This document shows, one piece after another, positions 1 through 64,000 of a DNA stretch of 64,000 nt. Both the position numbers and the translations under genes were made by a program. Numbering within the stretch: the first letter of the stretch is position 1; each line of letters opens with the position of its first letter. Below the pieces are notes generated by a model. It was not told the origin of the DNA, made no database searches, and saw only the letters and a program-made list of their open reading frames with translations. Source of the DNA: Syntrophobotulus glycolicus DSM 8271 (GTDB lineage: Bacteria > Bacillota > Desulfitobacteriia > Desulfitobacteriales > Syntrophobotulaceae); contig NC_015172.1 in NCBI RefSeq assembly GCF_000190635.1, positions 1,240,001 to 1,304,000 on the forward strand. The letters run 5' to 3'.

Positions 1-56
1 CTCAATCCGTCTTTCCGATTCGATTCCGGACAGGCAGCCAACCAACTGGAGTAAAC

Positions 57-96
57 TTATCATTTATCATGACACGCGTGTCATGATAAATGATAA
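57..96. promoter_or_regulatory. 40-bp perfect palindrome, probable TetR operator
   Basis: All 20 base pairs on either side of the centre (between 76 and 77, core ACACGCGTGT) are complementary. It lies 46 bp upstream of the TetR start and is followed by no T-tract, so it reads as an operator rather than a terminator. Autoregulation of the TetR-ABC operon is the inference. Confidence 0.7.
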
Positions 97-142
97 TAAT
101 GACACAAGGTTCATTTTTGTTTTTAACAAGGAGGAGGGGCAC

Positions 143-844
143 ATGCCAAAGGTCGATAAAGAATATTTTGCGGAAAAAGAAAAGACCATCGTTGATGCCG
201 CCATAAGGGTTTGCAAATCCAAACCCGCTTACGCGGTTACGTTGCGCGATATCGTAAAAGAATGCGGGATCAGTCAGGGTGGAATATATCGCTATTTCTC
301 GGACATCGACGAGATTTTTGCTGAGATAATGAACCGCGCCTACAGTGAATATCAAATCGGCGGAAGCACCGACGCGATTTTTGACAGCGATAATCCGCCG
401 GGAAAAATAATCGCTGATTCGTTTGCTTTGATCGGCCAGTTGACAGACAACATCATAAGTCAATACGGGAATCTGATCTACGAACTGAATGCCATCTATC
501 TGAATGAGCCGGAACGAGGCCAAAAGGTGCAAGGCAGAATTAAGGTGAACAATGACAGCGATGCATTACTTGGTAAAACAATTGCCTTTATCGAAGCACA
601 TATCTCGAACGGTTACTTCAATCCGGAGATGCCTAAAGAGCATATACTGCTTCTCATTGGTATAACCATCCAGGGCATTGCGCGAATGATAACCTTTTCT
701 GAAAATGTTGAAGTTTTGCAGACACAATTTGGGATAACGATGGAATATACCACGGCAAAAGGTATGATGACAATTCTGGCACAGGCAATCATTAAGCTGC
801 TTGGAAGCGGTGGCGAAAGAGAGCATTACAATGAAAACAAATGA
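143..844 (+). CDS. TetR/AcrR-family transcriptional regulator
   Basis: A 233-residue one-component repressor. The N-terminal helix-turn-helix (about residues 33-52, ending GISQGGIYRYF) is typical of TetR proteins; the C-terminal half is the variable ligand/dimer domain. The start at 143 is chosen because AAGGAGGAGG ends 6 bases before it; an in-frame ATG at 83 lies inside the upstream palindrome and has no ribosome binding site. The gene overlaps the following ABC ATPase by 14 bases, so it probably controls that exporter, with the 40-bp palindrome as operator. The inducer is unknown. Confidence 0.88.
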   Translation: MPKVDKEYFAEKEKTIVDAAIRVCKSKPAYAVTLRDIVKECGISQGGIYRYFSDIDEIFAEIMNRAYSEYQIGGSTDAIFDSDNPPGKIIADSFALIGQLTDNIISQYGNLIYELNAIYLNEPERGQKVQGRIKVNNDSDALLGKTIAFIEAHISNGYFNPEMPKEHILLLIGITIQGIARMITFSENVEVLQTQFGITMEYTTAKGMMTILAQAIIKLLGSGGEREHYNENK

Positions 845-1568
845 CTTAGCGGTAAAAACGGAAAAGTTGGTTAAAGCGTTTTCCGGACAGGAAATGATTA
901 AAAGCTGCAAGATGAATGTCCGTTATGGCTGTATCTATGGTTTTTTGGGCGCAAACGGCGCAGGTAAAACAACTATGTTTAAGATGTTGACCGGATTACT
1001 GCTCCCCACGGCTGGAAAGGCCGAAGTGTTGGGAATGGATGTGGTCGGGCGACGCGACGACATACTCAAAAATATCGGTAGTATGATTGATGTTCCCATT
1101 TTTTACGACCATCTGACTGCTGTGAAAAACCTGGAAATCCACCTCGCCTATATGGGCGTACAAGGCATGGGTATTCCCGCCGCGCTTGAGCTTGTCGGAT
1201 TGGAACCCTCAAACAAACAGCCCGTTTCCCGGTACTCCCTCGGTATGCGGCAGCGGTTAGGTATTGCCAGGGCGGTGGTTCACAATCCTAAGCTGCTGAT
1301 TTTGGATGAACCCATCAATGGCCTTGACCCGATGGGTATCCGGGAAATGCGGGAGTTGTTTTTAAGGTTGGTACAGAAAAAGAATATGACCATTCTGCTT
1401 TCCAGCCACATGCTTAACGAAATTGAACACACGGCAGATACCGTGGGGGTAATTGTAAATGGGACTATTGTTGAGGAAACGGAATTATCAACAATTAAAC
1501 AGCAGTATGCCAATGGCCTTGAGGATTATTTGATCAAAAAAATGACAGGGGGGAAACAAAATGCTTAA
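831..1568 (+). CDS. ABC transporter ATP-binding protein
   Basis: A 245-residue nucleotide-binding subunit of an ABC-2 type exporter. Walker A GANGAGKTT is at residues 40-48, the signature SLGMRQRLGIARA is near residue 135 and Walker B LLILDEP follows about 20 residues later, then a switch histidine in SSHML. The start at 831 has a purine-rich GAAAGAGAG upstream; an in-frame ATG at 801 lies deeper in the TetR gene. It overlaps TetR upstream and the permease downstream, so the three are one operon. Homologues are often annotated as bacitracin or lantibiotic-immunity ATPases, but the substrate cannot be read from the sequence. Confidence 0.92.
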   Translation: MKTNDLAVKTEKLVKAFSGQEMIKSCKMNVRYGCIYGFLGANGAGKTTMFKMLTGLLLPTAGKAEVLGMDVVGRRDDILKNIGSMIDVPIFYDHLTAVKNLEIHLAYMGVQGMGIPAALELVGLEPSNKQPVSRYSLGMRQRLGIARAVVHNPKLLILDEPINGLDPMGIREMRELFLRLVQKKNMTILLSSHMLNEIEHTADTVGVIVNGTIVEETELSTIKQQYANGLEDYLIKKMTGGKQNA

Positions 1569-2271
1569 CTTGATGAAGCTGGAACTAAAAAGAAATAAAA
1601 CCCGCTCCTATATGCTTGCCGCTATCGTTGCCTTGCCTGTGGTAACGGGGCTTACATACCTGATGGCCTATGCGCCGCAAGAGAATCCGAATGACCCCAG
1701 TTTGTCGCTATTTGCGAATTACAATAATCTCGTTTCAATGTCTATCTTTATTAGCATGGCGTATTTTGCTATCCTTGCCGCGGTAATGTATGCCCGGTTT
1801 GTGATTGAGGAATACGCAGGCAAACGCGCCACGCTGATTTTTTCCTATCCTGTCAGCCGCAAGCGCGTCCTGATTGCAAAGTTTGCAGTTGTTTCGATTT
1901 TCACGTTTATAGCTATGGTGGGATGCAGTTTTTTATCGTTAGGTATATTCAGTGCGACGGAAATGATAGCCCCGATGGTGAACGATAAATTGACAACAGG
2001 TGTGCTGCTTTGGGCCGTAAAGGACATTATCGTCATGGGGGTTATCGCCGTTTCATTTGGCATATTGGCGACAGGTATTGGGTTCATCAAAAAGTCAGTT
2101 CCGACGACCATTGTTTCAGCAGTTGTTATTGTGTCGGTTTTGAGCAATCTTATATCAGGAGCGCTCACAAATGATATGTTTCTGCTTATTACAATGCTCA
2201 TAGCAACAGCGGGAGCTTTGTTTGTGGCGGGGGTACTTGTGGGAAAAGTAACCCACATGGAGGTAGAATGA
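1561..2271 (+). CDS. ABC-2 type transporter permease
   Basis: A 236-residue membrane protein with about six hydrophobic segments, a basic N-terminus (MLNLMKLELKRNKTRSY) and a conserved-looking loop with YPVSRKRVL after the second helix, all typical of ABC-2 permeases of lantibiotic-immunity type. AGGGGGGAAACAAA precedes the ATG. Overlap with the ATPase (8 bases) and with the next small gene (ATGA) indicates translational coupling. It should form the membrane channel for the ATPase encoded just before it. Confidence 0.88.
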   Translation: MLNLMKLELKRNKTRSYMLAAIVALPVVTGLTYLMAYAPQENPNDPSLSLFANYNNLVSMSIFISMAYFAILAAVMYARFVIEEYAGKRATLIFSYPVSRKRVLIAKFAVVSIFTFIAMVGCSFLSLGIFSATEMIAPMVNDKLTTGVLLWAVKDIIVMGVIAVSFGILATGIGFIKKSVPTTIVSAVVIVSVLSNLISGALTNDMFLLITMLIATAGALFVAGVLVGKVTHMEVE

Positions 2272-2483
2272 AATGGACGCTTTTAGATAGTTTTTTCTAC
2301 AATGTATTTCGCAGTATGGGCGTCTACCTTGTGAGTATTAATGTCATTTTGGGAGTTGCGCTGATCGTCGCCGGGGCGCTAATGAATAAGTCCTTATCAA
2401 AAAACAAAAAAACGGCGGGAACTGTTTGCATTGGAATTGGTATACTTACGATCATTAGCGCAGTTGCCCAAATGATATTATAG
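2268..2483 (+). CDS. small membrane protein of the ABC operon
   Basis: A 71-residue protein with two hydrophobic segments (about residues 17-38 and 48-70) joined by a lysine-rich loop. It starts on the ATGA that ends the permease, with GGAGGTAGA upstream, so it is translated with the exporter. I do not recognise a family. It may be an accessory subunit of the transporter, which is inference from position alone. Confidence 0.65.
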   Translation: MKWTLLDSFFYNVFRSMGVYLVSINVILGVALIVAGALMNKSLSKNKKTAGTVCIGIGILTIISAVAQMIL

Positions 2484-2504
2484 TCACTGTATAATTGAAC
2501 GTAT

Positions 2505-2540
2505 TGCCAGACGGTATATAAAAAAAGCCGTCATTTGGCA
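2505..2540 (+). terminator. possible stem-loop after the ABC operon
   Basis: TGCCAGACGG pairs with CCGTC...TGGCA across a 13-base A-rich loop with a three-base bulge. There is no T-tract after it, so termination is uncertain. Confidence 0.3.
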
Positions 2541-2735
2541 GCCGATGCGTTGTGTCCAAAGGAACAGCATATAATCCGGCGGCGGCTTTGGGATAGGAGG
2601 TTTCCATGTATCCGAAGCCGCTTTTTCTTGTCCGTGAGGACAGGATTGACCCGCTCCGTTTTTCGCCGTTTCTGATTTGTGCTAACTATACCGAAATAGT
2701 AAAATATAAGTGTAATGTGATAAGGAAGGAGGAAC

Positions 2736-2885
2736 ATGGGGCGCAAAAGCCGCACAGTTATCGACACTGTGCAAAACGTATTCAGTACCGCCCGCAGGAT
2801 TTGGCGCGTCGCAATCTCCATCAGGCTTTCCAAAGAGGACGCCAAGAGCAAAGAGCTTGCCGAAGGCAATCTCCATAATTATTGA
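2736..2885 (+). pseudogene. truncated serine site-specific recombinase (N-terminus only)
   Basis: Forty-nine codons after an excellent ribosome binding site (AAGGAAGGAGG) read into WRVAISIRLSKEDAK, which matches the start of the resolvase domain of large serine recombinases (typically RVAIYIRLSKED, containing the catalytic-domain arginine and the residues just before the nucleophilic serine). A stop codon at 2883 then ends the frame, and no remaining catalytic or DNA-binding domain follows. This is a decayed remnant of a clostridial transposon or integrative element and could mark how the upstream ABC cassette arrived. Confidence 0.6.
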
Positions 2886-3144
2886 TAACGTATGAGTTCC
2901 TAATCTCGAATACACGAGATAAAGAATATATTTTTGGTTATTGGATATAAAGTATTTGAATTTTATGGCAATTTTTTCGACCGAGTGAACCTGCGAATTT
3001 TATTTATATATTTAATTTACGCATTTTTCCTTGAAGGAGTAATTTATACAGTCCAGAATAGCAAGTTCCAATAGCGCTGACAATTTAAAATGATGACTTG
3101 ATTCAATGGGATAAAATAGCAGTAATTTAACATGGAGGCATATA

Positions 3145-3720
3145 TTGAAAAAGGTTATAAAGCATATCGAGCAAATTTTTGAACAAATCCCTAAGAATAA
3201 ACAAGCAGGAATTTATAAAAAAGAACTCCTGAATAGGATAGCAATGCGCTATCTAGAATTATCTGCACAAGATATAGATGATGAGAAAATTGAGGATATG
3301 CTTTTTAGCGAAGTTGGTTCATCAGAGGAAATCGTCAAAGCGATAAAAACCTATTGTTTTAAGAGATTATTCCTACCTGCTATTTTATATGTAGTTCTTT
3401 TTATTACCTCTATATTACTCATTGTCTATACCCAGCTCAGTGCATATCTGTCTATATCTTTTGTGCACTTGTATGTTGCACTAATATTCTTTTTTGGAAC
3501 GCTTATCGTCATGAATATGATTAATATCATATTAAAAAATGAATTACCCATAATCTATAGCTTTCGGTTAAGAATGTTCACATTTTGCGTCAGTATTATC
3601 TTCCTCTTGATTATTTACTTTTTCCCACATGCCTTTATAATAAATAATTTTATGGGTATTTCCGTAATAGCAGGAGAGTTGTTTTTCTTTGGGACGAGAA
3701 ATAGTTTTAAAAATGTCTAA
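3145..3720 (+). CDS. DUF1700/HAAS-like membrane protein
   Basis: A 191-residue protein starting with TTG, chosen because ATGGAGGC ends 5 bases before it and the ATG inside that site is out of frame. Residues 1-70 are a soluble helical part ending in EVGSSEEIVKAIK, resembling the short N-terminal domain of DUF1700/HAAS proteins. Four hydrophobic segments follow (about residues 74-92, 98-122, 135-157, 163-182). Homologues often sit next to PadR regulators and act in envelope signalling, but no PadR gene is here. The gene is AT-rich and isolated. Confidence 0.55.
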   Translation: MKKVIKHIEQIFEQIPKNKQAGIYKKELLNRIAMRYLELSAQDIDDEKIEDMLFSEVGSSEEIVKAIKTYCFKRLFLPAILYVVLFITSILLIVYTQLSAYLSISFVHLYVALIFFFGTLIVMNMINIILKNELPIIYSFRLRMFTFCVSIIFLLIIYFFPHAFIINNFMGISVIAGELFFFGTRNSFKNV

Positions 3721-3723
3721 AAA

Positions 3724-3748
3724 TGTCAAGGGAACGGTTCTTTCGACA
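3724..3748. repeat. imperfect REP-like palindrome
   Basis: TGTCAAGGGAAC and GTTCTTTCGACA form 12-base imperfect arms back to back. Sequences of the type GACA-AGGGACGGTTCTTTTGTC are common dispersed palindromes in clostridial genomes, linked with REP-associated Y1 transposases. No transposase is seen here. Confidence 0.3.
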
Positions 3749-3932
3749 TGGATACTTTTCTCACCATCTCTCGACCAATGTATATTCCCGACCGTTGGGC
3801 CTTGATGAAGTATAATCTCTCGGTACTTTTTATTGTTTTGACAGAGACTAGCGGGGTTTCTTCGGTGGGGACAATAGAGCATAGTTTTTCAATGTACCAA
3901 TAAATATGCAAATGATTGGGACGAGGAAAAAA

Positions 3933-4829
3933 ATGAATTCAATTTATTTACCTTTATATGGTGATTTAGCGACATCTAAAATTACCAAATATATTTCACC
4001 ACGAATAAGTGGACTTGAGATATGTAGTATAAATGATAATCAAGCTTTAGAAGAAATAAAAGAATTTTCTATTAGATCTGACCTGATTGTAGGCATACAT
4101 TATCCTTTATTTGCAAATAGGCCTAAAGGGCCGATGCTCCTGTCTTCAGATAAGACTATAACGGATAGTCATTGGCGTATTCTTGAGGATGATATTAAGG
4201 AAGCTGCACATTTAAATGCACAATATTTTCTCATTCATGTTCCAAAACCTGTTTTAGTTAATAGAAATATAGATTTGCAGTATTGGAGATTCAGTGATAA
4301 AAAGGATTGGCAATTTAGCGATCAATATATGCATTTGAAATCAACTTTATGTGCAAATATAGAAATATTTTTTTCTATGCTCTCGAAATTATCTAAAAAA
4401 TATAATATTAAAATTTATTTGGAAAATGATCTTATTTCCACTAATTTAGATTTACAAAATATATTATGTAGTATGCTTGAAAAATATAATCAGATTAAGC
4501 TTTGTTTAGATATTGGACGACTACATTTACAGGCAGCATTAGATGTTGATTTTTCAATCCTTCAATTTATCCAATTATTGGGCAAATGTACTAGACATGT
4601 ACATTTATGGAATTCGTCTAAAGTACATAATATTACAGGCGGGCATTATCCAGCGATCAAAAGATTAGACAATATTCCAGGATGGGCCGATGTTGCTGAA
4701 ATACTAAAAGCTATCAAATGTCAATCAGATGATTTTTCAGTTTTGTTAGAACATCATCTGATGTTATTAAAACCTGCGGAAGCTTTTTTGTATTATGAAT
4801 ATGTACAATTTATGTTAGAGGAAAAATGA
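3933..4829 (+). CDS. xylose-isomerase-like TIM-barrel protein
   Basis: A 298-residue protein with the pattern of the AP endonuclease 2 / sugar phosphate isomerase superfamily: FLIHVPKP, KIYLENDL (metal-binding Glu at the end of a strand), LCLDIGRLHL (Asp), RHVHLWNS (His) and VLLEHH near the C-terminus (Glu). These Glu/Asp/His residues normally bind the divalent metal. The start at 3933 follows GGGACGAGG. The gene is AT-rich and has no operon partner, so the substrate (sugar, polyol or nucleic acid) is unknown. Confidence 0.7.
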   Translation: MNSIYLPLYGDLATSKITKYISPRISGLEICSINDNQALEEIKEFSIRSDLIVGIHYPLFANRPKGPMLLSSDKTITDSHWRILEDDIKEAAHLNAQYFLIHVPKPVLVNRNIDLQYWRFSDKKDWQFSDQYMHLKSTLCANIEIFFSMLSKLSKKYNIKIYLENDLISTNLDLQNILCSMLEKYNQIKLCLDIGRLHLQAALDVDFSILQFIQLLGKCTRHVHLWNSSKVHNITGGHYPAIKRLDNIPGWADVAEILKAIKCQSDDFSVLLEHHLMLLKPAEAFLYYEYVQFMLEEK

Positions 4830-4848
4830 GATGAAATTCGTATTACAA

Positions 4849-4888
4849 GGAAAATCCAACCGTTAGGTTGGCATAATTTCCCGTTTTT
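4849..4888 (+). terminator. stem-loop with T-tract
   Basis: CCAACC-GTTA-GGTTGG (4856-4871) is flanked by GGAAA / TTTCC, extending the stem, and is followed by CGTTTTT. It ends the TIM-barrel gene. Confidence 0.55.
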
Positions 4889-5413
4889 CGTTTTGTAACA
4901 GTTTGCCGGTATTAGGCATCTGTTTCAATAAATAAACCAGATATTCATAAATTTTCAGCTCATTGGCCAGTGCGGGCAATACGCTTAATTTGTCGTAATT
5001 TGTATAAAAAGTTTTCTGAAATTTTGATGTGATTTTGAGGACCGAAAGTAATAGATAAGATGAAGGGAGAAATGAACAGATAATCTCAAGGCCAAATTTG
5101 ATTAAAACTTATGAGATTGATGTACGCCCAAAGATTTAACGTTAAAGAGAGGCGGACAGGCCATGGCATAGAGAAGGTTTCCATCTACAATAAAAAGGCT
5201 CTCGCATCTTCTAATGATTGGCAACCTCTGAAAAGTTTGATTTAGAAGTGGTACTATCTGTATACTTCCAATCCGAATTCGAATAATGTTGTACCTAAAA
5301 TGTTCCAAGGGGGATGTAGCGAAGGGTGATCACCAGTATTTTGACTTAAGTGACATACAAGTCACAGAGTTTGTGGCAAAAGGATTCAGTAAAGAGGAAA
5401 TTGCAAAAAAGAA
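4889..5413. other. intergenic region with a possible LuxR-type HTH scrap
   Basis: No intact gene is seen. The frame ending at the TAA at 5415 reads DLSDIQVTEFVAKGFSKEEI just before the stop, which resembles the start of a LuxR-type DNA-binding domain (usual form LTxREQEVLxLVAxGxSNKEIA). About 40 residues are open and then the frame is blocked. The match is short and could be chance. Confidence 0.25.
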
Positions 5414-5463
5414 TTAACTCCCGTAAGCTTACCTAAGTGAATAAAACTGATTGCGGGAGTTAA
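5414..5463 (+). terminator. long-loop stem with AT-rich tail
   Basis: TTAACTCCCG (5414-5423) and CGGGAGTTAA (5454-5463) pair perfectly over 10 bases with a 30-base loop, followed by TTAAATTTTTT. It sits 30 bp before the next gene and could also act in that gene's leader. Confidence 0.5.
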
Positions 5464-5492
5464 TTAAATTTTTTAAAAGCTGAGGTGACGGC

Positions 5493-6659
5493 ATGAAAAA
5501 GAAATTTTATATCTTCATTTATTTGGCTTCATTATTTTTTATCTTTGGTTGTAATCATTCTGTAGAGATCCCTTCGCAAAAGAGCAGCAGCGATTCCTTA
5601 TCTTTTTTAAATTCGTCCAGCGAAGAATCAGAGTTTATAATTAACGATGAAAGAAAAGCCCAAATCGAAAATGTGTCCGTTGATTTTAAAACGAGTGAAC
5701 TTAAAAATCTGAACAAGAAGAATAACGAAAAACCGATAAGCGATTTATATTTTTTAGATAATGATCATATTATTTTCTCTGCTGTGAATGGAAAAAATAA
5801 TACGGATGACAGCGAGAACTGTGATTTCTATCAATATAATTTGGAGACCGATACACTTATTTTACTTTGCCCCGGCTATACTTTGTATCATGACAGTTAT
5901 ATCATGGTTAAGGATATCAATAATTTTTCTATTGTAACAGGTACTTCATACCTTAAGATTAAGGACAATAAGAAGGCAATTCAACGGAATGTTTTTCAGG
6001 AGGCAAAAACGAAATACCAATACGTAAATGCGGTATTTTATCATGAGGACAATGATAAAATGCTTGTTTTAGAAAATGATATGATTACCCGCAATTCTAG
6101 CGCATACGTCACTGACAGCCAGTTTTCAGCCTCGCAGAAATTACCATTTGAGGATATTTATCGTGTGCAGTGGGCGGATAAGGACCATGTTCTTGTGGCC
6201 TATAAAGAAAAGGACGGAAAAAGCGTCTTGGCAGCCTATAATATTGAGGATAAGAATATAAAAATTACAGCACTCCCGTCAAATCACTATTTTATTGATC
6301 CGGTTCCCTCTGATCACGGTATAATCAGGTTTCTTTATCTCGATGATCCCCGCACTGAAATGCCTTGGGGATTTCTCGATTTGAATAAAGGTACAATTGA
6401 CCGTATTTACTTTGAAAGCTGTAATCCTGAAAGTATAATGCGAAACGGAAGAATGGCCGGTTTTTCTCAATCTAGTTCCGAAAATAACCAAAATAATCAA
6501 TTGTTCTTATTCGATAACTCAACAAAAAAAATAGGAATTAGAGATAATTTGATTGAATATCCTCAAGCTGTGGCGGTATCCCCGGATGGGAATAGGATTG
6601 TGTTTGTGGCAGGAAATGCTTTGGGCCAAAGTAAATTCTTTATTAACCAAAACCTGTAA
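5493..6659 (+). CDS. lipoprotein, beta-propeller-like
   Basis: A 388-residue exported protein. The first 20 residues are a lipoprotein signal peptide ending in the lipobox FIFGC, so Cys20 would be lipidated and the protein anchored outside the membrane. A Ser/Glu-rich linker follows. The remainder has repeating elements such as SDLYFLDNDHIIFSA, QWADKDHVLVAY and VAVSPDGNRIVFVA, which look like TolB/WD40-type propeller blades. GCTGAGGTGACGGC precedes the ATG. There is no operon partner and no ligand can be suggested. Confidence 0.7.
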   Translation: MKKKFYIFIYLASLFFIFGCNHSVEIPSQKSSSDSLSFLNSSSEESEFIINDERKAQIENVSVDFKTSELKNLNKKNNEKPISDLYFLDNDHIIFSAVNGKNNTDDSENCDFYQYNLETDTLILLCPGYTLYHDSYIMVKDINNFSIVTGTSYLKIKDNKKAIQRNVFQEAKTKYQYVNAVFYHEDNDKMLVLENDMITRNSSAYVTDSQFSASQKLPFEDIYRVQWADKDHVLVAYKEKDGKSVLAAYNIEDKNIKITALPSNHYFIDPVPSDHGIIRFLYLDDPRTEMPWGFLDLNKGTIDRIYFESCNPESIMRNGRMAGFSQSSSENNQNNQLFLFDNSTKKIGIRDNLIEYPQAVAVSPDGNRIVFVAGNALGQSKFFINQNL

Positions 6660-6721
6660 AATTTTTAGTTTGAGAGAATACGCAACAAGTGAGGAGCCAA
6701 CTGAAGTTATTTCGGTCTTTC

Positions 6722-7162
6722 CGAGGCCGGAATTTCTAATATACGCCGTGCCCACGCTATACATCCTGTAACAGCGCTTCAAAGCGTATTCCCTGTGGGA
6801 GCGAAATTTGGAACCGGAAATTATTCCGGTACTCAGGGAGCTTGGCATAGGATTGGTGCCTTTTTGTCCCCTGGGCCGCGGCTTTTTGACCGGTGAGGTC
6901 AAACGGGCCGAAGAATATCCCATGAGCGACATCAGACACACCGATCCCCGTTATCAGGGCGGCAATTACGATGCAAACAGAAAAATTGTGCAGTCTGTGT
7001 ATGAGCTTGCGGCGGATAAAAATGTCAAACCTGGACAAATCGCACTTGCGTGGCTGCTTCATAAGGGGCCAGATATCGTACCCATCCCCGGGACAAAGCA
7101 TAGGGATCACTTGGAAGATAACCTTGCCGCTGTGGAAGTGGAATTGGACGAGGCTCAGATGA
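6722..7162 (+). pseudogene. aldo/keto reductase remnant (C-terminal part, frameshifted)
   Basis: From about 6730 one frame reads AGISNIRRAHAIHPVTALQS, a hallmark aldo/keto reductase segment. The frame then shifts near 6784 and continues as YSLWERNLEPEIIPVLRELG, then LVPFCPLGRGFLTG and the cofactor-binding end IVPIPGTKHRDHLEDN. The N-terminal half with the catalytic Asp-Tyr-Lys-His residues is absent, and homology stops around 7160 before the natural C-terminus. This is a broken NADPH-dependent oxidoreductase left by recombination; the downstream sequence belongs to a different gene on the other strand. Confidence 0.8.
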
Positions 7163-7167
7163 GAACG

Positions 7168-7312
7168 CCTTATGTTTGTATGTGCGCTGCCGATAGTTGT
7201 GCTCGTCCATATCAAAACGCTTCATGGCCTGTGCGATTTCATCCTCAACATCGACAAAAAAGTCAGATTTATAGTATGGGTAGTAACAGCTTTTCAAATT
7301 GATTCTTGTCAT
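7168..7312 (-). pseudogene. truncated sigma-factor-like gene of a conjugative element
   Basis: The minus strand starts at 7312 after TGGAGGATTGAAAA and reads INLKSCYYPYYKSDFFVDV followed by DEIAQAMKRFDMDEHNYRQR. This resembles the N-terminus of the small sigma-70-like proteins carried by clostridial integrative conjugative elements. After about 48 residues it runs into antisense aldo/keto reductase sequence, so regions 2 and 4 are lost. The assignment rests on the N-terminal pattern only. Confidence 0.45.
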
Positions 7313-7450
7313 TTTTCAATCCTCCATTTTGATTTTTTGTGAGAAGCCAAAATAGAGGGCGGGGAACGGCAGCCTGTACCGCTCACAACAGACTTGTTCG
7401 ATAAAACAGCCCGAAAAAGTCTACGTAAGGTCAAAAATTGACGTAAAAAA

Positions 7451-7517
7451 ACACCTTCGAGGGGAAACCCCGAAAGGTGTCGAATAAAAAATGAGCGCAA
7501 AGCGCTCTCAGTTTTTT
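7451..7517 (+). terminator. two consecutive stem-loops, the second with a T-tract
   Basis: ACACCTT...AAGGTGT (7451-7480) encloses a GGGG-AAA-CCCC hairpin. GAGCGC-AAA-GCGCTC (7493-7507) is followed by TTTTTT. They lie upstream of the truncated sigma-like gene on the opposite strand. Confidence 0.6.
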
Positions 7518-7625
7518 CAGTGCTTTTCTGGAATTTTTAGTGATTAAGACTTCTGCTACATTTGGCCGCTACGGTAAAGTGGCGGCCCCTCCGTTAGCAG
7601 ACACAAATGGTTTCGGCGCATAAAA

Positions 7626-7659
7626 GGCCCTCCAATCGCATAACTGCCATTGGAAGGCC
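7626..7659 (-). terminator. terminator of the ABC permease gene
   Basis: GGCCCTCCAAT and ATTGGAAGGCC pair over 11 bases with one G-U, and the minus strand continues CTTTTA. It lies about 100 bp past the permease stop at 7765. Confidence 0.5.
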
Positions 7660-7764
7660 CTTAAAAGCGCGCATTTAATTACCTACCAGCACCTACGAAA
7701 AATAGGCGTATGGCAGTTTACTTTATAAATCTATCGGCCGAATTTGATTATTTAACTGGTTATA

Positions 7765-10317
7765 CTATTCGTTCTCCCGCAGCCGCTGCACCACACTATC
7801 CTTTGAGATACTTTTATACACCTGGATTGGCAGTACGCAGGCTAAAAGCAGCAGTATCGGAAAGCAGATGACAAGAGGTGCAAAGCTGAACTGATAGGTA
7901 TATGCGGCGCTGCCCTGAGTTACAGTATTGACGGCAAAGTAGCTGACCCCATAGCCCGCCGTTACAAAGACAAGCAGAGCCATCGCCATATAGTATATGC
8001 TTTCCAGTATAAGCATCTTTTTGCCTTGTTGGGCGGTCATGCCCACGCTCTGGAGCATGGCAAGTTCCTGCTTGCGAGAAAAAATATTGGTCATGGTGGT
8101 ATTGACGAAATTCAAGATACCGATTAGTAAAATCACAACGCACAGCGTAAAGCCAATGAGCGCAAACTGCTGGTTATCGTTTTTCATCTCGGCAATATAA
8201 TCGGCGCGGGAGCGAAAGTCCACCTTGGGATTATCAGCAAGCAGTAGCCCAATCTCTGTCTGGAGGCGGTCGACAGCAGATTCATCCGCTATGACTGTGG
8301 CCGACATGATATCGGGGTTTGCAAGGCTTTCAAACTCGGAGGACGGAAGATAGACGGAAAAGCCGGGCATTGAGATAAAATGCGCGCCTAAAGAGTTGAG
8401 CGCGCTATAATCCACCTTACCCATAACCTCATAGCTGCGTTTCTCTCCATTCTTATCGTCCAAGGACAATGTGACGGTGTCCCCGACCCGAACCATGCCC
8501 TCGCCGTCAAAGCCGAGCAGTACATAATTCCCGGACAAAAACTTCTCACGGTCAAATGTGCCTTCGACCATGTTTTCCTCCAGCTTATCCAGCCAATAGC
8601 TGTCAAAGCCGTAGACTTGCGCGTTTATGAAATTGCCGTAGGCGCTGAAATCCGTCTTTTCAATGATTTCCTCAACTTCCTGTTCCGTCAGAGAAGGCTT
8701 CTCTGCTAAAATCTTATTGCGCTGGAGATTGACTAAGCCGTCCTTAATATTTCCCTCTATGGGAGCAAAGCCGTTTGCATAGTAGACTTTGGCAACCTCC
8801 TGTACGCCGTCGAGCTCTTTCACATCAGACAGCAAATCCTTATTTAACGTATTGCTTGGCGTATAGGGTCTGGCAAAGCTGAAATAATCCGTGTCGGCAA
8901 TCAGAAAATCGCCGTTGATATGGCCTTGCAGAAACTTATTAACATCAAAGCTGCCCACCAGTGTGTAGACGGCATTAAACAGAATCAGCCCAAGTGACAG
9001 TGACGCGATGACCAGCGATGCTTTTTTTCTACTGCGAAAGATGTTGGACCAGGCCATGCGGGATATTTTCGCCCCGCCGCTGCCGCGTTTTGTCTTTTTT
9101 GCGGAGGCGGCGGCAAGTCCCGTATATCGTACCGCCTCCACGGGACTGACCCTGCCCGCTTTTTTCGCGGGGCCGTGACAGCTTATCAGCACCGTAACCA
9201 GCGCAAGCCCCGCCCCAAGCAGGAATATCCACGGATTTGGGGGCGCCGGCATGTAGTCGATGCTGAGAAAACCGAGCAGAACGGGAATCAGCAGGGTACC
9301 CAGCAGATAACCCAAAAGCAGGCCGACAGGGATACCGACCGCGCAGAGCAGCAACGCCTGAAAGTTGACGACGCGTCCAAGCTGCCGCCCAGTCGCGCCG
9401 ACGGTTTTCAGCAGGCCGTAAAACCTCACGTCGCGCATGACTGAAATGTAAAAGATATTGTAGATGAGAAGATAGCCGCTTACCAGAATAATGGCGATAA
9501 TGAGTGCCATTGCCGCGATGAGACCGCCGTCCGAGCTCGTTGTGTTGTAAGCGTCGTTAAAGAGAACGCCTGCGGCCTCGGCGTCAATTCCGGTATCCCG
9601 CAAGATGGTATCCATATTTTCTTCAAGTTCAGACAGCTTTCCGTCTATATTGGCGGTCAGCTTGGTTACGCCGTAATAACCGGCGCCCAGACGTGTTTGG
9701 GCCGGATTCACACCATTAAGCAGCTTGTCCGCCAGAGTGTCGGAGATATACAAAATTCCGTAGGGCTGGAGGTTCAAGTCACTGTCCCAAAATCCGCAGA
9801 CGGTAAAATCCATGCTGTAAGGCGTTCCGTCCACTTCAAAATCCAGATGTACGACTTGCCCGGGTTCCCTCGGCAGGTTCATTGCGTCCAGAATCCAGCT
9901 TGTCAGGGCAATTTCATTTTCCGCCTCGGGCAGCCGGCCTGTCGTTGGCTTGCTGAAAGTAAACTCGGCAAAATTCTCGTCAGCCGTGTGAATTTCGCCC
10001 TGCACTTGACGGAATACGCCTTCAGTCGTTATGGTAATCAACCTTGACAGGCCGTATTCCTTAATCAGCGGATGTTCGGCCACACGCTGCGCCTCGTCCT
10101 CAGTAAGATATTGAAAATCAACCTCGGTACTGCGTCCGTAGCTGTGTATCAGCATCTGCTGCATACCGTCGGAGAGGCTGATGCCGATGGTGAATACCGC
10201 CGTAATCAGAACGGTGGTAAGCACAATGGCAATCAGCGCAAAGATGTTCCGGCTTTTATTGGCCAGAAAACTTCGCTTGGAGAGATTTCTTATGACCGTT
10301 TGGTTGTTGTTTCTCAT
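7765..10317 (-). CDS. ABC transporter permease, FtsX-type, antimicrobial peptide family
   Basis: An 850-residue integral membrane protein with two FtsX-type modules: a membrane anchor near the N-terminus (NKSRNIFALIAIVLTTVL), a large extracytoplasmic domain, three helices around residues 260-400, then a second anchor, a second extracellular domain and three C-terminal helices (FALIGFTLCVVILLIGILNF onward). The start at 10317 follows GGAAGGGCGGTGA, five bases after the ATPase stop; an ATG 42 bases further upstream is inside the ATPase gene. It forms an exporter or peptide-sensing unit with the ATPase upstream and is probably controlled by the adjacent two-component system. Confidence 0.9.
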   Translation of the reverse strand: MRNNNQTVIRNLSKRSFLANKSRNIFALIAIVLTTVLITAVFTIGISLSDGMQQMLIHSYGRSTEVDFQYLTEDEAQRVAEHPLIKEYGLSRLITITTEGVFRQVQGEIHTADENFAEFTFSKPTTGRLPEAENEIALTSWILDAMNLPREPGQVVHLDFEVDGTPYSMDFTVCGFWDSDLNLQPYGILYISDTLADKLLNGVNPAQTRLGAGYYGVTKLTANIDGKLSELEENMDTILRDTGIDAEAAGVLFNDAYNTTSSDGGLIAAMALIIAIILVSGYLLIYNIFYISVMRDVRFYGLLKTVGATGRQLGRVVNFQALLLCAVGIPVGLLLGYLLGTLLIPVLLGFLSIDYMPAPPNPWIFLLGAGLALVTVLISCHGPAKKAGRVSPVEAVRYTGLAAASAKKTKRGSGGAKISRMAWSNIFRSRKKASLVIASLSLGLILFNAVYTLVGSFDVNKFLQGHINGDFLIADTDYFSFARPYTPSNTLNKDLLSDVKELDGVQEVAKVYYANGFAPIEGNIKDGLVNLQRNKILAEKPSLTEQEVEEIIEKTDFSAYGNFINAQVYGFDSYWLDKLEENMVEGTFDREKFLSGNYVLLGFDGEGMVRVGDTVTLSLDDKNGEKRSYEVMGKVDYSALNSLGAHFISMPGFSVYLPSSEFESLANPDIMSATVIADESAVDRLQTEIGLLLADNPKVDFRSRADYIAEMKNDNQQFALIGFTLCVVILLIGILNFVNTTMTNIFSRKQELAMLQSVGMTAQQGKKMLILESIYYMAMALLVFVTAGYGVSYFAVNTVTQGSAAYTYQFSFAPLVICFPILLLLACVLPIQVYKSISKDSVVQRLRENE

Positions 10318-10321
10318 ACCG

Positions 10322-10999
10322 TCACCGCCCTTCCACGGCGGCGATTTGTCCATCCTCAATCCGAATCACCCGGTCGGCAAGCTGGGCAATCTGTTCGTTG
10401 TGGGTAATCATCACCATAGTCTGATGGAACTTGGTAGAGGTCATTTTCAAAATGCCCAGAACGTCCTGGCTGGTTTTGCTGTCCAGATTGCCGGTAGGCT
10501 CGTCCGCAAGAAGAATGGACGGCTTTGTTGCAAGAGCGCGGGCGATGGCGACGCGCTGCTGCTGCCCGCCGGAAAGATTGTTCGGGAGATTATTTTTCTT
10601 CTCCGATAAGCCCAGGGTTTCAATAATGTTCTCCACGAAACCTTCGTCCACGGTGTTTCCGTCCAGCTCAATGGGCAGAACGATGTTTTCATAAACATTC
10701 AGAACGGGAACAAGGTTGTAATTCTGGAATACAAAGCCTACATTCCTGCGCCGGAAGATGGTGAGCTGTTCGTCCGTCATTCCCGAAATATCCTTGCCGC
10801 CGACAATCACCTTGCCGCTCGTCGGCGTGTCTAAGCCGCCCAGCATATGCAGGAGCGTACTTTTCCCCGAACCTGACGTACCGACGACGGCGACAAATTC
10901 ACCTTCCTGTATTTCCAAATCAACGCCATCCAATGCTTTGACGGTGTTGGAGTCTTTCCCGTAATATTTTTTTAAGGCTTCTGTTTTTAAAACCGACAT
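10322..10999 (-). CDS. ABC transporter ATP-binding protein (MacB/LolD/BceA type)
   Basis: A 225-residue ATPase with Walker [10 protein letters not shown], a Q-loop FQNYNLVP, signature [14 protein letters not shown], Walker B LLADEP and the switch histidine MITHN. The Q-loop and [11 protein letters not shown] spacing are typical of the MacB/LolD/BceA group, which pair with FtsX-type permeases. AAAGGAGGCATATCTC precedes the ATG. A TATACT -10 element and an upstream regulator-type dyad lie between this gene and the kinase gene, so it probably has its own regulated promoter. Confidence 0.93.
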
Positions 11000-11028
11000 G
11001 AGATATGCCTCCTTTCATCAATGATTTC

Positions 11029-11094
11029 AGTATAAACGGCAGTTCTTACAAGCCTCTAACAGAATCACATTTACTTCTTACAGTTTTGTAAGAA
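11029..11094 (-). promoter_or_regulatory. Bce-type response-regulator site and -10 element for the ABC genes
   Basis: TTCTTACA (11075-11082), GTTT, TGTAAGAA (11087-11094) is an 8-bp perfect dyad containing TTACA-N4-TGTAA, the consensus TNACA-N4-TGTAA described for BceR-like regulators of peptide-antibiotic ABC transporters. A further TTCTTACA half-site is at 11043-11050. On the minus strand TATACT (11034-11029) is a good -10, but the -35 region AGAGGC is poor, as expected for an activated promoter. The dyad overlaps the last codon of the kinase gene. Confidence 0.7.
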
Positions 11095-11988
11095 CATTGA
11101 GAATGTCGTATATTTCCCCGGCCTGGAATCCACAAGGATATAACCGCTCTGTTTTTGAAAAATCAAAGACGCCAAATAAAGCCCCAATCCGGCTCCGTCC
11201 ACATCCTTAGCGTTTCGTCCCCGATAAAACCGTTTGAAAATCGAGTTCCACTCATCGGGAGCAATGCCGATACCACAATCGGTAATGTTGATTTTGGTGT
11301 AGATAGGCAGGGCTTCCACGGACAGCTTGATTTCGCCGCCTGGCGGGGAGTATTTTATGGCGTTTTCCAGAATATTTGTGATTGCCTCGCCTGTCCATTT
11401 TCGGTCATGCAGCAACAGAGTATCCTCAAAATAAGCCGTCTGAATGGAAATGTTCCTCTTGGCCGCCGCGCCGTATACAGCGCTGATGCTGTCGGTAATG
11501 GTTTGTTTGATACCTGCGGGAACAGGAGACAATTCAATGGCTCCGACCTCCAGCCTTGACATTTTTACAAGGCTGTCCATCATCCATTGCAGCTTTTCCG
11601 TGCCCGTTTTAATGCGCGACAAAAATTCCTGCCGCTCGGGTTCGGTCGTTCGCCCTTCCAGCAGCAGGTCGGTATACATGGCGACACCGGATAAAGGTGT
11701 TTTCATCTGATGGGACATATCCGAAATAAAGCTTTGGATGATTTCCTTCTCCTGCGTAGTTTGCGAGATATCCAGCGTGTTCATTTGAATGATTTTTACG
11801 GCCTTGTGCGTCAGCTTGGAAAGCCGGCTGTCCGCCGCCGCTTCAAATGGAAGCTCTGCGTTTCTGGCCAGTACGCTGTCCAAAACCGCATCCATCGAAT
11901 CAAAAGCTTTTCTTACATAGCGATAGCTTAAAAGGACGGTCAGGCTGCATAAAATGACGGCAATAACAATCGTGACTGTAAGCGCCAT
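11071..11988 (-). CDS. sensor histidine kinase, intramembrane-sensing type
   Basis: A 305-residue kinase. Start at 11988 is preferred over an upstream in-frame ATG at 12009 because GGAGGGGTGTAGGG lies directly before it. There is a single clear membrane segment (residues 2-24) and no extracellular sensor domain. The phospho-acceptor is His93 in SDMSHQMKTPL, followed by the N box NILENAIKYSP, G1 DCGIGIA and G2 GAGLGLYLA. Kinases of this compact type usually sense through a partner ABC transporter, here the two genes downstream. It follows the response regulator by two bases. Confidence 0.9.
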   Translation of the reverse strand: MALTVTIVIAVILCSLTVLLSYRYVRKAFDSMDAVLDSVLARNAELPFEAAADSRLSKLTHKAVKIIQMNTLDISQTTQEKEIIQSFISDMSHQMKTPLSGVAMYTDLLLEGRTTEPERQEFLSRIKTGTEKLQWMMDSLVKMSRLEVGAIELSPVPAGIKQTITDSISAVYGAAAKRNISIQTAYFEDTLLLHDRKWTGEAITNILENAIKYSPPGGEIKLSVEALPIYTKINITDCGIGIAPDEWNSIFKRFYRGRNAKDVDGAGLGLYLASLIFQKQSGYILVDSRPGKYTTFSMFLQNCKK

Positions 11989-11990
11989 CC

Positions 11991-12674
11991 CTACACCCCT
12001 CCGTTCCAAATGTAGCCGATGCCGTGAATGGTCTTAATGGTCTGAGGATTTTTCGGGTCGTCCTCCAGCTTTGCCCGTAACCGGCTGATGTTGACAGGCA
12101 GGGTGTTTTCATCCACGAAATTTCCTTCGTTGTCCCATAGGAAGGATAATATCTGTTCCTTTGAAAGCACTTGCCCGGCATTTGTCATCAAAAAAGAAAG
12201 CAGTCTGTATTCCGTAGCGCTGATGGGGATTTCTTCTTCTTCCCCACGGAAAAACTTGCAGAGCTCGGCGTCCAGTTTGTATTTGCCGGAATGGATAATA
12301 TGGCGGCTTTCCGATTCCGTGCGGCGAAGCAGGGCTTCCACTCTTGCCCGGAGGACGGACAGGGAAAAGGGTTTGGTAATATAGTCATCGGCGCCGACCA
12401 AGAGGCCGGATACCTCGTCCGTTTCCAAATCACAGGCAGTCAGCATGATAATCGGGATGTTTGAATATGTCCTGATTTCTTTGCACAAGTCCATCCCACT
12501 CCCGTCCGGCAATCCCAAATCCAATATGATAAGGTCAATATTATGCTGTTCCAGCATCCGTTTCCCGTCCTGAATGCTGCCTGCTGAAACGGCGTCATAG
12601 CCATCCTTTTCAAAGGTAAACGCAATACCGCGGCTTAAATTCTCGTCATCTTCCAATATCAAAATCGTTTTCAT
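11991..12674 (-). CDS. OmpR-family response regulator
   Basis: A 227-residue regulator with a receiver domain (acidic pair Asp9/Asp10, phospho-acceptor Asp52 in IILDLGLPDG, conserved Lys in ITKPFS) and a winged-helix DNA-binding domain ending VDENTLPVNISRLRAKLE and IKTIHGIGYIWNGGV. Start follows GGAGGTTCCAT. Overlap with the upstream small HTH gene is ATGA. The nearby TTACA-N4-TGTAA dyad in front of the ABC ATPase is its most likely target. Confidence 0.93.
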   Translation of the reverse strand: MKTILILEDDENLSRGIAFTFEKDGYDAVSAGSIQDGKRMLEQHNIDLIILDLGLPDGSGMDLCKEIRTYSNIPIIMLTACDLETDEVSGLLVGADDYITKPFSLSVLRARVEALLRRTESESRHIIHSGKYKLDAELCKFFRGEEEEIPISATEYRLLSFLMTNAGQVLSKEQILSFLWDNEGNFVDENTLPVNISRLRAKLEDDPKNPQTIKTIHGIGYIWNGGV

Positions 12675-12865
12675 ATGGAACCTCCGTTGTTATCGTCACC
12701 TTGCTTCAAGCGCGGGTCTTTTGGCTTTGGGGCATCTTTGGGAATTGCCCAAACACGACTGAAGCGAATCGCACCAGTAATGCGGCTTTGTTCGCATAAT
12801 TGCTGAACCCGTCTGTTGGAAATGCCCCACTTTTCAGCAGCTTGTTGTGTAGAAATATAGTCCAT
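12671..12865 (-). CDS. small helix-turn-helix protein (excisionase/MerR-like fold)
   Basis: Sixty-four residues beginning YISTQQAAEKWGISNRRVQQ, a winged helix-turn-helix of the excisionase/DUF6462 type, followed by IPKDAPKPKDPR. AAGGAACCAATAGAT precedes the ATG. The gene is the first of the operon with the response regulator and kinase and overlaps the regulator by ATGA. Proteins of this family are often found in mobile elements, where they bind short repeats; here it may tune operon expression. Function is inferred from fold and position. Confidence 0.75.
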   Translation of the reverse strand: MDYISTQQAAEKWGISNRRVQQLCEQSRITGAIRFSRVWAIPKDAPKPKDPRLKQGDDNNGGSI

Positions 12866-12970
12866 ATCTATTGGTTCCTTTCCATTCTTGTATAGGAAAA
12901 ATCATATAATCAATTATAATTATATGCGCTTAAACGAATAGAAACAAGCGTAAGAAATAGTAATACCACA

Positions 12971-12998
12971 GGCATAACAAGCAATTGCTTGTTATGCC
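12971..12998. promoter_or_regulatory. 28-bp perfect palindrome
   Basis: GGCATAACAAGCAA and its exact complement meet at 12984/12985. It lies 106 bp upstream of the small HTH gene and is not followed by a T-tract on either strand. It may be an operator for that HTH protein. Confidence 0.5.
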
Positions 12999-13161
12999 CA
13001 AGCTTACATATTTCTCCTGATATAATTGTTTTTGTTCCAAAATATGTTATAACATTTGTAGTTTAATTCAGCTTTATATTGCGCAAAAGTGAACACTGCG
13101 AGCAAAGCGATTCAGCCAACCCCAATATATGTGATGGCAGCTATGCGAAGTGACTAAGTTA

Positions 13162-13188
13162 GCACCCTGCCAACGGTAGGGTGCTTTT
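13162..13188 (+). terminator. rho-independent terminator
   Basis: GCACCCT (13162-13168) pairs with AGGGTGC (13178-13184) and is followed by TTTT. No intact plus-strand gene precedes it, so it is probably left from a lost gene. Confidence 0.55.
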
Positions 13189-13202
13189 GCAGTTGGAAAC
13201 AT

Positions 13203-13370
13203 TTTAGGGTATCACGTTATTTTCATGCTCAGTAATTGCTTCCTTATGCACCCTGCGCGTTTGATGCCGGGTTATATCATCCTGCGCAATTGGTCTGTTC
13301 TGCTGATCCGGGCGCTCTTGCTCAATCGCCTGGATGAAGTTACCCCCCTCCGGATCATCTGAAAAGCAGA
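13203..13370 (-). other. unidentified open frame, possible C-terminal gene fragment
   Basis: A minus-strand frame stays open from inside the end of the TetR gene to a TAA at 13203 and reads DDPEGGNFIQAIEQERPDQQ and onward. The hydrophilic composition looks like real protein, but there is no start codon or ribosome binding site of its own. I do not recognise it. Confidence 0.2.
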
Positions 13371-13372
13371 AG

Positions 13373-14008
13373 TTAAATAGTATCGGGTTTGGGCGCTATA
13401 GCCGGAGCAAGAACGCCGGCGGAAAACAGAGGGCCGTGGAAAGACAAATTCATCAGGATCCTGGCCATCTGCTCGGGAGTTTCGCGCCGGCCTCTTTCCA
13501 GCCATTCCTGAATCATGCCGAAATGGGCGGCAGAGATGTAAGCGGTGAGATATTCACTGGGTACAAGTAAATTTTCTGTTTTAATAAATTTGGCGGATTG
13601 TTTCTCGAATAAATTTTTCCACATTACTTTTTTTATTTTGCTTTGTAAGGCGAAGTAGCCTTTGGTTTCAAAGACGACTTGCATCAAAGCGGCGTTGGCG
13701 TCAAAATAGTTAAACATTTTGATAATAATGGATGAAGGCAAGGGATTGTCTTTTAAACCTTCCGGCAGCAGCGTAATGAATTCCATCAGGATGCTTTCGA
13801 CGTCGCGGGTGATTTCTTCCAAAGTCTGATCGAGCAGGTCAAACTTATCTTGATAATGCAGATAAAAGGTGCCGCGATTAAGATTGGCTTTGGTCATAAG
13901 ATCTTTCACGGAGAGCGCCTCAAAGCCTTTTTCTTCAATCAACGAAATCAGAGCAGCACGGATGGCGGATTTGGTGCGCAGGATGCGCCGGTCGTCAGTT
14001 GAACTCAT
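13373..14008 (-). CDS. TetR-family regulator of the divergent ABC exporter
   Basis: A 211-residue repressor. The helix-turn-helix occupies about residues 33-52 (LSVKDLMTKANLNRGTFYLHY), and the C-terminal domain has the FETKGYF and AAHFGMIQEWLERG pattern of the TetR C-terminal family common in Firmicutes. The start is supported by GGAGGAGAGATCGGA. It is transcribed away from an ABC-2 exporter and shares a 165-bp intergenic region with it, the classic arrangement for a ligand-relieved repressor of a drug or lipid efflux pump. Confidence 0.88.
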   Translation of the reverse strand: MSSTDDRRILRTKSAIRAALISLIEEKGFEALSVKDLMTKANLNRGTFYLHYQDKFDLLDQTLEEITRDVESILMEFITLLPEGLKDNPLPSSIIIKMFNYFDANAALMQVVFETKGYFALQSKIKKVMWKNLFEKQSAKFIKTENLLVPSEYLTAYISAAHFGMIQEWLERGRRETPEQMARILMNLSFHGPLFSAGVLAPAIAPKPDTI

Positions 14009-14091
14009 TCCGATCTCTCCTCCAATAGTTTAAATAAAAAATGAACATTCAACCGGGATTTGTCCGGTAACACTCATACTGAGATGTTTTG

Positions 14092-14160
14092 TTTATTGAA
14101 GGCCATTCCTGATTTCATTATAATTGAGAAAGAAAAATAATCAACTCACTGTTCAATAAA
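14092..14160 (+). promoter_or_regulatory. promoter of the ABC exporter with flanking inverted repeats
   Basis: TTGAAG (14096-14101), a 17-bp spacer and TATAAT (14119-14124) form a near-consensus sigma-A promoter. TTTATTGAA (14092-14100) overlaps the -35 and its exact inverse TTCAATAAA lies at 14152-14160, 51 bp on. Two half-sites bracketing the promoter could bind the divergent TetR protein. Confidence 0.6.
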
Positions 14161-14173
14161 ATTAGGGCAAGGG

Positions 14174-14926
14174 GTGTCGGAGTTGACAAAAGCGAATTCC
14201 AACTGCATCGTCGTCCGCAAGGTAAATAAATTTTTCGGCAAGAAGCATATCCTAAAGGACATCGACCTCGAGATTCCCTACGGTCAAATCTACGGATTAC
14301 TTGGCCCTTCCGGCTGCGGCAAAACGACGATAGTCAAGATCATTGCCGGGATTCTGGAGGCAACCTCCGGGGAGGCCTATGTTTTGGAGCGGGTTATGCC
14401 CCAGCTGGAGTTGATGAATAAGGTCGGCTATATGGCGCAATCCGATGCCTTATATACTGCTTTGACCGCCGCTGAAAATCTCCGCTTTTTTGGCACAATA
14501 TATGGCCTTGGCAAGGCGGAAATCAAGAGGAGAACTGAGGAAGTCATGGCGTTGGTCAATCTTACAGATGATCTGAACAAGCCTGTACAGGCTTACTCCG
14601 GCGGGATGAAACGACGGCTTTCTCTGGCTATGGCGATTCTGCACAGCCCGCCGGTACTCGTGCTTGACGAACCGACAGTAGGGATCGATCCGCTCTTGAG
14701 GAAAAATATCTGGGCCGAATTAAATAAAATGGCCGAGAACGGCATTACCATCCTGGTCACCACCCATGTCATGGATGAAGCCGATAGATGCCATAACCTC
14801 GCCATGATGAGGAATGGCAGACTGATCGCCAAGGGGACTTCTCAGGAGCTGCAGGCTCAAATCGGCGTGAACAGTATTGAAGAAGCTTTTATTTATTATG
14901 GAGGTCAGCGAGATGATGAGGGTTAG
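14174..14926 (+). CDS. ABC transporter ATP-binding protein (drug-exporter type)
   Basis: A 250-residue ATPase from a GTG at 14174; a TTG at 14183 is an alternative since GGGGTGTCGGAG lies before it. Walker A GPSGCGKTT, signature YSGGMKRRLSLAMA, Walker B VLVLDEP and TTHVMDEADRC are all present, the last being typical of CcmA/YhiH-type drug ATPases. It overlaps the permease by 14 bases and belongs to a three-gene operon with the permease and a membrane-fusion lipoprotein. Confidence 0.92.
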   Translation: MSELTKANSNCIVVRKVNKFFGKKHILKDIDLEIPYGQIYGLLGPSGCGKTTIVKIIAGILEATSGEAYVLERVMPQLELMNKVGYMAQSDALYTALTAAENLRFFGTIYGLGKAEIKRRTEEVMALVNLTDDLNKPVQAYSGGMKRRLSLAMAILHSPPVLVLDEPTVGIDPLLRKNIWAELNKMAENGITILVTTHVMDEADRCHNLAMMRNGRLIAKGTSQELQAQIGVNSIEEAFIYYGGQRDDEG

Positions 14927-15932
14927 TGCTCTGGCTCTGCGCATCGTAACGCAACTCAAGAATGACCGCCGGACCCTGGCGATGATGCTGGCTGCGCCGA
15001 TTCTGCTGCTGTCTCTGGTGTACCTTATTCTGGGGGACAGTGTTCCGGTGGTAAAAGTGGCTGTCGTCAACGCTCCGGTCGAGTTGGAGGAGAGCCTGGA
15101 AGATCTCAATATCATGCCCCGGCGTTATGACGAGAACGGCGCCCGGAGAGCGCTGGAACAGGGAGAAGTCATCGCCAGCATTACAATTATCAGCGGCAAA
15201 TCCTATATCGAGGTGGACGGCAGTAATCCGACCAAAGCCAAAGTGGCTCTGGCGGGACTGGAGCAGGCCAAGATAGGGAGCATGTCTTCCCGGCCGGACT
15301 TAGCGTCTGAGGTCAGCTATATTTACGGCTACGAAGATTTGCCGACCTTCGATAATTTCGGGTCAACTTTGATCGGGTTTATCATCTTTTTCTTTGTGTT
15401 CCTGGTCTCTGGGATTTCTTTGCTGCAGGAGAGGACCTCGGGTACCTTGGAAAAAATGCTTTCGACTCCGATCCGGCGCTGGGAGATCGTCGTCGGTTAT
15501 GTTCTGGGCTTTGGCCTGTTCACCGTTTTGCAGTCCGTCCTGATCTCCTGGTTTTGCGTCTATATCCTTAACGTCATGATGGTCGGGCAGTTTGCCCTGA
15601 TCCTTCTGATTACTCTGTTCACAGCCGTGATTGCCCTGACGCTGGGGATGCTGATGTCCACCCTGGCCAACAACGAGTTTCAAATGATTCAGTTTGTCCC
15701 CTTGATCGTGATTCCCCAGGTATTCTTTTCCGGATTGTTCGATTTGCCGCCGGGCATGGAGATTTTTAAATGGATCATGCCCTTACATTATATTGCGGAT
15801 GCTCTGACCGAAGTAATGATCAGAGGAAAGGGAATCGTGACAATCTCTCTGGACCTGGCCGTCATTGTGGGATGCTCGGTAATCTTTATGATTTTAAATA
15901 CACTTCTTTTAAAAAAGTACCGTCGAATCTGA
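14913..15932 (+). CDS. ABC-2 family exporter permease
   Basis: A 339-residue permease with an N-terminal helix (about residues 25-42), an extracytoplasmic domain of about 130 residues, and five clustered helices in the second half, with the ABC-2 motif QERTSGTLEKMLSTPI between helices two and three. The start at 14913 follows TATGGAGGTCAGCGAG. This one-plus-five topology is that of YhhJ/YbhS-type drug exporters, which work with a membrane-fusion protein as found next. Confidence 0.92.
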   Translation: MMRVSALALRIVTQLKNDRRTLAMMLAAPILLLSLVYLILGDSVPVVKVAVVNAPVELEESLEDLNIMPRRYDENGARRALEQGEVIASITIISGKSYIEVDGSNPTKAKVALAGLEQAKIGSMSSRPDLASEVSYIYGYEDLPTFDNFGSTLIGFIIFFFVFLVSGISLLQERTSGTLEKMLSTPIRRWEIVVGYVLGFGLFTVLQSVLISWFCVYILNVMMVGQFALILLITLFTAVIALTLGMLMSTLANNEFQMIQFVPLIVIPQVFFSGLFDLPPGMEIFKWIMPLHYIADALTEVMIRGKGIVTISLDLAVIVGCSVIFMILNTLLLKKYRRI

Positions 15933-15955
15933 CTATTGGCGAGGAGGTAGTTCTG

Positions 15956-16948
15956 ATGAAAAAAATCTACATCTGTTTAGGAATAATTTTAATGATCCTG
16001 ACCCTTACGGGTTGTTCTTCATCTCAATTGGTTTTGGAAGGAATAACGGAGACGACGATTTATTCCCACTACAGCGAGGTTGAGGGAAAAATCACCGGGC
16101 TGCCGGTTGAACTTGGTCAGGAGATCAAGGCCGGCGATCCGATCGCCATAATCGACGACAGCAAAGAGCGGTATGCGTTGGAACAATTGCAGGAAGCCCT
16201 GGCCGGGAAACAGGCTGCTTTGGCGCTTTTGCAGCAAGGTGCAGAACCGGAAGAGCTTAAGCAGGTGCAAAACAGTGTCGAATTGGCCGGACTGGCTGAC
16301 GAGAAAGCCCAGGAAACAAAAGACCGCGCCCAGGAAGCTTATCATAACGCGCAGGCTTTATGGGAAAAGGGCGCCATTGCCCAGGCGGAGCTGGATACGG
16401 CAAAATATCAGGCGGACCTGGCGGAGAACGCCCTGAAGACGGCTTCTCTTCAACTGGATAATGCCAAGCAGGCCCTGGCCTTGATTCAGCAGGGAACTCC
16501 TCAGGAAAAGATCGACGCGGCGCAGGCCGAAGTGGCTGCCACTGAAATTCAAATTCGCCAAATTCAAGAGAATCTGGCGAAGTATAAGATTACGGCGCTC
16601 TATGACGGGACTGTAATCAGCCGGAATTATTTGATGGGAGACATCATCTCGCCAGGCTTCAGCATCGCGGATGTCGCCGCAAAGGAGGAAAGGCATCTGG
16701 TTGCCTATGTGCCGCGGGAGTATCTCTCATCGCTCAGTCACGGACAGGAAGTGGATGTCAGGTACGGGAATACAAATGATAAAGGAACCGTCAGTTTCAT
16801 TGACGTCAAGGCCAGCTATACGCCGAAAGAACTGCAGACCTCCGCCAATAAAAATAAAGAAAGCATGAAAATCAAAGTAAGCCTGGCAGCGGATACTCCT
16901 TTGAAAATAGGGGAAACGGCCGAAGTAATGATTGAAGGACGAGAATAA
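15956..16948 (+). CDS. HlyD-family membrane-fusion lipoprotein
   Basis: A 330-residue protein. The signal peptide ends in the lipobox LTGC, so the mature protein is a lipoprotein outside the membrane. A biotinyl-lipoyl-like half-motif (EGKITGLPVELGQEIKAGD) is followed by a long alpha-helical hairpin (about residues 70-200, rich in Gln and Ala), the second lipoyl half (YDGTVISRNYLMGDIISPG) and a beta-barrel domain. GAGGAGGTAG precedes the ATG. It should couple the ABC-2 exporter to transport across the envelope; in a Gram-positive cell its partner outside is unclear. Confidence 0.88.
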   Translation: MKKIYICLGIILMILTLTGCSSSQLVLEGITETTIYSHYSEVEGKITGLPVELGQEIKAGDPIAIIDDSKERYALEQLQEALAGKQAALALLQQGAEPEELKQVQNSVELAGLADEKAQETKDRAQEAYHNAQALWEKGAIAQAELDTAKYQADLAENALKTASLQLDNAKQALALIQQGTPQEKIDAAQAEVAATEIQIRQIQENLAKYKITALYDGTVISRNYLMGDIISPGFSIADVAAKEERHLVAYVPREYLSSLSHGQEVDVRYGNTNDKGTVSFIDVKASYTPKELQTSANKNKESMKIKVSLAADTPLKIGETAEVMIEGRE

Positions 16949-17049
16949 GCTACCCAATTATACCAATAGACTTCCTCAGGATGTCAGAGGAGACGTGGGC
17001 AGAGTTGAGGATCCAATAATTTATCAACGATCATCCATGTTGAAGCGGA

Positions 17050-17517
17050 TTAGTCAAGTTTCCCATGTAACCAGGGAGGTTGTAGGTCAGGAACAGTTTC
17101 CTTTATTTCATTCAGTAAATCAAGTAAAGAGACTTTTGATAATTCATTTTCCATAGCAGTTGCAGCGGTTATAAAATGTTTCATCAGTATGTCAGTGACA
17201 CTTATACCTATTGGACAATCACAAGGGATATTTTGGTGGATGCTCAATACATTGATCGGTTCTTCAATTTCTACGGTGGCATAAATGTCGAATAAGGATA
17301 TTTGTTCTGGCTTTTTAATCAACTTTATGCCACTTGTGCCCGGCGAGACCTGGATGATCTTTGCTTTTTTTAATTTACTGAATATATTTCGAATAATCAC
17401 CGCATTTACCCCGGTACTGTCTGAAAGCATACTGCTTGTTATCTTATATTTATCTTGGAATGCGGCGGTTAACATTAATATGTGAACAGCTATTGCAAAA
17501 CGAGTACTGGCACGCAT
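17050..17517 (-). CDS. Rrf2-family transcriptional regulator
   Basis: A 155-residue regulator starting MRASTRFAIAVHILML, with the winged helix-turn-helix followed by the Rrf2-type wing SPGTSGIKL. The start at 17517 has GCGAGGTGAT upstream. The family often binds an iron-sulfur cluster through three cysteines; here only two are visible, in PCDCPIG, so cluster binding is uncertain and it may instead belong to the YwnA-like group. It diverges from a flavodoxin-fold oxidoreductase, with a perfect dyad between them. Confidence 0.87.
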   Translation of the reverse strand: MRASTRFAIAVHILMLTAAFQDKYKITSSMLSDSTGVNAVIIRNIFSKLKKAKIIQVSPGTSGIKLIKKPEQISLFDIYATVEIEEPINVLSIHQNIPCDCPIGISVTDILMKHFITAATAMENELSKVSLLDLLNEIKETVPDLQPPWLHGKLD

Positions 17518-17573
17518 AATCATCACCTCGCTACAACTATAACACACAGACTTTATTGAAACAATTGTAACCA

Positions 17574-17637
17574 TTGACATTACACCTTCCCTGTAGTAAT
17601 GTATAAGCATAACCTGTAATAATAAATATTACAGGTT
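17574..17637 (+). promoter_or_regulatory. promoter and Rrf2-type operator
   Basis: TTGACA (17574-17579), 17 bp, TAATGT (17597-17602) forms a promoter for the oxidoreductase. Just downstream, AACCTGTAATA (17611-17621), ATAAA, TATTACAGGTT (17627-17637) is a perfect 11-bp dyad covering the expected transcription start. A second weaker dyad, ACATTAC...GTAATGT (17577-17602), overlaps the promoter. Confidence 0.7.
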
Positions 17638-17663
17638 CAAATTGTTGCAAGGAGGAATCCTTT

Positions 17664-18248
17664 ATGATTTCAATTATTTATGCCCACCCTTTAAAAGATA
17701 GCCTGAATGCCAGTATTCTAAAGGCTGTAGGGGAGAAATTCAATAATAAAGGTCTTGAATATTCGGTGCTTGACCTTTATCAAGACGGCTTTGACCCTGT
17801 TTTTAAGCCTGAAGAACAAACAGGGTATTTTACCGGAGAAGGTACACACGATCCTTTAGTTAAAAAATATCAAGAGAGTCTAGCGGCATCAAGCCAGCTA
17901 GTGTTTATTTTTCCGATATGGTGGAATGAACAGCCGGCAATTGTTAAAGGATTTATAGAAAGAGTATGCCTACCCGGTTTTGGGTTTAAATATACCGAAC
18001 AAGGCGTTGCCCCCCTGTTAACAAACATCAAAGAAGTAACGGTGCTTACTACCTCGGGAGCACCGGATCATGCTTTGAAAAACTATTGTGGCAATATTAT
18101 AGAAAATCAGTTTATCAATAATATCATTAGGCCGATAACAGGCTTAAATACAGCGAAATGGATGAATTTGGGGTTGGCTTCATCTTCTCCAGAGCAAATT
18201 AAAGAACACATTGCATCAGTGTCTGATCTGTTTGAAATAGAAAGATAA
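17664..18248 (+). CDS. NAD(P)H dehydrogenase (quinone), flavodoxin-2 family
   Basis: A 194-residue flavoprotein: MISIIYAHPLKDSLNASIL is the FMN/FAD phosphate-binding loop of the MdaB/Kef-ancillary-type quinone reductases, and FIFPIWWNEQPAIVKGFIER is the signature segment at the flavin. It reduces quinones or related compounds with NAD(P)H in the cytoplasm. CAAGGAGGAATCCTTT precedes the ATG. The Rrf2 dyad at its promoter suggests induction by electrophile or redox stress; the ferredoxin-flavodoxin gene downstream may be in the same unit. Confidence 0.88.
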   Translation: MISIIYAHPLKDSLNASILKAVGEKFNNKGLEYSVLDLYQDGFDPVFKPEEQTGYFTGEGTHDPLVKKYQESLAASSQLVFIFPIWWNEQPAIVKGFIERVCLPGFGFKYTEQGVAPLLTNIKEVTVLTTSGAPDHALKNYCGNIIENQFINNIIRPITGLNTAKWMNLGLASSSPEQIKEHIASVSDLFEIER

Positions 18249-18310
18249 ATAAACTGAAAAATTTGCTCAGAAATGCCCGTGCTTATTCTTTAAAAGAAGG
18301 GATAGAGGAA

Positions 18311-19126
18311 ATGGGAACGACAATCTTCTATTTTACAGGGACTGGTAATAGTCTGATGCTTTCACGGGATCTAGCCAAAGAGATAGGAAGTGCGAAGGTT
18401 ATTTCTATTGCGAAAGCAATACAAGAACCACAATTTGAGATGAAAGACGAATGCATTGGATTCGTCTTTCCACTTCATTACCAAGGTGTTCCCGTGATTG
18501 TACAGAACTTTATTGAGAAATTACCAATGGATAAAGTTAATTATATTTTTGGTATAGTTTCTAGTGGAGCGTTTATAGGAGATGCCTTAAAACAGCTTTC
18601 AACCATTCTGTCACGACGTGGGAAAGAATTATCCGCCGGGTTTCAACTTTTATTACCATACAATTTTATCATTGACCCGTTTGGGTTAAAGGCTCCGGGC
18701 GATGAAAAGCGAGAAAGGCTATTCAAGCAAGAAAAGCTTAGAGTGAAAGAGATTGCGGGAATGATAAAAGAGCGAAAACGGATAGGAATCGAGAAAAGAC
18801 CATTCCTTTTATTGAGGCATGTACATCCATATTCCCGTGCGGCAAAGGAAAAACTTGCTTCTGAGTTAATTAATGGTGCAAAAAATTTCTGGGTTGATAA
18901 CCATTGTATAAGTTGCGGCCGATGCAAATCTGTGTGCCCCGTGAACAATATTGATATCCTAAATGAAAAACCGAAATGGAATGAAAAATGCAAGCAATGC
19001 CTGGCATGCATTAACTGGTGTTCCCAAAATGCGATCCAGTATAAAGATAGGACTTTGAATAAAAAACGGTATACAAACCCATTTGTGACAGTGGAAGATA
19101 TGGTTGATTCCGCAGGCAAATACTAA
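18311..19126 (+). CDS. EFR1-family flavodoxin/ferredoxin fusion protein
   Basis: A 271-residue electron-transfer protein. Residues 1-150 are a flavodoxin-like domain beginning TTIFYFTGTGNSLMLSRDLA, with GFVFPLHYQG at the second flavin loop. The C-terminal part holds two 4Fe-4S motifs: CISCGRCKSVCP and CKQCLACINWC. The start at 18311 follows GAAGGGATAGAGGAA. These proteins are common in anaerobic Firmicutes, where the redox partner is generally unknown. Position 62 bp after the quinone reductase suggests a shared response. Confidence 0.9.
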   Translation: MGTTIFYFTGTGNSLMLSRDLAKEIGSAKVISIAKAIQEPQFEMKDECIGFVFPLHYQGVPVIVQNFIEKLPMDKVNYIFGIVSSGAFIGDALKQLSTILSRRGKELSAGFQLLLPYNFIIDPFGLKAPGDEKRERLFKQEKLRVKEIAGMIKERKRIGIEKRPFLLLRHVHPYSRAAKEKLASELINGAKNFWVDNHCISCGRCKSVCPVNNIDILNEKPKWNEKCKQCLACINWCSQNAIQYKDRTLNKKRYTNPFVTVEDMVDSAGKY

Positions 19127-19238
19127 CCGGCATGGGGGTAATCCAGATTCTCAAACTGGTTTCCCGGAGAGTGCGCTACAGAATAGAATCAGGACTGATG
19201 AGGGAATAGGTCAAAAGCAATTCCAATCAGCGGCTACA

Positions 19239-19272
19239 AAAACCGGCAGGGCGATGTTCCTGCCGGTTTTCG
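19239..19272 (+). terminator. strong rho-independent terminator
   Basis: AAAACCGGCAGG (19239-19250) and CCTGCCGGTTTT (19259-19270) are exact complements with an 8-base loop. It ends the redox gene pair. Confidence 0.9.
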
Positions 19273-19431
19273 CTTGAACGATCTGAGTTCCTGCTCCAGC
19301 TTGCGCTCATAACGGTCGTTGACGGTCGCTTGCGGAATACCTGAAACATTTAGGTGACCGCCGCAAAAAAAACGCGATCCTGATCATGCACAGGATAATC
19401 ATTTATCGGACAAATGATCAGGGGAATACCG

Positions 19432-19461
19432 TTGAAAAAAGAGTAGAAAGTGAGATATACT
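19432..19461 (+). promoter_or_regulatory. sigma-A-type promoter
   Basis: TTGAAA (19432-19437), 18 bp, TATACT (19456-19461), about 50 bp before the small gene and upstream of sbcDC. Confidence 0.55.
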
Positions 19462-19513
19462 AAAAATATATGGAAAAAGATTCCGTCAAAGGAAAAAGCG
19501 GGGGTGGTTCAGC

Positions 19514-19699
19514 ATGGAAGATAACCCTCTTAATGAAGAGCTGGAAAGAGAAAAAGAAAAGCTCAACAAATTTGCGGAGGAAGCGCAGAGGAAGGGGATC
19601 CCCCTTACCCAGGACGAGGATTTTATGGCGCAGAATCACAAGGTTGATATATTGGTTGCCGAAATCCAAAAAAGAAAGACAGTCCGCCAGAAAAAATAA
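19514..19699 (+). CDS. small Spo0E-like hypothetical protein
   Basis: Sixty-one residues, charged and predicted helical, with two heptad-like segments. ELEREKEKLNKFAEEAQRKG followed by QNHKVDILVAEIQK resembles the two-helix layout of Spo0E-type aspartyl-phosphate phosphatases (usual motif SQELDxLI), but the Ser and first Leu of the motif are not kept, so the match is weak. GCGGGGGTGG lies 10 bases before the start. It lies 100 bp before sbcD in a GC-rich block. Confidence 0.5.
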   Translation: MEDNPLNEELEREKEKLNKFAEEAQRKGIPLTQDEDFMAQNHKVDILVAEIQKRKTVRQKK

Positions 19700-19799
19700 C
19701 CCCGAAGCAGAACCCCGTTCCTGCCCGGGGATTGCTTGAAGGACACCTCAAATCGCCATATTTACGGAAGATTCCGCCTTGCTTAAAGGAGACGCGCTC

Positions 19800-20975
19800 A
19801 TGAAATTGCTGCACCTGGCCGACCTGCATATCGGCAAACGCCTCAACGAATTCAGCCTGCTTGAGGATCAAAAACATATCCTGAAGGAAATTCTGGACCT
19901 GACCGAGGACATCAGACCCGCGGGCATTCTGATCGCCGGGGATGTCTACGACAAGAGCGTACCGGCGGGGGAAGCGGTGGAAATTCTGGACGATTTCCTG
20001 ACCGAGCTTGTCGCCCTGCGGGCGCCGGTCTTTCTGGTCAGCGGCAACCACGATTCACCCGAACGCCTGAATTTCGGCAGCCGTATCCTGGCCCCAAACG
20101 GTGTCCATATCGCCGGGACCTTCGAAGGCGCGCTGAAGCAGGTCACCCTGCGGGACGAATACGGCCCGGCCCATATTTATCTCTTGCCGTTTATTAAGCC
20201 GGCCATGGCCCGGCCGCATTTTCCGGACCGGAATATCGAGTCTTATGAGGATGCCGTCCGGGCGGTGATTGAGGCCGCTCCGATTGACAGCGGGGAACGG
20301 AACCTCCTGGTCGCCCACCAGTTCGTCACCAGCGGCACCACAGAGCCGGAACGCTCTGACTCGGAAACAATCGCCGTGGGCGGGCTGGACAATATCGACG
20401 CTTCCGTGTTTGCCCCTTTTGATTATGTCGCCCTCGGCCACCTCCACGCTCCCCAGTCCATCGGCAGGGAAACCGTGCGCTATGCCGGCTCCCCGCTCAA
20501 ATATTCCTTTTCCGAAGTGCGCGGGCAGAAATCGGCAACCCTGGTCGAGCTTGCCCAAAAAGGGACAAGCCGGATTGAGACCGTAAACCTGACGCCCCGG
20601 CGCGATCTGCGGGAGATCAAGGGACCACTGGCCGAACTGCTGCGGGCGGGCGCCGCCGGAAGTCCGGCCGACACGCTCTCCGGCGGCCTTTGTCAGGATT
20701 ATATCCGGGCTGTCCTCACCGACGAGGATGAGGTTCTGGACGCCATCGGCCGGCTCCGCCAGGTCTATCCCCATATCATGCGCCTAGACTTTGAAAACAG
20801 CCGCACCAAACAGGGAACAGAAGCGGCGGCAGCGGCGGCCGGTGATGCCGCCCAAAAAAGCCCCCTGGATCTTTTTGCCGAGTTTTATCTCCGGCAGAAT
20901 AACCGGGAAATGACGGAAGAACAGGGCCGGATCATGCGGGAGGTCCTGGAACAGGCGGGAGGTGGCGGACAGTGA
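19800..20975 (+). CDS. sbcD: exonuclease SbcCD, nuclease subunit D
   Basis: A 391-residue Mre11-type phosphoesterase. Metal-binding motifs appear in order: DLHIGKRL near residue 8, GDVYDKS near 50, GNHDS near 84, AHQF near 180 and GHLHAPQ near 220. With SbcC it forms the ATP-dependent nuclease that opens DNA hairpins and trims ends at double-strand breaks. The start at 19800 follows AAAGGAGACGCGCTC. It overlaps sbcC by GTGA. GC content is clearly higher than in the flanking AT-rich genes. Confidence 0.95.
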   Translation: MKLLHLADLHIGKRLNEFSLLEDQKHILKEILDLTEDIRPAGILIAGDVYDKSVPAGEAVEILDDFLTELVALRAPVFLVSGNHDSPERLNFGSRILAPNGVHIAGTFEGALKQVTLRDEYGPAHIYLLPFIKPAMARPHFPDRNIESYEDAVRAVIEAAPIDSGERNLLVAHQFVTSGTTEPERSDSETIAVGGLDNIDASVFAPFDYVALGHLHAPQSIGRETVRYAGSPLKYSFSEVRGQKSATLVELAQKGTSRIETVNLTPRRDLREIKGPLAELLRAGAAGSPADTLSGGLCQDYIRAVLTDEDEVLDAIGRLRQVYPHIMRLDFENSRTKQGTEAAAAAAGDAAQKSPLDLFAEFYLRQNNREMTEEQGRIMREVLEQAGGGGQ

Positions 20976-23900
20976 AGCCGTTAAATGTTGTGATGAGCGC
21001 GTTCGGGCCTTATGCCGGCAGGGTGGAAATCCCCCTGCGGCAGATCGGCGGGGAGGGCCTGTTTCTGATCACCGGGGATACCGGAGCCGGGAAAACCACC
21101 ATCTTTGACGCCATCGCCTTTGCCCTGTTTGACGGGGCCAGCGGCTCGGTGCGGACCGTGGATACCCTGCGCAGCGATTTTGCCGCCGTGGAGACCAAAA
21201 CCTATGTGGAGCTGGAATTCTCCCATCAGGGGAAAACCTACACCGTGATCCGCAATCCCAAGTACGAACGCCCGAAGAAAAGCGGGACCGGCTTTACCCA
21301 GGAAAATGCGGACGCGACCTTATTATTGCCGGGCGGCGCAGTGGTGAGCGGCAGCAATAAGGTCACGGAAAAAATCGTGGAATTGCTGGGGATCGAGTTC
21401 AGGCAATTTAAGCAAATCGCCATGATCGCCCAGGGGGAATTTCTGAAGCTTCTGCTGGCCGACAGCAATGAACGGGCCGGGATTTTCCGCAGGGTATTTA
21501 ACACCGATCTTTATCTGAGTGTGCAGGATACACTGAAACGCCGGGAAAAAGAGTTGAAAGCCCGCTGCGAGCAAAGCGTTTTCAGTATCCTCCAATATAT
21601 GGACGGCATTCAATGCCCCCCGGACCATCCCCATTGCCCCCAGATGGCCGAGCTTTTGGCCCGGCGCAGTATTCACGCCGCCGAACAAATCCTGGCCTTA
21701 TTGGAGGACTTGATCGCCGGCGATCAGGGACTGCAGGAACAGGCCAAACGGCACGGCGCCGAGCTGGCGGCAGCCCTGCTGGCCCAGGCTGCCGAACGGA
21801 AGGAAGCCGAGTATGTCAATCAATCCTTTGCCGCCCTGGCAGCCGCCCAAAGAACCCTCGATACCTTGCGGCTGCGGGAGGAGGAGGTCAGGCAAAAGGA
21901 AGAGACCGCCCTGGCGGCCGAGAAGGCCCTGTACGGCGTGAAGCCGCTGGCGGAAAGTTATGAGCGGGAAAAGGCGGCCCGGGACGAACTGCGCGCCCGG
22001 ACAGAGGAATTAAGTGAGGCCGTCGCCGGCCAGACCCCGCAGGTGGAAAAGCTCCTGGCCGCCTGGAACGCTGAACAGGAAAAAGAGCCGGCGCGCCTGA
22101 AGCTGGCCGAGGAGATTCCCCGCCTCCGGGAAGCCTTGCCCAAATATGACAGGGTGGAGGCCCTCAGGCAGGAAAAGAGCGGACAGGAAAAAGCCCGCAA
22201 AGACCTGGAGGAATCTCTGAGCGGCTGGCACAGGCAAAAGCAGGAGCTTGCCGCCGGCCAGGATCAGCTGACCCGGGAGGCGGAAACCCTCAGTGAGGCC
22301 GATACCGCCCTTTTGGCCTGCGGCAATGCCCTGACCCAAATCACCGCGCGGGGCAAGGCCATCCAGAGTCTCCTGACGGGCCTGTCCGCGGTCAGGACCC
22401 TGCAGGCCGCTGATGAGGACCTGCGGAAGGCTTTTCTGGCGGCGGAAAAGAGCTATAGCGCCGCCAATGAGGACTATATCCGGCAGGAACAGGCTTTCTT
22501 CCGGGAGCAGGCCGGAATCCTGGCCCAAAGCCTGACAGACGGAGATCCCTGTCCTGTCTGCGGGTCGATCAGCCATCCCCGTAAGGCCCAGCCGCCGGCT
22601 GAGGCCCCCAGTGAAGCCGAACTGCAAAACCTGAAAGCCCGGCTGGCGGAAAAACAGCGGGCCCTGCAAACGGCCGGCGAGAAAGCGGGCAGCAAAAAGA
22701 CAGAGATCGAGACCACCCTGGCCAATCTCTGGGAAACGGCCGGAAGCTTGTTCGCCGCCCGGATCCCGGACAGCCTCTCCCCGGGCGGCCCGGACAGCCT
22801 GTCCCGCCTGGAGGGCCTGGCCGGGGAGGAGCTGGGGCAGGCCAGAGAAGAATACCAAAAGCAAGCCGGGCACAAGCCGGAGCTGGAAGCCCAAAGCGCC
22901 CGCCGAAAGGCCTGTCTGGAAGAGCTGGCGCAAACCGGAGAGCGGCTGAGGCAGGCCGAAGAGGCCCTCACCGGGCTGACAGAGCGCAAAAGCGGCCTGG
23001 ATATTGACCTGGCCAAAACGGGAAGGGATCTGGAGAACCTCCAGGAGGGGCTGCTTTACCCTTCCCTGGAAACGGCCAGGCAGGTTCTCGGAGAAACAGC
23101 CCGGGAAGCCGAAGAATTAAAGCTTGCTTTGCAGGAGGCGGAAAACAGCTACCGTGCGGGCAGGCAGGCCCTGGACAGCCAGATCACCCTGCTGGCGGAC
23201 CTGGAGCAGAGAAAAGAAGGAGTGGTCCGGGCCGCGGAGCAAGCCCTGGAGAAATTTACGGCTAAGTATCAGGCTGCCGGCTTCAGGGACGAGGAGGCTT
23301 ATCGCTTTGCCCTGATGTCCGAGCAGGCTTTGACGGACCTGAAGAATGAGACCGCCGCCTACCGGGAAGCGTCCAAAGCCGCGGAAACGGACCGGAGGAG
23401 GCTGGAGCAGGAAACCCGGGATAAACAGCCCAAAGACAGCGCCGGGATCGCGGCGGAGCAAAACCGGCTGCAGCAGGAGAAAGACCGGGCCGATCAGGAG
23501 CTGCAAAAAATCGCGGCCAGGCTCCAGAACAACGCGGCCATTGCCCAAAGCCTGACCAGAGCGGAGGCCGGGCGCCACCTTCTGGAAAAAGAATATCTGG
23601 TGATCATGAGTCTGGCCAAAACGGCCAACGGGGAGCTGGCCGGCAAACAAAAGCTGGCCTTTGAACAATATGTCCAGGCTTCTTACTTTAACCGGATTAT
23701 CGCGGAGGCCAACAAAAGACTGGCCGGCATGACCCAGGGGCGCTATGAACTCCTGCGCAGGGAGAACGGCGCGGACAAGCGGTCCCAGTCCGGCCTGGAC
23801 CTGGATGTCCTGGACAACTACACCGGCAAAACCCGCACCGTCAAATCCCTGTCGGGAGGGGAGTCCTTCAAGGCCTCGCTGGCCCTGGCCCTGGGCCTTT

Positions 23901-24139
23901 CCGACGTCATCCAAAGCTATGCCGGCGGGGTGGCAATCGATACCCTGTTTATTGACGAGGGCTTCGGGGCCCTGGACGCCGAGTCGCTGGAACAGGCCAT
24001 CGCGATCCTGCAGGGCCTGACAGCCGGGAACCGGCTGGTCGGGATGATTTCCCACGTCAGTGAGCTGAAAGAGCGGATCGATAAACAGATAGTGGTCCGC
24101 AAAGCTATGGCCGGCAGTACGATCCGGTTGATGAGCTGA
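20972..24139 (+). CDS. sbcC: exonuclease SbcCD, ATPase subunit C
   Basis: A 1055-residue SMC/Rad50-type ATPase with GTG start overlapping sbcD. Walker A GDTGAGKTT lies near residue 35, long coiled coils run from about residue 180 to 880, and the zinc-hook CPVC is at residues 527-530, nearly central as expected. The C-terminal signature KSLSGGESFKASLALALGL and Walker B FIDEGFGALD complete the split nucleotide-binding head. It acts with SbcD in repair of blocked ends and hairpins. Codon use is strongly GC-biased. Confidence 0.96.
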   Translation: MKPLNVVMSAFGPYAGRVEIPLRQIGGEGLFLITGDTGAGKTTIFDAIAFALFDGASGSVRTVDTLRSDFAAVETKTYVELEFSHQGKTYTVIRNPKYERPKKSGTGFTQENADATLLLPGGAVVSGSNKVTEKIVELLGIEFRQFKQIAMIAQGEFLKLLLADSNERAGIFRRVFNTDLYLSVQDTLKRREKELKARCEQSVFSILQYMDGIQCPPDHPHCPQMAELLARRSIHAAEQILALLEDLIAGDQGLQEQAKRHGAELAAALLAQAAERKEAEYVNQSFAALAAAQRTLDTLRLREEEVRQKEETALAAEKALYGVKPLAESYEREKAARDELRARTEELSEAVAGQTPQVEKLLAAWNAEQEKEPARLKLAEEIPRLREALPKYDRVEALRQEKSGQEKARKDLEESLSGWHRQKQELAAGQDQLTREAETLSEADTALLACGNALTQITARGKAIQSLLTGLSAVRTLQAADEDLRKAFLAAEKSYSAANEDYIRQEQAFFREQAGILAQSLTDGDPCPVCGSISHPRKAQPPAEAPSEAELQNLKARLAEKQRALQTAGEKAGSKKTEIETTLANLWETAGSLFAARIPDSLSPGGPDSLSRLEGLAGEELGQAREEYQKQAGHKPELEAQSARRKACLEELAQTGERLRQAEEALTGLTERKSGLDIDLAKTGRDLENLQEGLLYPSLETARQVLGETAREAEELKLALQEAENSYRAGRQALDSQITLLADLEQRKEGVVRAAEQALEKFTAKYQAAGFRDEEAYRFALMSEQALTDLKNETAAYREASKAAETDRRRLEQETRDKQPKDSAGIAAEQNRLQQEKDRADQELQKIAARLQNNAAIAQSLTRAEAGRHLLEKEYLVIMSLAKTANGELAGKQKLAFEQYVQASYFNRIIAEANKRLAGMTQGRYELLRRENGADKRSQSGLDLDVLDNYTGKTRTVKSLSGGESFKASLALALGLSDVIQSYAGGVAIDTLFIDEGFGALDAESLEQAIAILQGLTAGNRLVGMISHVSELKERIDKQIVVRKAMAGSTIRLMS

Positions 24140-24185
24140 GAGCAGGGCAGATCTCCGGCCGGACGCTGGCCGGACCCTGAACAGC

Positions 24186-26048
24186 TCACTTGAATTTCCG
24201 GTCATACAGCAGCGCCGCGTTCAGCACGACCAGTACGGAACCGGCATTGTGGACCAGGGCGCCGGTGATGGGGGTCAGAACGCCCGCCGCGGAAAGCAGG
24301 ATGGCCAGAGCATTGATGGCCATGGACAGGGAGATATTGAACTTGATGGTGTGAAGGGTGGAGTTGGACAGCTTTTTCAGATAGGGTATCTTGGCGATGT
24401 CATCCCCGACCAGGGCGATGTCCGCGGCTTCCACCGCGATGTCGCTCCCCATGCCGCCCATGGCCACGCCGACATCGGCCATTTTAAGCGCGGGCGCGTC
24501 GTTGACCCCGTCGCCGATCATGCAAACCTTGTGCCCCTGCTTCTGGAGCTGGGCGATGCTGCCGACCTTGGCTTCGGGAAGCAGCTCCGCCTGAACGCAG
24601 CGGATACCGGCTTTCCCGGCAAAATACTCCGCGGTCTGGGCGTGGTCGCCTGTGAGCAGGACAACCCGGGTGTGCATAGCGTGCAGTTCCCGGATCATGT
24701 CCGGGGCGGTATCCCGCAGGGTGTCGGAAAGGGTAATCATCCCCAGCAAGGACCCTCCCGCGGCGGTCAGGATGATGGCCTTTCCCTGGGCGCGAAATTG
24801 ACCCAAGGTGACGAGGACCCCTTCCTCAATGGGAAGATTATTTTCTTGCAGGAAGGTTAAGGTTCCGCAGAGCACAGTCTGTCCATTGACGGTGGCGGTA
24901 ATTCCTTTTCCCGGCAGCATTTGAAAATCGCTCGCCGGTGTTGTCGGGATTTGCAGCTTTTTGGCGTGAGCGAGGATCGCTTTGGCCAGCGGGTGTTCGG
25001 AGTAAGCTTCCGCAGACGCGGTCAGAGCCAAAAGCCCCGCTTGATCTATTTCTTCAGCCAGGGGGTAAACATCCGCGACCACAAGATTTCCGGCGGTCAA
25101 AGTTCCGGTTTTGTCGAAAGCGAGGCAATCGACCTTCCCCATATTTTCCAAGGCTTCACCGGACTTAATGATCACCCCGTGCTTGGCGGCCTGCCCGATA
25201 GCGGCCATAATGGAGGTGGGGGTGGCCAGGGCCAGGGCGCAGGGGCAGAACACAACCAGGACCGTGACCGCGCGCACCAGCTCCCGGGAGGCCAGGAAGG
25301 TCATGACGGCGATGGCCAGAGCAACCGGCACAAGCCAGGCCGCCCATTTATCCGCGATGCGCTGCATGGGCGCTTTTTTCTTTTCGGCCTCCTGAACCAG
25401 GCGAATCAATTTTTGCAGGGAGGAATCCTCGCCAACCCTGGTCGCCACAAGATCAATCGCCCCAAAGCGATTGATTGTGCCGCAGAATACGCTGTCGCCC
25501 GCTCCTTTATCCACCGGGAGAGATTCCCCGGTCAAGATGGATTGATCCACGGAAGTGTGACCGGCGGTGATCTCCCCGTCCACCGGAATGGCCTCTCCGG
25601 GCAGAACGCGAAGAAGATCGCCCTGCCGAATCCGGTCGGCCCTGACCATTTCCTCCCGGCCGCCGGCGATGATCCTTCTTCCCTGGACAGGGGTAAGGCT
25701 GATCAGCTGCCGGATTCCTTTTTTGGCCCGCTCAACCGTTTTGTCCTCTAAGATGGCGCCGACGGCCATAATAAAGGCCACTTCTCCGGCGGCGAACAAT
25801 TCCCCGATGGCAATGGAGGCAACCATGGCAATAGAAATCAAGAGAGCGGAAGAAATCCATCTTTGAACCACAAGGCGGGTCACGGCAAGGGATAACAGGG
25901 GAAACCCGCAGATCACCACCACAGCCCAGGCCGGATCGAGCGGGAATGTTATGCCCGTGCCAAGAGAGACCAGGCTTGCGGCCAGAAAAACGGCGGCAGT
26001 GATGGTCATGGGTATCCCGCTGAAAAGAGTATTTATTTTTTTGATCAT
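24186..26048 (-). CDS. heavy-metal-transporting P-type ATPase (PIB)
   Basis: A 620-residue ion pump with no N-terminal metal-binding domain. The transmembrane CPC motif is at residues 268-270 (FCPCALALATP), the phosphorylated Asp is residue 312 in DKTGTLT, followed by SEHPLAKA and the hinge MIGDGVNDAPALKMADVG. The last helix contains HNAGSVLVVLN, which resembles Zn/Cd-type pumps more than the copper type. Start follows AAAGGAAGCGAGATC. It lies 20 bp after a CsoR-like gene whose ligands fit copper(I), so the metal is ambiguous. Confidence 0.93.
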   Translation of the reverse strand: MIKKINTLFSGIPMTITAAVFLAASLVSLGTGITFPLDPAWAVVVICGFPLLSLAVTRLVVQRWISSALLISIAMVASIAIGELFAAGEVAFIMAVGAILEDKTVERAKKGIRQLISLTPVQGRRIIAGGREEMVRADRIRQGDLLRVLPGEAIPVDGEITAGHTSVDQSILTGESLPVDKGAGDSVFCGTINRFGAIDLVATRVGEDSSLQKLIRLVQEAEKKKAPMQRIADKWAAWLVPVALAIAVMTFLASRELVRAVTVLVVFCPCALALATPTSIMAAIGQAAKHGVIIKSGEALENMGKVDCLAFDKTGTLTAGNLVVADVYPLAEEIDQAGLLALTASAEAYSEHPLAKAILAHAKKLQIPTTPASDFQMLPGKGITATVNGQTVLCGTLTFLQENNLPIEEGVLVTLGQFRAQGKAIILTAAGGSLLGMITLSDTLRDTAPDMIRELHAMHTRVVLLTGDHAQTAEYFAGKAGIRCVQAELLPEAKVGSIAQLQKQGHKVCMIGDGVNDAPALKMADVGVAMGGMGSDIAVEAADIALVGDDIAKIPYLKKLSNSTLHTIKFNISLSMAINALAILLSAAGVLTPITGALVHNAGSVLVVLNAALLYDRKFK

Positions 26049-26068
26049 GATCTCGCTTCCTTTGACGG

Positions 26069-26359
26069 CTATTTCAAAAATTTTTCAATGGCATTGTTGA
26101 GATCGTCAAGAACCTTCTTATCGTTGTTTTCCACAGCTTCAACCACACAGTGATCAATATGATCCTGCAGGATGACACGGCCAATGTTATTGACCGCAGA
26201 GCGGATGGCGGAAAGCTGGATCAGGATTTCACTGCAATCCCTGCCTTCCTCCACCATCTTTTTGACAGATTGCAGGTGTCCTGTGACGCGGGAAATGCGG
26301 TTGAGAACCTTTTTGGTCTGACGATGGCTGTGATGATGGGCATGGGCGCTGACGTCCAT
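26069..26359 (-). CDS. csoR: CsoR-family metal-sensing repressor
   Basis: A 96-residue all-helical DUF156 repressor. Cys42, His67 and Cys71 have the same 25- and 4-residue spacing as the copper ligands Cys36-His61-Cys65 of characterised CsoR proteins. The N-terminal HAHHHSH is unusual for CsoR and recalls RcnR/nickel-type members, so a second metal site is possible. The start at 26359 follows AAAGGAGGTCACGCA. A G-tract palindrome lies just upstream. It leads an operon with the P-type ATPase and should release DNA on metal binding. Confidence 0.85.
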   Translation of the reverse strand: MDVSAHAHHHSHRQTKKVLNRISRVTGHLQSVKKMVEEGRDCSEILIQLSAIRSAVNNIGRVILQDHIDHCVVEAVENNDKKVLDDLNNAIEKFLK

Positions 26360-26393
26360 TGCGTGACCTCCTTTCTGTTTAAGCCTGTAAAAC

Positions 26394-26432
26394 AAATTAA
26401 CCATATCCCCCCGGGGGGGATATGGTTAATTT
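26394..26432 (-). promoter_or_regulatory. CsoR operator (G-tract palindrome)
   Basis: AAATTAACCATAT-CCCCCC | GGGGGGG-ATATGGTTAATTT is a near-perfect inverted repeat around a C6G7 core. It matches the TA-CCCC...GGGG-TA style of CsoR/RcnR-family operators and lies 35 bp upstream of the csoR start. Confidence 0.8.
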
Positions 26433-26534
26433 TATCATTGCTGAGGTCAACCGGTCAATCATCCCCGGCGGAGAGTGCTTGACCCGGGGCCTGACGAAGG
26501 AGCGGCTGTGAACTGTTTTGCACGGAGCTGTCCG

Positions 26535-26807
26535 TCAAAGGGCCCGTTTGGCTCTCTCCGTCAGGACATACCAGTAAATGGGGCGGTGGGAAGACGCCCG
26601 CCTGCCGCTGCATCCGGAGCAGCCCTTCTCAGGGGTTTGGCAGGTGCCGCCGCTCAGCTGAAGCCCTTCCTTGGCCAGATACCCCATCCGGGAAAGCTGA
26701 TGCAGGGACATCTCCACCATAGCGGGAGAGAGCTGGAGCCGCTGCCCCAGCTGCTCCAATGTCAGCACTTCCCCCTTATGGATGGCGGTCAGGATATCCT
26801 GGAGCAT
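26535..26807 (-). CDS. feoC: FeoC-like iron-transport regulator
   Basis: A 90-residue winged-helix protein starting MLQDILTAIHKGEVLTLEQL, the FeoC pattern. A cysteine loop CQTPEKGCSGC fits the iron-sulfur-type Cys cluster of FeoC proteins. AAAGGAGGGATCACC precedes the start at 26807. It lies 13 bp after feoB and probably controls stability or activity of the transporter. Confidence 0.85.
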   Translation of the reverse strand: MLQDILTAIHKGEVLTLEQLGQRLQLSPAMVEMSLHQLSRMGYLAKEGLQLSGGTCQTPEKGCSGCSGRRASSHRPIYWYVLTERAKRAL

Positions 26808-26820
26808 GGTGATCCCTCCT

Positions 26821-28878
26821 TTAGAAAAACAGCTTGGAAATGTGATAAACAACGCCGGAGAGGAGTAAAGCCGCCAGCACATAGTACAGGGCAATTCTCG
26901 CCGTCCATTTCGCGCTGTGCGTTTCAGTTACCGTGGTCGCGATAGCCATAAAGCAGGGGATATTGAAATAAAAGGCAAACATGAACGCTAAAGCCTGAGG
27001 GGCGGTTGCCCCGAGCAGGATCGCGGCGCCAAAATCTCCGCCTTCGCCGCCGCCGAAAGAGAGCCCGAAGAGGTTCCCGGCTGCTCCGGCGCTGCCAAAG
27101 AGGGAGCCGATCACGCCGATCGCCGCTTCCTTGCCCATCGCGGAGGCCACAAAGGACATGAAAAGCTGCCAGTTCAGTCCGAAAATCATGGTAAATGGTT
27201 CAATCGCCGTTCCGATGCGGTAAATGATGCTGTTGGCAATAATGCCGTCCGGCGAATAGGACAGGAGCCAAAAGATGATTTGAATGGCGATCACCACTTT
27301 AAGGGCCTTCAGTAAAACATCTCTGCCCCGCATCAGGGTAAAGTGGGATAAGGAACGCCAGCTGGGCTTATGATAGGGAGGAAGCTCCATAATCAGCCCG
27401 TTTTGCTCCTTCTGTATATTCAGCGAACGGCCGAACAGCTTCGAGGTGACAAACAGGTGGAGGATGGAGGTCAGGAACAGGGCGGTAATGATCAGGTTGG
27501 CATGTCTGGGGAAAAACAGACTGCTCATTAATCCCAGAACCCCCCAGGTCGCGGCGCAGGGGACCACCCAGCTGGAAGCAATGGTTAAGGTCCGCTGCTT
27601 CCAGGAATCAATGACACGGGCGCCGGTGATACCGCCCATCGTGCAGCCGAAGCTGATCAGCATGGGCATGACCGACTTTCCCTGCATGCCCAGACGCTGC
27701 ATCACATTGTCAAAGGCATAAGAAATGCGGGCCATGTATCCGACTTCCTCCAGCAGCCCGAAGACAAGAGCGTTACACATGATATAGAGGGCCATCATAA
27801 TGGCGAAAATAAAGCCGTTGAGCACTGTTTCACAAAAGAACGTCGTAAATCCGGCCGGTATCCCGATCACCCCGAAGACATTTTCCACAAACCCCAGGAT
27901 GGGGTCGATGCAATACCCGCTGAAAAGCCCCATCAGGACATAGCCGGCTTCTCTTGCGGCAATCAAGCCGCCCAGAATCACAGCCAAGGCGAGGATCTTA
28001 CCGGCAATCGGGCTGGTGGCTAAATGTTCAAACCAGTTCAGCTTTAAATGATCCGATGGGGTGTAAGCCGATTCCACCACAAGACGGTTGATCCAGCGGA
28101 ATTTACAATCGGCGGTGGTGAGCAGGCCATCCTGGACGCCGGCCAAGATCTGTTCAATAGAATGCCAGGCGGCGCTGTCCACAGCCTCCCTGACCATCTC
28201 CTTGATCCGGGCGTCATTCTCCAGCAGCTTTGCGGCAATCCAGCGGGGGGTCTGGACACCGAACCGGACACCGTCAAGCAGCCCTTCCAAGACTGAAAAC
28301 GTATCGCCGAAGATCGCCTGATATTCTTTAAATAACGGCTCTGCCCGTAAGAAGCAGTGCTGAAACTCCGCGTTTTTCAGGAGAGCATAAAGGGGCTCCA
28401 GTCCCTGTTTTTTGGAAGCGACCACCGGAAAGACCGGAACGCCCAGCAGGGCGGAAAGCTTTGCCGAGTCAATACTTTTCCCTTGTTCCCTGGCCACATC
28501 CATCATGTTCAGGAGAACCGCCACCGGGCGGTCTATCCCGGCGTAATCGGCCAGGAGAAACAGGCTGCGCTCCAGCTGGGAAGCGTCGATCATGGCGACG
28601 ACAATATCCAAATCGTCGCTGGCAATGTACTCCCGCGTAATGACCTCCTCATCCGAGTTTGCGGAAAGGCTGTACGTTCCGGGGAGATCGACCAGCTTGT
28701 ATTTCTGTCCGTCTTGCAGCAGGGTGCCCTCTTTTTTCTCCACTGTTTTTCCGGGCCAGTTGCCCACATGCTGGCGGGAGCCGGTCAGGGCGTTGAACAA
28801 CGTGGATTTACCGGTATTGGGCTGGCCGAGAAGCCCGATAGAGAGGGGGCGGTTGGCCGTTGCGACTGCTGTTGACAT
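26821..28878 (-). CDS. feoB: ferrous iron transport protein B
   Basis: A 685-residue Fe(II) transporter. The N-terminal G domain has G1 GQPNTGKST (about residues 17-25), G3 DLPGTYSL and G4 NMMD; a helical GDI domain follows to about residue 270 and then two Gate repeats with about eight to ten helices (VGYMARISY, SFGCTMGG and GKEAAIGVIG mark the Gate cores). It imports Fe(II) through the membrane. It overlaps feoA by ATGA and precedes feoC. Confidence 0.96.
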   Translation of the reverse strand: MSTAVATANRPLSIGLLGQPNTGKSTLFNALTGSRQHVGNWPGKTVEKKEGTLLQDGQKYKLVDLPGTYSLSANSDEEVITREYIASDDLDIVVAMIDASQLERSLFLLADYAGIDRPVAVLLNMMDVAREQGKSIDSAKLSALLGVPVFPVVASKKQGLEPLYALLKNAEFQHCFLRAEPLFKEYQAIFGDTFSVLEGLLDGVRFGVQTPRWIAAKLLENDARIKEMVREAVDSAAWHSIEQILAGVQDGLLTTADCKFRWINRLVVESAYTPSDHLKLNWFEHLATSPIAGKILALAVILGGLIAAREAGYVLMGLFSGYCIDPILGFVENVFGVIGIPAGFTTFFCETVLNGFIFAIMMALYIMCNALVFGLLEEVGYMARISYAFDNVMQRLGMQGKSVMPMLISFGCTMGGITGARVIDSWKQRTLTIASSWVVPCAATWGVLGLMSSLFFPRHANLIITALFLTSILHLFVTSKLFGRSLNIQKEQNGLIMELPPYHKPSWRSLSHFTLMRGRDVLLKALKVVIAIQIIFWLLSYSPDGIIANSIIYRIGTAIEPFTMIFGLNWQLFMSFVASAMGKEAAIGVIGSLFGSAGAAGNLFGLSFGGGEGGDFGAAILLGATAPQALAFMFAFYFNIPCFMAIATTVTETHSAKWTARIALYYVLAALLLSGVVYHISKLFF

Positions 28879-29105
28879 CAGCCATCCCCCTTTACCAGAA
28901 GCCTGTTCGCTTCATTTTTATTAATCGCTAAGACGGTGTCCCGTGAGTACACCAGGATGGGGGCAAACGGCTTGTTGCGAAGCACCTTGATGGTGCATCC
29001 GGGCGTAATGCCGACCGAAGTAATCCGGCTGATAAACCGGGTATCGCCGTCAATGCGCTGAACCTGACAAGAGGCGCCTTCCTCAATGGTATGTAATGGC
29101 TGCAT
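28878..29105 (-). CDS. feoA: ferrous iron transport protein A
   Basis: A 75-residue SH3-like FeoA protein (ISRITSVGITPGCTIKVL is the core strand pair). It is coupled to feoB by ATGA. AGGAGGAGATATC precedes the ATG. Upstream lies a one-kilobase repeat array and then a MarR gene in the same direction; no obvious separate promoter for feoA is visible, so it may be transcribed from the MarR promoter. Confidence 0.92.
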   Translation of the reverse strand: MQPLHTIEEGASCQVQRIDGDTRFISRITSVGITPGCTIKVLRNKPFAPILVYSRDTVLAINKNEANRLLVKGDG

Positions 29106-29139
29106 GATATCTCCTCCTAAGTTTGATTAAACTAACTTT

Positions 29140-30150
29140 TTTCCGTTAAAATAAAGGCAAGGTTTTGTTTTGCCTGGATTAAAGTGTTTTTTCCGCCAGT
29201 TGCCGCATGGTGAAGGACGTCTTGAACCAAAGGTGTTTTTCGGCCTTGCCTGCAACATTGTTCAGAAGGGTCTTGAATAGTTATTTGTCCGGCCGTTGTC
29301 CTAAGTTTGATTAGGCTAACTTTTTTCGTGAACATGAGAGCAAGGTCTTGGTCTTGCCTGACTAAAGTGTTTTTTCGTCATGCTTATCGGCATGGTGGAG
29401 AACGTCTTGCATGTTTTTTGTCCGGTCATCGTCCTGAGTCTGGTTAAGGGAACTTTTTTGTTAAAATGAGGGCAATGGTTTTTTGCCTGGATTAAGATGT
29501 TTTTTCCGCCAGTTGCCGCATGATGAAGGATGTCTTGAACCAAAGGTGTTTTTCGGCCATGCCTGCAACAGGATTCAGAGCATCTTGAATGGTTATTTGT
29601 TTGGCCGTCGTTCCAGGTTTGATTAGGCTAACTTTTTTTTGTTAAAATAAGGGCAAGGTCTTGTCTTGCCTGACTAAAAGTGTTTTTCCATCATGCTTAT
29701 CGGCAGGATGGAGAACGTCTTGGATTGTTATTTGCCGAGCATCGTCCTGAGTTTGCATGAAGAGAACTTCTTTTTGTTAAATAAGGGCAATGGTTTTGCC
29801 TGAATGAAAAGTGTTTTCGGCCATGCCTGCAACATAGTTCAGAGCGTCTTGAATGGGTTATTTGTTGGTCGTCGTCCCAGGTTTGATTAGACTAACTTTT
29901 TTCGTTAAAATAAGGGCAAGGTCTTGTCTTGCCTGACTAAAGTGTTTTTCCGTCATGCTTATCGGCAGGATGGAGAACGTCTTGGATTGTTATTTGCCGA
30001 ATCAACGTCCTGGGTTTGCATGAAAAACTTCTTTTTGTTAAATGAGGGCAATGGTTTGTTTTGCTTGAATTAAAAGTGTTTTTCCACCATGCTTCTGGCG
30101 TGGTTCAGAAAATCTTGAATTGCTTTGGCCTCGTCGTCGTTTAAAGACTG
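29140..30150 (-). repeat. tandem array of degenerate ~131-134-bp repeats derived from the marR 3' end
   Basis: The anchor AAGTGTTTTT (variants AGGTGTTTTT and AAGATGTTTTTT) recurs at 29182, 29231, 29365, 29494, 29544, 29678, 29809, 29940 and 30074. Spacings are 131-134 bases, apart from one of 129 and two extra 49- and 50-base partial units. Each unit also carries variants of GGCAAGGTCTTG..GCCTGACTAA before the anchor and GTCTTGAATTGTTATTTG after it. The last copy, at 30074, is the real 3' end of the MarR coding sequence (encoding IQDFLNHARSMVEKHF). The other copies are decayed duplicates of that segment and its downstream DNA. Confidence 0.9.
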
Positions 30151-30522
30151 TAAAAAAGCATACAGTTTAGAGTCGTGCTGGTTATGATATTCCTCGTGTG
30201 CTTCATAGGCAGCCTCACCCTTCGAGGTGAGAAACAGCTGGTGTTTAGAGGCGTTTTCAGGATCGGGCTGTTTGCGCACACACTCTTTTTCCTCCAGCTT
30301 CAACAGTGTTTTATGCACAACTCCGCGGGTAATCCCAAAATGATGGGCAATCCCGGAACTGCTGATTCCGGGGTGATCTCCAATGACTTTAATCATGTGA
30401 ATTTCACCGCGGTAAAAATCAATTCCATCAGAGTTTACATGGAGAACACTCATTTTGCCGTTGGCGATTCGCTCAACGAGAGCCATAAAAGTCCGCATGG
30501 TTTGTTTTGTGTTAGAATTCAT
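30070..30522 (-). CDS. MarR-family transcriptional regulator
   Basis: A 150-residue winged-helix repressor: ISSSGIAHHFGITRGVVHKT is the recognition helix region, followed by the wing LEEKECVRKQPDPENASKHQ. The flanking helices form the dimer interface. AAAGGGTGGTCACAG precedes the start. A TTGACA/TATGCT promoter with a palindrome over the -10 lies upstream. Same-strand position before feoA suggests control of iron uptake, although the kilobase repeat array separates the two. Confidence 0.87.
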   Translation of the reverse strand: MNSNTKQTMRTFMALVERIANGKMSVLHVNSDGIDFYRGEIHMIKVIGDHPGISSSGIAHHFGITRGVVHKTLLKLEEKECVRKQPDPENASKHQLFLTSKGEAAYEAHEEYHNQHDSKLYAFLQSLNDDEAKAIQDFLNHARSMVEKHF

Positions 30523-30706
30523 TCTGTGACCACCCTTTGAGTATAATCAGCCGGCCGCCGGAAAGTTTCCGAACTGAGCAGGTGTCCCGCAGCGCGGATC
30601 AGTCAAGCTCAAATGAGGAGTGGCGAAGAGGCCATGGTCTCTGTATTCAGGCTTTCTTCCAATGTTAAATCACCGCCTTTTTCATGATTGATGTTTGACC
30701 GTAGTA

Positions 30707-30745
30707 GTGTATGCCTAGCATACACCAGGAGGAATAACTTGTCAA
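30707..30745 (-). promoter_or_regulatory. marR promoter with overlapping palindrome
   Basis: On the minus strand TTGACA (30745-30740), exactly 17 bp, TATGCT (30722-30717). GTGTATGC-TAG-GCATACAC (30707-30725) is a perfect 8-bp dyad covering the -10, a typical MarR operator position. The site is about 195 bp upstream of the MarR start. Confidence 0.7.
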
Positions 30746-30978
30746 TGATGACTTTTTCGCCCAGTGTCAGATTCCCAGAGCAAAAGAGCACAAAGGCGGC
30801 GATCCCCCTGTGCCGGGAGAAGCGTTAGCAAAAGCAGCACAACCAGCATTTCGTTCCAATTGCTTTAAAGCGGGCTTGAGTATGGAGGGAAATAGATCTA
30901 TAATAAGAAATGGCAGTCGTTCGGCTTTGCTGGATGTGAGGTCCGGCTCAGCCGGAGGGAGAACGTGCCTAAAAACGT

Positions 30979-31054
30979 GGGGATGTAGCTCAGCTGGGAG
31001 AGCGCTTGCTTCGCATGTAAGAGGTCGAGGGTTCGAGCCCCTTCATCTCCACCA
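30979..31054 (+). tRNA. tRNA-Ala (anticodon CGC)
   Basis: A 76-base cloverleaf including CCA: acceptor GGGGATG/CATCTCC with the G3-U70 pair that identifies alanine tRNAs, D-arm GCTC-AGCTGGGA-GAGC, anticodon stem CTTGC/GTAAG with loop TTCGCAT (anticodon CGC), and T-arm GAGGG-TTCGAGC-CCCTT. It sits immediately upstream of the type III-B CRISPR locus and may be the integration site of that island. Confidence 0.97.
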
Positions 31055-31100
31055 TAGTTTTTTGTCGAAAGAAGTCGACTGTTGTTGCAGTTGGCTTTTT
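31032..31100 (+). repeat. left copy of a degenerate direct repeat (tRNA 3' end plus flank)
   Basis: Includes the tRNA 3' end and the following TTTTGTCGAAAGAAGTCGACT...TTGCAGTTGGCTTTTTT. A related segment recurs at 38491-38570, past the CRISPR effector genes. A shorter match (TCGAAACAAGTCGACT) is also at 38076-38091. Confidence 0.6.
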
Positions 31101-31219
31101 TTATATTTTTGCATATAGAATTGATAATTATCATCACGTGTTGTGCAAAAGTCCTGGTAATCTTTGCCGTTGCGATATATGATATTTACAAGAATTTCCC
31201 TTTGAAAGGAGTGATGCAG

Positions 31220-32152
31220 GTGAATGCTAAAACAAACAGAACTGAACCCACACCGGACTTTGATACCATGAGGGATATTATAAGCAACTATATTCAAACA
31301 GAGGAATCAATTGTTAGTCAATTGCATTTTAGACACAAGCATGGGAGTATCATCGGTGGTTTTCGTGAAGAAATATGGAAACAGCTTTTTGAACAAATTG
31401 TTCCTAAAAAATTTATTATTGAGCAGTCGGTATTCATTATTGATGCTCAGGGACAGGTCTCGAATGAGGTGGATCTTGCCATATTTGACGAAATCTATAC
31501 CCCTTATATATTCCGTAATGGCAGATTGAAGTTTATCCCTATTGAAGCGGTTGCCGCCGTCGTTGAATGCAAAAGTACATCCAGAGGTATTGATGATCTG
31601 AAAAAATGGTGCGATAGCATCGCCAAACTTCAGACATCCCGTGATGCTGTCGCCAGAATGCATGGTTATATCGCCACCAGCAACTTAGAACAACCTTCCA
31701 CCCAAACGGGCACAAGGCCTATGCGAATTTCCTGCCATCTGGCGGGTGACAGTGAAAACATAGATGCCTTATTTGATTTTGTATTACAGGCTAAAGAAAA
31801 TAAGCCGCAAATCGTTATTAAGGTGAATTCTAAAAATAAAACGCTCAAAGATTGGTTTAATGGGCTGAATCATAACGCCCCGGATGTCGAGGAGCGCTAT
31901 AAAAACGTAGGAAAGGGTTTTCAGGACGAGGATGGCGAAAAAACTAAGAAGAATAATTATTCTTTAGATGATTATCGCGTATTTGCAGCGGAAGGGCGGG
32001 AAGTATCCTTGCTATCCTTTAATTTGCAATTTAATCAGCTTTTGATGCTTATCAACAATCCTATGTTGTTTCCGCACAAGGCTTATGCCGCTATGTTTAA
32101 CAGAGTATATAATTCAGAGGATAGCCCGGCATTGGAGGGTGACAATAAATGA
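31220..32152 (+). CDS. DUF6602-like PD-(D/E)XK protein coupled to the type III-B operon
   Basis: A 310-residue protein. GTG at 31220 is preferred because AAAGGAG lies 8 bases before it; an ATG at 31214 is too close. The N-terminal half matches the DUF6602 layout: a helix FREEIWKQLFEQIVPKKFII, then a strand with Asp85 (NEVDLAIFDE), and Glu116-Cys-Lys118 (AVVECKS), a PD-(D/E)XK nuclease-type D...ExK set. The C-terminal half (about 130-310) is unassigned and no CARF or SAVED domain is visible. Its stop overlaps cmr1 by ATGA. It is the first gene after the tRNA and probably an ancillary effector of the CRISPR complex. Confidence 0.72.
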   Translation: MNAKTNRTEPTPDFDTMRDIISNYIQTEESIVSQLHFRHKHGSIIGGFREEIWKQLFEQIVPKKFIIEQSVFIIDAQGQVSNEVDLAIFDEIYTPYIFRNGRLKFIPIEAVAAVVECKSTSRGIDDLKKWCDSIAKLQTSRDAVARMHGYIATSNLEQPSTQTGTRPMRISCHLAGDSENIDALFDFVLQAKENKPQIVIKVNSKNKTLKDWFNGLNHNAPDVEERYKNVGKGFQDEDGEKTKKNNYSLDDYRVFAAEGREVSLLSFNLQFNQLLMLINNPMLFPHKAYAAMFNRVYNSEDSPALEGDNK

Positions 32153-33063
32153 AGAAAAGCATTCTGCATTGCACAGTAATCAGTCCAATGTTCAGCTATG
32201 GAAACCAAAAAGTGGAATTGCGGCCCTCTGAACTAAAAGGGCTTATGCGCTATATATACAGGATTGCCAATCATCAAAGCCGCACTGAATTGTTGTATGA
32301 AGCGGAAGGGAAACGCTTTGGCGATGCTGAAAAATACGCTTCACCTGTTCGCATGCAAATGAAAATGCTGGATGAAAAACAGGTGCGGCAATCTCTCATG
32401 CTGCACAAAGAAGCTCCTGACCGAAATCCGAGAATGTTAAATTTTTCGGCAGGAACTACCTTTGAGATTATCATCAGAACGCTAAGCGGAACAGATATTG
32501 AGGGTATAACACATGAATGCTATAAAGACCATGTGATTCTATCCCTCGTTCTGGGAGGTTTGGGGAAGCGCACCCGCCGGGGCAGAGGCTGTGTGACAAT
32601 TGCAGAACTGAATAAAAATAATCAGCAACTGCTTTTCTGGGTTACTGAACAGCTGAATACGATCAATGAAAAAAATTCTTCCGGTGGCACTCCTCCATAT
32701 AAAAATGAAAAGGGCGAAATTGTTGTGGCAGCCGATCTTACCAAGCTTCAACGCCCGATTATAGAAAAAATTAAACTGGGAAAAGAGATTAAAGATATCC
32801 ATGTGTTCTTGCAATCAGTGGACCAAGCTTCCCATAACATCAAACGATATCCGCCTCAATGTGTTCAAAATAGGAAATACGCAACAGGGTTTGCCTTTGG
32901 TGGACGTTTTGCTTCTTCTGTTATTGTCAGTGTTACCCAAACCAGCGACGGTATCTTTCCGATCTATACTTACGTGAAGGCTATTTATAACGGCGTAGCA
33001 TTGGATAGTGCTTACGAAGAACGAAATGAATTCATAGATCTTGTTGAGGAGGGAGCGCATTGA
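32149..33063 (+). CDS. cmr1: type III-B CRISPR RAMP protein Cmr1
   Basis: A 304-residue Cas7-superfamily protein. RPSELKGLMRYIYRIA near residue 27 is the Cmr1 N-terminal signature, and LGGLGKRTRRGRGCV near residue 140 is the glycine/arginine-rich loop of RAMP folds. Cmr1 caps the 3' end of the Cmr effector and helps capture target RNA. It overlaps the DUF6602-like gene (ATGA) and cas10 (TTGA). Confidence 0.88.
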   Translation: MKKSILHCTVISPMFSYGNQKVELRPSELKGLMRYIYRIANHQSRTELLYEAEGKRFGDAEKYASPVRMQMKMLDEKQVRQSLMLHKEAPDRNPRMLNFSAGTTFEIIIRTLSGTDIEGITHECYKDHVILSLVLGGLGKRTRRGRGCVTIAELNKNNQQLLFWVTEQLNTINEKNSSGGTPPYKNEKGEIVVAADLTKLQRPIIEKIKLGKEIKDIHVFLQSVDQASHNIKRYPPQCVQNRKYATGFAFGGRFASSVIVSVTQTSDGIFPIYTYVKAIYNGVALDSAYEERNEFIDLVEEGAH

Positions 33064-34772
33064 GCACTTCATTGTTTATTTTTACAATTGGACCGGTAAA
33101 GTCATTTATTGAACAATCACGTAAGACGAGAGACTTGTATGCAGCAAGCTACTTGCTGTCCTCCTTAATGTCCGGAGCAATTCAAGAATTAAGCAAACAA
33201 GAGAATGTTGAGATCATTTTTCCAAGCGTGCCAGAAGACAATAACATCCCCAACCGCCTTGTTGCGATTGCAAGCGGATATGGCAAACCAGATCAGGAAC
33301 GGTTGGGAGTCTCTCTTGAACGATATGTCAAAAACGAGTTTATAAATATCTGCAATCGTATATTCAACAATGTAGGAATAACGCCAAACCAATGGGCCAG
33401 AGAGCAACTCGAACGGTATTTAGAGATTTACTGGGGTTTTGAAGAATATGAGCAATATAAAACCGGTTACCTGCAAATGGTAAGGCGCATCAACAATATA
33501 AAAAGGTTGCGCATATTTTCTCAAACCAACGAACCATACGGTCGAAAATGCACGCTCTATCCAGAATCGAATATTGTTTTTGCCAAGAAGGCAAACGGAA
33601 GGTTCCCTTCTTATGTGGCTTCAGAACACGTAGTTGATATCACCAATATCCCAAAATGCGAGTACGCGATAAAACCGACAGAGGGATTGTCGGCGGTTGC
33701 CTTTGTTAAACGAATGCTCAATACTTTAGGCAACGAGAAAGAAAGCGATGCGGGGGTTTTAACCTTATATCAGTCCAATATTTCATCGGTTGCCTATATG
33801 CTTTTAAGAAACAGATTACTGGGCACAGCCTATGAAGCAGACCTAAAACAACTGGAAGATGAAGCATCGGAAACGATCTTTGATCTCCAGAACCACCAAA
33901 GTCTCTCCGAAGAGGAGTATAGCAAGGACAGCATTGCCGCGGCCCAAGCGCTATATGAAAAAATAAATAAGGACAAGATCCTGATAAGCCCCTATTACGC
34001 GCTTGTAAAGTTTGACGGGGATGGCATGGGAAGCTTGTATCAGTCGTATGCGGACAGGATCACCCACAAAGAGCTAAGCAAAAGTATCAGCCGCTTTGCC
34101 ACAAGTGTGCGGGCAATTATCACAAAGTACAATGGCATATGTATTTATGCGGGTGGCGAGGATTTTCTGGGGTTTCTTCCGTTGGACGGTCTGTTTGTCG
34201 CTCTTTTTGAGCTACATAAAGAGTTCCCCAATCAGGTGAAGGCGCCGCTTGGACATCCCCAACCCCTAACATTTTCAGCCGGTATTGCCATCGCTCATAT
34301 TATGCAGCCCCTAAGCGAGGTTATGGCTAAAACCAGCGAATTAGAAGCTTTAGCCAAGGGAATTGACGCTGATAAAGATGCCTTTGCTATCACTTTAATG
34401 AAACGAAGCGGAGAAAATGTAACCATTAAAAATAAATTTGGAGGGAATTGCCAGAATCTGAAAATCCTATATACTACGCTGCTTGATTTGCAGCAAAATC
34501 AGTTTTCCAAAGCATTTATTCAAAATCTTACAGGAACACTCGTCCGTATCCAGAGCATGAAAGATGATAAGAAACACCAAATGGTTCGAGTGCTTATTAA
34601 ACAAGCTTTAAAACAATCCAACTCGACTTTGGACTGTGACAAACAAACGGCAGACTTTTATACGCTATATCAAAAATTCAACTCCAACATTTCACAATTT
34701 ATATCCGTTCTACAGACGGTTAGCTTTTTATCCCGGGAGGTGAGTCCATGTTCTATGCCATTGATGCGGTAG
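33060..34772 (+). CDS. cmr2: Cas10 (Cmr2), HD-less, with GGED palm motif
   Basis: A 570-residue large subunit starting at TTG (GAGGAGGGAGCGCAT upstream). The protein opens directly with FTIGPVKSFIEQSRKTRDLY, the beginning of the first palm region, so the HD nuclease domain common in Cas10 is absent. The second palm has the metal-binding segment VKFDGDGMGSLYQ and YAGGEDFLGF with Gly365-Gly366-Glu367-Asp368 where the standard motif is GGDD. The zinc-finger position reads RKCTLYPESN, lacking the usual second Cys. Whether it can still make cyclic oligoadenylate is open. Confidence 0.9.
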   Translation: MSTSLFIFTIGPVKSFIEQSRKTRDLYAASYLLSSLMSGAIQELSKQENVEIIFPSVPEDNNIPNRLVAIASGYGKPDQERLGVSLERYVKNEFINICNRIFNNVGITPNQWAREQLERYLEIYWGFEEYEQYKTGYLQMVRRINNIKRLRIFSQTNEPYGRKCTLYPESNIVFAKKANGRFPSYVASEHVVDITNIPKCEYAIKPTEGLSAVAFVKRMLNTLGNEKESDAGVLTLYQSNISSVAYMLLRNRLLGTAYEADLKQLEDEASETIFDLQNHQSLSEEEYSKDSIAAAQALYEKINKDKILISPYYALVKFDGDGMGSLYQSYADRITHKELSKSISRFATSVRAIITKYNGICIYAGGEDFLGFLPLDGLFVALFELHKEFPNQVKAPLGHPQPLTFSAGIAIAHIMQPLSEVMAKTSELEALAKGIDADKDAFAITLMKRSGENVTIKNKFGGNCQNLKILYTTLLDLQQNQFSKAFIQNLTGTLVRIQSMKDDKKHQMVRVLIKQALKQSNSTLDCDKQTADFYTLYQKFNSNISQFISVLQTVSFLSREVSPCSMPLMR

Positions 34773-35902
34773 ACACCTTGTTTTTTCGTTCATCATCACC
34801 CTTTGACGCCGGAGTTAACCATGCGCCACACAGCTTCTTGCCCCCTTTACCTTCGGTATATGCAGGCGCATTGCGCTCCGTTGCGTTACCAACAAATGAA
34901 GCAGACCCCTTGAAGAACAGGAAAACACTATCGCGCCAAATGAAAATAGGGTTTAACGGGTTAATGGTGAACAATAACTTTTGTTTTCCAAGACCGCTGG
35001 ACACCATGGTTACCGAAAATAACAATCTGGATCTTTTAAGCTTATCCCCATCGTCTGCCGGCAGCTACCCGTTACCATTTTACCTTTCAAGCAATAGAAA
35101 CAGTTTGCAGAAGGAAATTGAACCCCAGGGTGGAGGCTGCCTATATGAAACAGATTTGCGGGCATATCTGGCGGGAGCAAGCAAAGACCTGATTTGTCAT
35201 CCTCTTGCGGATCATTATCATGAGGAAGAACATATCGGAATACAAATTGATAAAAATACGGGTGCTGCACAGGATAAAAAAATGTATCACATTAAAATGA
35301 CACGACCCGTTGATAAACAAAACAACAAATGCAGTCTTGTCGTTGAAGCGGAGGGCGTTTCTCTTCCGGAACAGGCTGCCCTAAAAATAGGCGGGGAATC
35401 TAAAGTGGCCCATCTTCATAGATTAGATAAAAGCATCTCCCTGGCTCCTGTCGCCGAAGAAGCAAAGGTTTTTAAGCTTTATTTGGCAACTCCCGCTATT
35501 TTTACAAAGGGTTGGCTGCCTTGGTGGATTGATGAAGGAACAAATATAGGGTCTTTTGCCTATAAAAAAAGACGAATCCGGGTAAAGCTTATCTGTGCGG
35601 CTGTCGGCAGATATATTCCTGCCGGCGGTTTTGGGCTTGATCCTGAGAATGGCCAAGCAAAACCACGGGAAATGCGCTACGCGATTCCCGCTGGAAGCGT
35701 GTATTTTTTTCAAATTCTTGAAGGAACCTTTGAAGACGCTAACAAGCTTTTCCACCAGAAATGCCTAAGCGATTATCGTGAAAACAAGGGCTTTGTTTAC
35801 GATAACTGGGATAGAATGCGTTATTGTGACCGTGGATTTGGCTATTGCTTGGTTGGAAGGATCGGAAAAGAACAAGGAGGGGAAGTCATATGTACAAAAT
35901 AA
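34748..35902 (+). CDS. cmr3: type III-B CRISPR protein Cmr3
   Basis: A 384-residue Cas5-like RAMP protein. FYAIDAVDTLFFRSSSPFD and SFLPPLPSVYAGALRS at the N-terminus are characteristic of Cmr3, and a glycine-rich PAGGFGLDPENGQ loop follows near residue 297. It should bind the 5' handle of the crRNA together with Cas10. It overlaps cas10 by 25 bases; CGGGAGGTGAGTCC precedes the ATG. Confidence 0.87.
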   Translation: MFYAIDAVDTLFFRSSSPFDAGVNHAPHSFLPPLPSVYAGALRSVALPTNEADPLKNRKTLSRQMKIGFNGLMVNNNFCFPRPLDTMVTENNNLDLLSLSPSSAGSYPLPFYLSSNRNSLQKEIEPQGGGCLYETDLRAYLAGASKDLICHPLADHYHEEEHIGIQIDKNTGAAQDKKMYHIKMTRPVDKQNNKCSLVVEAEGVSLPEQAALKIGGESKVAHLHRLDKSISLAPVAEEAKVFKLYLATPAIFTKGWLPWWIDEGTNIGSFAYKKRRIRVKLICAAVGRYIPAGGFGLDPENGQAKPREMRYAIPAGSVYFFQILEGTFEDANKLFHQKCLSDYRENKGFVYDNWDRMRYCDRGFGYCLVGRIGKEQGGEVICTK

Positions 35903-36837
35903 CGAAGGCCATGTTTTTAAGTGTTTTAACACCCTTGCACGCCGGTGGAGGAACTGAACTGAGCATGATTGATCAGCCAATTCAGAGGGAAGTACACACG
36001 GGTTTTCCTAAAATAGAGGCCTCAAGCCTGAAAGGCAGTATACGCAGCGCTGCAGAAAATGGTGCCAACCAGGACATATCTGAAGATAGCATAACGCAAA
36101 TCTTTGGCGCTGACGACAAAGACAATATTGTTGCATCGGCTGTTGCGTTTTCAGATGCGCGCTTATTGTTCTTCCCCGTTCGTTCGGCAAAAGGAGTATT
36201 TGCCTTCGTGACCTGTCCCATGGTTTTACAACGTTTTTTTAACGATATGAAGCTTGTAGGAATTGGTGACTGCGGCTGGGACTTGAATCTTGACAAAACT
36301 CCTTGGGTTATAGAAGGATCCAGCTTGCTGTTTAAGGATGTGTCGGGATCTGATACTGTTATGCTGGAAGAATTCTTATATAATGTCTTGGTTGAAAAAG
36401 GCAAAGAGGTTCCCTTTGCCACTTTTATTGATAAACTATTGCCCTGTTTACCGGAAAACGAACTTACCAACGACATGCTAAAAAGCAATGCCATATTGGT
36501 ACCCAATGAGGACTTTGCAGATTTTGTGAAGCTTTCTACCGAGGTTATTACCCGGATTAAAATCAATAATAAATCGGGAATCGTAGAGCCTGGAGCTTTG
36601 TTTAATGAAGAGTATTTGCCTACAGAAAGCATCCTTTACAGCCTGATATTTGTAGCAGATTCCCGTCGGCCGCAAAATGAAAATACGGCGCTTGAGAAAT
36701 CAAGGAAAGAAGCAGCCCAAATTGCCGGAGAGCTGGAAAAGTGTATTCCCTCCATCTTCCAGATAGGCGCCAACATGACATTGGGAAAAGGCTTTGTAGC
36801 TTGCAAGATCGTTTCCGGAGGTGAAGCGCATGCCTAA
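35890..36837 (+). CDS. cmr4: type III-B CRISPR backbone nuclease Cmr4
   Basis: A 315-residue Cas7-type backbone subunit. LTPLHAGGGTELSMIDQPIQ contains Asp28, corresponding to the catalytic Asp in Cmr4 that cuts target RNA every six nucleotides, followed by TGFPKIEASSLKGSIR, the RAMP helix signature, and a C-terminal GANMTLGKGFV glycine loop. The start at 35890 follows ACAAGGAGG. RNase activity is expected to be intact. Confidence 0.9.
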   Translation: MYKITKAMFLSVLTPLHAGGGTELSMIDQPIQREVHTGFPKIEASSLKGSIRSAAENGANQDISEDSITQIFGADDKDNIVASAVAFSDARLLFFPVRSAKGVFAFVTCPMVLQRFFNDMKLVGIGDCGWDLNLDKTPWVIEGSSLLFKDVSGSDTVMLEEFLYNVLVEKGKEVPFATFIDKLLPCLPENELTNDMLKSNAILVPNEDFADFVKLSTEVITRIKINNKSGIVEPGALFNEEYLPTESILYSLIFVADSRRPQNENTALEKSRKEAAQIAGELEKCIPSIFQIGANMTLGKGFVACKIVSGGEAHA

Positions 36838-37219
36838 TGAAATTGAAAACGGCAGGGCGTCTTTTGCCTATGAAAGAGTGTTGGCAGTATCAACGGAGAA
36901 ATCGGAGAAATATGCCAAGGATTATCGCGCTCTGGTTCGCTCCTTTCCTGTGATGATTCAAACCAATGGATTCGGAGCCTCTGTGGCATTTTTATTTTCT
37001 AAGAAAAAAAACAACCAGCATGAAGCTGTCTATAATGACATCTCCAAATGGTTAAAGGAGCAGAAGCTTATTGATAATGAGTTGATGGAGGCTATTACCA
37101 AACAAACCAGAAATGGTTATAGAAGGATGACCAACGAAACAATGGCTCTGTTGATTTGGATGAAACGATTTGCAGAGGGGATGATTGAAGGTGAATCAAG
37201 CGAAAAACAATCATGTTAA
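36830..37219 (+). CDS. cmr5: type III-B CRISPR small subunit Cmr5
   Basis: A 129-residue all-helical protein. YERVLAVSTEKSEKYAKDYR and the MIQTNGFGASVAFLFSK core match Cmr5, which stacks along the Cmr4 filament. The start at 36830 follows CCGGAGGTGAAGCGC and overlaps cmr4 by 8 bases. Confidence 0.87.
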   Translation: MPNEIENGRASFAYERVLAVSTEKSEKYAKDYRALVRSFPVMIQTNGFGASVAFLFSKKKNNQHEAVYNDISKWLKEQKLIDNELMEAITKQTRNGYRRMTNETMALLIWMKRFAEGMIEGESSEKQSC

Positions 37220-38030
37220 ATCTGAACCAACATATAACCTGCCTAATGATACTGCTGAGGCAGTTAAGTTACTAGGCAGAATTGATAACTTGTATTTACT
37301 ATTAAACCGGTTGTCCTGTCACAAATGCACCAAAACCGGAATCTCTATTGAGCCTCATGGCTATCCTAACTCTCTTTGCAGGATAAATGCGCCCTGTCCG
37401 CAGGCCATGGATAAGCGGATGAAACGGCTTGCTGAATCACTGCCGCGAAAAATTGAATTTGAATACAAACCTATTGACAAGCTTATGATTGGGATTGGCC
37501 CGCTTTCTCCATACAGCCATATTTCGCTGATGTCCCTTCATCATGTTTATGGTATCCCCTACATCCCAGGCAGTGCATTAAAGGGAATCATTCGCAACTG
37601 CTGGATACAGGAAAAGTATGATGGAAAGGAGATTATTGCCTTAGAAGATCATATGTTTCAATACTTTTTTGGTGTTCGAGCTAATGAAAATGAGGTTGCA
37701 GCTCAAGGCAAGCTAGTCTTTTTCGATGCTTTTCCTATAGATTCCTACACGATCAGTCTTGATGTACAAACGCCACACTTCAAGACTTATTATGAGAATA
37801 AAGGGGAACGGTATCCAACAGATGATCAGAATCCTGTCCCTCTGTACTTTCCTGCAGTTACAAATACTGCCTTTAGGATTACGATAGGAATAGCTGATCC
37901 TGAAGTATCTAATCAACAGATCGATATGATAAAACGAATGATTTCCACTGCTTTAAGCGATTACGGGGTTGGCGCTAAAACTGCAATTGGTTATGGTATC
38001 GGCGAAGTGAAAGCAATCGGTTCGTGTTAA
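37185..38030 (+). CDS. cmr6: type III-B CRISPR RAMP protein Cmr6
   Basis: A 281-residue Cas7-type protein with the Cmr6 patterns YGIPYIPGSALKGIIRN and DYGVGAKTAIGYG. The start may be TTG 37185 or GTG 37191 after AGAGGGGATGA. The region before residue 100 carries four cysteines. It completes a full Cmr1-6 set; no cas6, cas1 or cas2 follows, so crRNAs must come from an array and processing enzyme elsewhere. Confidence 0.87.
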   Translation: MKVNQAKNNHVKSEPTYNLPNDTAEAVKLLGRIDNLYLLLNRLSCHKCTKTGISIEPHGYPNSLCRINAPCPQAMDKRMKRLAESLPRKIEFEYKPIDKLMIGIGPLSPYSHISLMSLHHVYGIPYIPGSALKGIIRNCWIQEKYDGKEIIALEDHMFQYFFGVRANENEVAAQGKLVFFDAFPIDSYTISLDVQTPHFKTYYENKGERYPTDDQNPVPLYFPAVTNTAFRITIGIADPEVSNQQIDMIKRMISTALSDYGVGAKTAIGYGIGEVKAIGSC

Positions 38031-38129
38031 GAACTATTTTCCCGTTTCGAGCCATTCCAGATATTGCTGCATTCATCGAAACAAGTCGACTACGGTGGGT
38101 CTCTTTCGTTCTATTAGGTAAAAATAGAC

Positions 38130-38351
38130 ATGAAGGACGTTGTCAAAACGAAGATTTGCAAGGGAAGTGCGTACAGCAAGAGGCGTATCATATTTAGTAA
38201 AGACGAACTCAATTTCATCATGCGCAGAAGGTATTCAGGCTCATCTTACCCGGAAGATGCAAAAGATAAGAAAGAATATGCCTTCTACAAAGCAAACGGG
38301 GTTGAAGAAGCTGGGGTCAATCGGCTGCTCTATAAATATGTAGGGCGCTAA
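38130..38351 (+). CDS. small hypothetical protein after cmr6
   Basis: Seventy-three residues, strongly basic at the N-terminus (KTKICKGSAYSKRRIIFSKD) with no recognisable domain. The upstream AGG is weak as a ribosome binding site and another frame is open over the same bases, so it may not be a gene. It lies between cmr6 and the degenerate tRNA-flank repeat. Confidence 0.25.
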   Translation: MKDVVKTKICKGSAYSKRRIIFSKDELNFIMRRRYSGSSYPEDAKDKKEYAFYKANGVEEAGVNRLLYKYVGR

Positions 38352-38490
38352 TTTCAATGTATATATTTTTCGGACAATTTATTTTTTACAAACGCTTTAA
38401 AATTTATTGTCTAAGCAATAACCGTCTGGCTTAGGTTGCTACATTTCGGATCGAAGTGCCAATAAGTTTTCCCTTTTGAGAAGGCGCAGT

Positions 38491-38570
38491 GACCCTCTCA
38501 AGTCCCCTTATCTCTGTCATAATTTTTGTCGAAAAAAGTCGATTACCGTTAATTGCAGTTAGCCTTTTTA
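38491..38570 (+). repeat. right copy of the degenerate tRNA-flank repeat
   Basis: CTCAAGTCCCCTTATCTCTGTCA aligns with the tRNA 3' end, and TAATTTTTGTCGAAAAAAGTCGATT...AATTGCAGTTAGCCTTTTT with the sequence just after the tRNA. Similarity covers about 70 bases with scattered mismatches. It would be the distal end of a 7.4-kb island. Confidence 0.55.
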
Positions 38571-38655
38571 CATCTATTTACATTATTTTAGCTAATTATT
38601 CGTTGGGAATCTTATCCATTCGCTATATAATATATATGGAAAAGAGGTGTTTGAA

Positions 38656-38871
38656 ATGCTTGTAAGCTCAACAGAGATTCAAAATAACTTCGGGAAGTAT
38701 CTAGATTTGGCTTCCAATCAGGAAATAGTCGTCACCCGAAACGGGCTTCCGATTGCCCGCCTTGTTGGGGTGAATGATTCTATATCGTTCCTCTCCGACC
38801 GTTTAGTCGGCCTTGTACCGTCCGATGTGGACGAAGAAACGGTACGGAATGAAAGGCTGACGCGTCAATGA
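38656..38871 (+). CDS. Phd/YefM-type antitoxin
   Basis: A 71-residue antitoxin: SSTEIQNNFGKYLDLASNQE followed by VVTRNGLPIARLVG is the standard Phd fold for DNA binding and dimerisation. The start at 38656 follows AAAAGAGG. The C-terminal tail would bind the toxin. It overlaps the following PIN gene by ATGA, but that toxin is broken, so the antitoxin may now be free of a partner. Confidence 0.85.
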   Translation: MLVSSTEIQNNFGKYLDLASNQEIVVTRNGLPIARLVGVNDSISFLSDRLVGLVPSDVDEETVRNERLTRQ

Positions 38872-39280
38872 AACTGCTGCTCGACACAAATATTGTTGTA
38901 GACATTATTTCACGGCGCGCCGGATACGAAGATTCGCTGAATATTTTGAGATACTGCGAAGTAAAAAGGCCGAGGGCTTTGTTTCAACAGCCACAGTTCT
39001 GGACGTGATGTACATTTTGCGTAAGCACGTCAGTCCGGAAGAGGTGAAAGAAGCGGTTCGGATTTTTTTTGCCATTGTGGATGTGGTGGATGTGAAGAAG
39101 AGCGACATAGTCGACGCCTTCGATAGTGGAATGACAGATTACGAAGATGCGGTGCAGGCGCTGTGTGCCAAGCGAAATAGAGCGGATTATATCATTACAC
39201 GCAACGTCAGTGATTTTAGCAAGTCGTTTGTTCCGGCAATCCTGCCGTGTGATGTTTTAATGCTGCTGAAACAAGACTGA
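38868..39280 (+). pseudogene. PIN-domain (VapC-like) toxin, frameshifted
   Basis: The first frame reads MKLLLDTNIVVDIISRR with the first catalytic Asp, then stops at 39007. A second frame continues from about 38945 with EILRSKKAEGFVSTATVLDV and carries DSGMTDYEDAVQALCA and ADYIITRNVSDF, the remaining acidic residues of the PIN active site. Loss of one base near 38940 explains the break. The ribonuclease is therefore probably inactive unless frameshifting restores it. Confidence 0.85.
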
Positions 39281-39287
39281 CGTATAA

Positions 39288-39312
39288 GGCATCTTTTTGA
39301 CCTAACTTCTCA
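39288..39312 (+). repeat. 25-bp dispersed repeat, copy 1
   Basis: GGCATCTTTTTGACCTAACT plus TCTCA. Related copies are at 40025-40050 and 53120-53145. Confidence 0.55.
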
Positions 39313-39338
39313 CTGCTGGAGCAAATGTTGCTCCGGCC

Positions 39339-39370
39339 AAAATCCCTGATCGTTGCGATCAGGGATTTTT
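39339..39370 (+). terminator. rho-independent terminator
   Basis: AAAATCCCTGATC (39339-39351) and GATCAGGGATTTT (39357-39369) are exact complements with a 5-base loop, ending in TTTTT. It closes the antitoxin-toxin pair. Confidence 0.9.
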
Positions 39371-39405
39371 CATGCCTGTTGGAGGCGTTTCCTTAGAAAA
39401 TAAAG

Positions 39406-39669
39406 TCAATTATTAGGTTTCATGCAACTTCTTTTAATGAACTCGCAGGCATGAGGCGACAACATAAAATCCTCAACTTTTCGCTGTGCCTTGTTTCCGA
39501 TGGCAACAAATGATTCGGTTTTTATAAAATGCTCTATTATGGATACTTCCTCAGCCAAGCATGCTACTTGGGCTTTTGCAATTACACGTTGAAAATTCCT
39601 CCACTCTTTATAGTTCAAATCTTTTTGTAATTGCCTTGCGCTTACATATTTGGCATCATCCATGCACAT
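39406..39669 (-). CDS. short DinD-like protein (probable truncation)
   Basis: An 87-residue protein. YVSARQLQKDLNYKEWRNFQ, VIAKAQVACL and AQRKVEDFMLSPHACEFI match the N-terminal third of DinD-type proteins (usual length about 280 residues, motif GAQRxIEDYxLSRYACYLI). GAGGAGGTGATAAA precedes the start. It ends at SCMKPNN soon after the motif, so the rest of DinD is missing. DinD in E. coli is DNA-damage inducible and inhibits RecA filaments; what this short form does is unknown. Confidence 0.65.
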   Translation of the reverse strand: MCMDDAKYVSARQLQKDLNYKEWRNFQRVIAKAQVACLAEEVSIIEHFIKTESFVAIGNKAQRKVEDFMLSPHACEFIKRSCMKPNN

Positions 39670-39796
39670 TTTATCACCTCCTCTCTAAATCACGTTGTAT
39701 TCTTTCTCATATGTTAAAGCGTGCATAACTTTTTGGTCAATGAATTGCATAATTCATTGAAAAATAAAAAAAGCTATGTTATGCTTATATTGCATA

Positions 39797-39883
39797 AGTA
39801 CACCCCGTGCGGGTGCGTGGATTTGTCATTCAGCACAAACCCTGGCCGATTGTCGCACCCCGAGTAGGTGCGTGGATTGAAAC
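39797..39883 (+). CRISPR. relic of a type I-C-like CRISPR array (two repeats)
   Basis: The 32-base segment at 39852-39883 (GTCGCACCCCGAGTAGGTGC then GTGGATTGAAAC, overlapping at GTGC) has the form of type I-C repeats, which begin GTCGCAC and end GCGTGGATTGAAA. A degenerate copy lies 55 bases upstream (39797-39828, sharing CACCCC and GGTGCGTGGATT), leaving a 23-base spacer instead of the usual 33-36. No further repeats or cas genes of subtype I-C are nearby. Confidence 0.6.
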
Positions 39884-40024
39884 AATGATTTATGTAATTG
39901 TGAATCCCTGAAAAGATAGGCATCTTTTGTATCATTTCAGGGCTTTTCATTTTTATGAGTGGCATCCTACAGATATTGCGCTTCGTTTTTGCAAGGCGGG
40001 GGTATGTTTTCATCCACACCAAGT

Positions 40025-40050
40025 GGCATCTTTTTCTACCTAACTTCTCA
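40025..40050 (+). repeat. 25-bp dispersed repeat, copy 2
   Basis: GGCATCTTTTTCTACCTAAC plus TTCTCA; differs from copy 1 by one substitution and one inserted base. Confidence 0.55.
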
Positions 40051-40068
40051 TAATTTTAGGTCAAAAAA

Positions 40069-40098
40069 GATACCATACGGTCGAAACCGCATGGTATC
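40069..40098. repeat. 12-bp hairpin
   Basis: GATACCATACGG-TCGAAA-CCGCATGGTATC; one A-C mismatch. It follows copy 2 of the dispersed repeat and is not followed by a T-tract. Confidence 0.5.
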
Positions 40099-40099
40099 A

Positions 40100-41082
40100 G
40101 CATTTTCGGGATAATGCCCCCGATTTTTTATACTTCAAAATCGGAGATTTCAACCCTCGTAAGCAACTGAATAGGAGTTTTCCATAAAATGAACAGGCGT
40201 ATTTTCCAAAAGAAAGTACGCCTGTTTTTTTATGCCCTTTTTTAGGACTCAACCAAAATATTGGAGGAACCAACATGTTAAAAGTATACATAACCAGAGG
40301 TAACCAGGAGCAAGGAGTCTGTCCATGTGCTGAATTCAGGAAGGGGGTTCATGGTGAACCATGAAGGCGAACCTCTCACTCTAAAAAATTTTATCGGCAG
40401 AGAAAGAACAATAATTTTTTTAATTTGGCTTAAAATATCGTGTTTTCTATTGCTCCATAGATCGGACGTTTGGACTTATTTGTTTTTTATAAAATTTTCA
40501 AATAAATGTGTTGCAAAAAGTTATTTATCTTGTCTTTATATAATGAAAAGCAATATTTTGGAAAATGATACTTGTATTTAAAATGGCTTAAAAGAAAGTG
40601 TAATATCTTAGAAATTTAATAACTGAAAGAGGGTAAATTAGCAAAATCAGTTGATAAAAGCTCTTGACAACTTCACATAGCTAAAAATAAGTAAGACCAT
40701 AGGAAAGGAGTCGGTGTATCTAAAAGAGTTTTAGGTTGTCTTAAAAATTAACAGAAAATGAAACTTGATTTCCAAGTATTTAGATGGCTTTCGCCATTTA
40801 AATTAAGACGCTATCAGATCATTCATACAGCTAAGTACCATTGATCTGATAGCGTTGGCCCCTACACAAATTATAGGTTGCTTTATACTACATCTACTGG
40901 AGATAGTTTGTGAAGGGAGATTATAAAAAAGGAGGCGTAAAAAATGAATAATCTCTATCGCAATTTGAGTGGATAGAATTTTAGTCGAAACAGTTTGGCA
41001 GGTCATAGTTATTTTAGCTTAAGATTTACACTGATCAAGTAACAATCAATGGCAAATGAAAAATATTATAGGAGTGAATTAA
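40100..41082. other. long intergenic region with hairpins and a leader-like peptide
   Basis: No conventional gene is supported. ACGCTATCAGATCA and TGATCTGATAGCGT (40808-40821, 40842-40855) form a 14-bp perfect stem with a 20-base loop. A very good ribosome binding site (AAAGGAGG, 40928-40935) precedes a 10-codon frame (40944-40976, MNNLYRNLSG). TTGACA at 40663 may be a -35 element. The region is AT-rich. Confidence 0.4.
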
Positions 41083-42138
41083 ATGAAAAAGTTCAGAAAA
41101 GCTTTTTTACTGGTCTTAACGTTATGCATGGTATTAAGTTTAATGCCAGCAAGTGTTTTTGCTGAAAGCAATACCCCATATAAGTATAGTATAACTCCAG
41201 ATTCCAAAGATTGGGCCAAACATAAATCTTATGAATTAGTTCAGCTTACGGATATTCCGGAAAATATTGTAAAAAACATGGATACAGCAGCTCTCGTTTC
41301 AGCCGTTATGGATTATCCATTTCTCGGTGATATCTATGCCTTTGACAGCGATGAAATTGGAATACAGGTTATAAGTGAAAGATTCTCAGGTTTAAAAGAA
41401 CTTCTCGGCAGGAGAGATGCTGGTGATGGTTTATATGAAGAATATATGACCATGAAACAGGAAGTAACAGGCTTGAAAGATGCCAAGAGTGTTAACTTTA
41501 AAACCATAATGAAAGATAGAATTATTGGAACATTGCTTTCTCAGCCTGTCATTTTCGAAAAATTGAATAAAGAACAGGTTAATTCAATCATCGAAACATC
41601 AAACACCATTTCTAAAAAAATAGATGTCACACCAATTTACGCTAATAAGAAATCTCTTTTTGCTGAGGCTGCAAGAGCAGCTTACCCTACTGCTTATGTA
41701 TATACCCCTAATTTTAGCGCCGTACAAGTCTTGATAAGAGGGGAACAGCTGACCTCTGCACAGAAAGCTGCTGCTGATAGCTATATGGCTTCCGCATACC
41801 CTGGTGCAACAAGACTTAGAAGTGCTACCACTAAATATAATTGCCATTCTTATGCATGGTACAGTACATTCGCTTCAAACCCTTACTGGATGAATAGTCC
41901 TGCAGCATATATGTCAGATGGAAGCTATACTAAAGTAGGTTTTACGCCTACCGCAGCAGGGCAGGTAATGTATTATCCAGTAACTGGAGGACATTCAGCC
42001 ATTGTGTACACATCTAGCTCCAATATTTGGAACGTAGTATTAACCTCAAAATGGGGAGAGTACGGTTTGTATAGACACAATTATGGTACTGATCCGTATG
42101 GTAATGGAGCATTAAATATAACTTGCTGGAGACGTTGA
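41083..42138 (+). CDS. secreted Cys/His hydrolase-like protein
   Basis: A 351-residue exported protein. Residues 1-27 are a signal peptide with basic start (MKKFRKAF), hydrophobic core and a cleavage site after VFA. The C-terminal domain has KYNCHSYAWYST (Cys254) and TGGHSAIVYTSS (His304), the Cys...His order of NlpC/P60- or CHAP-like papain folds that act on cell-wall peptides or amides. The middle (about 30-200) has no clear domain. AGGAGTGAATTA precedes the ATG. Specific substrate is unknown. Confidence 0.65.
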   Translation: MKKFRKAFLLVLTLCMVLSLMPASVFAESNTPYKYSITPDSKDWAKHKSYELVQLTDIPENIVKNMDTAALVSAVMDYPFLGDIYAFDSDEIGIQVISERFSGLKELLGRRDAGDGLYEEYMTMKQEVTGLKDAKSVNFKTIMKDRIIGTLLSQPVIFEKLNKEQVNSIIETSNTISKKIDVTPIYANKKSLFAEAARAAYPTAYVYTPNFSAVQVLIRGEQLTSAQKAAADSYMASAYPGATRLRSATTKYNCHSYAWYSTFASNPYWMNSPAAYMSDGSYTKVGFTPTAAGQVMYYPVTGGHSAIVYTSSSNIWNVVLTSKWGEYGLYRHNYGTDPYGNGALNITCWRR

Positions 42139-42292
42139 TAGTCACTTAAATCCGTGAGTTAGAAGCATGGAAATAATAGGCAGCCTAGGCAGTTCTCGAT
42201 TATGTGAATGATGATGACTGCGAAACTACAAGGTCTGTCACAAATTTTGCATCGCTTTTCGCGACTCGGAGAACAACGTCTTAATTGGCCAT

Positions 42293-42340
42293 CCTGTGGA
42301 TCTGTGGTCGAGATTCAAGCGTTTTCCACAAATCCACAGG
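42293..42340. repeat. 15-bp inverted repeat beside a transposase scrap
   Basis: CCTGTGGATCTGTGG and CCACAAATCCACAGG pair at 14 of 15 positions with an 18-base loop, just beyond the stop codon of the minus-strand transposase fragment. It could be a terminator or end of the former insertion sequence. Confidence 0.4.
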
Positions 42341-42342
42341 CT

Positions 42343-42513
42343 TTATCTTTGCTTTTCAAAAAATGTTTTGACCTTGTCATAGGCAGCAGCGGAGTCCAGT
42401 GGCGAACGGCCATGCTGATACGCTGGTATTTGGTGGTTGTATTGATTTGATAGTTCGATTTCAGATATAAAGTCACATGGAAGATCTGAACTTTGTTGGT
42501 TTTTTCTTGACAA
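42343..42513 (-). pseudogene. C-terminal fragment of a DDE transposase/integrase
   Basis: A minus-strand frame ending at 42343 reads SSDLPCDFISEIELSNQYNH followed by IPAYQHGRSPLDS and ends EKQR. The pattern YNHxIPxxxxxxxSPL is that of the tail of DDE-type IS transposases. Only about 55 residues remain and there is no start codon. The BlaI operator region begins at its broken end. Confidence 0.4.
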
Positions 42514-42515
42514 AG

Positions 42516-42563
42516 AAGGTTGGTTGTGATAAACCTTAATTAAGGTCTATCACAACCAACCTT
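42516..42563. promoter_or_regulatory. 48-bp near-perfect palindrome upstream of the BlaI-like gene
   Basis: Twenty-four base pairs around 42539/42540 with one mismatch; inner core ACCTTAATTAAGGT, outer arms AAGGTTGGTTGTGATA and complement. It ends 12 bp before the start codon, and the ribosome binding site CGGAGGTG follows directly. TTGACA at 42507-42512 may be the -35 element. Likely operator for the BlaI-like repressor, though it lacks the usual TACA/TGTA core. Confidence 0.65.
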
Positions 42564-42575
42564 CGGAGGTGTATT

Positions 42576-42935
42576 ATGGATAATCTGAATTTATTTGACG
42601 CCGAATATAAATTTATGTGTATTGTTTGGGAGTGTGAGCCGGTAAACTCGACTGAGCTTACAAGGCTGTGTTTAAACAAGCTCGGTTGGAAGAAATCCAC
42701 TACATACACAATGATTCGCAAGCTCTCAGAACGTAATGTTGTAAAAAATGAAAAGGCAACGGTTACCGCTTTAATAAAACGTGAACAGGTACAGAAATAT
42801 GAAAGCGAAACGCTTTTGGAAAAGGCATTTGATAATTCATTACCATTTTTTTTAACTGCTTTTTTGAAGGATAAACAACTTAACAAAGAAGAAGCCGCCG
42901 AGTTGCAGAAGATGATAGAGGAAGCGACAAAATGA
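42576..42935 (+). CDS. BlaI/MecI-family repressor
   Basis: A 119-residue winged-helix repressor. LFDAEYKFMCIVWECEPVNS and WKKSTTYTMIRKLSERNVV are the BlaI DNA-binding core; the C-terminal helices (TAFLKDKQLNKEEAAELQKM) form the dimer and carry the site where the partner protease normally acts. CGGAGGTGTATT precedes the start. It overlaps the BlaR1-like gene by ATGA. Confidence 0.9.
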   Translation: MDNLNLFDAEYKFMCIVWECEPVNSTELTRLCLNKLGWKKSTTYTMIRKLSERNVVKNEKATVTALIKREQVQKYESETLLEKAFDNSLPFFLTAFLKDKQLNKEEAAELQKMIEEATK

Positions 42936-44605
42936 TGGTATTCATATCAGGTTTTTTCGATACGATTTTTGAGATGAGTGCAATAGCCAGTATTGTGGCG
43001 TTAATCGTTATGGTTGTTCGTCTCGCCCTGAAAAAGGCACCAAAGGTCTTTTCGCTTATGTTGTGGCTTGTTGTTTTCTTTCGGCTGCTCTGCCCCTTTA
43101 CTATACAGAGCAGTTACGGACTTTCTAAGCTGCTTCCAAACAGTATCAAGCAAAATGTTGACGCCCGGATACCTGTCACGATGCCGGTATTGCCGGTGGG
43201 AACAGAAGAACATGGGAATATCACCCACGTGCTGTCGAACAGTGTTCCTCATACTATTTTGATCACTTCCCAAGATTTGTTTTTTACGCTCTTGGACACC
43301 TTGCGTTATATGTGGCTCTTCGGTTTTATCGCAGTGGTTTTATACGGTTTCATTTCATATATGCTTTTGAAACGGAGGATGCGAATAGCAACAAAAGTTG
43401 ATGGCAATATCTACGAGACAGACCGTATAAAAACGCCGTTTATATTGGGTTTCTTACGTCCAAAAATCTATATCCCGGCAGGACTTGCAGGCAGCGAGCT
43501 AGCGTATATCCTCAAACACGAGCAAACGCATATCAAGCGATATGACTATTTGTTGAAGCCAATCGCATTTTTTGCTGTTGCCCTGCACTGGTTCAACCCG
43601 GTTGCATGGATTTCTTATATCCTCATGTCACACGATATGGAACTATCTGCCGACGAGAGTGTAATGAAACAGGCAGGGGAGGAGGATATACGCAAAGCGT
43701 ATTCAACCTCGCTGGTACGCCTGTCGTCCGTACAAAGCGGTTTGTTTCCGCTTGCATTTGGCGAAATAGGTGTGAAATCAAGGGTTAAGAACATTCTAAA
43801 TTACAAAAAACCGACATTTTGGGTGAGTATCGTATCCCTGATTGCTGTGATAGGAATTGGAGGATTTCTCATGACAAACGATGAAGCAAAAGATATTAAT
43901 GATAGCCTTGCTTGGGCTAATAATCTTTCTGTTAACGATGTGCAGTCTATTGAAATGGTTATATCGCCATCCGAGAGGGAGAATTATTACAAAGAATTTT
44001 CATCCGAGGAATTTGGCCCAATCATAAAAATCATAAACGCAAGTAAGGGACAAAAAGTTAACGCACCCGATGAACTTGGAAGCACCACAACGCTGTACAT
44101 CATCACAAAAGAGGGAACTGTTCATACCTATCAAAATCTGAGGAACGCTTATCTTGTCATTGATAATGTATATTTAAGTGCAAATAGTTCATGGCTTGCA
44201 AGCAGTTTTAAAGATTTGAAAGGAGATGCTTCACTTCCCGATGGTTTTTTTGAGCGTGTTACCGGCATTACCACCACATATAGTTTAATGAAATTAGGTA
44301 AAAATGGCGAGGTGTTAAGTTCGCTTACCCCATTGGATGGTACATACAGGCGGCTTGCGGAAGATACCGTATTCAGTTCCATGACAAAGTCTACCATTTA
44401 TCCTGCACAGAATATAGATTCCTTCGATGCGTACTATATGCTGCGAGTAATCTATAGTAGCAACAATTCAAATACGACGCATGACTATTATCTTTTTACA
44501 ATGAATGGTGACGCTTATATGCAAAATGGAAAAAACGGGTTTAATACAAAAGTAGACACAGAATTGTATAATCGTATTGACACGCTTCTAAAGTCCTTTA
44601 ATTAG
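42932..44605 (+). CDS. BlaR1-like M56 membrane metalloprotease
   Basis: A 557-residue protein. Three to four membrane segments in the first 120 residues precede the zinc motif H196-EQTH (LKHEQTHIKRYDYLL) and the DMELSADESVMK segment with the third ligand region. A further helix lies near residue 305. The C-terminal extracellular part (about 320-557) is not a penicillin-binding domain: there is no SxxK or KTG motif. It therefore probably senses a signal other than beta-lactams and relieves repression by cleaving the BlaI-like protein. Confidence 0.85.
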   Translation: MMVFISGFFDTIFEMSAIASIVALIVMVVRLALKKAPKVFSLMLWLVVFFRLLCPFTIQSSYGLSKLLPNSIKQNVDARIPVTMPVLPVGTEEHGNITHVLSNSVPHTILITSQDLFFTLLDTLRYMWLFGFIAVVLYGFISYMLLKRRMRIATKVDGNIYETDRIKTPFILGFLRPKIYIPAGLAGSELAYILKHEQTHIKRYDYLLKPIAFFAVALHWFNPVAWISYILMSHDMELSADESVMKQAGEEDIRKAYSTSLVRLSSVQSGLFPLAFGEIGVKSRVKNILNYKKPTFWVSIVSLIAVIGIGGFLMTNDEAKDINDSLAWANNLSVNDVQSIEMVISPSERENYYKEFSSEEFGPIIKIINASKGQKVNAPDELGSTTTLYIITKEGTVHTYQNLRNAYLVIDNVYLSANSSWLASSFKDLKGDASLPDGFFERVTGITTTYSLMKLGKNGEVLSSLTPLDGTYRRLAEDTVFSSMTKSTIYPAQNIDSFDAYYMLRVIYSSNNSNTTHDYYLFTMNGDAYMQNGKNGFNTKVDTELYNRIDTLLKSFN

Positions 44606-44818
44606 CCCTTGATGCCAGCAATTTCAGAGGTGGGTGGTAGACGCAATACTCCTGAAACTCCTGTGGCACACAAAGACCGATTCTAATGAGGGAAAGCCCG
44701 TGCAGACGCATATCCGCTTCCCGGAACGCAGTCGGCGGCATGAGCAGTTCCCCGCAATCGTAGGGGGATAAAGTTGTAGTCATGGTCAAGTTCATTTGTA
44801 AGGTAAAAGTCAATGTCA

Positions 44819-45080
44819 TCAAGGGCGGGCAAAACGCCCTTGACTTGCTTCAAGGCGTGTCGCCCCTATTCCGGCCAGCGCTTTGCGCTGTTCTTCGTTG
44901 CGGGTGTTGACAAAAGTCGGAATATCCATCCCTAACTGTGGCCTAAAACTTGAAGAGCTTCCGTCTGTAATGCAAGCATGATAAACGGTGTGGCCGGTAT
45001 TGACGTGATTGACGATACCTCCCGCCCATTAAAAGTGTTTCATCGTCCTGATGCGTTTCGATAAATAATACTGTTGCCAT
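44819..45080 (-). pseudogene. PIG-L/LmbE deacetylase remnant
   Basis: The minus strand starts MATVLFIETHQDDETLLMGG, the zinc-binding PIG-L motif (usual form PHPDDE), then shifts frame near 45025 and continues VNHVNTGHTVYHACITDGSS and RNEEQRKALAGIGATRLEAS before a stop at 44819. The C-terminal metal ligand region is lost. A degraded N-acetylglucosaminyl-type deacetylase. Confidence 0.75.
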
Positions 45081-45250
45081 TTTACAAATCAATCCTCCTT
45101 TTCTTTTTCGAAGCTTAGCTTCCTGGTTTGTCAATGTTGCAACTGTTCGGGCTTTATTACGGTGCTTCTTAAGAAAAGAAAGACGAAAAAAAGGGCGTTC
45201 TTAAGGTCTGAATGTACTCGCTAAACCAGGATTACTGAACCAGACATAAG

Positions 45251-45301
45251 AAAGGGCAAGAATTATGGTTGACTTTCCATTAATTCTTGCCCTTTGGTTT
45301 T
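45251..45301. terminator. 15-bp stem-loop terminator
   Basis: AAAGGGCAAGAATTA (45251-45265) and TAATTCTTGCCCTTT (45281-45295) are exact complements with a 15-base loop, followed by GGTTTTT. Confidence 0.75.
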
Positions 45302-45469
45302 TAGGAATACGAATGAGGCAAAAAAACAAATGCTTAAGGTTTATAAATCGGGCGATTCCTTCTTTAATAACGGTAAATCAGCATTCTGATGCCAAGAATG
45401 GGGGAATTAATACGGATACTTTTTGAATCATCTTAAAATAATATTTGCTGTGTTAGGAGGTTTGATTCT

Positions 45470-45804
45470 TTGTTATACGCATTGTTTGCCTTTATAGCCA
45501 TCTATTATTTAACCGCACTGCTTCTGGCTATCCACGAAAAAAAGTAACAAGTAAGATCGGGTACAGAGGTATTAGTAAAAAAGCGTTGATATTGCTCCTG
45601 GTCGCTTTGGGAAATATTATTGTTCGGTACATTATCGGTTTAGGAAGTTCGGTCAGAACAATGTGATTATGTTGTATCTCTCTTATATTTTATCTCTCTA
45701 ATGAAGGAATTAGCATCCTTGAAAACGTTGCGAAAATGGGGGTGCCTCTTCCCCAAAAGCTGAGAGACATTCTTGCGCAGGCTTGCAAGATGGATATAAA
45801 GTAA
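45470..45804 (+). pseudogene. phage/toxin-secretion holin, frameshifted remnant
   Basis: After TTAGGAGG a TTG start at 45470 encodes 25 residues (LYALFAFIAIYYLTALLLAI then HEKK) and stops. Other frames continue RGISKKALILLLVALGNIIV (about 45560-45665) and NEGISILENVAKMGVPLPQK (about 45700-45804, ending in CKMDIK). Together they match the toxin secretion/phage lysis holin family, whose C-terminus reads NEGLSILENAAKMGVPIP. At least two frameshifts disable it. It marks a decayed prophage or bacteriocin-release cassette. Confidence 0.8.
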
Positions 45805-46087
45805 AAAAATATTATGGAAAGGTTAGCAGTGCAATTATGTCAAAAAAGTGGAGACTGTCGTTTTATTAAAATAACATAAAGAACAGTTTTGTTTACAACA
45901 ATTTAAAAAAATTATTGCGAAATTCCATCGAAGTTGCCTTCTACAAATGATACAGTGATTTTTTGTATCAACGACTAAGCGCCTTTGCGAGAGGTAGTAC
46001 TGGCAGTAATGGAAATAAGAATAAAATATATCTTTCTGTAAAGAGGCTTGAAAAGTATGTTACCATGATTATCAAAGGAGTGATTCA

Positions 46088-46210
46088 ATGATAATGATGA
46101 TAATTGAGGAATTGGAAAACGATGACGATAAGATTTTTATCGTTAATTTATATCGGGACTATTATGGACTTGTCCGCAAGACCGTTTACAATATCATAAA
46201 TGATCGGTGA
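46088..46210 (+). pseudogene. N-terminal fragment of an ECF sigma factor
   Basis: After AAGGAGTGATTCA a 40-codon frame reads FIVNLYRDYYGLVRKTVYNI then INDR and stops. This is sigma region 2.1 (usual form FxxLYxxYxxxVYxxAxxIL). No region 4 is found downstream. It is a truncated sigma-70-type gene. Confidence 0.55.
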
Positions 46211-46402
46211 TGTATCCTTGGAAGAACTGCATTAATTCGCTTTTTTGTTCTTCGATAATCTGTTTATTTGCTATGAATTGGAATAAAAAAGTGGAGAATA
46301 GCTAATCATTTAGGCTATCATAAAACGTTACATATTATAGTGGACTTTCGCGAAGGATTACTCTGAGCATAATTTCATAATTAACAGGGGAGGGGGTACG
46401 TA

Positions 46403-46954
46403 ATGCGCAGATACAACAGAAAAATTCAATCAGTTTTTTTATATGCTATTTTAATTTTTTATATAATTTTATTTTTATCAATAGTAGTTTTTAAGTATGT
46501 TTCACCATTTGAATTGTTTAATGAAAATAGGACGGTATATAGAAGTATTAACATCTTGCCTTTTCAGTCTATAAAAAACTATTTGATAGGGACAGTTGAC
46601 GTTTCACATACAGTTGCCTTTAACAATATATTCGGGAATATTGTGTTGTTTATCCCTTTAGGTATTTATTTACTATTGTTCAAGAAAAATAAGAAGGTGT
46701 TCGCAAGTTTTGTTTCTGTTTTCGTTATTAGTTTATCTATCGAAATTGTACAGTATATTTTTGGTATTGGAGCAACCGATATAGACGATATACTGCTCAA
46801 TTGTGTAGGTGGAATCGTCGGAATTTTAAGCTATAAACTTTTAACTGTCTTTATAAAAGAGCACAGTAAAATCCGAACCGTAATTATGATATGTAGTTCG
46901 ATTATAGGAATCCCATTATTTGTTATAACATCACTTTTGCTAATGAATCGTTGA
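46403..46954 (+). CDS. VanZ-family membrane protein
   Basis: A 183-residue protein with five hydrophobic segments and the VanZ pattern: NILPFQSIKNYL after helix 1, NNIFGNIVLFIPLGIYL, then IEIVQYIFGIGATDIDDILLN, the conserved acidic segment of the family. GGGGAGGGGGTACGTA precedes the start. VanZ confers low-level teicoplanin resistance in Tn1546; other family members have unknown roles. Confidence 0.9.
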   Translation: MRRYNRKIQSVFLYAILIFYIILFLSIVVFKYVSPFELFNENRTVYRSINILPFQSIKNYLIGTVDVSHTVAFNNIFGNIVLFIPLGIYLLLFKKNKKVFASFVSVFVISLSIEIVQYIFGIGATDIDDILLNCVGGIVGILSYKLLTVFIKEHSKIRTVIMICSSIIGIPLFVITSLLLMNR

Positions 46955-46970
46955 CTATGCCTCATAGAAA

Positions 46971-47020
46971 AAAGGCGTGGAGCGGGGGGCAATTAGTTAT
47001 CCCGCTCCACGCCTTTATAG
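46971..47020. terminator. bidirectional terminator
   Basis: AAAGGCGTGGAGCGG (46971-46985) and CCGCTCCACGCCTTT (47002-47016) pair perfectly over 15 bases. It serves VanZ on the plus strand, and AAA tracts on the far side give a T-run on the minus strand. Confidence 0.8.
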
Positions 47021-47133
47021 CTCCACCACCGACGTAAGCTGCTTGAGAACGCCAGATACCCGGTCCCACAATTCCGCATAATCTTTTTGCAGAGCCGCCG
47101 CAACCTTGGACGGGTACACGCCATAGGTATTTC
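47015..47133 (-). pseudogene. C-terminal scrap of a mobile-element protein
   Basis: A minus-strand frame reads YGVYPSKVAAALQKDYAELW then DRVSGVLKQLTSVVEL and stops at 47015. It resembles the tails of short proteins carried by clostridial conjugative elements, but the family is uncertain. No start codon remains; it borders the ABC operon's 3' end. Confidence 0.3.
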
Positions 47134-47245
47134 ATGAATGGCAACTCGATTGAGATTATTTGCACATCACCTTTGTAGAGAAACAAGCTCCCATACAGTT
47201 GAAATAAATGATTGTTAGCACCTTATAATACACAGTTTTTATCTA

Positions 47246-48499
47246 TTAGGAAGCTTCATGCCGGGAATAAGAGCGTATCGCAAGAATAAAGAATAAGAAA
47301 ATCTCTATCCCTGCCGCCACCGGGATAATGTATGGTGTCCAGACGCTGATCGGCCCAAGAGGTAAAAAGTTAAATTCGGTCAGTTCAAAGAAAAAGCTGT
47401 TTCTAAGCCCAACTCCCCCCGACGGCAAGCACAGCCTGATCCAATTTTCAATATTGGCGCCGCTTCCGGCGAAAGACAGAATTGTAGGCAACAAACAGCT
47501 TCCAATGGCAAGCCCCAACACGGTAATCGGATTTTTGAATTTAGTTGAGAGAAACAGCGTAAAGCATACCGTCGCAAGGAAAGTAAGCAGGCCGGAAAAG
47601 ACAACCAGCGTATTGGCTTCTCCTACGGTAAACGGAACAAAGGAAATTGCGGAAAACGCCACTTGCAGCGTTGTTTTCAGGCTATCCCAACCGAACGCGG
47701 CATATGAAATCAAGATAAACGCAGTTACACAGACCGCAAAAATCGCGGTAGTAAGCAGAATGGCAGACAACAGCTTTACAACCGCCAAACGCCGCCGCCC
47801 ATGCTTTGTGCAACGCAAAATATCATCCGCGCCGCTTTGGTAGTCAGCAGAAAAGATTGGTGCGGCAATGACTGTGCATAGCATAACCAACAGGAAAATG
47901 CACATGGTCAGATACTCCGATGTGTCACTGTCCCCAACGCCATACACATAATAGAACGGCGCTTTTACTTTCTCGTTCATGGTAAGAGCCTGTTCGACAG
48001 CATCGGGAGAATCTTTATATTCGTATGATATATAGTCCGTAAGGCGCTCCGTGCGTTGCTCATAAAAATTGGCCGCTTCTTCCGGTGAAATCTCATACAG
48101 TGGTACAGGGATGCCCGTGGACTTATCCACATACACCTCACGGATGCTATTCAATATCGCATTGATTGGCGCTAATTTTTGATAGTATATGTCTTTTGGT
48201 ATATCCTCCATCTTTGCTCCGTAGGTTTCGTATACCTCATGGTAGGTTTCAAAAGCGGCGCGTATTCGTTCCGGCGTAAGCTCTCCCTCAATGGGTTTCA
48301 GCATTTCCTGATTGGCCTGTATTGCTTCTCTGCCGGACAGCCTTACTTCCGTACCGCTTTCATCAAGGTTCCAATGGCGCGCAAAGGAGATAACCAAAAG
48401 GGCCATTACAACCGACAGCAGCAGCGCCCCCGCCGCCAGTATCCATGTAGAGCGGGTTTTTGCCACACGTTTCAATTCTAAAGCAATCATGCGGTTCAT
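47246..48499 (-). CDS. ABC transporter permease (ABC-2 like)
   Basis: A 417-residue membrane protein: an N-terminal anchor (RSTWILAAGALLLSVVMALL), an extracytoplasmic region to about residue 175 rich in charged residues, and five further helices. AAAGGAGGATGCAGT precedes the start, which overlaps the ATPase by ATGA. It is last in an operon with an ECF sigma factor, a membrane protein and the ATPase. Confidence 0.85.
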   Translation of the reverse strand: MNRMIALELKRVAKTRSTWILAAGALLLSVVMALLVISFARHWNLDESGTEVRLSGREAIQANQEMLKPIEGELTPERIRAAFETYHEVYETYGAKMEDIPKDIYYQKLAPINAILNSIREVYVDKSTGIPVPLYEISPEEAANFYEQRTERLTDYISYEYKDSPDAVEQALTMNEKVKAPFYYVYGVGDSDTSEYLTMCIFLLVMLCTVIAAPIFSADYQSGADDILRCTKHGRRRLAVVKLLSAILLTTAIFAVCVTAFILISYAAFGWDSLKTTLQVAFSAISFVPFTVGEANTLVVFSGLLTFLATVCFTLFLSTKFKNPITVLGLAIGSCLLPTILSFAGSGANIENWIRLCLPSGGVGLRNSFFFELTEFNFLPLGPISVWTPYIIPVAAGIEIFLFFILAIRSYSRHEAS

Positions 48500-49386
48500 A
48501 CTGCATCCTCCTTTACGGCTTCCTCACCACGGAACAGCCACAGATATAAGTCCTCAAGGCGCGGGGCGGCGTTTTGTGAATCCGGCAAACTCGGACTTTC
48601 CGAAACATACCGTACTGATACGCTCCCGCCTTCTTCATTGCGGACGGTAACAACCCGGACGGTACGCTCGTAATGATGAAGCTGTTCCGCTGGAATCGTG
48701 CTTTGCCATACCTTGCCGTCCATCGTTTTCACAAGCTCGTCTGTGGTGCCGACCGCAATAATTTGTCCGTCCTTCATAATGGCGTTGCGGTTTGCGATAT
48801 ACTCAACATCAGAAACAATATGAGTAGAAATCAAGACAATACGCTGTTGTGCAAACTCCGATAATATATTTCGGAAGCGTATGCGCTCACCGGGGTCAAG
48901 GCCGCTTGTAGGTTCGTCCAGAATCAAAATATCCGGGTCGTTCAAAAGCGCCTGGGCAATCCCTACTCTGCGTTGCATCCCGCCTGACAGTTTGCGGATG
49001 TGTTTGTTCCGAACATCCGTAAGGGTTAGCCTGTGAAGCAGCTCGTCTATTTTTTGATTGGTTTCCTTTTGGGGCAGTCCTTTCAGCGAAGCCATATATT
49101 GCAGATAGTCCGCTACCGTAAATTCCGGGTAAAATCCAAAGTTCTGCGGCAGATAGCCAAAAACATCCCGATAGGCTTCGCCCAATGCCTTAATTTCAAT
49201 ACCGTCGTACTGGACTTTGCCGGAAGTAGGCGTTAATATACCGGCCACCATGCGCATCAAGGTTGTTTTCCCTGCGCCGTTTGCACCGAGAAGCCCCCAT
49301 ACGCCGGGGGTAAGCGTCAGGCTTACATTGTTTACGGCGGTTTTATCCTTGTACCGTTTGGTAAGTTTTTGAATCGTAAGCTCCAT
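48496..49386 (-). CDS. ABC transporter ATP-binding protein
   Basis: A 296-residue ATPase with Walker A GANGAGKTT, signature LSGGMQRRVGIAQA, Walker B ILILDEP and STHIVSDVEYIA. The C-terminal 80 residues are an extra domain typical of the CcmA/BcrA group. AAAAGGAGAATACAC precedes the start. It energises the permease downstream; the substrate is unknown. Confidence 0.92.
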   Translation of the reverse strand: MELTIQKLTKRYKDKTAVNNVSLTLTPGVWGLLGANGAGKTTLMRMVAGILTPTSGKVQYDGIEIKALGEAYRDVFGYLPQNFGFYPEFTVADYLQYMASLKGLPQKETNQKIDELLHRLTLTDVRNKHIRKLSGGMQRRVGIAQALLNDPDILILDEPTSGLDPGERIRFRNILSEFAQQRIVLISTHIVSDVEYIANRNAIMKDGQIIAVGTTDELVKTMDGKVWQSTIPAEQLHHYERTVRVVTVRNEEGGSVSVRYVSESPSLPDSQNAAPRLEDLYLWLFRGEEAVKEDAV

Positions 49387-49408
49387 GTGTATTCTCCTTT
49401 TCGTGTTT

Positions 49409-50197
49409 TTATATCCCGTTTGGGGATAGGTCGAGGGAGGCCGCCTTATCTAACAGGCGGTAAATCCCTATTATGAGAAGCACCACGCATAACGCGCATA
49501 ACGCTCCCCAAACTCCAACGGATGCCTGTTCGTAAACCACCGGGGCAGTTTTATACAACACAAACAGTAGCGCGGTTAAGGAGAAGCAAAAGGCTGTGCA
49601 GATAAAACCTTGCTGTCCGCTATGTGCGTAAGCTTGAATAAACAAGCAACCGCAACAGGCAATCAAATAGGGAAGCAACAGGTATAAGGCGATGCTTCCT
49701 GTGCCAAGTTCCGCTTTTGTATTTGCAAGAAGAAAAGAAACCGTAAGCAACGGCACATTGCCAATACCGATAATGAAAATCCGGGCCAGCAATAGTTTGG
49801 GAATTGAAATCCGTGCCGCCATTTCTGTTTCAAGCATTCTATACCGCGCCGAACGCCCGATAAAAGGGATGCTGGTCATGGCGATAAAGACCGCAAAACA
49901 TCCGAGCAATACTGGCAAATGGCGTGGAGCGAAATTAGAAACAGCCCCTATATCCGAAAGGCCAAACAGCCAGAATGCACACAGTAACATAAACCCCTGC
50001 AATAGCCAAACCGGAGCGCCGACAAACCGCACCTGTCGTAACAGGAAGGCCGGATGCCTGATACGCTCCCGATTCCTGCGGTTTTGGTATGCAATGCGGG
50101 CCTCCCGCATTGTTTGTACCAAATGTTCCTCCGATATTTGTATGGCGGGCCGGTCTTTCAGCGCGGCCTGTAATTCTAAACGCAGTTTTTTGTTCAA
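49409..50197 (-). CDS. membrane protein between sigma factor and ABC genes
   Basis: A 262-residue protein starting at a TTG directly after the sigma factor stop, within reach of GGAGGAAAGATAG. A soluble N-terminus of about 55 residues (LRLELQAALKDRPAIQISEE...) precedes about six helices. The position and layout suggest an anti-sigma factor whose cytoplasmic tail holds the sigma factor, but no zinc-anti-sigma HxxxCxxC motif is seen, so it may simply be a transporter subunit. Confidence 0.6.
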   Translation of the reverse strand: MNKKLRLELQAALKDRPAIQISEEHLVQTMREARIAYQNRRNRERIRHPAFLLRQVRFVGAPVWLLQGFMLLCAFWLFGLSDIGAVSNFAPRHLPVLLGCFAVFIAMTSIPFIGRSARYRMLETEMAARISIPKLLLARIFIIGIGNVPLLTVSFLLANTKAELGTGSIALYLLLPYLIACCGCLFIQAYAHSGQQGFICTAFCFSLTALLFVLYKTAPVVYEQASVGVWGALCALCVVLLIIGIYRLLDKAASLDLSPNGI

Positions 50198-50713
50198 CTA
50201 TCTTTCCTCCTTACCAAAATCTCTTTCAATTCTTTTAAGTGCGCTCCGCAACCGGGATTGTACTGTGCGCATTGGTACACCGATGATCTCCGCGATTTCC
50301 CTGACTTTCAAGTCGTGTACGAAGCGTAACAGAACAACTTCCCGTTGTTCGTCGGGTAAGCCGCGCAGCAGCCACAAAAAATTTGCATCCGATTCAATCT
50401 GTTCCAAGTGGCTGTCGTATTCCTGCAAATCATCCGGCAACTGTTCCATAGTCTTTTTTCGGCTATAATCAATGCACACATTGGCGGCGATTTTGTAAAG
50501 GTACGCCCTAAATTGGCCGCGATGGACATACGCATCAAGGTGTCGGATGGCTTTCAAAAAAGTATCCTGTGTTGCATCCTCGGCCGTCTGCCTGTTTGGT
50601 GTATGCCATAAGCAATAGCGAAGAATGTCTGGATAATAAAAGACAACAAGTTTATCCAGACTGGCGCTATCACCATCTCTAATTTTTTGTAGCAACTCAT
50701 CTTCATGTATCAA
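50198..50713 (-). CDS. ECF-type RNA polymerase sigma factor
   Basis: A 171-residue sigma-70 family protein. Region 2 carries LVVFYYPDILRYCLW and AEDATQDTFLKAIRHLDAY; region 4 reads LPDEQREVVLLRFVHDLKVR then IAEIIGVPMRTVQSRLRSAL. The TTG at 50713 is chosen because GGAGG lies 7 bases before it. It is first in a four-gene operon with a membrane protein and ABC transporter, so an envelope or antibiotic stress response is likely. Confidence 0.9.
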   Translation of the reverse strand: MIHEDELLQKIRDGDSASLDKLVVFYYPDILRYCLWHTPNRQTAEDATQDTFLKAIRHLDAYVHRGQFRAYLYKIAANVCIDYSRKKTMEQLPDDLQEYDSHLEQIESDANFLWLLRGLPDEQREVVLLRFVHDLKVREIAEIIGVPMRTVQSRLRSALKRIERDFGKEER

Positions 50714-50740
50714 GGTTAATCCTCCGGAAGATTCCCTCAA

Positions 50741-51167
50741 AATATAGAACGTTCTATAGCATCTAAAATGATTGAGGCCATCAAATTTTTTAATTTGCCC
50801 TCATAATATAACGTTTGATGATGCCCAAAATAATCAACTTTTTAAACTTATGCAATATGTAATATATATTTCAAAAACATTATAAAAACTTGTATTTGTC
50901 AGCTTGATAGTTGAACAGTTGTTGATAACGGCTTGATAATTGTAATAACTTTTCATGAGGGCCCTAACTTTTCATCGAAGCCCACGAAATAAGTGAATAT
51001 AAGGGGATCAAAGCCTTGAGGCACAAGTATTTTGTGCATCTCAAGGCTTTTTGCATTCTTAAACAACTTTTCTGTAAGTCTTGTTCCTCTTCTATATTAT
51101 TTGAGTGATGAAATAGGTTGTATTTATCCTATTTTGCATATAATATAAAAAGTAGGAGGTGCTCTGA
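50741..51167. other. intergenic region with terminator
   Basis: AT-rich, no gene seen. AAAGCCTTGAG (51010-51020) and CTCAAGGCTTT (51040-51050) form an 11-bp stem with an inner CACAA/TTGTG pairing and end in TTTTT, a terminator usable in both directions. The ECF promoter must lie in 50750-50850 but no clear boxes are recognised. Confidence 0.6.
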
Positions 51168-51410
51168 ATGAACATTAACACAAATAGCCTGGTATCCATT
51201 ACCGAGGCCAACCAGAATTTCTCCAAGGTGACCCGCCTGGTTGATGAGAATGGTGTAGCAGTTATTTTGAAAAATAATGTGCCGCGTTATATTATTACCG
51301 AATTCAGCCAATTCCAGGCCGAGCAGGTAACGGATAACGAAGATGTGAAAAGCGTCGCCAGCCGACTGATTACCAAGCACCGCGCCGCATTCGAGGAACT
51401 GGCCAAATGA
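51168..51410 (+). CDS. Phd/YefM-type antitoxin (orphan)
   Basis: An 80-residue antitoxin: SITEANQNFSKVTRLVDENG and VILKNNVPRYIITEF are the Phd DNA-binding fold, and the C-terminal tail ASRLITKHRAAFEELAK is the Doc-binding helix. AGTAGGAGGTGCTCTGA precedes the ATG. It overlaps a Doc toxin start codon by ATGA, but only the first 17 or so residues of Doc remain, leaving the antitoxin without a partner. Confidence 0.88.
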   Translation: MNINTNSLVSITEANQNFSKVTRLVDENGVAVILKNNVPRYIITEFSQFQAEQVTDNEDVKSVASRLITKHRAAFEELAK

Positions 51411-51460
51411 AACGGTTGAGTGTCCCGCATATTGTGCTGATGCACAGTGCTTTATACGAG
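51407..51460 (+). pseudogene. Doc/Fic toxin, N-terminal stub
   Basis: MKRLSVPHIVLMHSALY is the typical Doc N-terminus (usual continuation IxETGGSxGIRDxxxLESAL), and it starts on the antitoxin stop. The following sequence instead encodes a lipoprotein in the same frame. The Fic motif HPFxDGNKR is absent. Confidence 0.7.
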
Positions 51461-51472
51461 GAGAAACAAATT

Positions 51473-52093
51473 GTGAAAAAGTTATTATTCCTAATTATTA
51501 TAGCGCTTTTTTCATTATCATTAGGTGCTTGCGCAAACAAGACGGAAAATAATGGACCGCTGTCCAAAGAAGGAATTGCACCTTATGAATTAACCGAGAA
51601 GGAAACGTATTTATTGGATTCTTTTGGCTTGAGAAACGAATCTCAAATTATAGAGTTTAGTGCACCTGACGAAGCAATTACTCTAAGTGTAAATGTTTAT
51701 TGTCTTGGTGACGATGGCAAATGGAACAATACCGATGGAGGGGCAATTTCAATAGGCAAGGAGAGAGAGCCTGTTGAAAATTTAAAGGGCATTTTTACAA
51801 TGGCGCTAAGAGAAGATTATGTGATTGATTTTATTATCAATAGCAGTGGCAAAGCTTCATACAAAACAAAGAAAATTACATTGGAAACCGAAGCTATAGC
51901 ATCAGTTAAGGCTTTTTTAGAAGAGTTTCAAGTAATCGAGCTTAATAAAGAAATTCCAGTCGCGCTTATGGTATATGACAGCGGTACGACTATGAGAAGT
52001 TATTCCGTGCAAGACTATTTTGAACCGGCGAAGTTTGAGGATATGGATTTAGTTCAAGCCTTGACATTAACTTTTTCCGACAAACAAATTTAG
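51473..52093 (+). CDS. lipoprotein of unknown function
   Basis: A 206-residue lipoprotein from GTG 51473 (GAGGAG upstream). The signal peptide ends in LSLGAC, the lipobox. The rest is rich in charged residues with no recognised domain; alternating strands such as AITLSVNVYCLGDDGKWNNT suggest a beta-rich fold. The frame is open back into the Doc stub, so a fused form could also be read from 51407. Confidence 0.65.
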   Translation: MKKLLFLIIIALFSLSLGACANKTENNGPLSKEGIAPYELTEKETYLLDSFGLRNESQIIEFSAPDEAITLSVNVYCLGDDGKWNNTDGGAISIGKEREPVENLKGIFTMALREDYVIDFIINSSGKASYKTKKITLETEAIASVKAFLEEFQVIELNKEIPVALMVYDSGTTMRSYSVQDYFEPAKFEDMDLVQALTLTFSDKQI

Positions 52094-52211
52094 CTTCCTA
52101 AAAATGTACGTAAAAATGAAGCAGGAGGACTTGAACCCTCGTGGAAGTGCCCTTTGTTTTTATTATTTTTATGATAGATTAATCGCAGATTATTAATTCT
52201 TAGGGGGAGAA

Positions 52212-52571
52212 ATGAAAATACGGGATGAATATACCTGCCCTTTGGAGCTGACACATGACATAACAAAGGGTAAATGGAAGCCTATTATTTTATGGCAGCT
52301 TGGAAAAGGAAAAAGTTCATTATCACAGCTTGAGCGTGACATAAAAGGAATTAATCAGAAAATGCTTTTGGAACAGCTAAAGGAATTGCTTGATTACGGA
52401 ATGATTGCCAAGCAGTCTTTTGAGGGATACCCCTTAAAAGTAGAATATTCCTTAACCGGACGAGGCCAGAAACTGCTTGAAGCTGTTACAATTATGCAGG
52501 GCGTAGGAATCGAGCTCATGAAAGAAAACGGTATGGAGGATGTTCTAAAAAAGAATGGCTTTCTCGGTTAA
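52212..52571 (+). CDS. HxlR-family transcriptional regulator
   Basis: A 119-residue winged-helix regulator. CPLELTHDITKGKWKPIILW and the cysteine near the N-terminus, then LSQLERDIKGINQKMLLEQL, match HxlR, a family that often senses reactive electrophiles or redox changes through that Cys. TTAGGGGGAGAA precedes the start. The next gene, a flavin-binding reductase-like protein, is the probable target. Confidence 0.9.
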   Translation: MKIRDEYTCPLELTHDITKGKWKPIILWQLGKGKSSLSQLERDIKGINQKMLLEQLKELLDYGMIAKQSFEGYPLKVEYSLTGRGQKLLEAVTIMQGVGIELMKENGMEDVLKKNGFLG

Positions 52572-52661
52572 TCAATACCCACAAAAAAGTGGGTAATTTA
52601 TTTATGCGCTTTCACATATTACAATTTACACGAATAGGTAATTTCTTAGGGGGAATGTAAT

Positions 52662-53084
52662 ATGTTGAAAAATGCAGCACAAACAATTGGAGATTTGATT
52701 GATAAACAGAACGTTTCATTTATAAGTTCTATAGATGTTGAGGGGTTTCCTTATACAAAAGCCATGCTGTCCCCAAGAAAACGTGAAGGGATTAAAACTT
52801 TCTACTTTACAACCAATACTTCTTCAATGCGTGTGGCTCAATATCGTGAAAACCCTAAAGCATGTATTTATTTTTGCGACAAACGATTTTTTCGGGGGGC
52901 TATGCTGAAAGGCTTTATGGAAGTGCTGGAAGACATCGAAAGTAAAGAAATGATTTGGCAGGAGGGCGATACAATGTATTACCACAAAGGAGCTACCGAT
53001 CCCGATTATTGTGTTTTGAAATTTACCGCTCAATCAGGCCGATATTATTCGAACTTTCATTCCGAGGACTTTATTATTGAATAG
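52662..53084 (+). CDS. pyridoxamine 5'-phosphate oxidase-like flavoprotein
   Basis: A 140-residue split-barrel protein: VSFISSIDVEGFPYTKAMLS and TNTSSMRVAQYRENPKACIY are the flavin-binding core of the PNPOx-like superfamily. A C-terminal YYSNFHSEDFIIE completes it. The general stress protein 26 type is the nearest match. TTAGGGGGAATGTAAT precedes the start. It lies 90 bp after the HxlR gene. Confidence 0.87.
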   Translation: MLKNAAQTIGDLIDKQNVSFISSIDVEGFPYTKAMLSPRKREGIKTFYFTTNTSSMRVAQYRENPKACIYFCDKRFFRGAMLKGFMEVLEDIESKEMIWQEGDTMYYHKGATDPDYCVLKFTAQSGRYYSNFHSEDFIIE

Positions 53085-53370
53085 TATGTAGATTAAGCAT
53101 ATATGGAATGAAAGACGATGGCATCTTTTTTTACCTAAATTCTCATTAGTAACCTTAACATTTAATTCGATACTAATTCCTTCAACTGGATTATTGTTAA
53201 AAATATAAGCAAAATCAATGGATGTCTGAACTACCTGCTTTCTCTCTTCATCGTTAGCGGAGAAAAGCAGGTTTTTGTGTTTTTCAATCTCTTTTAAAAA
53301 CAATTCATTAACTTTTTCTGTTTTCTTAATAACTTCAGCTCTTATAAGTTTTTCTCGAGGTTGTCAACTT
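53034..53370 (-). other. open frame of unknown origin, probable gene fragment
   Basis: A minus-strand frame reads IKKTEKVNELFLKEIEKHKN then NDEERKQVVQTSIDFAYIFN before running antisense into the flavoprotein gene. The charged helix followed by ERKQVVQ..IDFAYIF recalls the C-terminal end of serine recombinases, but this is a weak resemblance. Copy 3 of the 25-bp dispersed repeat lies inside it. Confidence 0.25.
53120..53145 (+). repeat. 25-bp dispersed repeat, copy 3
   Basis: GGCATCTTTTTTTACCTAAA plus TTCTCA, matching copies at 39288 and 40025 at all but a few positions. Confidence 0.55.
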
Positions 53371-53542
53371 TTAACTCAGCTTTTTTAAAATCTGCACATG
53401 GTGACTCGGATGCTGGTATTACCCCTACCAAGAAATGAGCTTTTCAACTTTTAGCGGTTAGGGAGGGAAAATATGTAATGCCTGTAACATTTAATAAAGA
53501 AACTGCGTCTTATATTTTGAAAAGAGGTGAAAGGTGAATCTC

Positions 53543-54094
53543 ATGAATAGCGACGAGCAATTAGAGTTTTGGATACAGCAGTATGCGGAACGCTTAACAT
53601 ATTTGGCATACACATATGTTCGTGATCAGACACTATCACAGGATGTTGTTCAAGAGGCATTCATAAATGCATATCGGTCAATACGGCGTTTAAGGAACCC
53701 TAATAATCCTCTTTCTTGGCTTATGAAAATAGTAATTAACGAGTGTCATAACGTATCAAGGAAAAAGGGTTGGCGGCAAGTTACATTTGAAAATTTTCCT
53801 CAACAACAAACTCCGAGTGCAGAGGATGAATATTTTCAGAATTCTCGGCATCAAGAAGTACACCTGGCAATTTTATCCCTTCCTGAAACCTATAGAACTC
53901 CGATTGTCCTGTTTTATTTCGAGGAACGCTCAGTGCAAGAAATCGCAGATATACTAAACCTTAATTCTGGTGCAGTAAGAACGAGATTAGTTCGTGGTCG
54001 AAATAAACTATATGAGGAATTAAAAAAAAAGGGTGAGCAAAATGAATTTGGAGGATCTTATTCGGGAGACAAAGCCACTATACATTTCCGTTAA
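53543..54094 (+). CDS. ECF-type RNA polymerase sigma factor
   Basis: A 183-residue sigma factor from ATG 53543 (GTG 53534 is possible, with AAAGAGGTG upstream). Region 2: YAERLTYLAYTYVRDQTLSQ and DVVQEAFINAYRSIRRLRNP. Region 4: LPETYRTPIVLFYFEERSVQ and IADILNLNSGAVRTRLVRGR. It overlaps the DUF4179 protein gene by 53 bases, the classical sigma/anti-sigma arrangement. Confidence 0.9.
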   Translation: MNSDEQLEFWIQQYAERLTYLAYTYVRDQTLSQDVVQEAFINAYRSIRRLRNPNNPLSWLMKIVINECHNVSRKKGWRQVTFENFPQQQTPSAEDEYFQNSRHQEVHLAILSLPETYRTPIVLFYFEERSVQEIADILNLNSGAVRTRLVRGRNKLYEELKKKGEQNEFGGSYSGDKATIHFR

Positions 54095-55100
54095 TCAAGA
54101 GGAAATGACAAAAAACGTTTTTAAAGCAATTAGAAATCAAACGCAATGTACCAGAAAATATAAAAGTTCGTGGCTCAAAAGATGCGGTGTAGTCGCAAGC
54201 ATCACAGTTTTGGCGATGGGAGGCACCTTTGCATCCGGCTTTGTCTCCCCCGCTATAGCAAGTATGCTATCTCAAATACCACTTATCAACACGGCATATA
54301 ACCTGCTAGAGAACCCAGCATTATCACCAAAAGGAGTAAGACAAGCTGTTACACAAGGTTTTGATATCAAAGTGAACCAAGTTAGTTCCAATAATGGAAT
54401 TACCTTAACAATTAACAATGCGTATTGTGCTCCTAATGAGTTCGCTTTTGACATGGTTGCATCTTTCAGCTCGAACGTTACAGAAAGCCCTATAATTCGC
54501 ACAAGTGATATGCAGATATCGATTAATGGAACACGTAAACTTTATAACCTTGATGGAGGTACGTTTGAGCCGACAGCGGATGGCAAGTACGCGGGGATAG
54601 TACACTTCGATGCCCATAATATGCAACCATATTCTTTGCTGCCGAATCAGTTCAACCTTGAAGTTTCTATTACTAAAATTGGCAATATAACAGGACAATG
54701 GAATTTCATAGTTCCATTGTCCTCAAAAGATGTAAAAAACGCAACAAAAGTATTTGAACCGATGATAACTAAGACCTTTAATAGCATCACTTTCACTGTA
54801 CAAAAAGTAATGGTAGCGCCCAGTGAAATCGAGATTGACTGTGAACTAAAACAACCACTTACAATTATCGATGCAAGCACACCTCATTTGAAGCAACTTG
54901 CGGCTTATGATCAAGCGGGCAATAGACTTTCTGGTGGCATTGTAACCATTTCGAAGGCACAGAGAAATGGAAACAGCAATATCATCAAGATTACGGCCAA
55001 ATATACACCGCCCACTGAACCACTTAGCAATTTAACTGTTAAAGCAGATGGCGGACTAAACGGACTGTCTATCCCTTTCGCAATGCAATATTCTCAATAG
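54042..55100 (+). CDS. DUF4179-type anti-sigma protein
   Basis: A 352-residue membrane-anchored protein. A cytoplasmic N-terminus of about 47 residues precedes one membrane helix (CGVVASITVLAMGGTFASGF), and the extracytoplasmic region of about 280 residues contains the DUF4179 segment PLINTAYNLLENPALSPKGV near residue 85. Such proteins hold the sigma factor at the membrane and sense envelope stress. GGGTGAGCAAA precedes the start. A 63-bp piece of this gene is duplicated at 60259-60321. Confidence 0.8.
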   Translation: MNLEDLIRETKPLYISVNQEEMTKNVFKAIRNQTQCTRKYKSSWLKRCGVVASITVLAMGGTFASGFVSPAIASMLSQIPLINTAYNLLENPALSPKGVRQAVTQGFDIKVNQVSSNNGITLTINNAYCAPNEFAFDMVASFSSNVTESPIIRTSDMQISINGTRKLYNLDGGTFEPTADGKYAGIVHFDAHNMQPYSLLPNQFNLEVSITKIGNITGQWNFIVPLSSKDVKNATKVFEPMITKTFNSITFTVQKVMVAPSEIEIDCELKQPLTIIDASTPHLKQLAAYDQAGNRLSGGIVTISKAQRNGNSNIIKITAKYTPPTEPLSNLTVKADGGLNGLSIPFAMQYSQ

Positions 55101-55170
55101 TAGATGAAGTGTTTATACAAATGAAAAGAAGATACGGAGGATACAGCAAGAATTTTTATGATTGTTTACT

Positions 55171-55637
55171 ATGCCTAAAATTATTCCGATTGGAGATTTG
55201 AAAAAGACAAGTGAAATCTCTCAAATGTGCAAAGAGACAGCAGAGCCGATATATTACCAAGAACGGCTATGGCGATATGGTTATCATGAGTGTAGAGATG
55301 TATGAAAAAAAATTATCCATGCTGGATGTGTATAACAAATTGATGTATCTTATGCAAAATAATCACGAGGCTATCATCGGCAAAGAAGTTTTGAGGAAGT
55401 TATATTCGGTGCAGGTTGCCGATGCCGCATATCGCTGTATGTATTCACACGTTGAATTTCTTGCACGGGTCAGTGTTTCGGCAGTGGAGAGACTTTATTC
55501 GGAATTGGATGAATCCCTTGCATTTCTTGCGGGCAGCCCAAAAAGCTGTCCGATTTACATACCCTAAAATACCAAATGTGGTTTATGTTTATGACATTCA
55601 AGACTGCCGTCAAGATACCGACAAGAGTCTTATTTAG
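55171..55637 (+). pseudogene. decayed Phd-type antitoxin and RelE/ParE-type toxin
   Basis: One frame begins MPKIIPIGDLKKTSEISQMC, then a frameshift near 55235-55255 continues ITKNGYGDMVIMSVEMYEKK, a Phd-like antitoxin. Toxin-like sequence follows: VEFLARVSVSAVERLYSELD, FLAGSPKSCPIY and, after another frameshift, IPNVVYVYDIQDCRQDTD, the RelE/ParE end. Parts of the toxin core are deleted, so both proteins are inactive. Confidence 0.7.
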
Positions 55638-55824
55638 TTGCGAAGGGAGGTTTGCTGTTCTCCCGTCATGGAATGACTTTTCTCCTTTTATTGAAGCTTG
55701 CAAATTTAGGTATTAAAAATAGTGGGTCAACTCAACAAACAGGAATTTGTATCCTTGTGTTATCCCCAGAACCTAATCTGCAAACTTAGATTTGTTCCAT
55801 TGGCATTCTGGGGTATAGAACAAC

Positions 55825-56232
55825 TCATTGTTCTGCCTCCTCGTCTTCAGTATCGATGCAAAAAGGATGACCGGAAGGGTCCAGCATGGTTCTGGATGTG
55901 CTGAAAAACTGTTGGCTAGCTTCTGTCGCACCACATTCAAGCGCGTGTTTAACACCTTCTTCAAGGTTGTTCATGCATAGATCAAGATGAAGCATTTGCC
56001 CTTGTTTACCTGGTTGCCACGGCCAAACAGGAGGTTCATAGCCTTCTACCTCTTGGAAAGCAATCACTGAGCCTGTAGGAGAGGTAATGGCGGACCATCC
56101 ATTTTCCTGCGGATGGGTCCACTCCCACCCCAAAAGCTTGCTATAAAAATCAGCCATTATTCCTGCGTCAGCACAGTCAATGACAATGTTTATCATGTTG
56201 ATTTTAGGGCGATTGTCTCTTTCTCTGCTCAT
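55825..56232 (-). CDS. VOC (glyoxalase/bleomycin resistance) family protein
   Basis: A 135-residue vicinal-oxygen-chelate protein. INMINIVIDCADAGIMADFY and KLLGWEWTHPQENGW form the first beta-alpha-beta-beta-beta unit; MLHLDLCMNNLEEGVKHALE with a metal-ligand-type His and ending MLDPSGHPFCI form the second. GAGAGGAAGGTTATTC precedes the start at 56232. Substrate unknown. Confidence 0.88.
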   Translation of the reverse strand: MSRERDNRPKINMINIVIDCADAGIMADFYSKLLGWEWTHPQENGWSAITSPTGSVIAFQEVEGYEPPVWPWQPGKQGQMLHLDLCMNNLEEGVKHALECGATEASQQFFSTSRTMLDPSGHPFCIDTEDEEAEQ

Positions 56233-56487
56233 GAATAACCTTCCTCTCATAAATCAGGTTAAAACACTTAGGCTAGTTAATTCCTGCTCGTGCGTTATAT
56301 GAAGAATAGGATATGGCTAACAAACTTAAACCACACTATGAGGTTGTTTCGTTATTATTATGCCATAAATCAACGTAAACGAAACCGGGAGAAACTCGTC
56401 GGCATCCTCAGAACCAACCTGTCGGCGACCTTGTCCGAAAAAACGGCAACTCCGGACCAGGCAGATAGAGGACGCAACACTGGTCAT

Positions 56488-56788
56488 ATGGGACTGGGCA
56501 TCGTCACGCTTGATCTGGAGTCCTTCGGCGAACATTGGGGCACCTTCTTTTTAACGCCAAAGGGGCGGCATCGAACAGGGTGGAGAAAACATAAAGCCTG
56601 AGCAATCCAAGTACCGGTCAACCGTGTATATCCCTTGCGATTACTGGTACACCGTTTCTGTCGAGCGGGATCACCATGTGAATTTCGACCATGTACCGGA
56701 GAAAGTGGCGGCTCTCCTGGATTACTGCTATTCGGATCAACCGGGAATGAAGAATGACCTCCAGCAGAACGGTCCGGATTTGGGTTAA
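56488..56788 (+). pseudogene. frameshifted fragment of unknown protein
   Basis: One frame reads GLGIVTLDLESFGEHWGTFF then LTPKG; a shift near 56565 brings the next frame into VYIPCDYWYTVSVERDHHVN and FDHVPEKVAALLDYCY, ending at 56788. Base composition is higher in GC than the surroundings. I do not recognise the family; it looks like accessory mobile-element material. Confidence 0.35.
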
Positions 56789-56994
56789 CGCCGGACCGTT
56801 TATCATGAGTAATCTTCCGTATAGCATCTCTCCTTTAAGATGTAGGTGTTTAGACGGACAAGATAATGGCATCTATATTTGGAATGCCTTTTTTTGATAT
56901 TATAAAGCACATAGTCTAAAAACTCTATCCGCCGTTATTTCCTATGCTCAATGCTTTACTTTCCGGAGAGATACCGAAAGGAATAAAAAAAGGC

Positions 56995-57025
56995 TTGACT
57001 GTAAACAAACTTCACACCTTATCAT
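56995..57025 (+). promoter_or_regulatory. MerR-type promoter with 19-bp spacer
   Basis: TTGACT (56995-57000), 19 bp, TATCAT (57020-57025). The long spacer is typical for promoters twisted by MerR proteins and suggests autoregulation by the gene 27 bp downstream. Confidence 0.55.
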
Positions 57026-57051
57026 TGGCAGTGAAGGGAGGCATTTATATT

Positions 57052-57831
57052 ATGACGATTAAAGAATTGGAAGAAAAATCCGGAATCACAAGGGCCAATA
57101 TACGTTTTTATGAGAAAGAAGGTCTCTTAAATCCTGATAGAGGCAAAAACAGCTATCGTGAGTATAGTTCGGAAGACTTAAAAGCCCTGAACCGCATCAT
57201 TATCCTGCGTAAATTAGATATCCCGGTAGCGGAGATCAAAGAGATTTTTGAAGGAGCGGTTTCTCTGGAAGAAGCCGTTAAAAAACAGAGAGACGTATTG
57301 AGCAGGAAAATTGAATCCCTGCAGGGAGCTCTCGATATCTGTGAGCAGATAACAAAAGAACACGTTGATATCCAAGGGTTTGATGAGTCTCGCTATCTGG
57401 AGATGATTGAGCAAAAAGAAAAACAGGGACGGTTCTTTAAGGATATCGCCAAGGACTACCTATCATTTGAGTTGCTTATTTTCGGGAATATGTGGAAATA
57501 TGTTTTTTTTCATAATTTTAACGGGGCCAAGGAAAGATATGGCATCAAATTTGCGCTTATCATTGTCCTGATTATGTGTGCGGTACGTGGTATTGCCAAA
57601 CAGTTTATATGGCATTCAGGCACTTTCCTGGAAGGCTTTTTATATCCGTTTGTCCTTTTTGCCATTGGCTCGGCGATACTGCTGCCGATTTATATTTTAA
57701 GTAAAACGCATCCTAAGATAGCTTCTATTTTAGAGAAAACGCTTCTAACGATTTGTATTACTATTCTGGCTGCAGTCTTTGTTCTGTTGATTGTTCTGAT
57801 TCTGAATTTCTGGTTACACTTTCTGTTTTAA
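57052..57831 (+). CDS. MerR-family regulator with C-terminal membrane domain
   Basis: A 259-residue protein. Residues 1-70 are a MerR winged helix (TIKELEEKSGITRANIRFYE, EGLLNPDRGKNSYREY) followed by the antiparallel coiled coil (AVKKQRDVLSRKIESLQGAL). The usual small ligand domain is replaced by three hydrophobic segments in the last 90 residues (FALIIVLIMCAVRGI, FLYPFVLFAIGSAILLPIYI, ILAAVFVLLIVLILNFWL). GAAGGGAGGCATTTATATT precedes the start. The DNA-binding domain is thus tethered to the membrane. Confidence 0.88.
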   Translation: MTIKELEEKSGITRANIRFYEKEGLLNPDRGKNSYREYSSEDLKALNRIIILRKLDIPVAEIKEIFEGAVSLEEAVKKQRDVLSRKIESLQGALDICEQITKEHVDIQGFDESRYLEMIEQKEKQGRFFKDIAKDYLSFELLIFGNMWKYVFFHNFNGAKERYGIKFALIIVLIMCAVRGIAKQFIWHSGTFLEGFLYPFVLFAIGSAILLPIYILSKTHPKIASILEKTLLTICITILAAVFVLLIVLILNFWLHFLF

Positions 57832-57863
57832 GTGAACACATATCGTTTTATTCTTCTTTTCGA

Positions 57864-57923
57864 ATGCCTACAGTAAATTGGACAATTGTTTTTGGACAGT
57901 CCATTTACTGTGGGCATTTTTTA
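57864..57923 (+). terminator. strong rho-independent terminator
   Basis: ATGCCTACAGTAAATTGGAC (57864-57883) pairs with GTCCATTTACTGTGGGCAT (57899-57917) with few mismatches and is followed by TTTTTT. It ends the MerR gene. Confidence 0.85.
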
Positions 57924-57958
57924 TCCCTACAGGCAGCTGGAAAAGTCACATTCTGAAA

Positions 57959-58891
57959 TCAATCAAAATAGAGTACAGATGTTCTTCTGAGCAGTTCCTT
58001 GATCAGCTTTCGCATACTCTCTGGTTCCAGACAGACACAATGATCGCAGTATCCGATAAGCAAGCGTGCCGTAGCTTCTTCTACCGGCAGCCGGGTTGTA
58101 ACGATATAATGCCTGTCGCCATCAGGTACAAGACTTTCATCGCCAAAGAAAGCAATCATATCCTCCCATATCTCATCATCAACGCGGAGCCGAACCACTT
58201 CCTTAACGTCATTAGGAAAACCGTGGTGATCGAATTGTTCCATAGGTATATTATGCAGCTCATAAGCTTCTTCAAGCAACTGTACATGCTTCATGCGTAT
58301 CAGCTTAAAAGTGCGGTATTCCTGATGAATACGGCAATAGCCTTGAAGATACCAGTTCATATCTTTTAGAAGCAGGCGGCATGGTTCTACTTCACGGGTA
58401 CTTTCAATTCTTTTTCTTGTGATATATTGAAATCGAATAACCCGCTGTGTATCCAGCGCAATTCGTACCGTGTCCAATATCTGCGGAAGGACGCCCTTTC
58501 CATACCACGGAGACAAATCTATCTTAATCTGATTTGCCTTCATTTCTATTTGTTTATATTCTTCTTGGGGAATCATTCCGCGCACTTTTGCTAAAGTATT
58601 GACCAGCTTATCACCGGGAAAACTGCTCTTTATGTGTCCAAGTCCGATGAGAAGCGTTGTAATATCGGAAGCAGAAAACAGTCGCTTTTCCATCTTGTAG
58701 GAATCCATAATGCCCACTCCGCCGCCGGGGCCGGTAGAGGACACGATGGGTATTCCTGCTTTGCCGATGGCTTCAATATCCCGGTAGATTGTGCGTAGGG
58801 ATACCTCGAACATATCCGCCAGCTCGGAAGCTCCAATAACATCCCGCTCCATGAGCACCATAATAATTGCAACAAGTCTATCTATTTTCAT
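57959..58891 (-). CDS. YafY-type HTH/WYL-domain transcriptional regulator
   Basis: A 310-residue regulator. The N-terminal HTH (IGASELADMFEVSLRTIYRD then IEAIGKAGIPIVSSTGPGGG) is the DeoR-like HTH_11 fold; the WYL domain covers about residues 140-215 (RVIRFQYI..., NWYLQGYCRIHQEYRTFKL) and a WCX-type C-terminal extension follows. GAGGGTTTGAT precedes the start. A 26-bp operator-like sequence sits 40 bp upstream and recurs before a nearby MBL-fold gene. Confidence 0.9.
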   Translation of the reverse strand: MKIDRLVAIIMVLMERDVIGASELADMFEVSLRTIYRDIEAIGKAGIPIVSSTGPGGGVGIMDSYKMEKRLFSASDITTLLIGLGHIKSSFPGDKLVNTLAKVRGMIPQEEYKQIEMKANQIKIDLSPWYGKGVLPQILDTVRIALDTQRVIRFQYITRKRIESTREVEPCRLLLKDMNWYLQGYCRIHQEYRTFKLIRMKHVQLLEEAYELHNIPMEQFDHHGFPNDVKEVVRLRVDDEIWEDMIAFFGDESLVPDGDRHYIVTTRLPVEEATARLLIGYCDHCVCLEPESMRKLIKELLRRTSVLYFD

Positions 58892-58930
58892 ATCAAACCC
58901 TCAAGCTATTTTTAGTTTAGTATACCGCAA

Positions 58931-58956
58931 ATTACTGCCATATAGCTGTCAGTTAT
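58931..58956. promoter_or_regulatory. 26-bp operator-like site, copy 1
   Basis: ATTACTGCCATATAGCTGTC then AGTTAT. The same 26-mer with three substitutions lies at 59477-59502. It sits in the divergent region between the WYL regulator and the oxidoreductase pseudogene, with the outer ATTACTG...CAGTTAT arms nearly inverted. Confidence 0.7.
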
Positions 58957-59000
58957 CTTGAGTATAATGAAAATATCATAAAGCAAAGGAGTATTCATGA

Positions 59001-59433
59001 ATGACAAATATCAATCCTCACCTATTATTTATCAATGCGTGTGTGAACAGAGAAACATCCCGCATAAACCGTTTAGCCGGAGAGTTGATAAATCTGCTTA
59101 AAGAAAAAGCGGGATATTCTGTAACAGAGCTGGTTTTAGAGAAAGAGAATATCCAGGCACTCAATTCTGAAACCTGGGAAAACGGTTGGCTCTTTCCCAC
59201 AATGGCGAATTCACGGACGAGATGTTCAAATACGCGCATCAAATATCAGAAGCAAATTGTATTGTAATCGCCGCTCCATATTGGGATATGACTTTCCCGT
59301 CGATGTTAAAGAATGATATCGAAGCAACCAGCGTGGTCGGCATTGCATCGCGGCTGAAGGTCTTGATGCCAGACCAAATGAAGTGGAAACTATTTTGCAA
59401 GAAGCCATTGAGGATTTACCAAATAAGATATAG
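59001..59433 (+). pseudogene. flavodoxin-fold NAD(P)H oxidoreductase, frameshifted and deleted
   Basis: AAAGGAGTATTC precedes a start reading NPHLLFINACVNRETSRINR and on to LNSETWE; a frameshift near 59180 continues LALSHNGEFTDEMFKYAHQI and EANCIVIAAPYWDMTFPSML, the flavin loop of flavodoxin-2 reductases. An internal deletion of the middle follows and a third frame ends IAAEGLDARPNEVETILQEA then IEDLPNKI at 59433. The enzyme is inactive. Confidence 0.82.
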
Positions 59434-59476
59434 TTTTTGCAGCCACAACCTAAAAAGTTTTTGATTATGCCCCAAA

Positions 59477-59502
59477 ATTACTGACATATAGCTGACAGTA
59501 AT
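59477..59502. promoter_or_regulatory. 26-bp operator-like site, copy 2
   Basis: ATTACTGACATATAGCTGAC then AGTAAT; outer arms ATTACTG and CAGTAAT are exact inverses. Lies 38 bp before the MBL-fold gene and matches copy 1 at 23 of 26 positions. Probable site for the WYL regulator. Confidence 0.72.
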
Positions 59503-59539
59503 CGTGGGGTATAATTGTATCAAAACAAAGGAGAGTTCA

Positions 59540-60184
59540 ATGATGACAAATATTTATCCCGATCTGTATCAGTTTACCGATGTGCTGGAGCCGATCAAGC
59601 TTTCCATGCACCAATATTTATTAAACACGGAGGAGCCTGTTCTTATCCAAACCGGCGCTGTGCCGCAGGCACAAGCTACCCTGCCCATGCTCAAGGAGCT
59701 GCTGGGTGATCGCCCGCTTAAATACATTCTCATTTCACACTTTGAATCGGATGAGTGCGGCGGTCTATCATTGGTTTTGAAGGAATACCCGAACGCCGTT
59801 GCTGTTTGTTCAGAGGTCACGGCGCGGCAGCTTTGGGGATTTGGCATCGCACAGAAGGTTGAAATAAAAAAACCGGGCGATACATTGAGCGGAAAGGATT
59901 TTGAATTTGAGGTAATCGCTTATCCCTCCGCTGAAATGCATCTGTGGGAAGGCGTTCTGTTCATGGAAAAGAAACGTGGCATCTTTTTCAGTAGCGACCT
60001 GATGTTCAGCATGGGCGAAACTCACGGGCAGGTTATGGAAACCACTTGGGAAGATGCGCTGAAGGCCAGCGGAGCAGAGCAAATTCCCGTTCCTTACGTA
60101 CAAAAAAAGCTGATTGACGATTTAAATACTCTCAGCCCCGCCTTTGTCGCATCCGGCCACGGTGCATGTTTGAAGATAGTATAA
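59540..60184 (+). CDS. MBL-fold metallohydrolase, flavodiiron-like
   Basis: A 214-residue metallo-beta-lactamase-fold protein. YILISHFESDECGGLSLVLK carries the HxExD pattern of the diiron-site ODP family (flavodiiron proteins use HxExDH), IFFSSDLMFS supplies a later Asp and FVASGHGACL a final His. No flavodoxin domain follows, so it is a stand-alone diiron-type oxidoreductase or hydrolase. AAAGGAGAGTTCA precedes the start. A shared operator links it to the WYL regulator. Confidence 0.8.
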   Translation: MMTNIYPDLYQFTDVLEPIKLSMHQYLLNTEEPVLIQTGAVPQAQATLPMLKELLGDRPLKYILISHFESDECGGLSLVLKEYPNAVAVCSEVTARQLWGFGIAQKVEIKKPGDTLSGKDFEFEVIAYPSAEMHLWEGVLFMEKKRGIFFSSDLMFSMGETHGQVMETTWEDALKASGAEQIPVPYVQKKLIDDLNTLSPAFVASGHGACLKIV

Positions 60185-60702
60185 TAAGGATGAAATCAAG
60201 TGAAAGGCGGCATTTTCTGCTGCCTTTCACTGCTTTGGGAGAGAAAGTAAAAAACGCCGTACACTTCGATCCCATAATATGCAACCATATTTTTTGCTGC
60301 TGAATCAGTTCAACCTTAAGTTGCCGGGGAAAAATGACATGCTAATCATAAGATTGCAGACAAGAAAACTAAGCCCCAGTTCACCTGTCATATTGTCTCT
60401 ATCCTTGTGTAACCCTCACATAACAAATAATGAGCGCCATGGTACCATTTGACCCTACCAAAGGGATATCCCGAAAGGCATAACCTCAGCTTCTGCATCG
60501 GGATGCTGTTGCGGATATGTAAAACCACTTTCTTCCTCGTATTCTATTTGTGTTTATGGCAAAATAAAAGTGTAACATTCCGGAAGTAAAAAAATATGGC
60601 AGAAATATGGGCGTACGCCCATTGCCAATAAAAAACACTGCCAGCCCGCACCTTCTTTCATTCCTATTTGTGCGGACGCGTAGCGGCAGAATGGAGATTT
60701 TT
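60185..60702. other. intergenic region containing a duplicated gene piece
   Basis: Bases 60259-60321 repeat a segment of the DUF4179 gene (near 54598-54660) with about six differences, including TAATATGCAACCATATT and AATCAGTTCAACCTT. The remainder shows no gene. Its end holds GTTTATGGCAAAATAAAA-type AT-rich sequence before the next regulator. Confidence 0.65.
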
Positions 60703-61599
60703 ATGCAGATCAACCGGTTTTTTGAGCTTATATATATACTTTTGGAAAAGCATACCGTAACCGCTGTGGAGTTTGCCGAGCGTTTTGAGGTGTCGGTGAG
60801 AACCATATATCGTGATGTGGAAATGCTTTCTCGGGCAGGTGTGCCTATTTACATGAGGAAGGGCAGAGGTGGCGGCATATCCCTTTTGCCGGGCTTTGTC
60901 CTAAATAAAACATTCCTCACCGAGGAAGAAAAAAGCGAAATTCTCTCCTCTATGCGGGCGTTCGACGCAGTAAGTCTGGCCAATAACAAAACGGCGCTTG
61001 ACAAGCTTAGCAGTATGCTGGGCGGACAAAACACGGACTGGATTGAAGTTGATTTTTCTTCTTGGGGCTATTTTGAAAATGAGGCGAAGTATTTTTCCAT
61101 GCTGAAAACCGCAATTATCGAAAAATACGTTGTCACCTTCCTTTACGCAAGCGGAAAGGCTGAAAAACTGCCTCGTGAGGTTATGCCGCTGAAAATGGCG
61201 TTCAAAGGGGCGGCGTGGTATCTTTACGGTTTTTGCACCATGCGCAAGGATTACCGCTTTTTTAAACTGAGAAGAATCACCGAGCTTTTTGTAACCCAGA
61301 AACGATTTGAGATGAAAGCTCCCGTCAAGGTGCTGGAGAATCAAAAATTCGATAGCACGTTTTTCATAAAGACAAAGATGCTGATTTCAAAAGAGATGGC
61401 ATTTCGGGTTTATGATGAAATGAGTCATTATGAATTAACTGAAACCGGCGATTTTATATGTGAGCTCTATTTGCCAGATATCAGTACGGCTTGTACTTAT
61501 GCAGCTTCCTTCGGCGAGCACTGTACGATCCTTTCTCCTGACGAGGCCATTTCCAAGTTGAAACGCAGATTGGAAAATTCCTTAAATCATTATTTATAA
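60703..61599 (+). CDS. YafY-type HTH/WYL-domain transcriptional regulator
   Basis: A 298-residue regulator: INRFFELIYILLEKHTVTAV and EFAERFEVSVRTIYRDVEML are the HTH, GRGGGISLLPGF the wing, and LPREVMPLKMAFKGAAWYLY the WYL domain. ATGGAGATTTTT precedes the start at 60703. It lies 73 bp before a GyrI-like protein and is separated from it by a TGACA-N6-TGTCA dyad, so it probably controls that gene. Confidence 0.9.
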   Translation: MQINRFFELIYILLEKHTVTAVEFAERFEVSVRTIYRDVEMLSRAGVPIYMRKGRGGGISLLPGFVLNKTFLTEEEKSEILSSMRAFDAVSLANNKTALDKLSSMLGGQNTDWIEVDFSSWGYFENEAKYFSMLKTAIIEKYVVTFLYASGKAEKLPREVMPLKMAFKGAAWYLYGFCTMRKDYRFFKLRRITELFVTQKRFEMKAPVKVLENQKFDSTFFIKTKMLISKEMAFRVYDEMSHYELTETGDFICELYLPDISTACTYAASFGEHCTILSPDEAISKLKRRLENSLNHYL

Positions 61600-61621
61600 T
61601 ATGACATTCTGTTGTCATATT
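61598..61621 (+). promoter_or_regulatory. inverted-repeat operator before the GyrI-like gene
   Basis: AATATGACA (61598-61606), TTCTGT, TGTCATATT (61613-61621) is a perfect 9-bp dyad. It starts at the end of the WYL gene and lies 50 bp before the GyrI-like start. Confidence 0.7.
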
Positions 61622-61671
61622 GTTTCGTTTATACTGTGGTTATACTCAAAAAATGAAAAGAGGTAATCATA

Positions 61672-62112
61672 ATGAATTATGAAATCGTTACATTGAAAGA
61701 GAAAATCGTAGTAGGTACCGGAGCAAGAACAGGGAATAATGACCCCGACTGCGTAAAAATCATCGGTGGCTTATGGCAAAAGTTTATGGGCGATGGCATT
61801 TGGGAATCCATAAAGAACAAAGCGAATGCTTATTGTATCGGGCTTTATTCGGATTACGATGAAACTTCCTATGACGTTACCGTCGGCTGTGAGGTTATGG
61901 AAAACGGCAACCCCGAGTTGACCGAAAAACGAATTGTCGCCGGACAATATGCTGTGTTCAGTGTTAAAGGCGATGTTGTAAAAGACGTGGCGGACGCATG
62001 GGAGAAAATCTGGGCTATGCCTTTAGACAGAAGCTTTTCCGGCGATTTTGAAGAATATCTGAGCAACAATAACGGCGTTGCGGACATTAAAATTTACATT
62101 GCGCTAAAATAA
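61672..62112 (+). CDS. GyrI-like effector-binding domain protein
   Basis: A 146-residue stand-alone SHS2/GyrI-like domain: EIVTLKEKIVVGTGARTGNN, IWESIKNKANAYCIGLYSDY and the RIVAGQYAVFSVKG strand are typical of the effector-binding domain found in BmrR and Rob. AAAAGAGGTAATCATA precedes the ATG. Such free domains bind or hydrolyse small amphipathic compounds; here it is probably induced through the adjacent WYL regulator. Confidence 0.88.
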   Translation: MNYEIVTLKEKIVVGTGARTGNNDPDCVKIIGGLWQKFMGDGIWESIKNKANAYCIGLYSDYDETSYDVTVGCEVMENGNPELTEKRIVAGQYAVFSVKGDVVKDVADAWEKIWAMPLDRSFSGDFEEYLSNNNGVADIKIYIALK

Positions 62113-62125
62113 GGAGTTAATACAG

Positions 62126-62402
62126 TTGGACGGCTACAGCGGGAACAATCAAGAAAAAATCCATTTCGTGGAAGGCCGCCTGATTTGACGGAAAATCACG
62201 AGGTCCTGCCAAAGAATGCGATAGACTGGGACGGTTATCAGGTTTTCTGGAAAGAGTGGACCCGGAGGAGAAAGGAGGCAGACCAATGAAAATAGGGGAT
62301 TTGGAAACGGAGTTGGAAAAGCATTTGCTGGAGCCTGCTTTTACAAATTATCCCGGGCATGTGAAAGAAGCAAGAAATCCGGTTCGAGACTGCCTTGATT
62401 AG
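62126..62402 (+). other. decayed short open frames
   Basis: A frame reads NNQEKIHFVEGRL and, after a shift near 62177, continues LTENHEVLPKNAIDWDGYQV then FWKEWTRRRKEADQ. A second frame starts after AGGAGGCAGACCA at 62286 (MKIGDLETELEKHLLEPAFT, 38 codons). Both look like pieces of real genes, neither is recognised. Confidence 0.3.
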
Positions 62403-62609
62403 GCAGCTTCATAGCAGGAAAAGATGGAACACAGAGCCCCCCCTCACTTCAGAGGTGGGTACCCGAACAAAAGCTGGATGATGTATATGAGATTGAAGAT
62501 ATCGGCTGGTGCAATGGCAGGTTTGAGGTGATTTTAATTCCGGATAATTTAGAGCATGAAGCGAGATGCGGGAGCTGCTCTCCATGTGCAAGACAGCGTC
62601 CTTCTTCTT

Positions 62610-63575
62610 TTATTTTGCTTGGCACTTGATTTCTCCTGGAGAGAAACCGTAATATTTGCGAAAGGTTTCTATAAAATGGCTCAGATGGACATATCCCGCC
62701 TCCACGGCAGCCTCAGACACACTGAGACCCAAATTGCGCAGACAGAACAAGGCTCGCTTCATGCGGCAGGAGATAACAAATTCGTAAACGGTGGTGCCAT
62801 ACAGTTGCTTATATCCTTCGGTCAGTTTGCGCATATTCACACAGTACTTTCGCGATAGCTCTTTTAATGTCGGTGGATCGATATAATTATTTTCAATCTC
62901 TGTGTGTATGTTTCTCAGCGAAAGAATATCCTCTTTCCGCATATGAAGCGCGCGAGCTTGGTGATCCGTTTTTTGTTCGGCAATAAAATCAAGCGCGAGA
63001 GAAAACAATTCCATTGATTTCGCCTGCAGAAATATCTGTTTTGAGGCTCCGTTCATTTCAACGCTTTTCATCTCGGATAATGCGGGCCAGAATCTTTCCG
63101 CCTCATGATCGGGAATATAAGCAAAGACGTCCGCATACTTGTAGGGGAAAAATGCTCTTATATCCAGAAAATTATATAACCAGGACCGTTCCAGATAAAT
63201 ATTGAGCGCATAGTGGTAGCCGGGGACGATACAATATTCCAGTTTTTGATTCAGGGATTTGTCCTCAAATAAAAACATCAACCGGCATCGTATGCTCTTT
63301 AATCGTCGCCAATGCTCATCCTCAAAAAAGACCGTCAGCTCGATTCCTTCGTAATGAGGAATAAAGCGGATCACAAAAGGTTCTTTTGCAATGAGCTTTT
63401 GAAAAGCTGTCTCAAATCCGGGCGTGAATATCAAGCGCTCTATTTCATAGTTGAGTAAGGACGTTTCACCGGAATATAAAAAGCCTGATTGTGTGATTTT
63501 TTTTTGCCCACCGGTTATGGACAGCAAGTATTCGTAGAACTCTGTCGAGTTGTGGATGATGTGATAATCTTTCAT
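62610..63575 (-). CDS. AraC-family transcriptional regulator
   Basis: A 321-residue regulator. The C-terminal double HTH (about residues 240-318) has LKELSRKYCVNMRKLTEGYK and the second motif VSEAAVEAGYVHLSHFIETF then RKYYGFSPGE, typical AraC/XylS. The N-terminal 200 residues are an unassigned sensor domain with several aromatic-rich strands. GGAGGGGCC precedes the start at 63575. It diverges from an ECF-transporter S component and likely controls it. Confidence 0.92.
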   Translation of the reverse strand: MKDYHIIHNSTEFYEYLLSITGGQKKITQSGFLYSGETSLLNYEIERLIFTPGFETAFQKLIAKEPFVIRFIPHYEGIELTVFFEDEHWRRLKSIRCRLMFLFEDKSLNQKLEYCIVPGYHYALNIYLERSWLYNFLDIRAFFPYKYADVFAYIPDHEAERFWPALSEMKSVEMNGASKQIFLQAKSMELFSLALDFIAEQKTDHQARALHMRKEDILSLRNIHTEIENNYIDPPTLKELSRKYCVNMRKLTEGYKQLYGTTVYEFVISCRMKRALFCLRNLGLSVSEAAVEAGYVHLSHFIETFRKYYGFSPGEIKCQAK

Positions 63576-63659
63576 GGCCCCTCCAAAAAAGATCATATTG
63601 GGATATAAAACAGTAAACTTTCGGATAGAAAAACAGAGCATCCAATCTGTATACTTAGC

Positions 63660-63693
63660 ATAGTTAGATTTTTCTAACTATACCTATTATAAT
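63660..63693 (+). promoter_or_regulatory. operator dyad and -10 element of the ECF S-component gene
   Basis: ATAGTTAGA (63660-63668), TTTT, TCTAACTAT (63673-63681) is a perfect 9-bp dyad covering the -35 position; TATAAT (63688-63693) is a consensus -10. The absence of a good -35 hexamer suggests activation by the divergent AraC protein or an iron-type control. Confidence 0.65.
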
Positions 63694-63709
63694 ACGGGAG
63701 AGGGTTTAT

Positions 63710-64000
63710 ATGAAGGCACTGAATAAAAAAGATCTGATCAACATCGGGATATTTAACGCGGTGGCGGTTGCATTATATTTTGCGATCGGCGTAGCGACAT
63801 CGGGGGTTCCCGTGCTGCATGTTTTCGGGGTCACGCCGATTGCGGCACTCATCAGCGGGGCCATTTATCTGCTTATGGTAATGAAGGTTAAGAAAAAAGG
63901 CGTATTTCTGATATCGGGTATCGTACAGGGGATCGTGTTTTCACTTATGTTGGGCCTGTACGCATCTATTGTGATCATCCCTCTGCTCGGATTTATTGCA
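63710..64000 (+). CDS. MptD-family ECF transporter S component (partial, runs off window)
   Basis: The first 97 residues are present. KALNKKDLINIGIFNAVAVA then IAALISGAIYLLMVMKVKKK and FLISGIVQGIVF give three membrane segments in the layout of TIGR02185/MptD-type substrate-specific (S) components, which capture a small ligand for an energy-coupling-factor transporter. GGGAGAGGG precedes the start. The rest, and any ATPase/T-component genes, lie beyond the window end. Confidence 0.8.
   Translation, partial: MKALNKKDLINIGIFNAVAVALYFAIGVATSGVPVLHVFGVTPIAALISGAIYLLMVMKVKKKGVFLISGIVQGIVFSLMLGLYASIVIIPLLGFIA

Follow-up and report, generated by a model that had tools for sequence, protein, structure and literature searches.

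A type I-C CRISPR repeat pair in Syntrophobotulus glycolicus probably belongs to a creA-like gene opposite a DinD/Bro-N-like gene

Analysis of the window (the whole 64,000-nt stretch of Syntrophobotulus glycolicus DSM 8271 DNA) suggested that an ectopic pair of type I-C repeats is part of a creA-like gene, encoding a crRNA-like RNA that would direct the type I-C Cascade to repress a divergent gene. We put the probability of this reading at roughly 0.7. As judged from its sequence, the RNA is very likely a guide RNA for Cascade, and the divergent gene is probably what it represses; that the product of this gene is a toxin or an abortive-infection protein is a tentative suggestion. The initial annotation had taken the repeats for a CRISPR relic, which is probably wrong, because the sequence following the intact repeat matches the neighbouring promoter-like region in the manner of a guide, next to a TTC PAM. 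The module reads, from left to right, inverted repeat, minus-strand ORF, TTGACC promoter, target, PAM, worn repeat (R1), spacer, intact repeat (R2), guide, and hairpin. Its parts, and the neighbouring operon, are as follows:

31082-38030, plus strand: NucC-like nuclease and cmr1-cmr6 (type III-B), a neighbour outside the element; the cas6 and cas1 matches of the genome lie elsewhere
39339-39369, no strand assigned: 14-bp perfect inverted repeat that may be a terminator separating the convergently oriented PIN and DinD-like genes, unlisted by the terminator scanner
39406-39669, minus strand: 87-aa ORF with an N-terminal DinD/Bro-N-like domain, strong AGGAGG Shine-Dalgarno at 39677-39682; the proposed regulated gene
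39711-39740, minus strand: promoter-like TTGACC-18-TAACAT of the divergent gene, with its -35-like box inside the target
39726-39758, minus strand: protospacer-like sequence targeted by the guide, with the PAM 5'-TTC-3' at 39761-39759 of the same strand
39757-39785, plus strand: promoter-like TTGAAA-17-TATGCT with TG before the -10; predicted RNA start approximately 5 nt before R1
39797-39828, plus strand: worn I-C repeat R1, 5-bp hairpin retained, 5' handle gone (TGGATTTGTCA in place of TGGATTGAAAC)
39829-39851, plus strand: 23-nt "spacer" with no supported target
39852-39883, plus strand: intact I-C repeat R2, with a 6-bp hairpin and the 11-nt 5' handle TGGATTGAAAC
39884-39916, plus strand: guide (33 nt tested), seed nt 39884-39894; the target matches positions 1-5, 7-11, and 13-16
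39906-39954, plus strand: hairpin CCCTGAAA...TTTCAGGG resembling a terminator, T-rich at its tail; it overlaps the 3' portion of the guide

Pairing between the guide and its target begins at the first base after R2 and is interrupted by mismatches at positions 6 and 12, while the match past position 16 is at chance level. The target is located approximately 40-70 nt upstream of R1, and both guide and target lie outside the interval 39797-39883 to which the initial annotation was assigned. Cascade flips every sixth guide base, and TTC is the PAM of type I-C. The target overlaps the -35-like boxes of both the RNA and the divergent gene, with the PAM lying inside the plus-strand TTGAAA-17-TATGCT. 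A seed of positions 1-5 and 7-11 directed to an adjacent promoter region beside a PAM, as expected of CreA, is thus found here, with promoters that are predicted only. In the accessible text of PMC8501985 and PMC9458426, two published CreA guides have the same seed (1-5 and 7-11) and the same PAM (TTC).

The rarity of this match was evaluated against several backgrounds. When 18,104 other sequences from the window were tried as guides on the 469-nt upstream region, two reached the 10-nt seed with TTC and none reached 14/15. In a second background, every position of the window, of the own I-C cas3 locus (L009), and of a relative's cas3 locus (L073) served as a pseudo-guide with a target within 600 nt, leaving out the element, the I-C array, and the cas3-side elements of the own genome and of the relative G051. 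A target with TTC and a 10/10 seed was found for 30 of 88,076 positions, approximately 1 in 2,900 (window 23/62,059, L009 4/14,558, L073 3/11,459). Fourteen of these 30 also reached 14/15, with 12 located in a direct-repeat block and 2 in an L073 palindrome (9385-9409). The block (window 29193-30050), upstream of a MarR-like ORF, is composed of long direct repeats in which several 20-nt stretches recur at approximately 260 and 580 nt, and it is the source of background matches at 29.2-30.0 kb. Handle copies with one mismatch occur at nine places in the genome outside the array and the element; one is upstream of I-C cas3, and the other eight score 5, 6, 5, 7, 6, 6, 5, and 5 of 10, none reaching the seed. 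The 47 sequences after the array repeats score at most 7/10 against the target region (0/47 reach the seed), and the solitary I-C repeats of the relatives G060 and G055 give seeds of 7 and 8 with any PAM allowed. Since this match emerged after trials with two guides, multiple registers, and as many as eight target regions, its probability of arising by chance is closer to 1 in 1,000 than to the single-test value. It is a short, AT-rich match, and one equal match lacking the PAM occurs elsewhere in the window (61671).

R2 has the sequence GTCGCACCCCGAGTAGGTGCGTGGATTGAAAC (window 39852-39883), and R1 begins at 39797. Comparison of 39801-39823 with 39856-39878 revealed 87% identity over 23 nt at a spacing of 55 nt, confirming the full 32-base repeat and the worn copy 55 bases upstream that had been described. 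The 23-nt spacer (39829-39851) is the result of the R1/R2 register and, as had been remarked, is shorter than normal, the spacers of the own I-C array being 32-35 nt. The I-C type of the repeat is supported by the repeats of relatives in the order and by those of the own 47-repeat array beside the I-C cas genes, 37 of which have GTCGCACCCCGCAGGGGTGCGTGGATTGAAAC. Within 3 mismatches, R2 is found at a single place in the whole 3.4-Mb genome (3,406,739 bases). Its 3' end GTGGATTGAAAC has 48 genomic copies, all on one strand, 47 in the true I-C array and one at R2, and the reversed-pattern control for GTGGATTGAAAC gave 0 copies. Across the 64 kb, only R1 and R2 come within 9 substitutions of the I-C consensus when the 4-nt loop is left free. 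The R1 loop CCCCGTGCGGG is that of repeats in three genomes of the same order (G007, G053, and G062) and is unlike that of the own array. With one intact repeat and a 23-nt spacer, the element falls short of a functional I-C array, which has at least two intact repeats and spacers of approximately 33 nt, and it agrees with the one or two ectopic degenerate repeats outside an array that mark CreA. No Rfam family was matched at the element with E values up to 1. Of 73 genomes of the order, 15, counting the own genome, matched a 271-nt query; the matches listed align to the repeat part, and none of them reaches past window 39794-39906.

The complete I-C locus at approximately 886-898 kb (cas3-cas5c-cas8c-cas7-cas4-cas1-cas2), 382 kb from the element, provides a cognate type I Cascade. 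The earlier proposal that an I-C locus was lost here is therefore unsupported genome-wide, and the site may once have held a second I-C array. The genome also contains an I-B locus at approximately 1383-1395 kb (cas6, cas8b1, cas7, cas5b, cas3, cas4, and cas1) with its own array; the only cas6 and the two cas1 matches of the genome are in the I-B and I-C loci. The search for arrays with this repeat and for cas5d/cas6 that had been advised accordingly yielded the 47-repeat I-C array with cas5c, and cas6 in the I-B locus. A table in the available part of the S. glycolicus genome paper gives "CRISPR repeats 2" (PMC3156405).

The 23-nt spacer was also considered as a guide and rejected. Its best TTC seed was 7/10 (I-B cas and I-B leader), which 13-15 of 200 shuffles matched, and none of the TTC-flanked targets in cas, cmr, or leader regions stood clearly above shuffles. 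A 9/10 seed upstream of I-C cas3 is flanked by ATA instead of TTC and was equalled by 10 of 300 shuffles; it was set aside as chance because the cas3-upstream RNA described below targets this very site. The spacer has no second genomic place within 3 mismatches. The suggested comparison with phages did not point to a viral origin: the spacer 20-mer has 0 exact matches and the repeat core 0 matches in viral contigs, no phage record matches, and two plasmid records match in the repeat part only.

Three other explanations were weighed against the creA-like reading. The element could be what is left of a decayed or deleted I-C array, with its two last repeats functionless and the guide match due to chance. 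The missing handle of R1, the short spacer, the R1 loop of another repeat type, and the functionless-looking solitary I-C repeats in G055 and G060 would all fit such a remnant, but these solitary repeats lack a seed of this kind, TTC with a 10/10 seed beside a repeat contrasts with 30/88,076 background positions, and background positions attain 14/15 only where they lie in repeats or a palindrome, so we consider this explanation unlikely. It is improbable that 39884-39899 and 39743-39758 are two protein-binding sites of a duplicated operator with the repeat as a bystander: the target does contain a near-palindrome, CAATGAATT-GCAT-AATTCATTG, but the mismatches fall exactly at 6 and 12 from the repeat boundary, the TTC PAM is present, and the same spacing recurs in two other I-C elements.

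A still smaller probability is given to an RNA anti-CRISPR (a Racr-like solitary repeat) from a mobile element, which would titrate the I-C Cas proteins. Such an RNA may look like what is seen here, an isolated I-C repeat outside arrays that has promoter- and terminator-like sequences, with a Phd/PIN pair as well as a phage-type gene nearby, and I-C Racrs are described in the accessible text of PMC10651486. The SRUFinder criteria published there admit no partial repeat in the 100-bp flanks and would discard this element, whose second copy (87% over 23 nt) is 55 nt away. Furthermore, the element has two repeats and a specific guide match to a chromosomal target, which a Racr would not need, and neither a matching phage record nor a phage context was seen.

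The 87-aa protein of the divergent gene matched NCBIfam PRK11525 (DinD) over residues 5-78 with 76 bits (cut-off 242), Pfam Bro-N at E 0.0048, below the gathering cut-off, PHROG 8036 at 6e-17, and the PADLOC candidate family PDC-S13 at 3e-21. Going by these matches, it is the N-terminal domain of DinD only. KilA-N, like Bro-N, is found at the N terminus of phage antirepressors; Pfam detected no KilA-N in this protein, only the Bro-N match below the gathering score. The alignment with 15 of the 18 homologues found has nine invariant columns, and the protein deviates at three nearly invariant positions (V9, P72, and H73); it may be a fragment. Its relatives are present in 17 of 398 genomes (own included). 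Among the matches listed, many phage and plasmid relatives are annotated as DinD and some as antirepressor or BRO, and no relative was confirmed in the viral contigs. Comparison of the AlphaFold model (pLDDT 82) with the PDB gave no clear match (Foldseek E 0.35 and VIA Z 4.7 at best), and the model weakly resembles predicted viral proteins (best E 0.0025 for an unnamed protein, 0.0067 for an antirepressor-like one, 0.0081 for Rha, and 0.012 for KilAC). None of 18 other DinD-like loci shows the guide arrangement or reaches a 10/10 seed with TTC, the best scoring 9 (L087), and the DinD-like module is thus a single case with no second copy among them. A Phd/YefM antitoxin gene followed by a PIN toxin gene occupies window 38647-39280; the PIN halves (38868-39008 and 39005-39280) are in different frames and both match PIN_3, the first weakly.

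In the element region, 11 promoter-like sites were found against 8.9 +/- 3.0 in shuffles, a number that alone is not significant. The hairpin at 39906-39954 is absent from the list of the terminator scanner, which permits loops of 3-8 only; the fold z of 39884-39952 is -2.47. Inspection by eye revealed no start codon with a Shine-Dalgarno sequence between 39792 and 39851.

Two similar arrangements were found beside I-C cas genes. The element upstream of the own I-C cas3 (L009 6222-6374, G000:C1:886222-886374) contains, in this order, a TATAAT, TGTGGATTGAAGC, a guide, and a strong hairpin bearing a T run. This guide, AGGATCAATAATTGGTA, matches L009 6222-6254 on the minus strand with TTC at positions 1-5, 7-11, and 13-17, and its target is in its own promoter region. 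The terminator-like hairpin has a fold z of -5.0, and for this element the consensus scanner reported no promoter at the TATAAT and no terminator. A WYL-domain regulator gene precedes it. In G051, a genome of the same order whose locus has HMM matches for cas3 and cas5c, an element divergent from I-C cas3 (L073 8801-8960) retains the hairpin and the exact 11-nt handle, with a stem that differs from that of the I-C repeat. Its guide has a TTC-flanked 10/10 target in the gap to cas3, and promoter-like sites flank the target on both strands. Scanning 12 I-C loci (own, seven other cas5c loci, and four array loci) for the handle with at most 2 substitutions returned 14 handle-like places, three of which reach 10: the cas3-upstream element, the G051 element, and one in-array artefact. 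In the same scan, one of the seven other cas5c loci (G051) has a cas3-side element, and the other six, scanned irrespective of where cas3 starts, gave none, including G069, with a 93% identical Cas5c. From their sequence, the cas3-upstream and G051 elements look like CreR RNAs. The lone I-C repeats at L055 9751 (G055) and L056 6579 (G060) look like true scars; the former adjoins a truncated copy (by eye) of the regulator preceding I-C cas3 and the latter a Fic gene.

The initial annotation had also linked the repeat with the neighbouring type III-B operon. The nuclease leading this operon scores 370 bits against PADLOC NucC and matches Pfam DUF6602, and no CRISPR array was found inside the window that holds it and cmr1-6. 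Since cas6 and cas1 are present only in the I-B and I-C loci and the window has no array, the III-B locus is an orphan effector module without cas6, array, or adaptation genes. The nuclease-cmr1-6 cassette recurs as a whole in Desulfosporosinus sp. SRJS8 (approximately 72% DNA identity), where the 18.8 kb examined contain no I-C-type repeat; in this one comparison, therefore, the repeat does not travel with cmr. Arrays near cmr loci were found in G031, G042, and G047, and because the cmr-side repeats of G031 and G042 end in ATTGAAAC like the I-C handle, in one chosen orientation, it is possible that an orphan Cmr module borrows I-C crRNAs, independently of the element. A tRNA gene (window 30979-31051) immediately precedes the NucC-cmr operon, and no attachment-site duplication of its 3' end was found in the window. 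A short, partly self-complementary motif around ACCTAACTTCTCATAATTTTAGGTC occurs at window 39294-39312, 40032-40069, and 38517-38538 and at L012 12137-12163; it recurs in the cmr 3' flank and also directly after cmr6 in SRJS8, and is possibly a cassette-end or terminator motif.

Comparison with the known crRNA-like regulators indicated likeness to CreA of the CreTA modules, as presented in the available parts of PMC8501985 and PMC9458426, in the ectopic degenerate repeats, the crRNA-like RNA, the TTC PAM, the seed of 1-5 and 7-11, and the target in an adjacent promoter region; a single-repeat CreA form ending in a terminator is also described there. Unlike CreTA in these sources, the element is of type I-C instead of I-B or I-F, is 382 kb from the cas locus instead of within it, has its guide after the second repeat, and faces a gene that appears protein-coding, with no RNA toxin found. 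Two of its properties count against the creA reading: R1 lacks the handle, a departure from the two-repeat arrangement published for creA, and a long distance separates the module from its cas locus. CreR RNAs, which regulate cas genes, are named for I-B, I-E, and V-A in the accessible text of PMC13131331, and that of the review PMC12737573 calls them widely distributed in type I. The element resembles them in guide design and promoter geometry; against the upstream regions of I-C cas, I-B cas, and cmr, its guide performs no better than shuffles, with a best TTC seed of 6/10 upstream of I-C cas3 in place of the cognate cas promoter match of a CreR. We therefore file the element neither as CreTA, because it is outside the cas locus and no RNA toxin was found, nor as CreR, because it has no cas target. 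In section 10 of the same review, CreP toxins are typically KilA-N proteins repressed by a crRNA-like CreA; the element is similar to such CrePA modules in that the gene its RNA would repress encodes a protein of phage-antirepressor type, and differs in that the candidate effector has a Bro-N/DinD N-terminal domain, not KilA-N.

In the mechanism that we propose for the creA-like gene, the RNA would start near 39792 and comprise the worn repeat, the intact I-C repeat, the guide, and the terminator. Cas5c is the I-C repeat endonuclease, and its cut leaves an 11-nt handle. Cutting after the R2 hairpin would release this handle joined to the guide AATGATTTATGTAATT, and the I-C Cascade encoded 382 kb away would then bind 39726-39758 beside the TTC PAM. 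With pairing limited to 5+5+4 nt in six-nt steps, Cascade may bind and yet leave the chromosome intact. Observed here are the parts, the partial match beside a PAM and its rarity, and the complete I-C system; from them we infer transcription, processing, binding, the choice of promoter repressed, and any toxicity. The bound Cascade would cover the -35-like boxes of the DinD/Bro-N-like gene and of the RNA's own promoter and repress both, and loss of Cascade or its blockage by an anti-CRISPR would switch the divergent gene on, as in CreTA and CrePA modules. More speculatively, and somewhat against the odds, this would be a CrePA-like I-C module with a stand-alone DinD/Bro-N effector, acting in trans over 382 kb beside an orphan NucC-Cmr operon, whose anti-CRISPR-triggered arrest would back up the type III abortive layer.

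crRNA-like regulators are named for I-B, I-E, I-F, and V-A in the available parts of the cited sources. No I-C CreA, CrePA, or CreR and no Bro-N/DinD effector was found among the papers that full-text searches listed, in which the primary CreR and CrePA papers are represented through citing works; I-C regulators may exist elsewhere, because the review calls CreR widely distributed in type I. Isolated repeats are easily dismissed as array debris, and a comparison in 5+1 steps between the sequence after a repeat and promoters close by, with a PAM required, here distinguishes a likely regulatory RNA from the apparent scars of G055 and G060. If the creA-like reading is true, type I-C has crRNA-like regulators, and a gene far from the cas locus is under Cascade control; together with the CreR-like RNA upstream of cas3, one I-C Cascade would serve at least two regulatory RNAs in one genome. 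DinD/Bro-N domains would then join KilA-N as candidate CRISPR-guarded effectors, and the circuit, of a kind known from other CRISPR types, may tie cell fate to working immunity.
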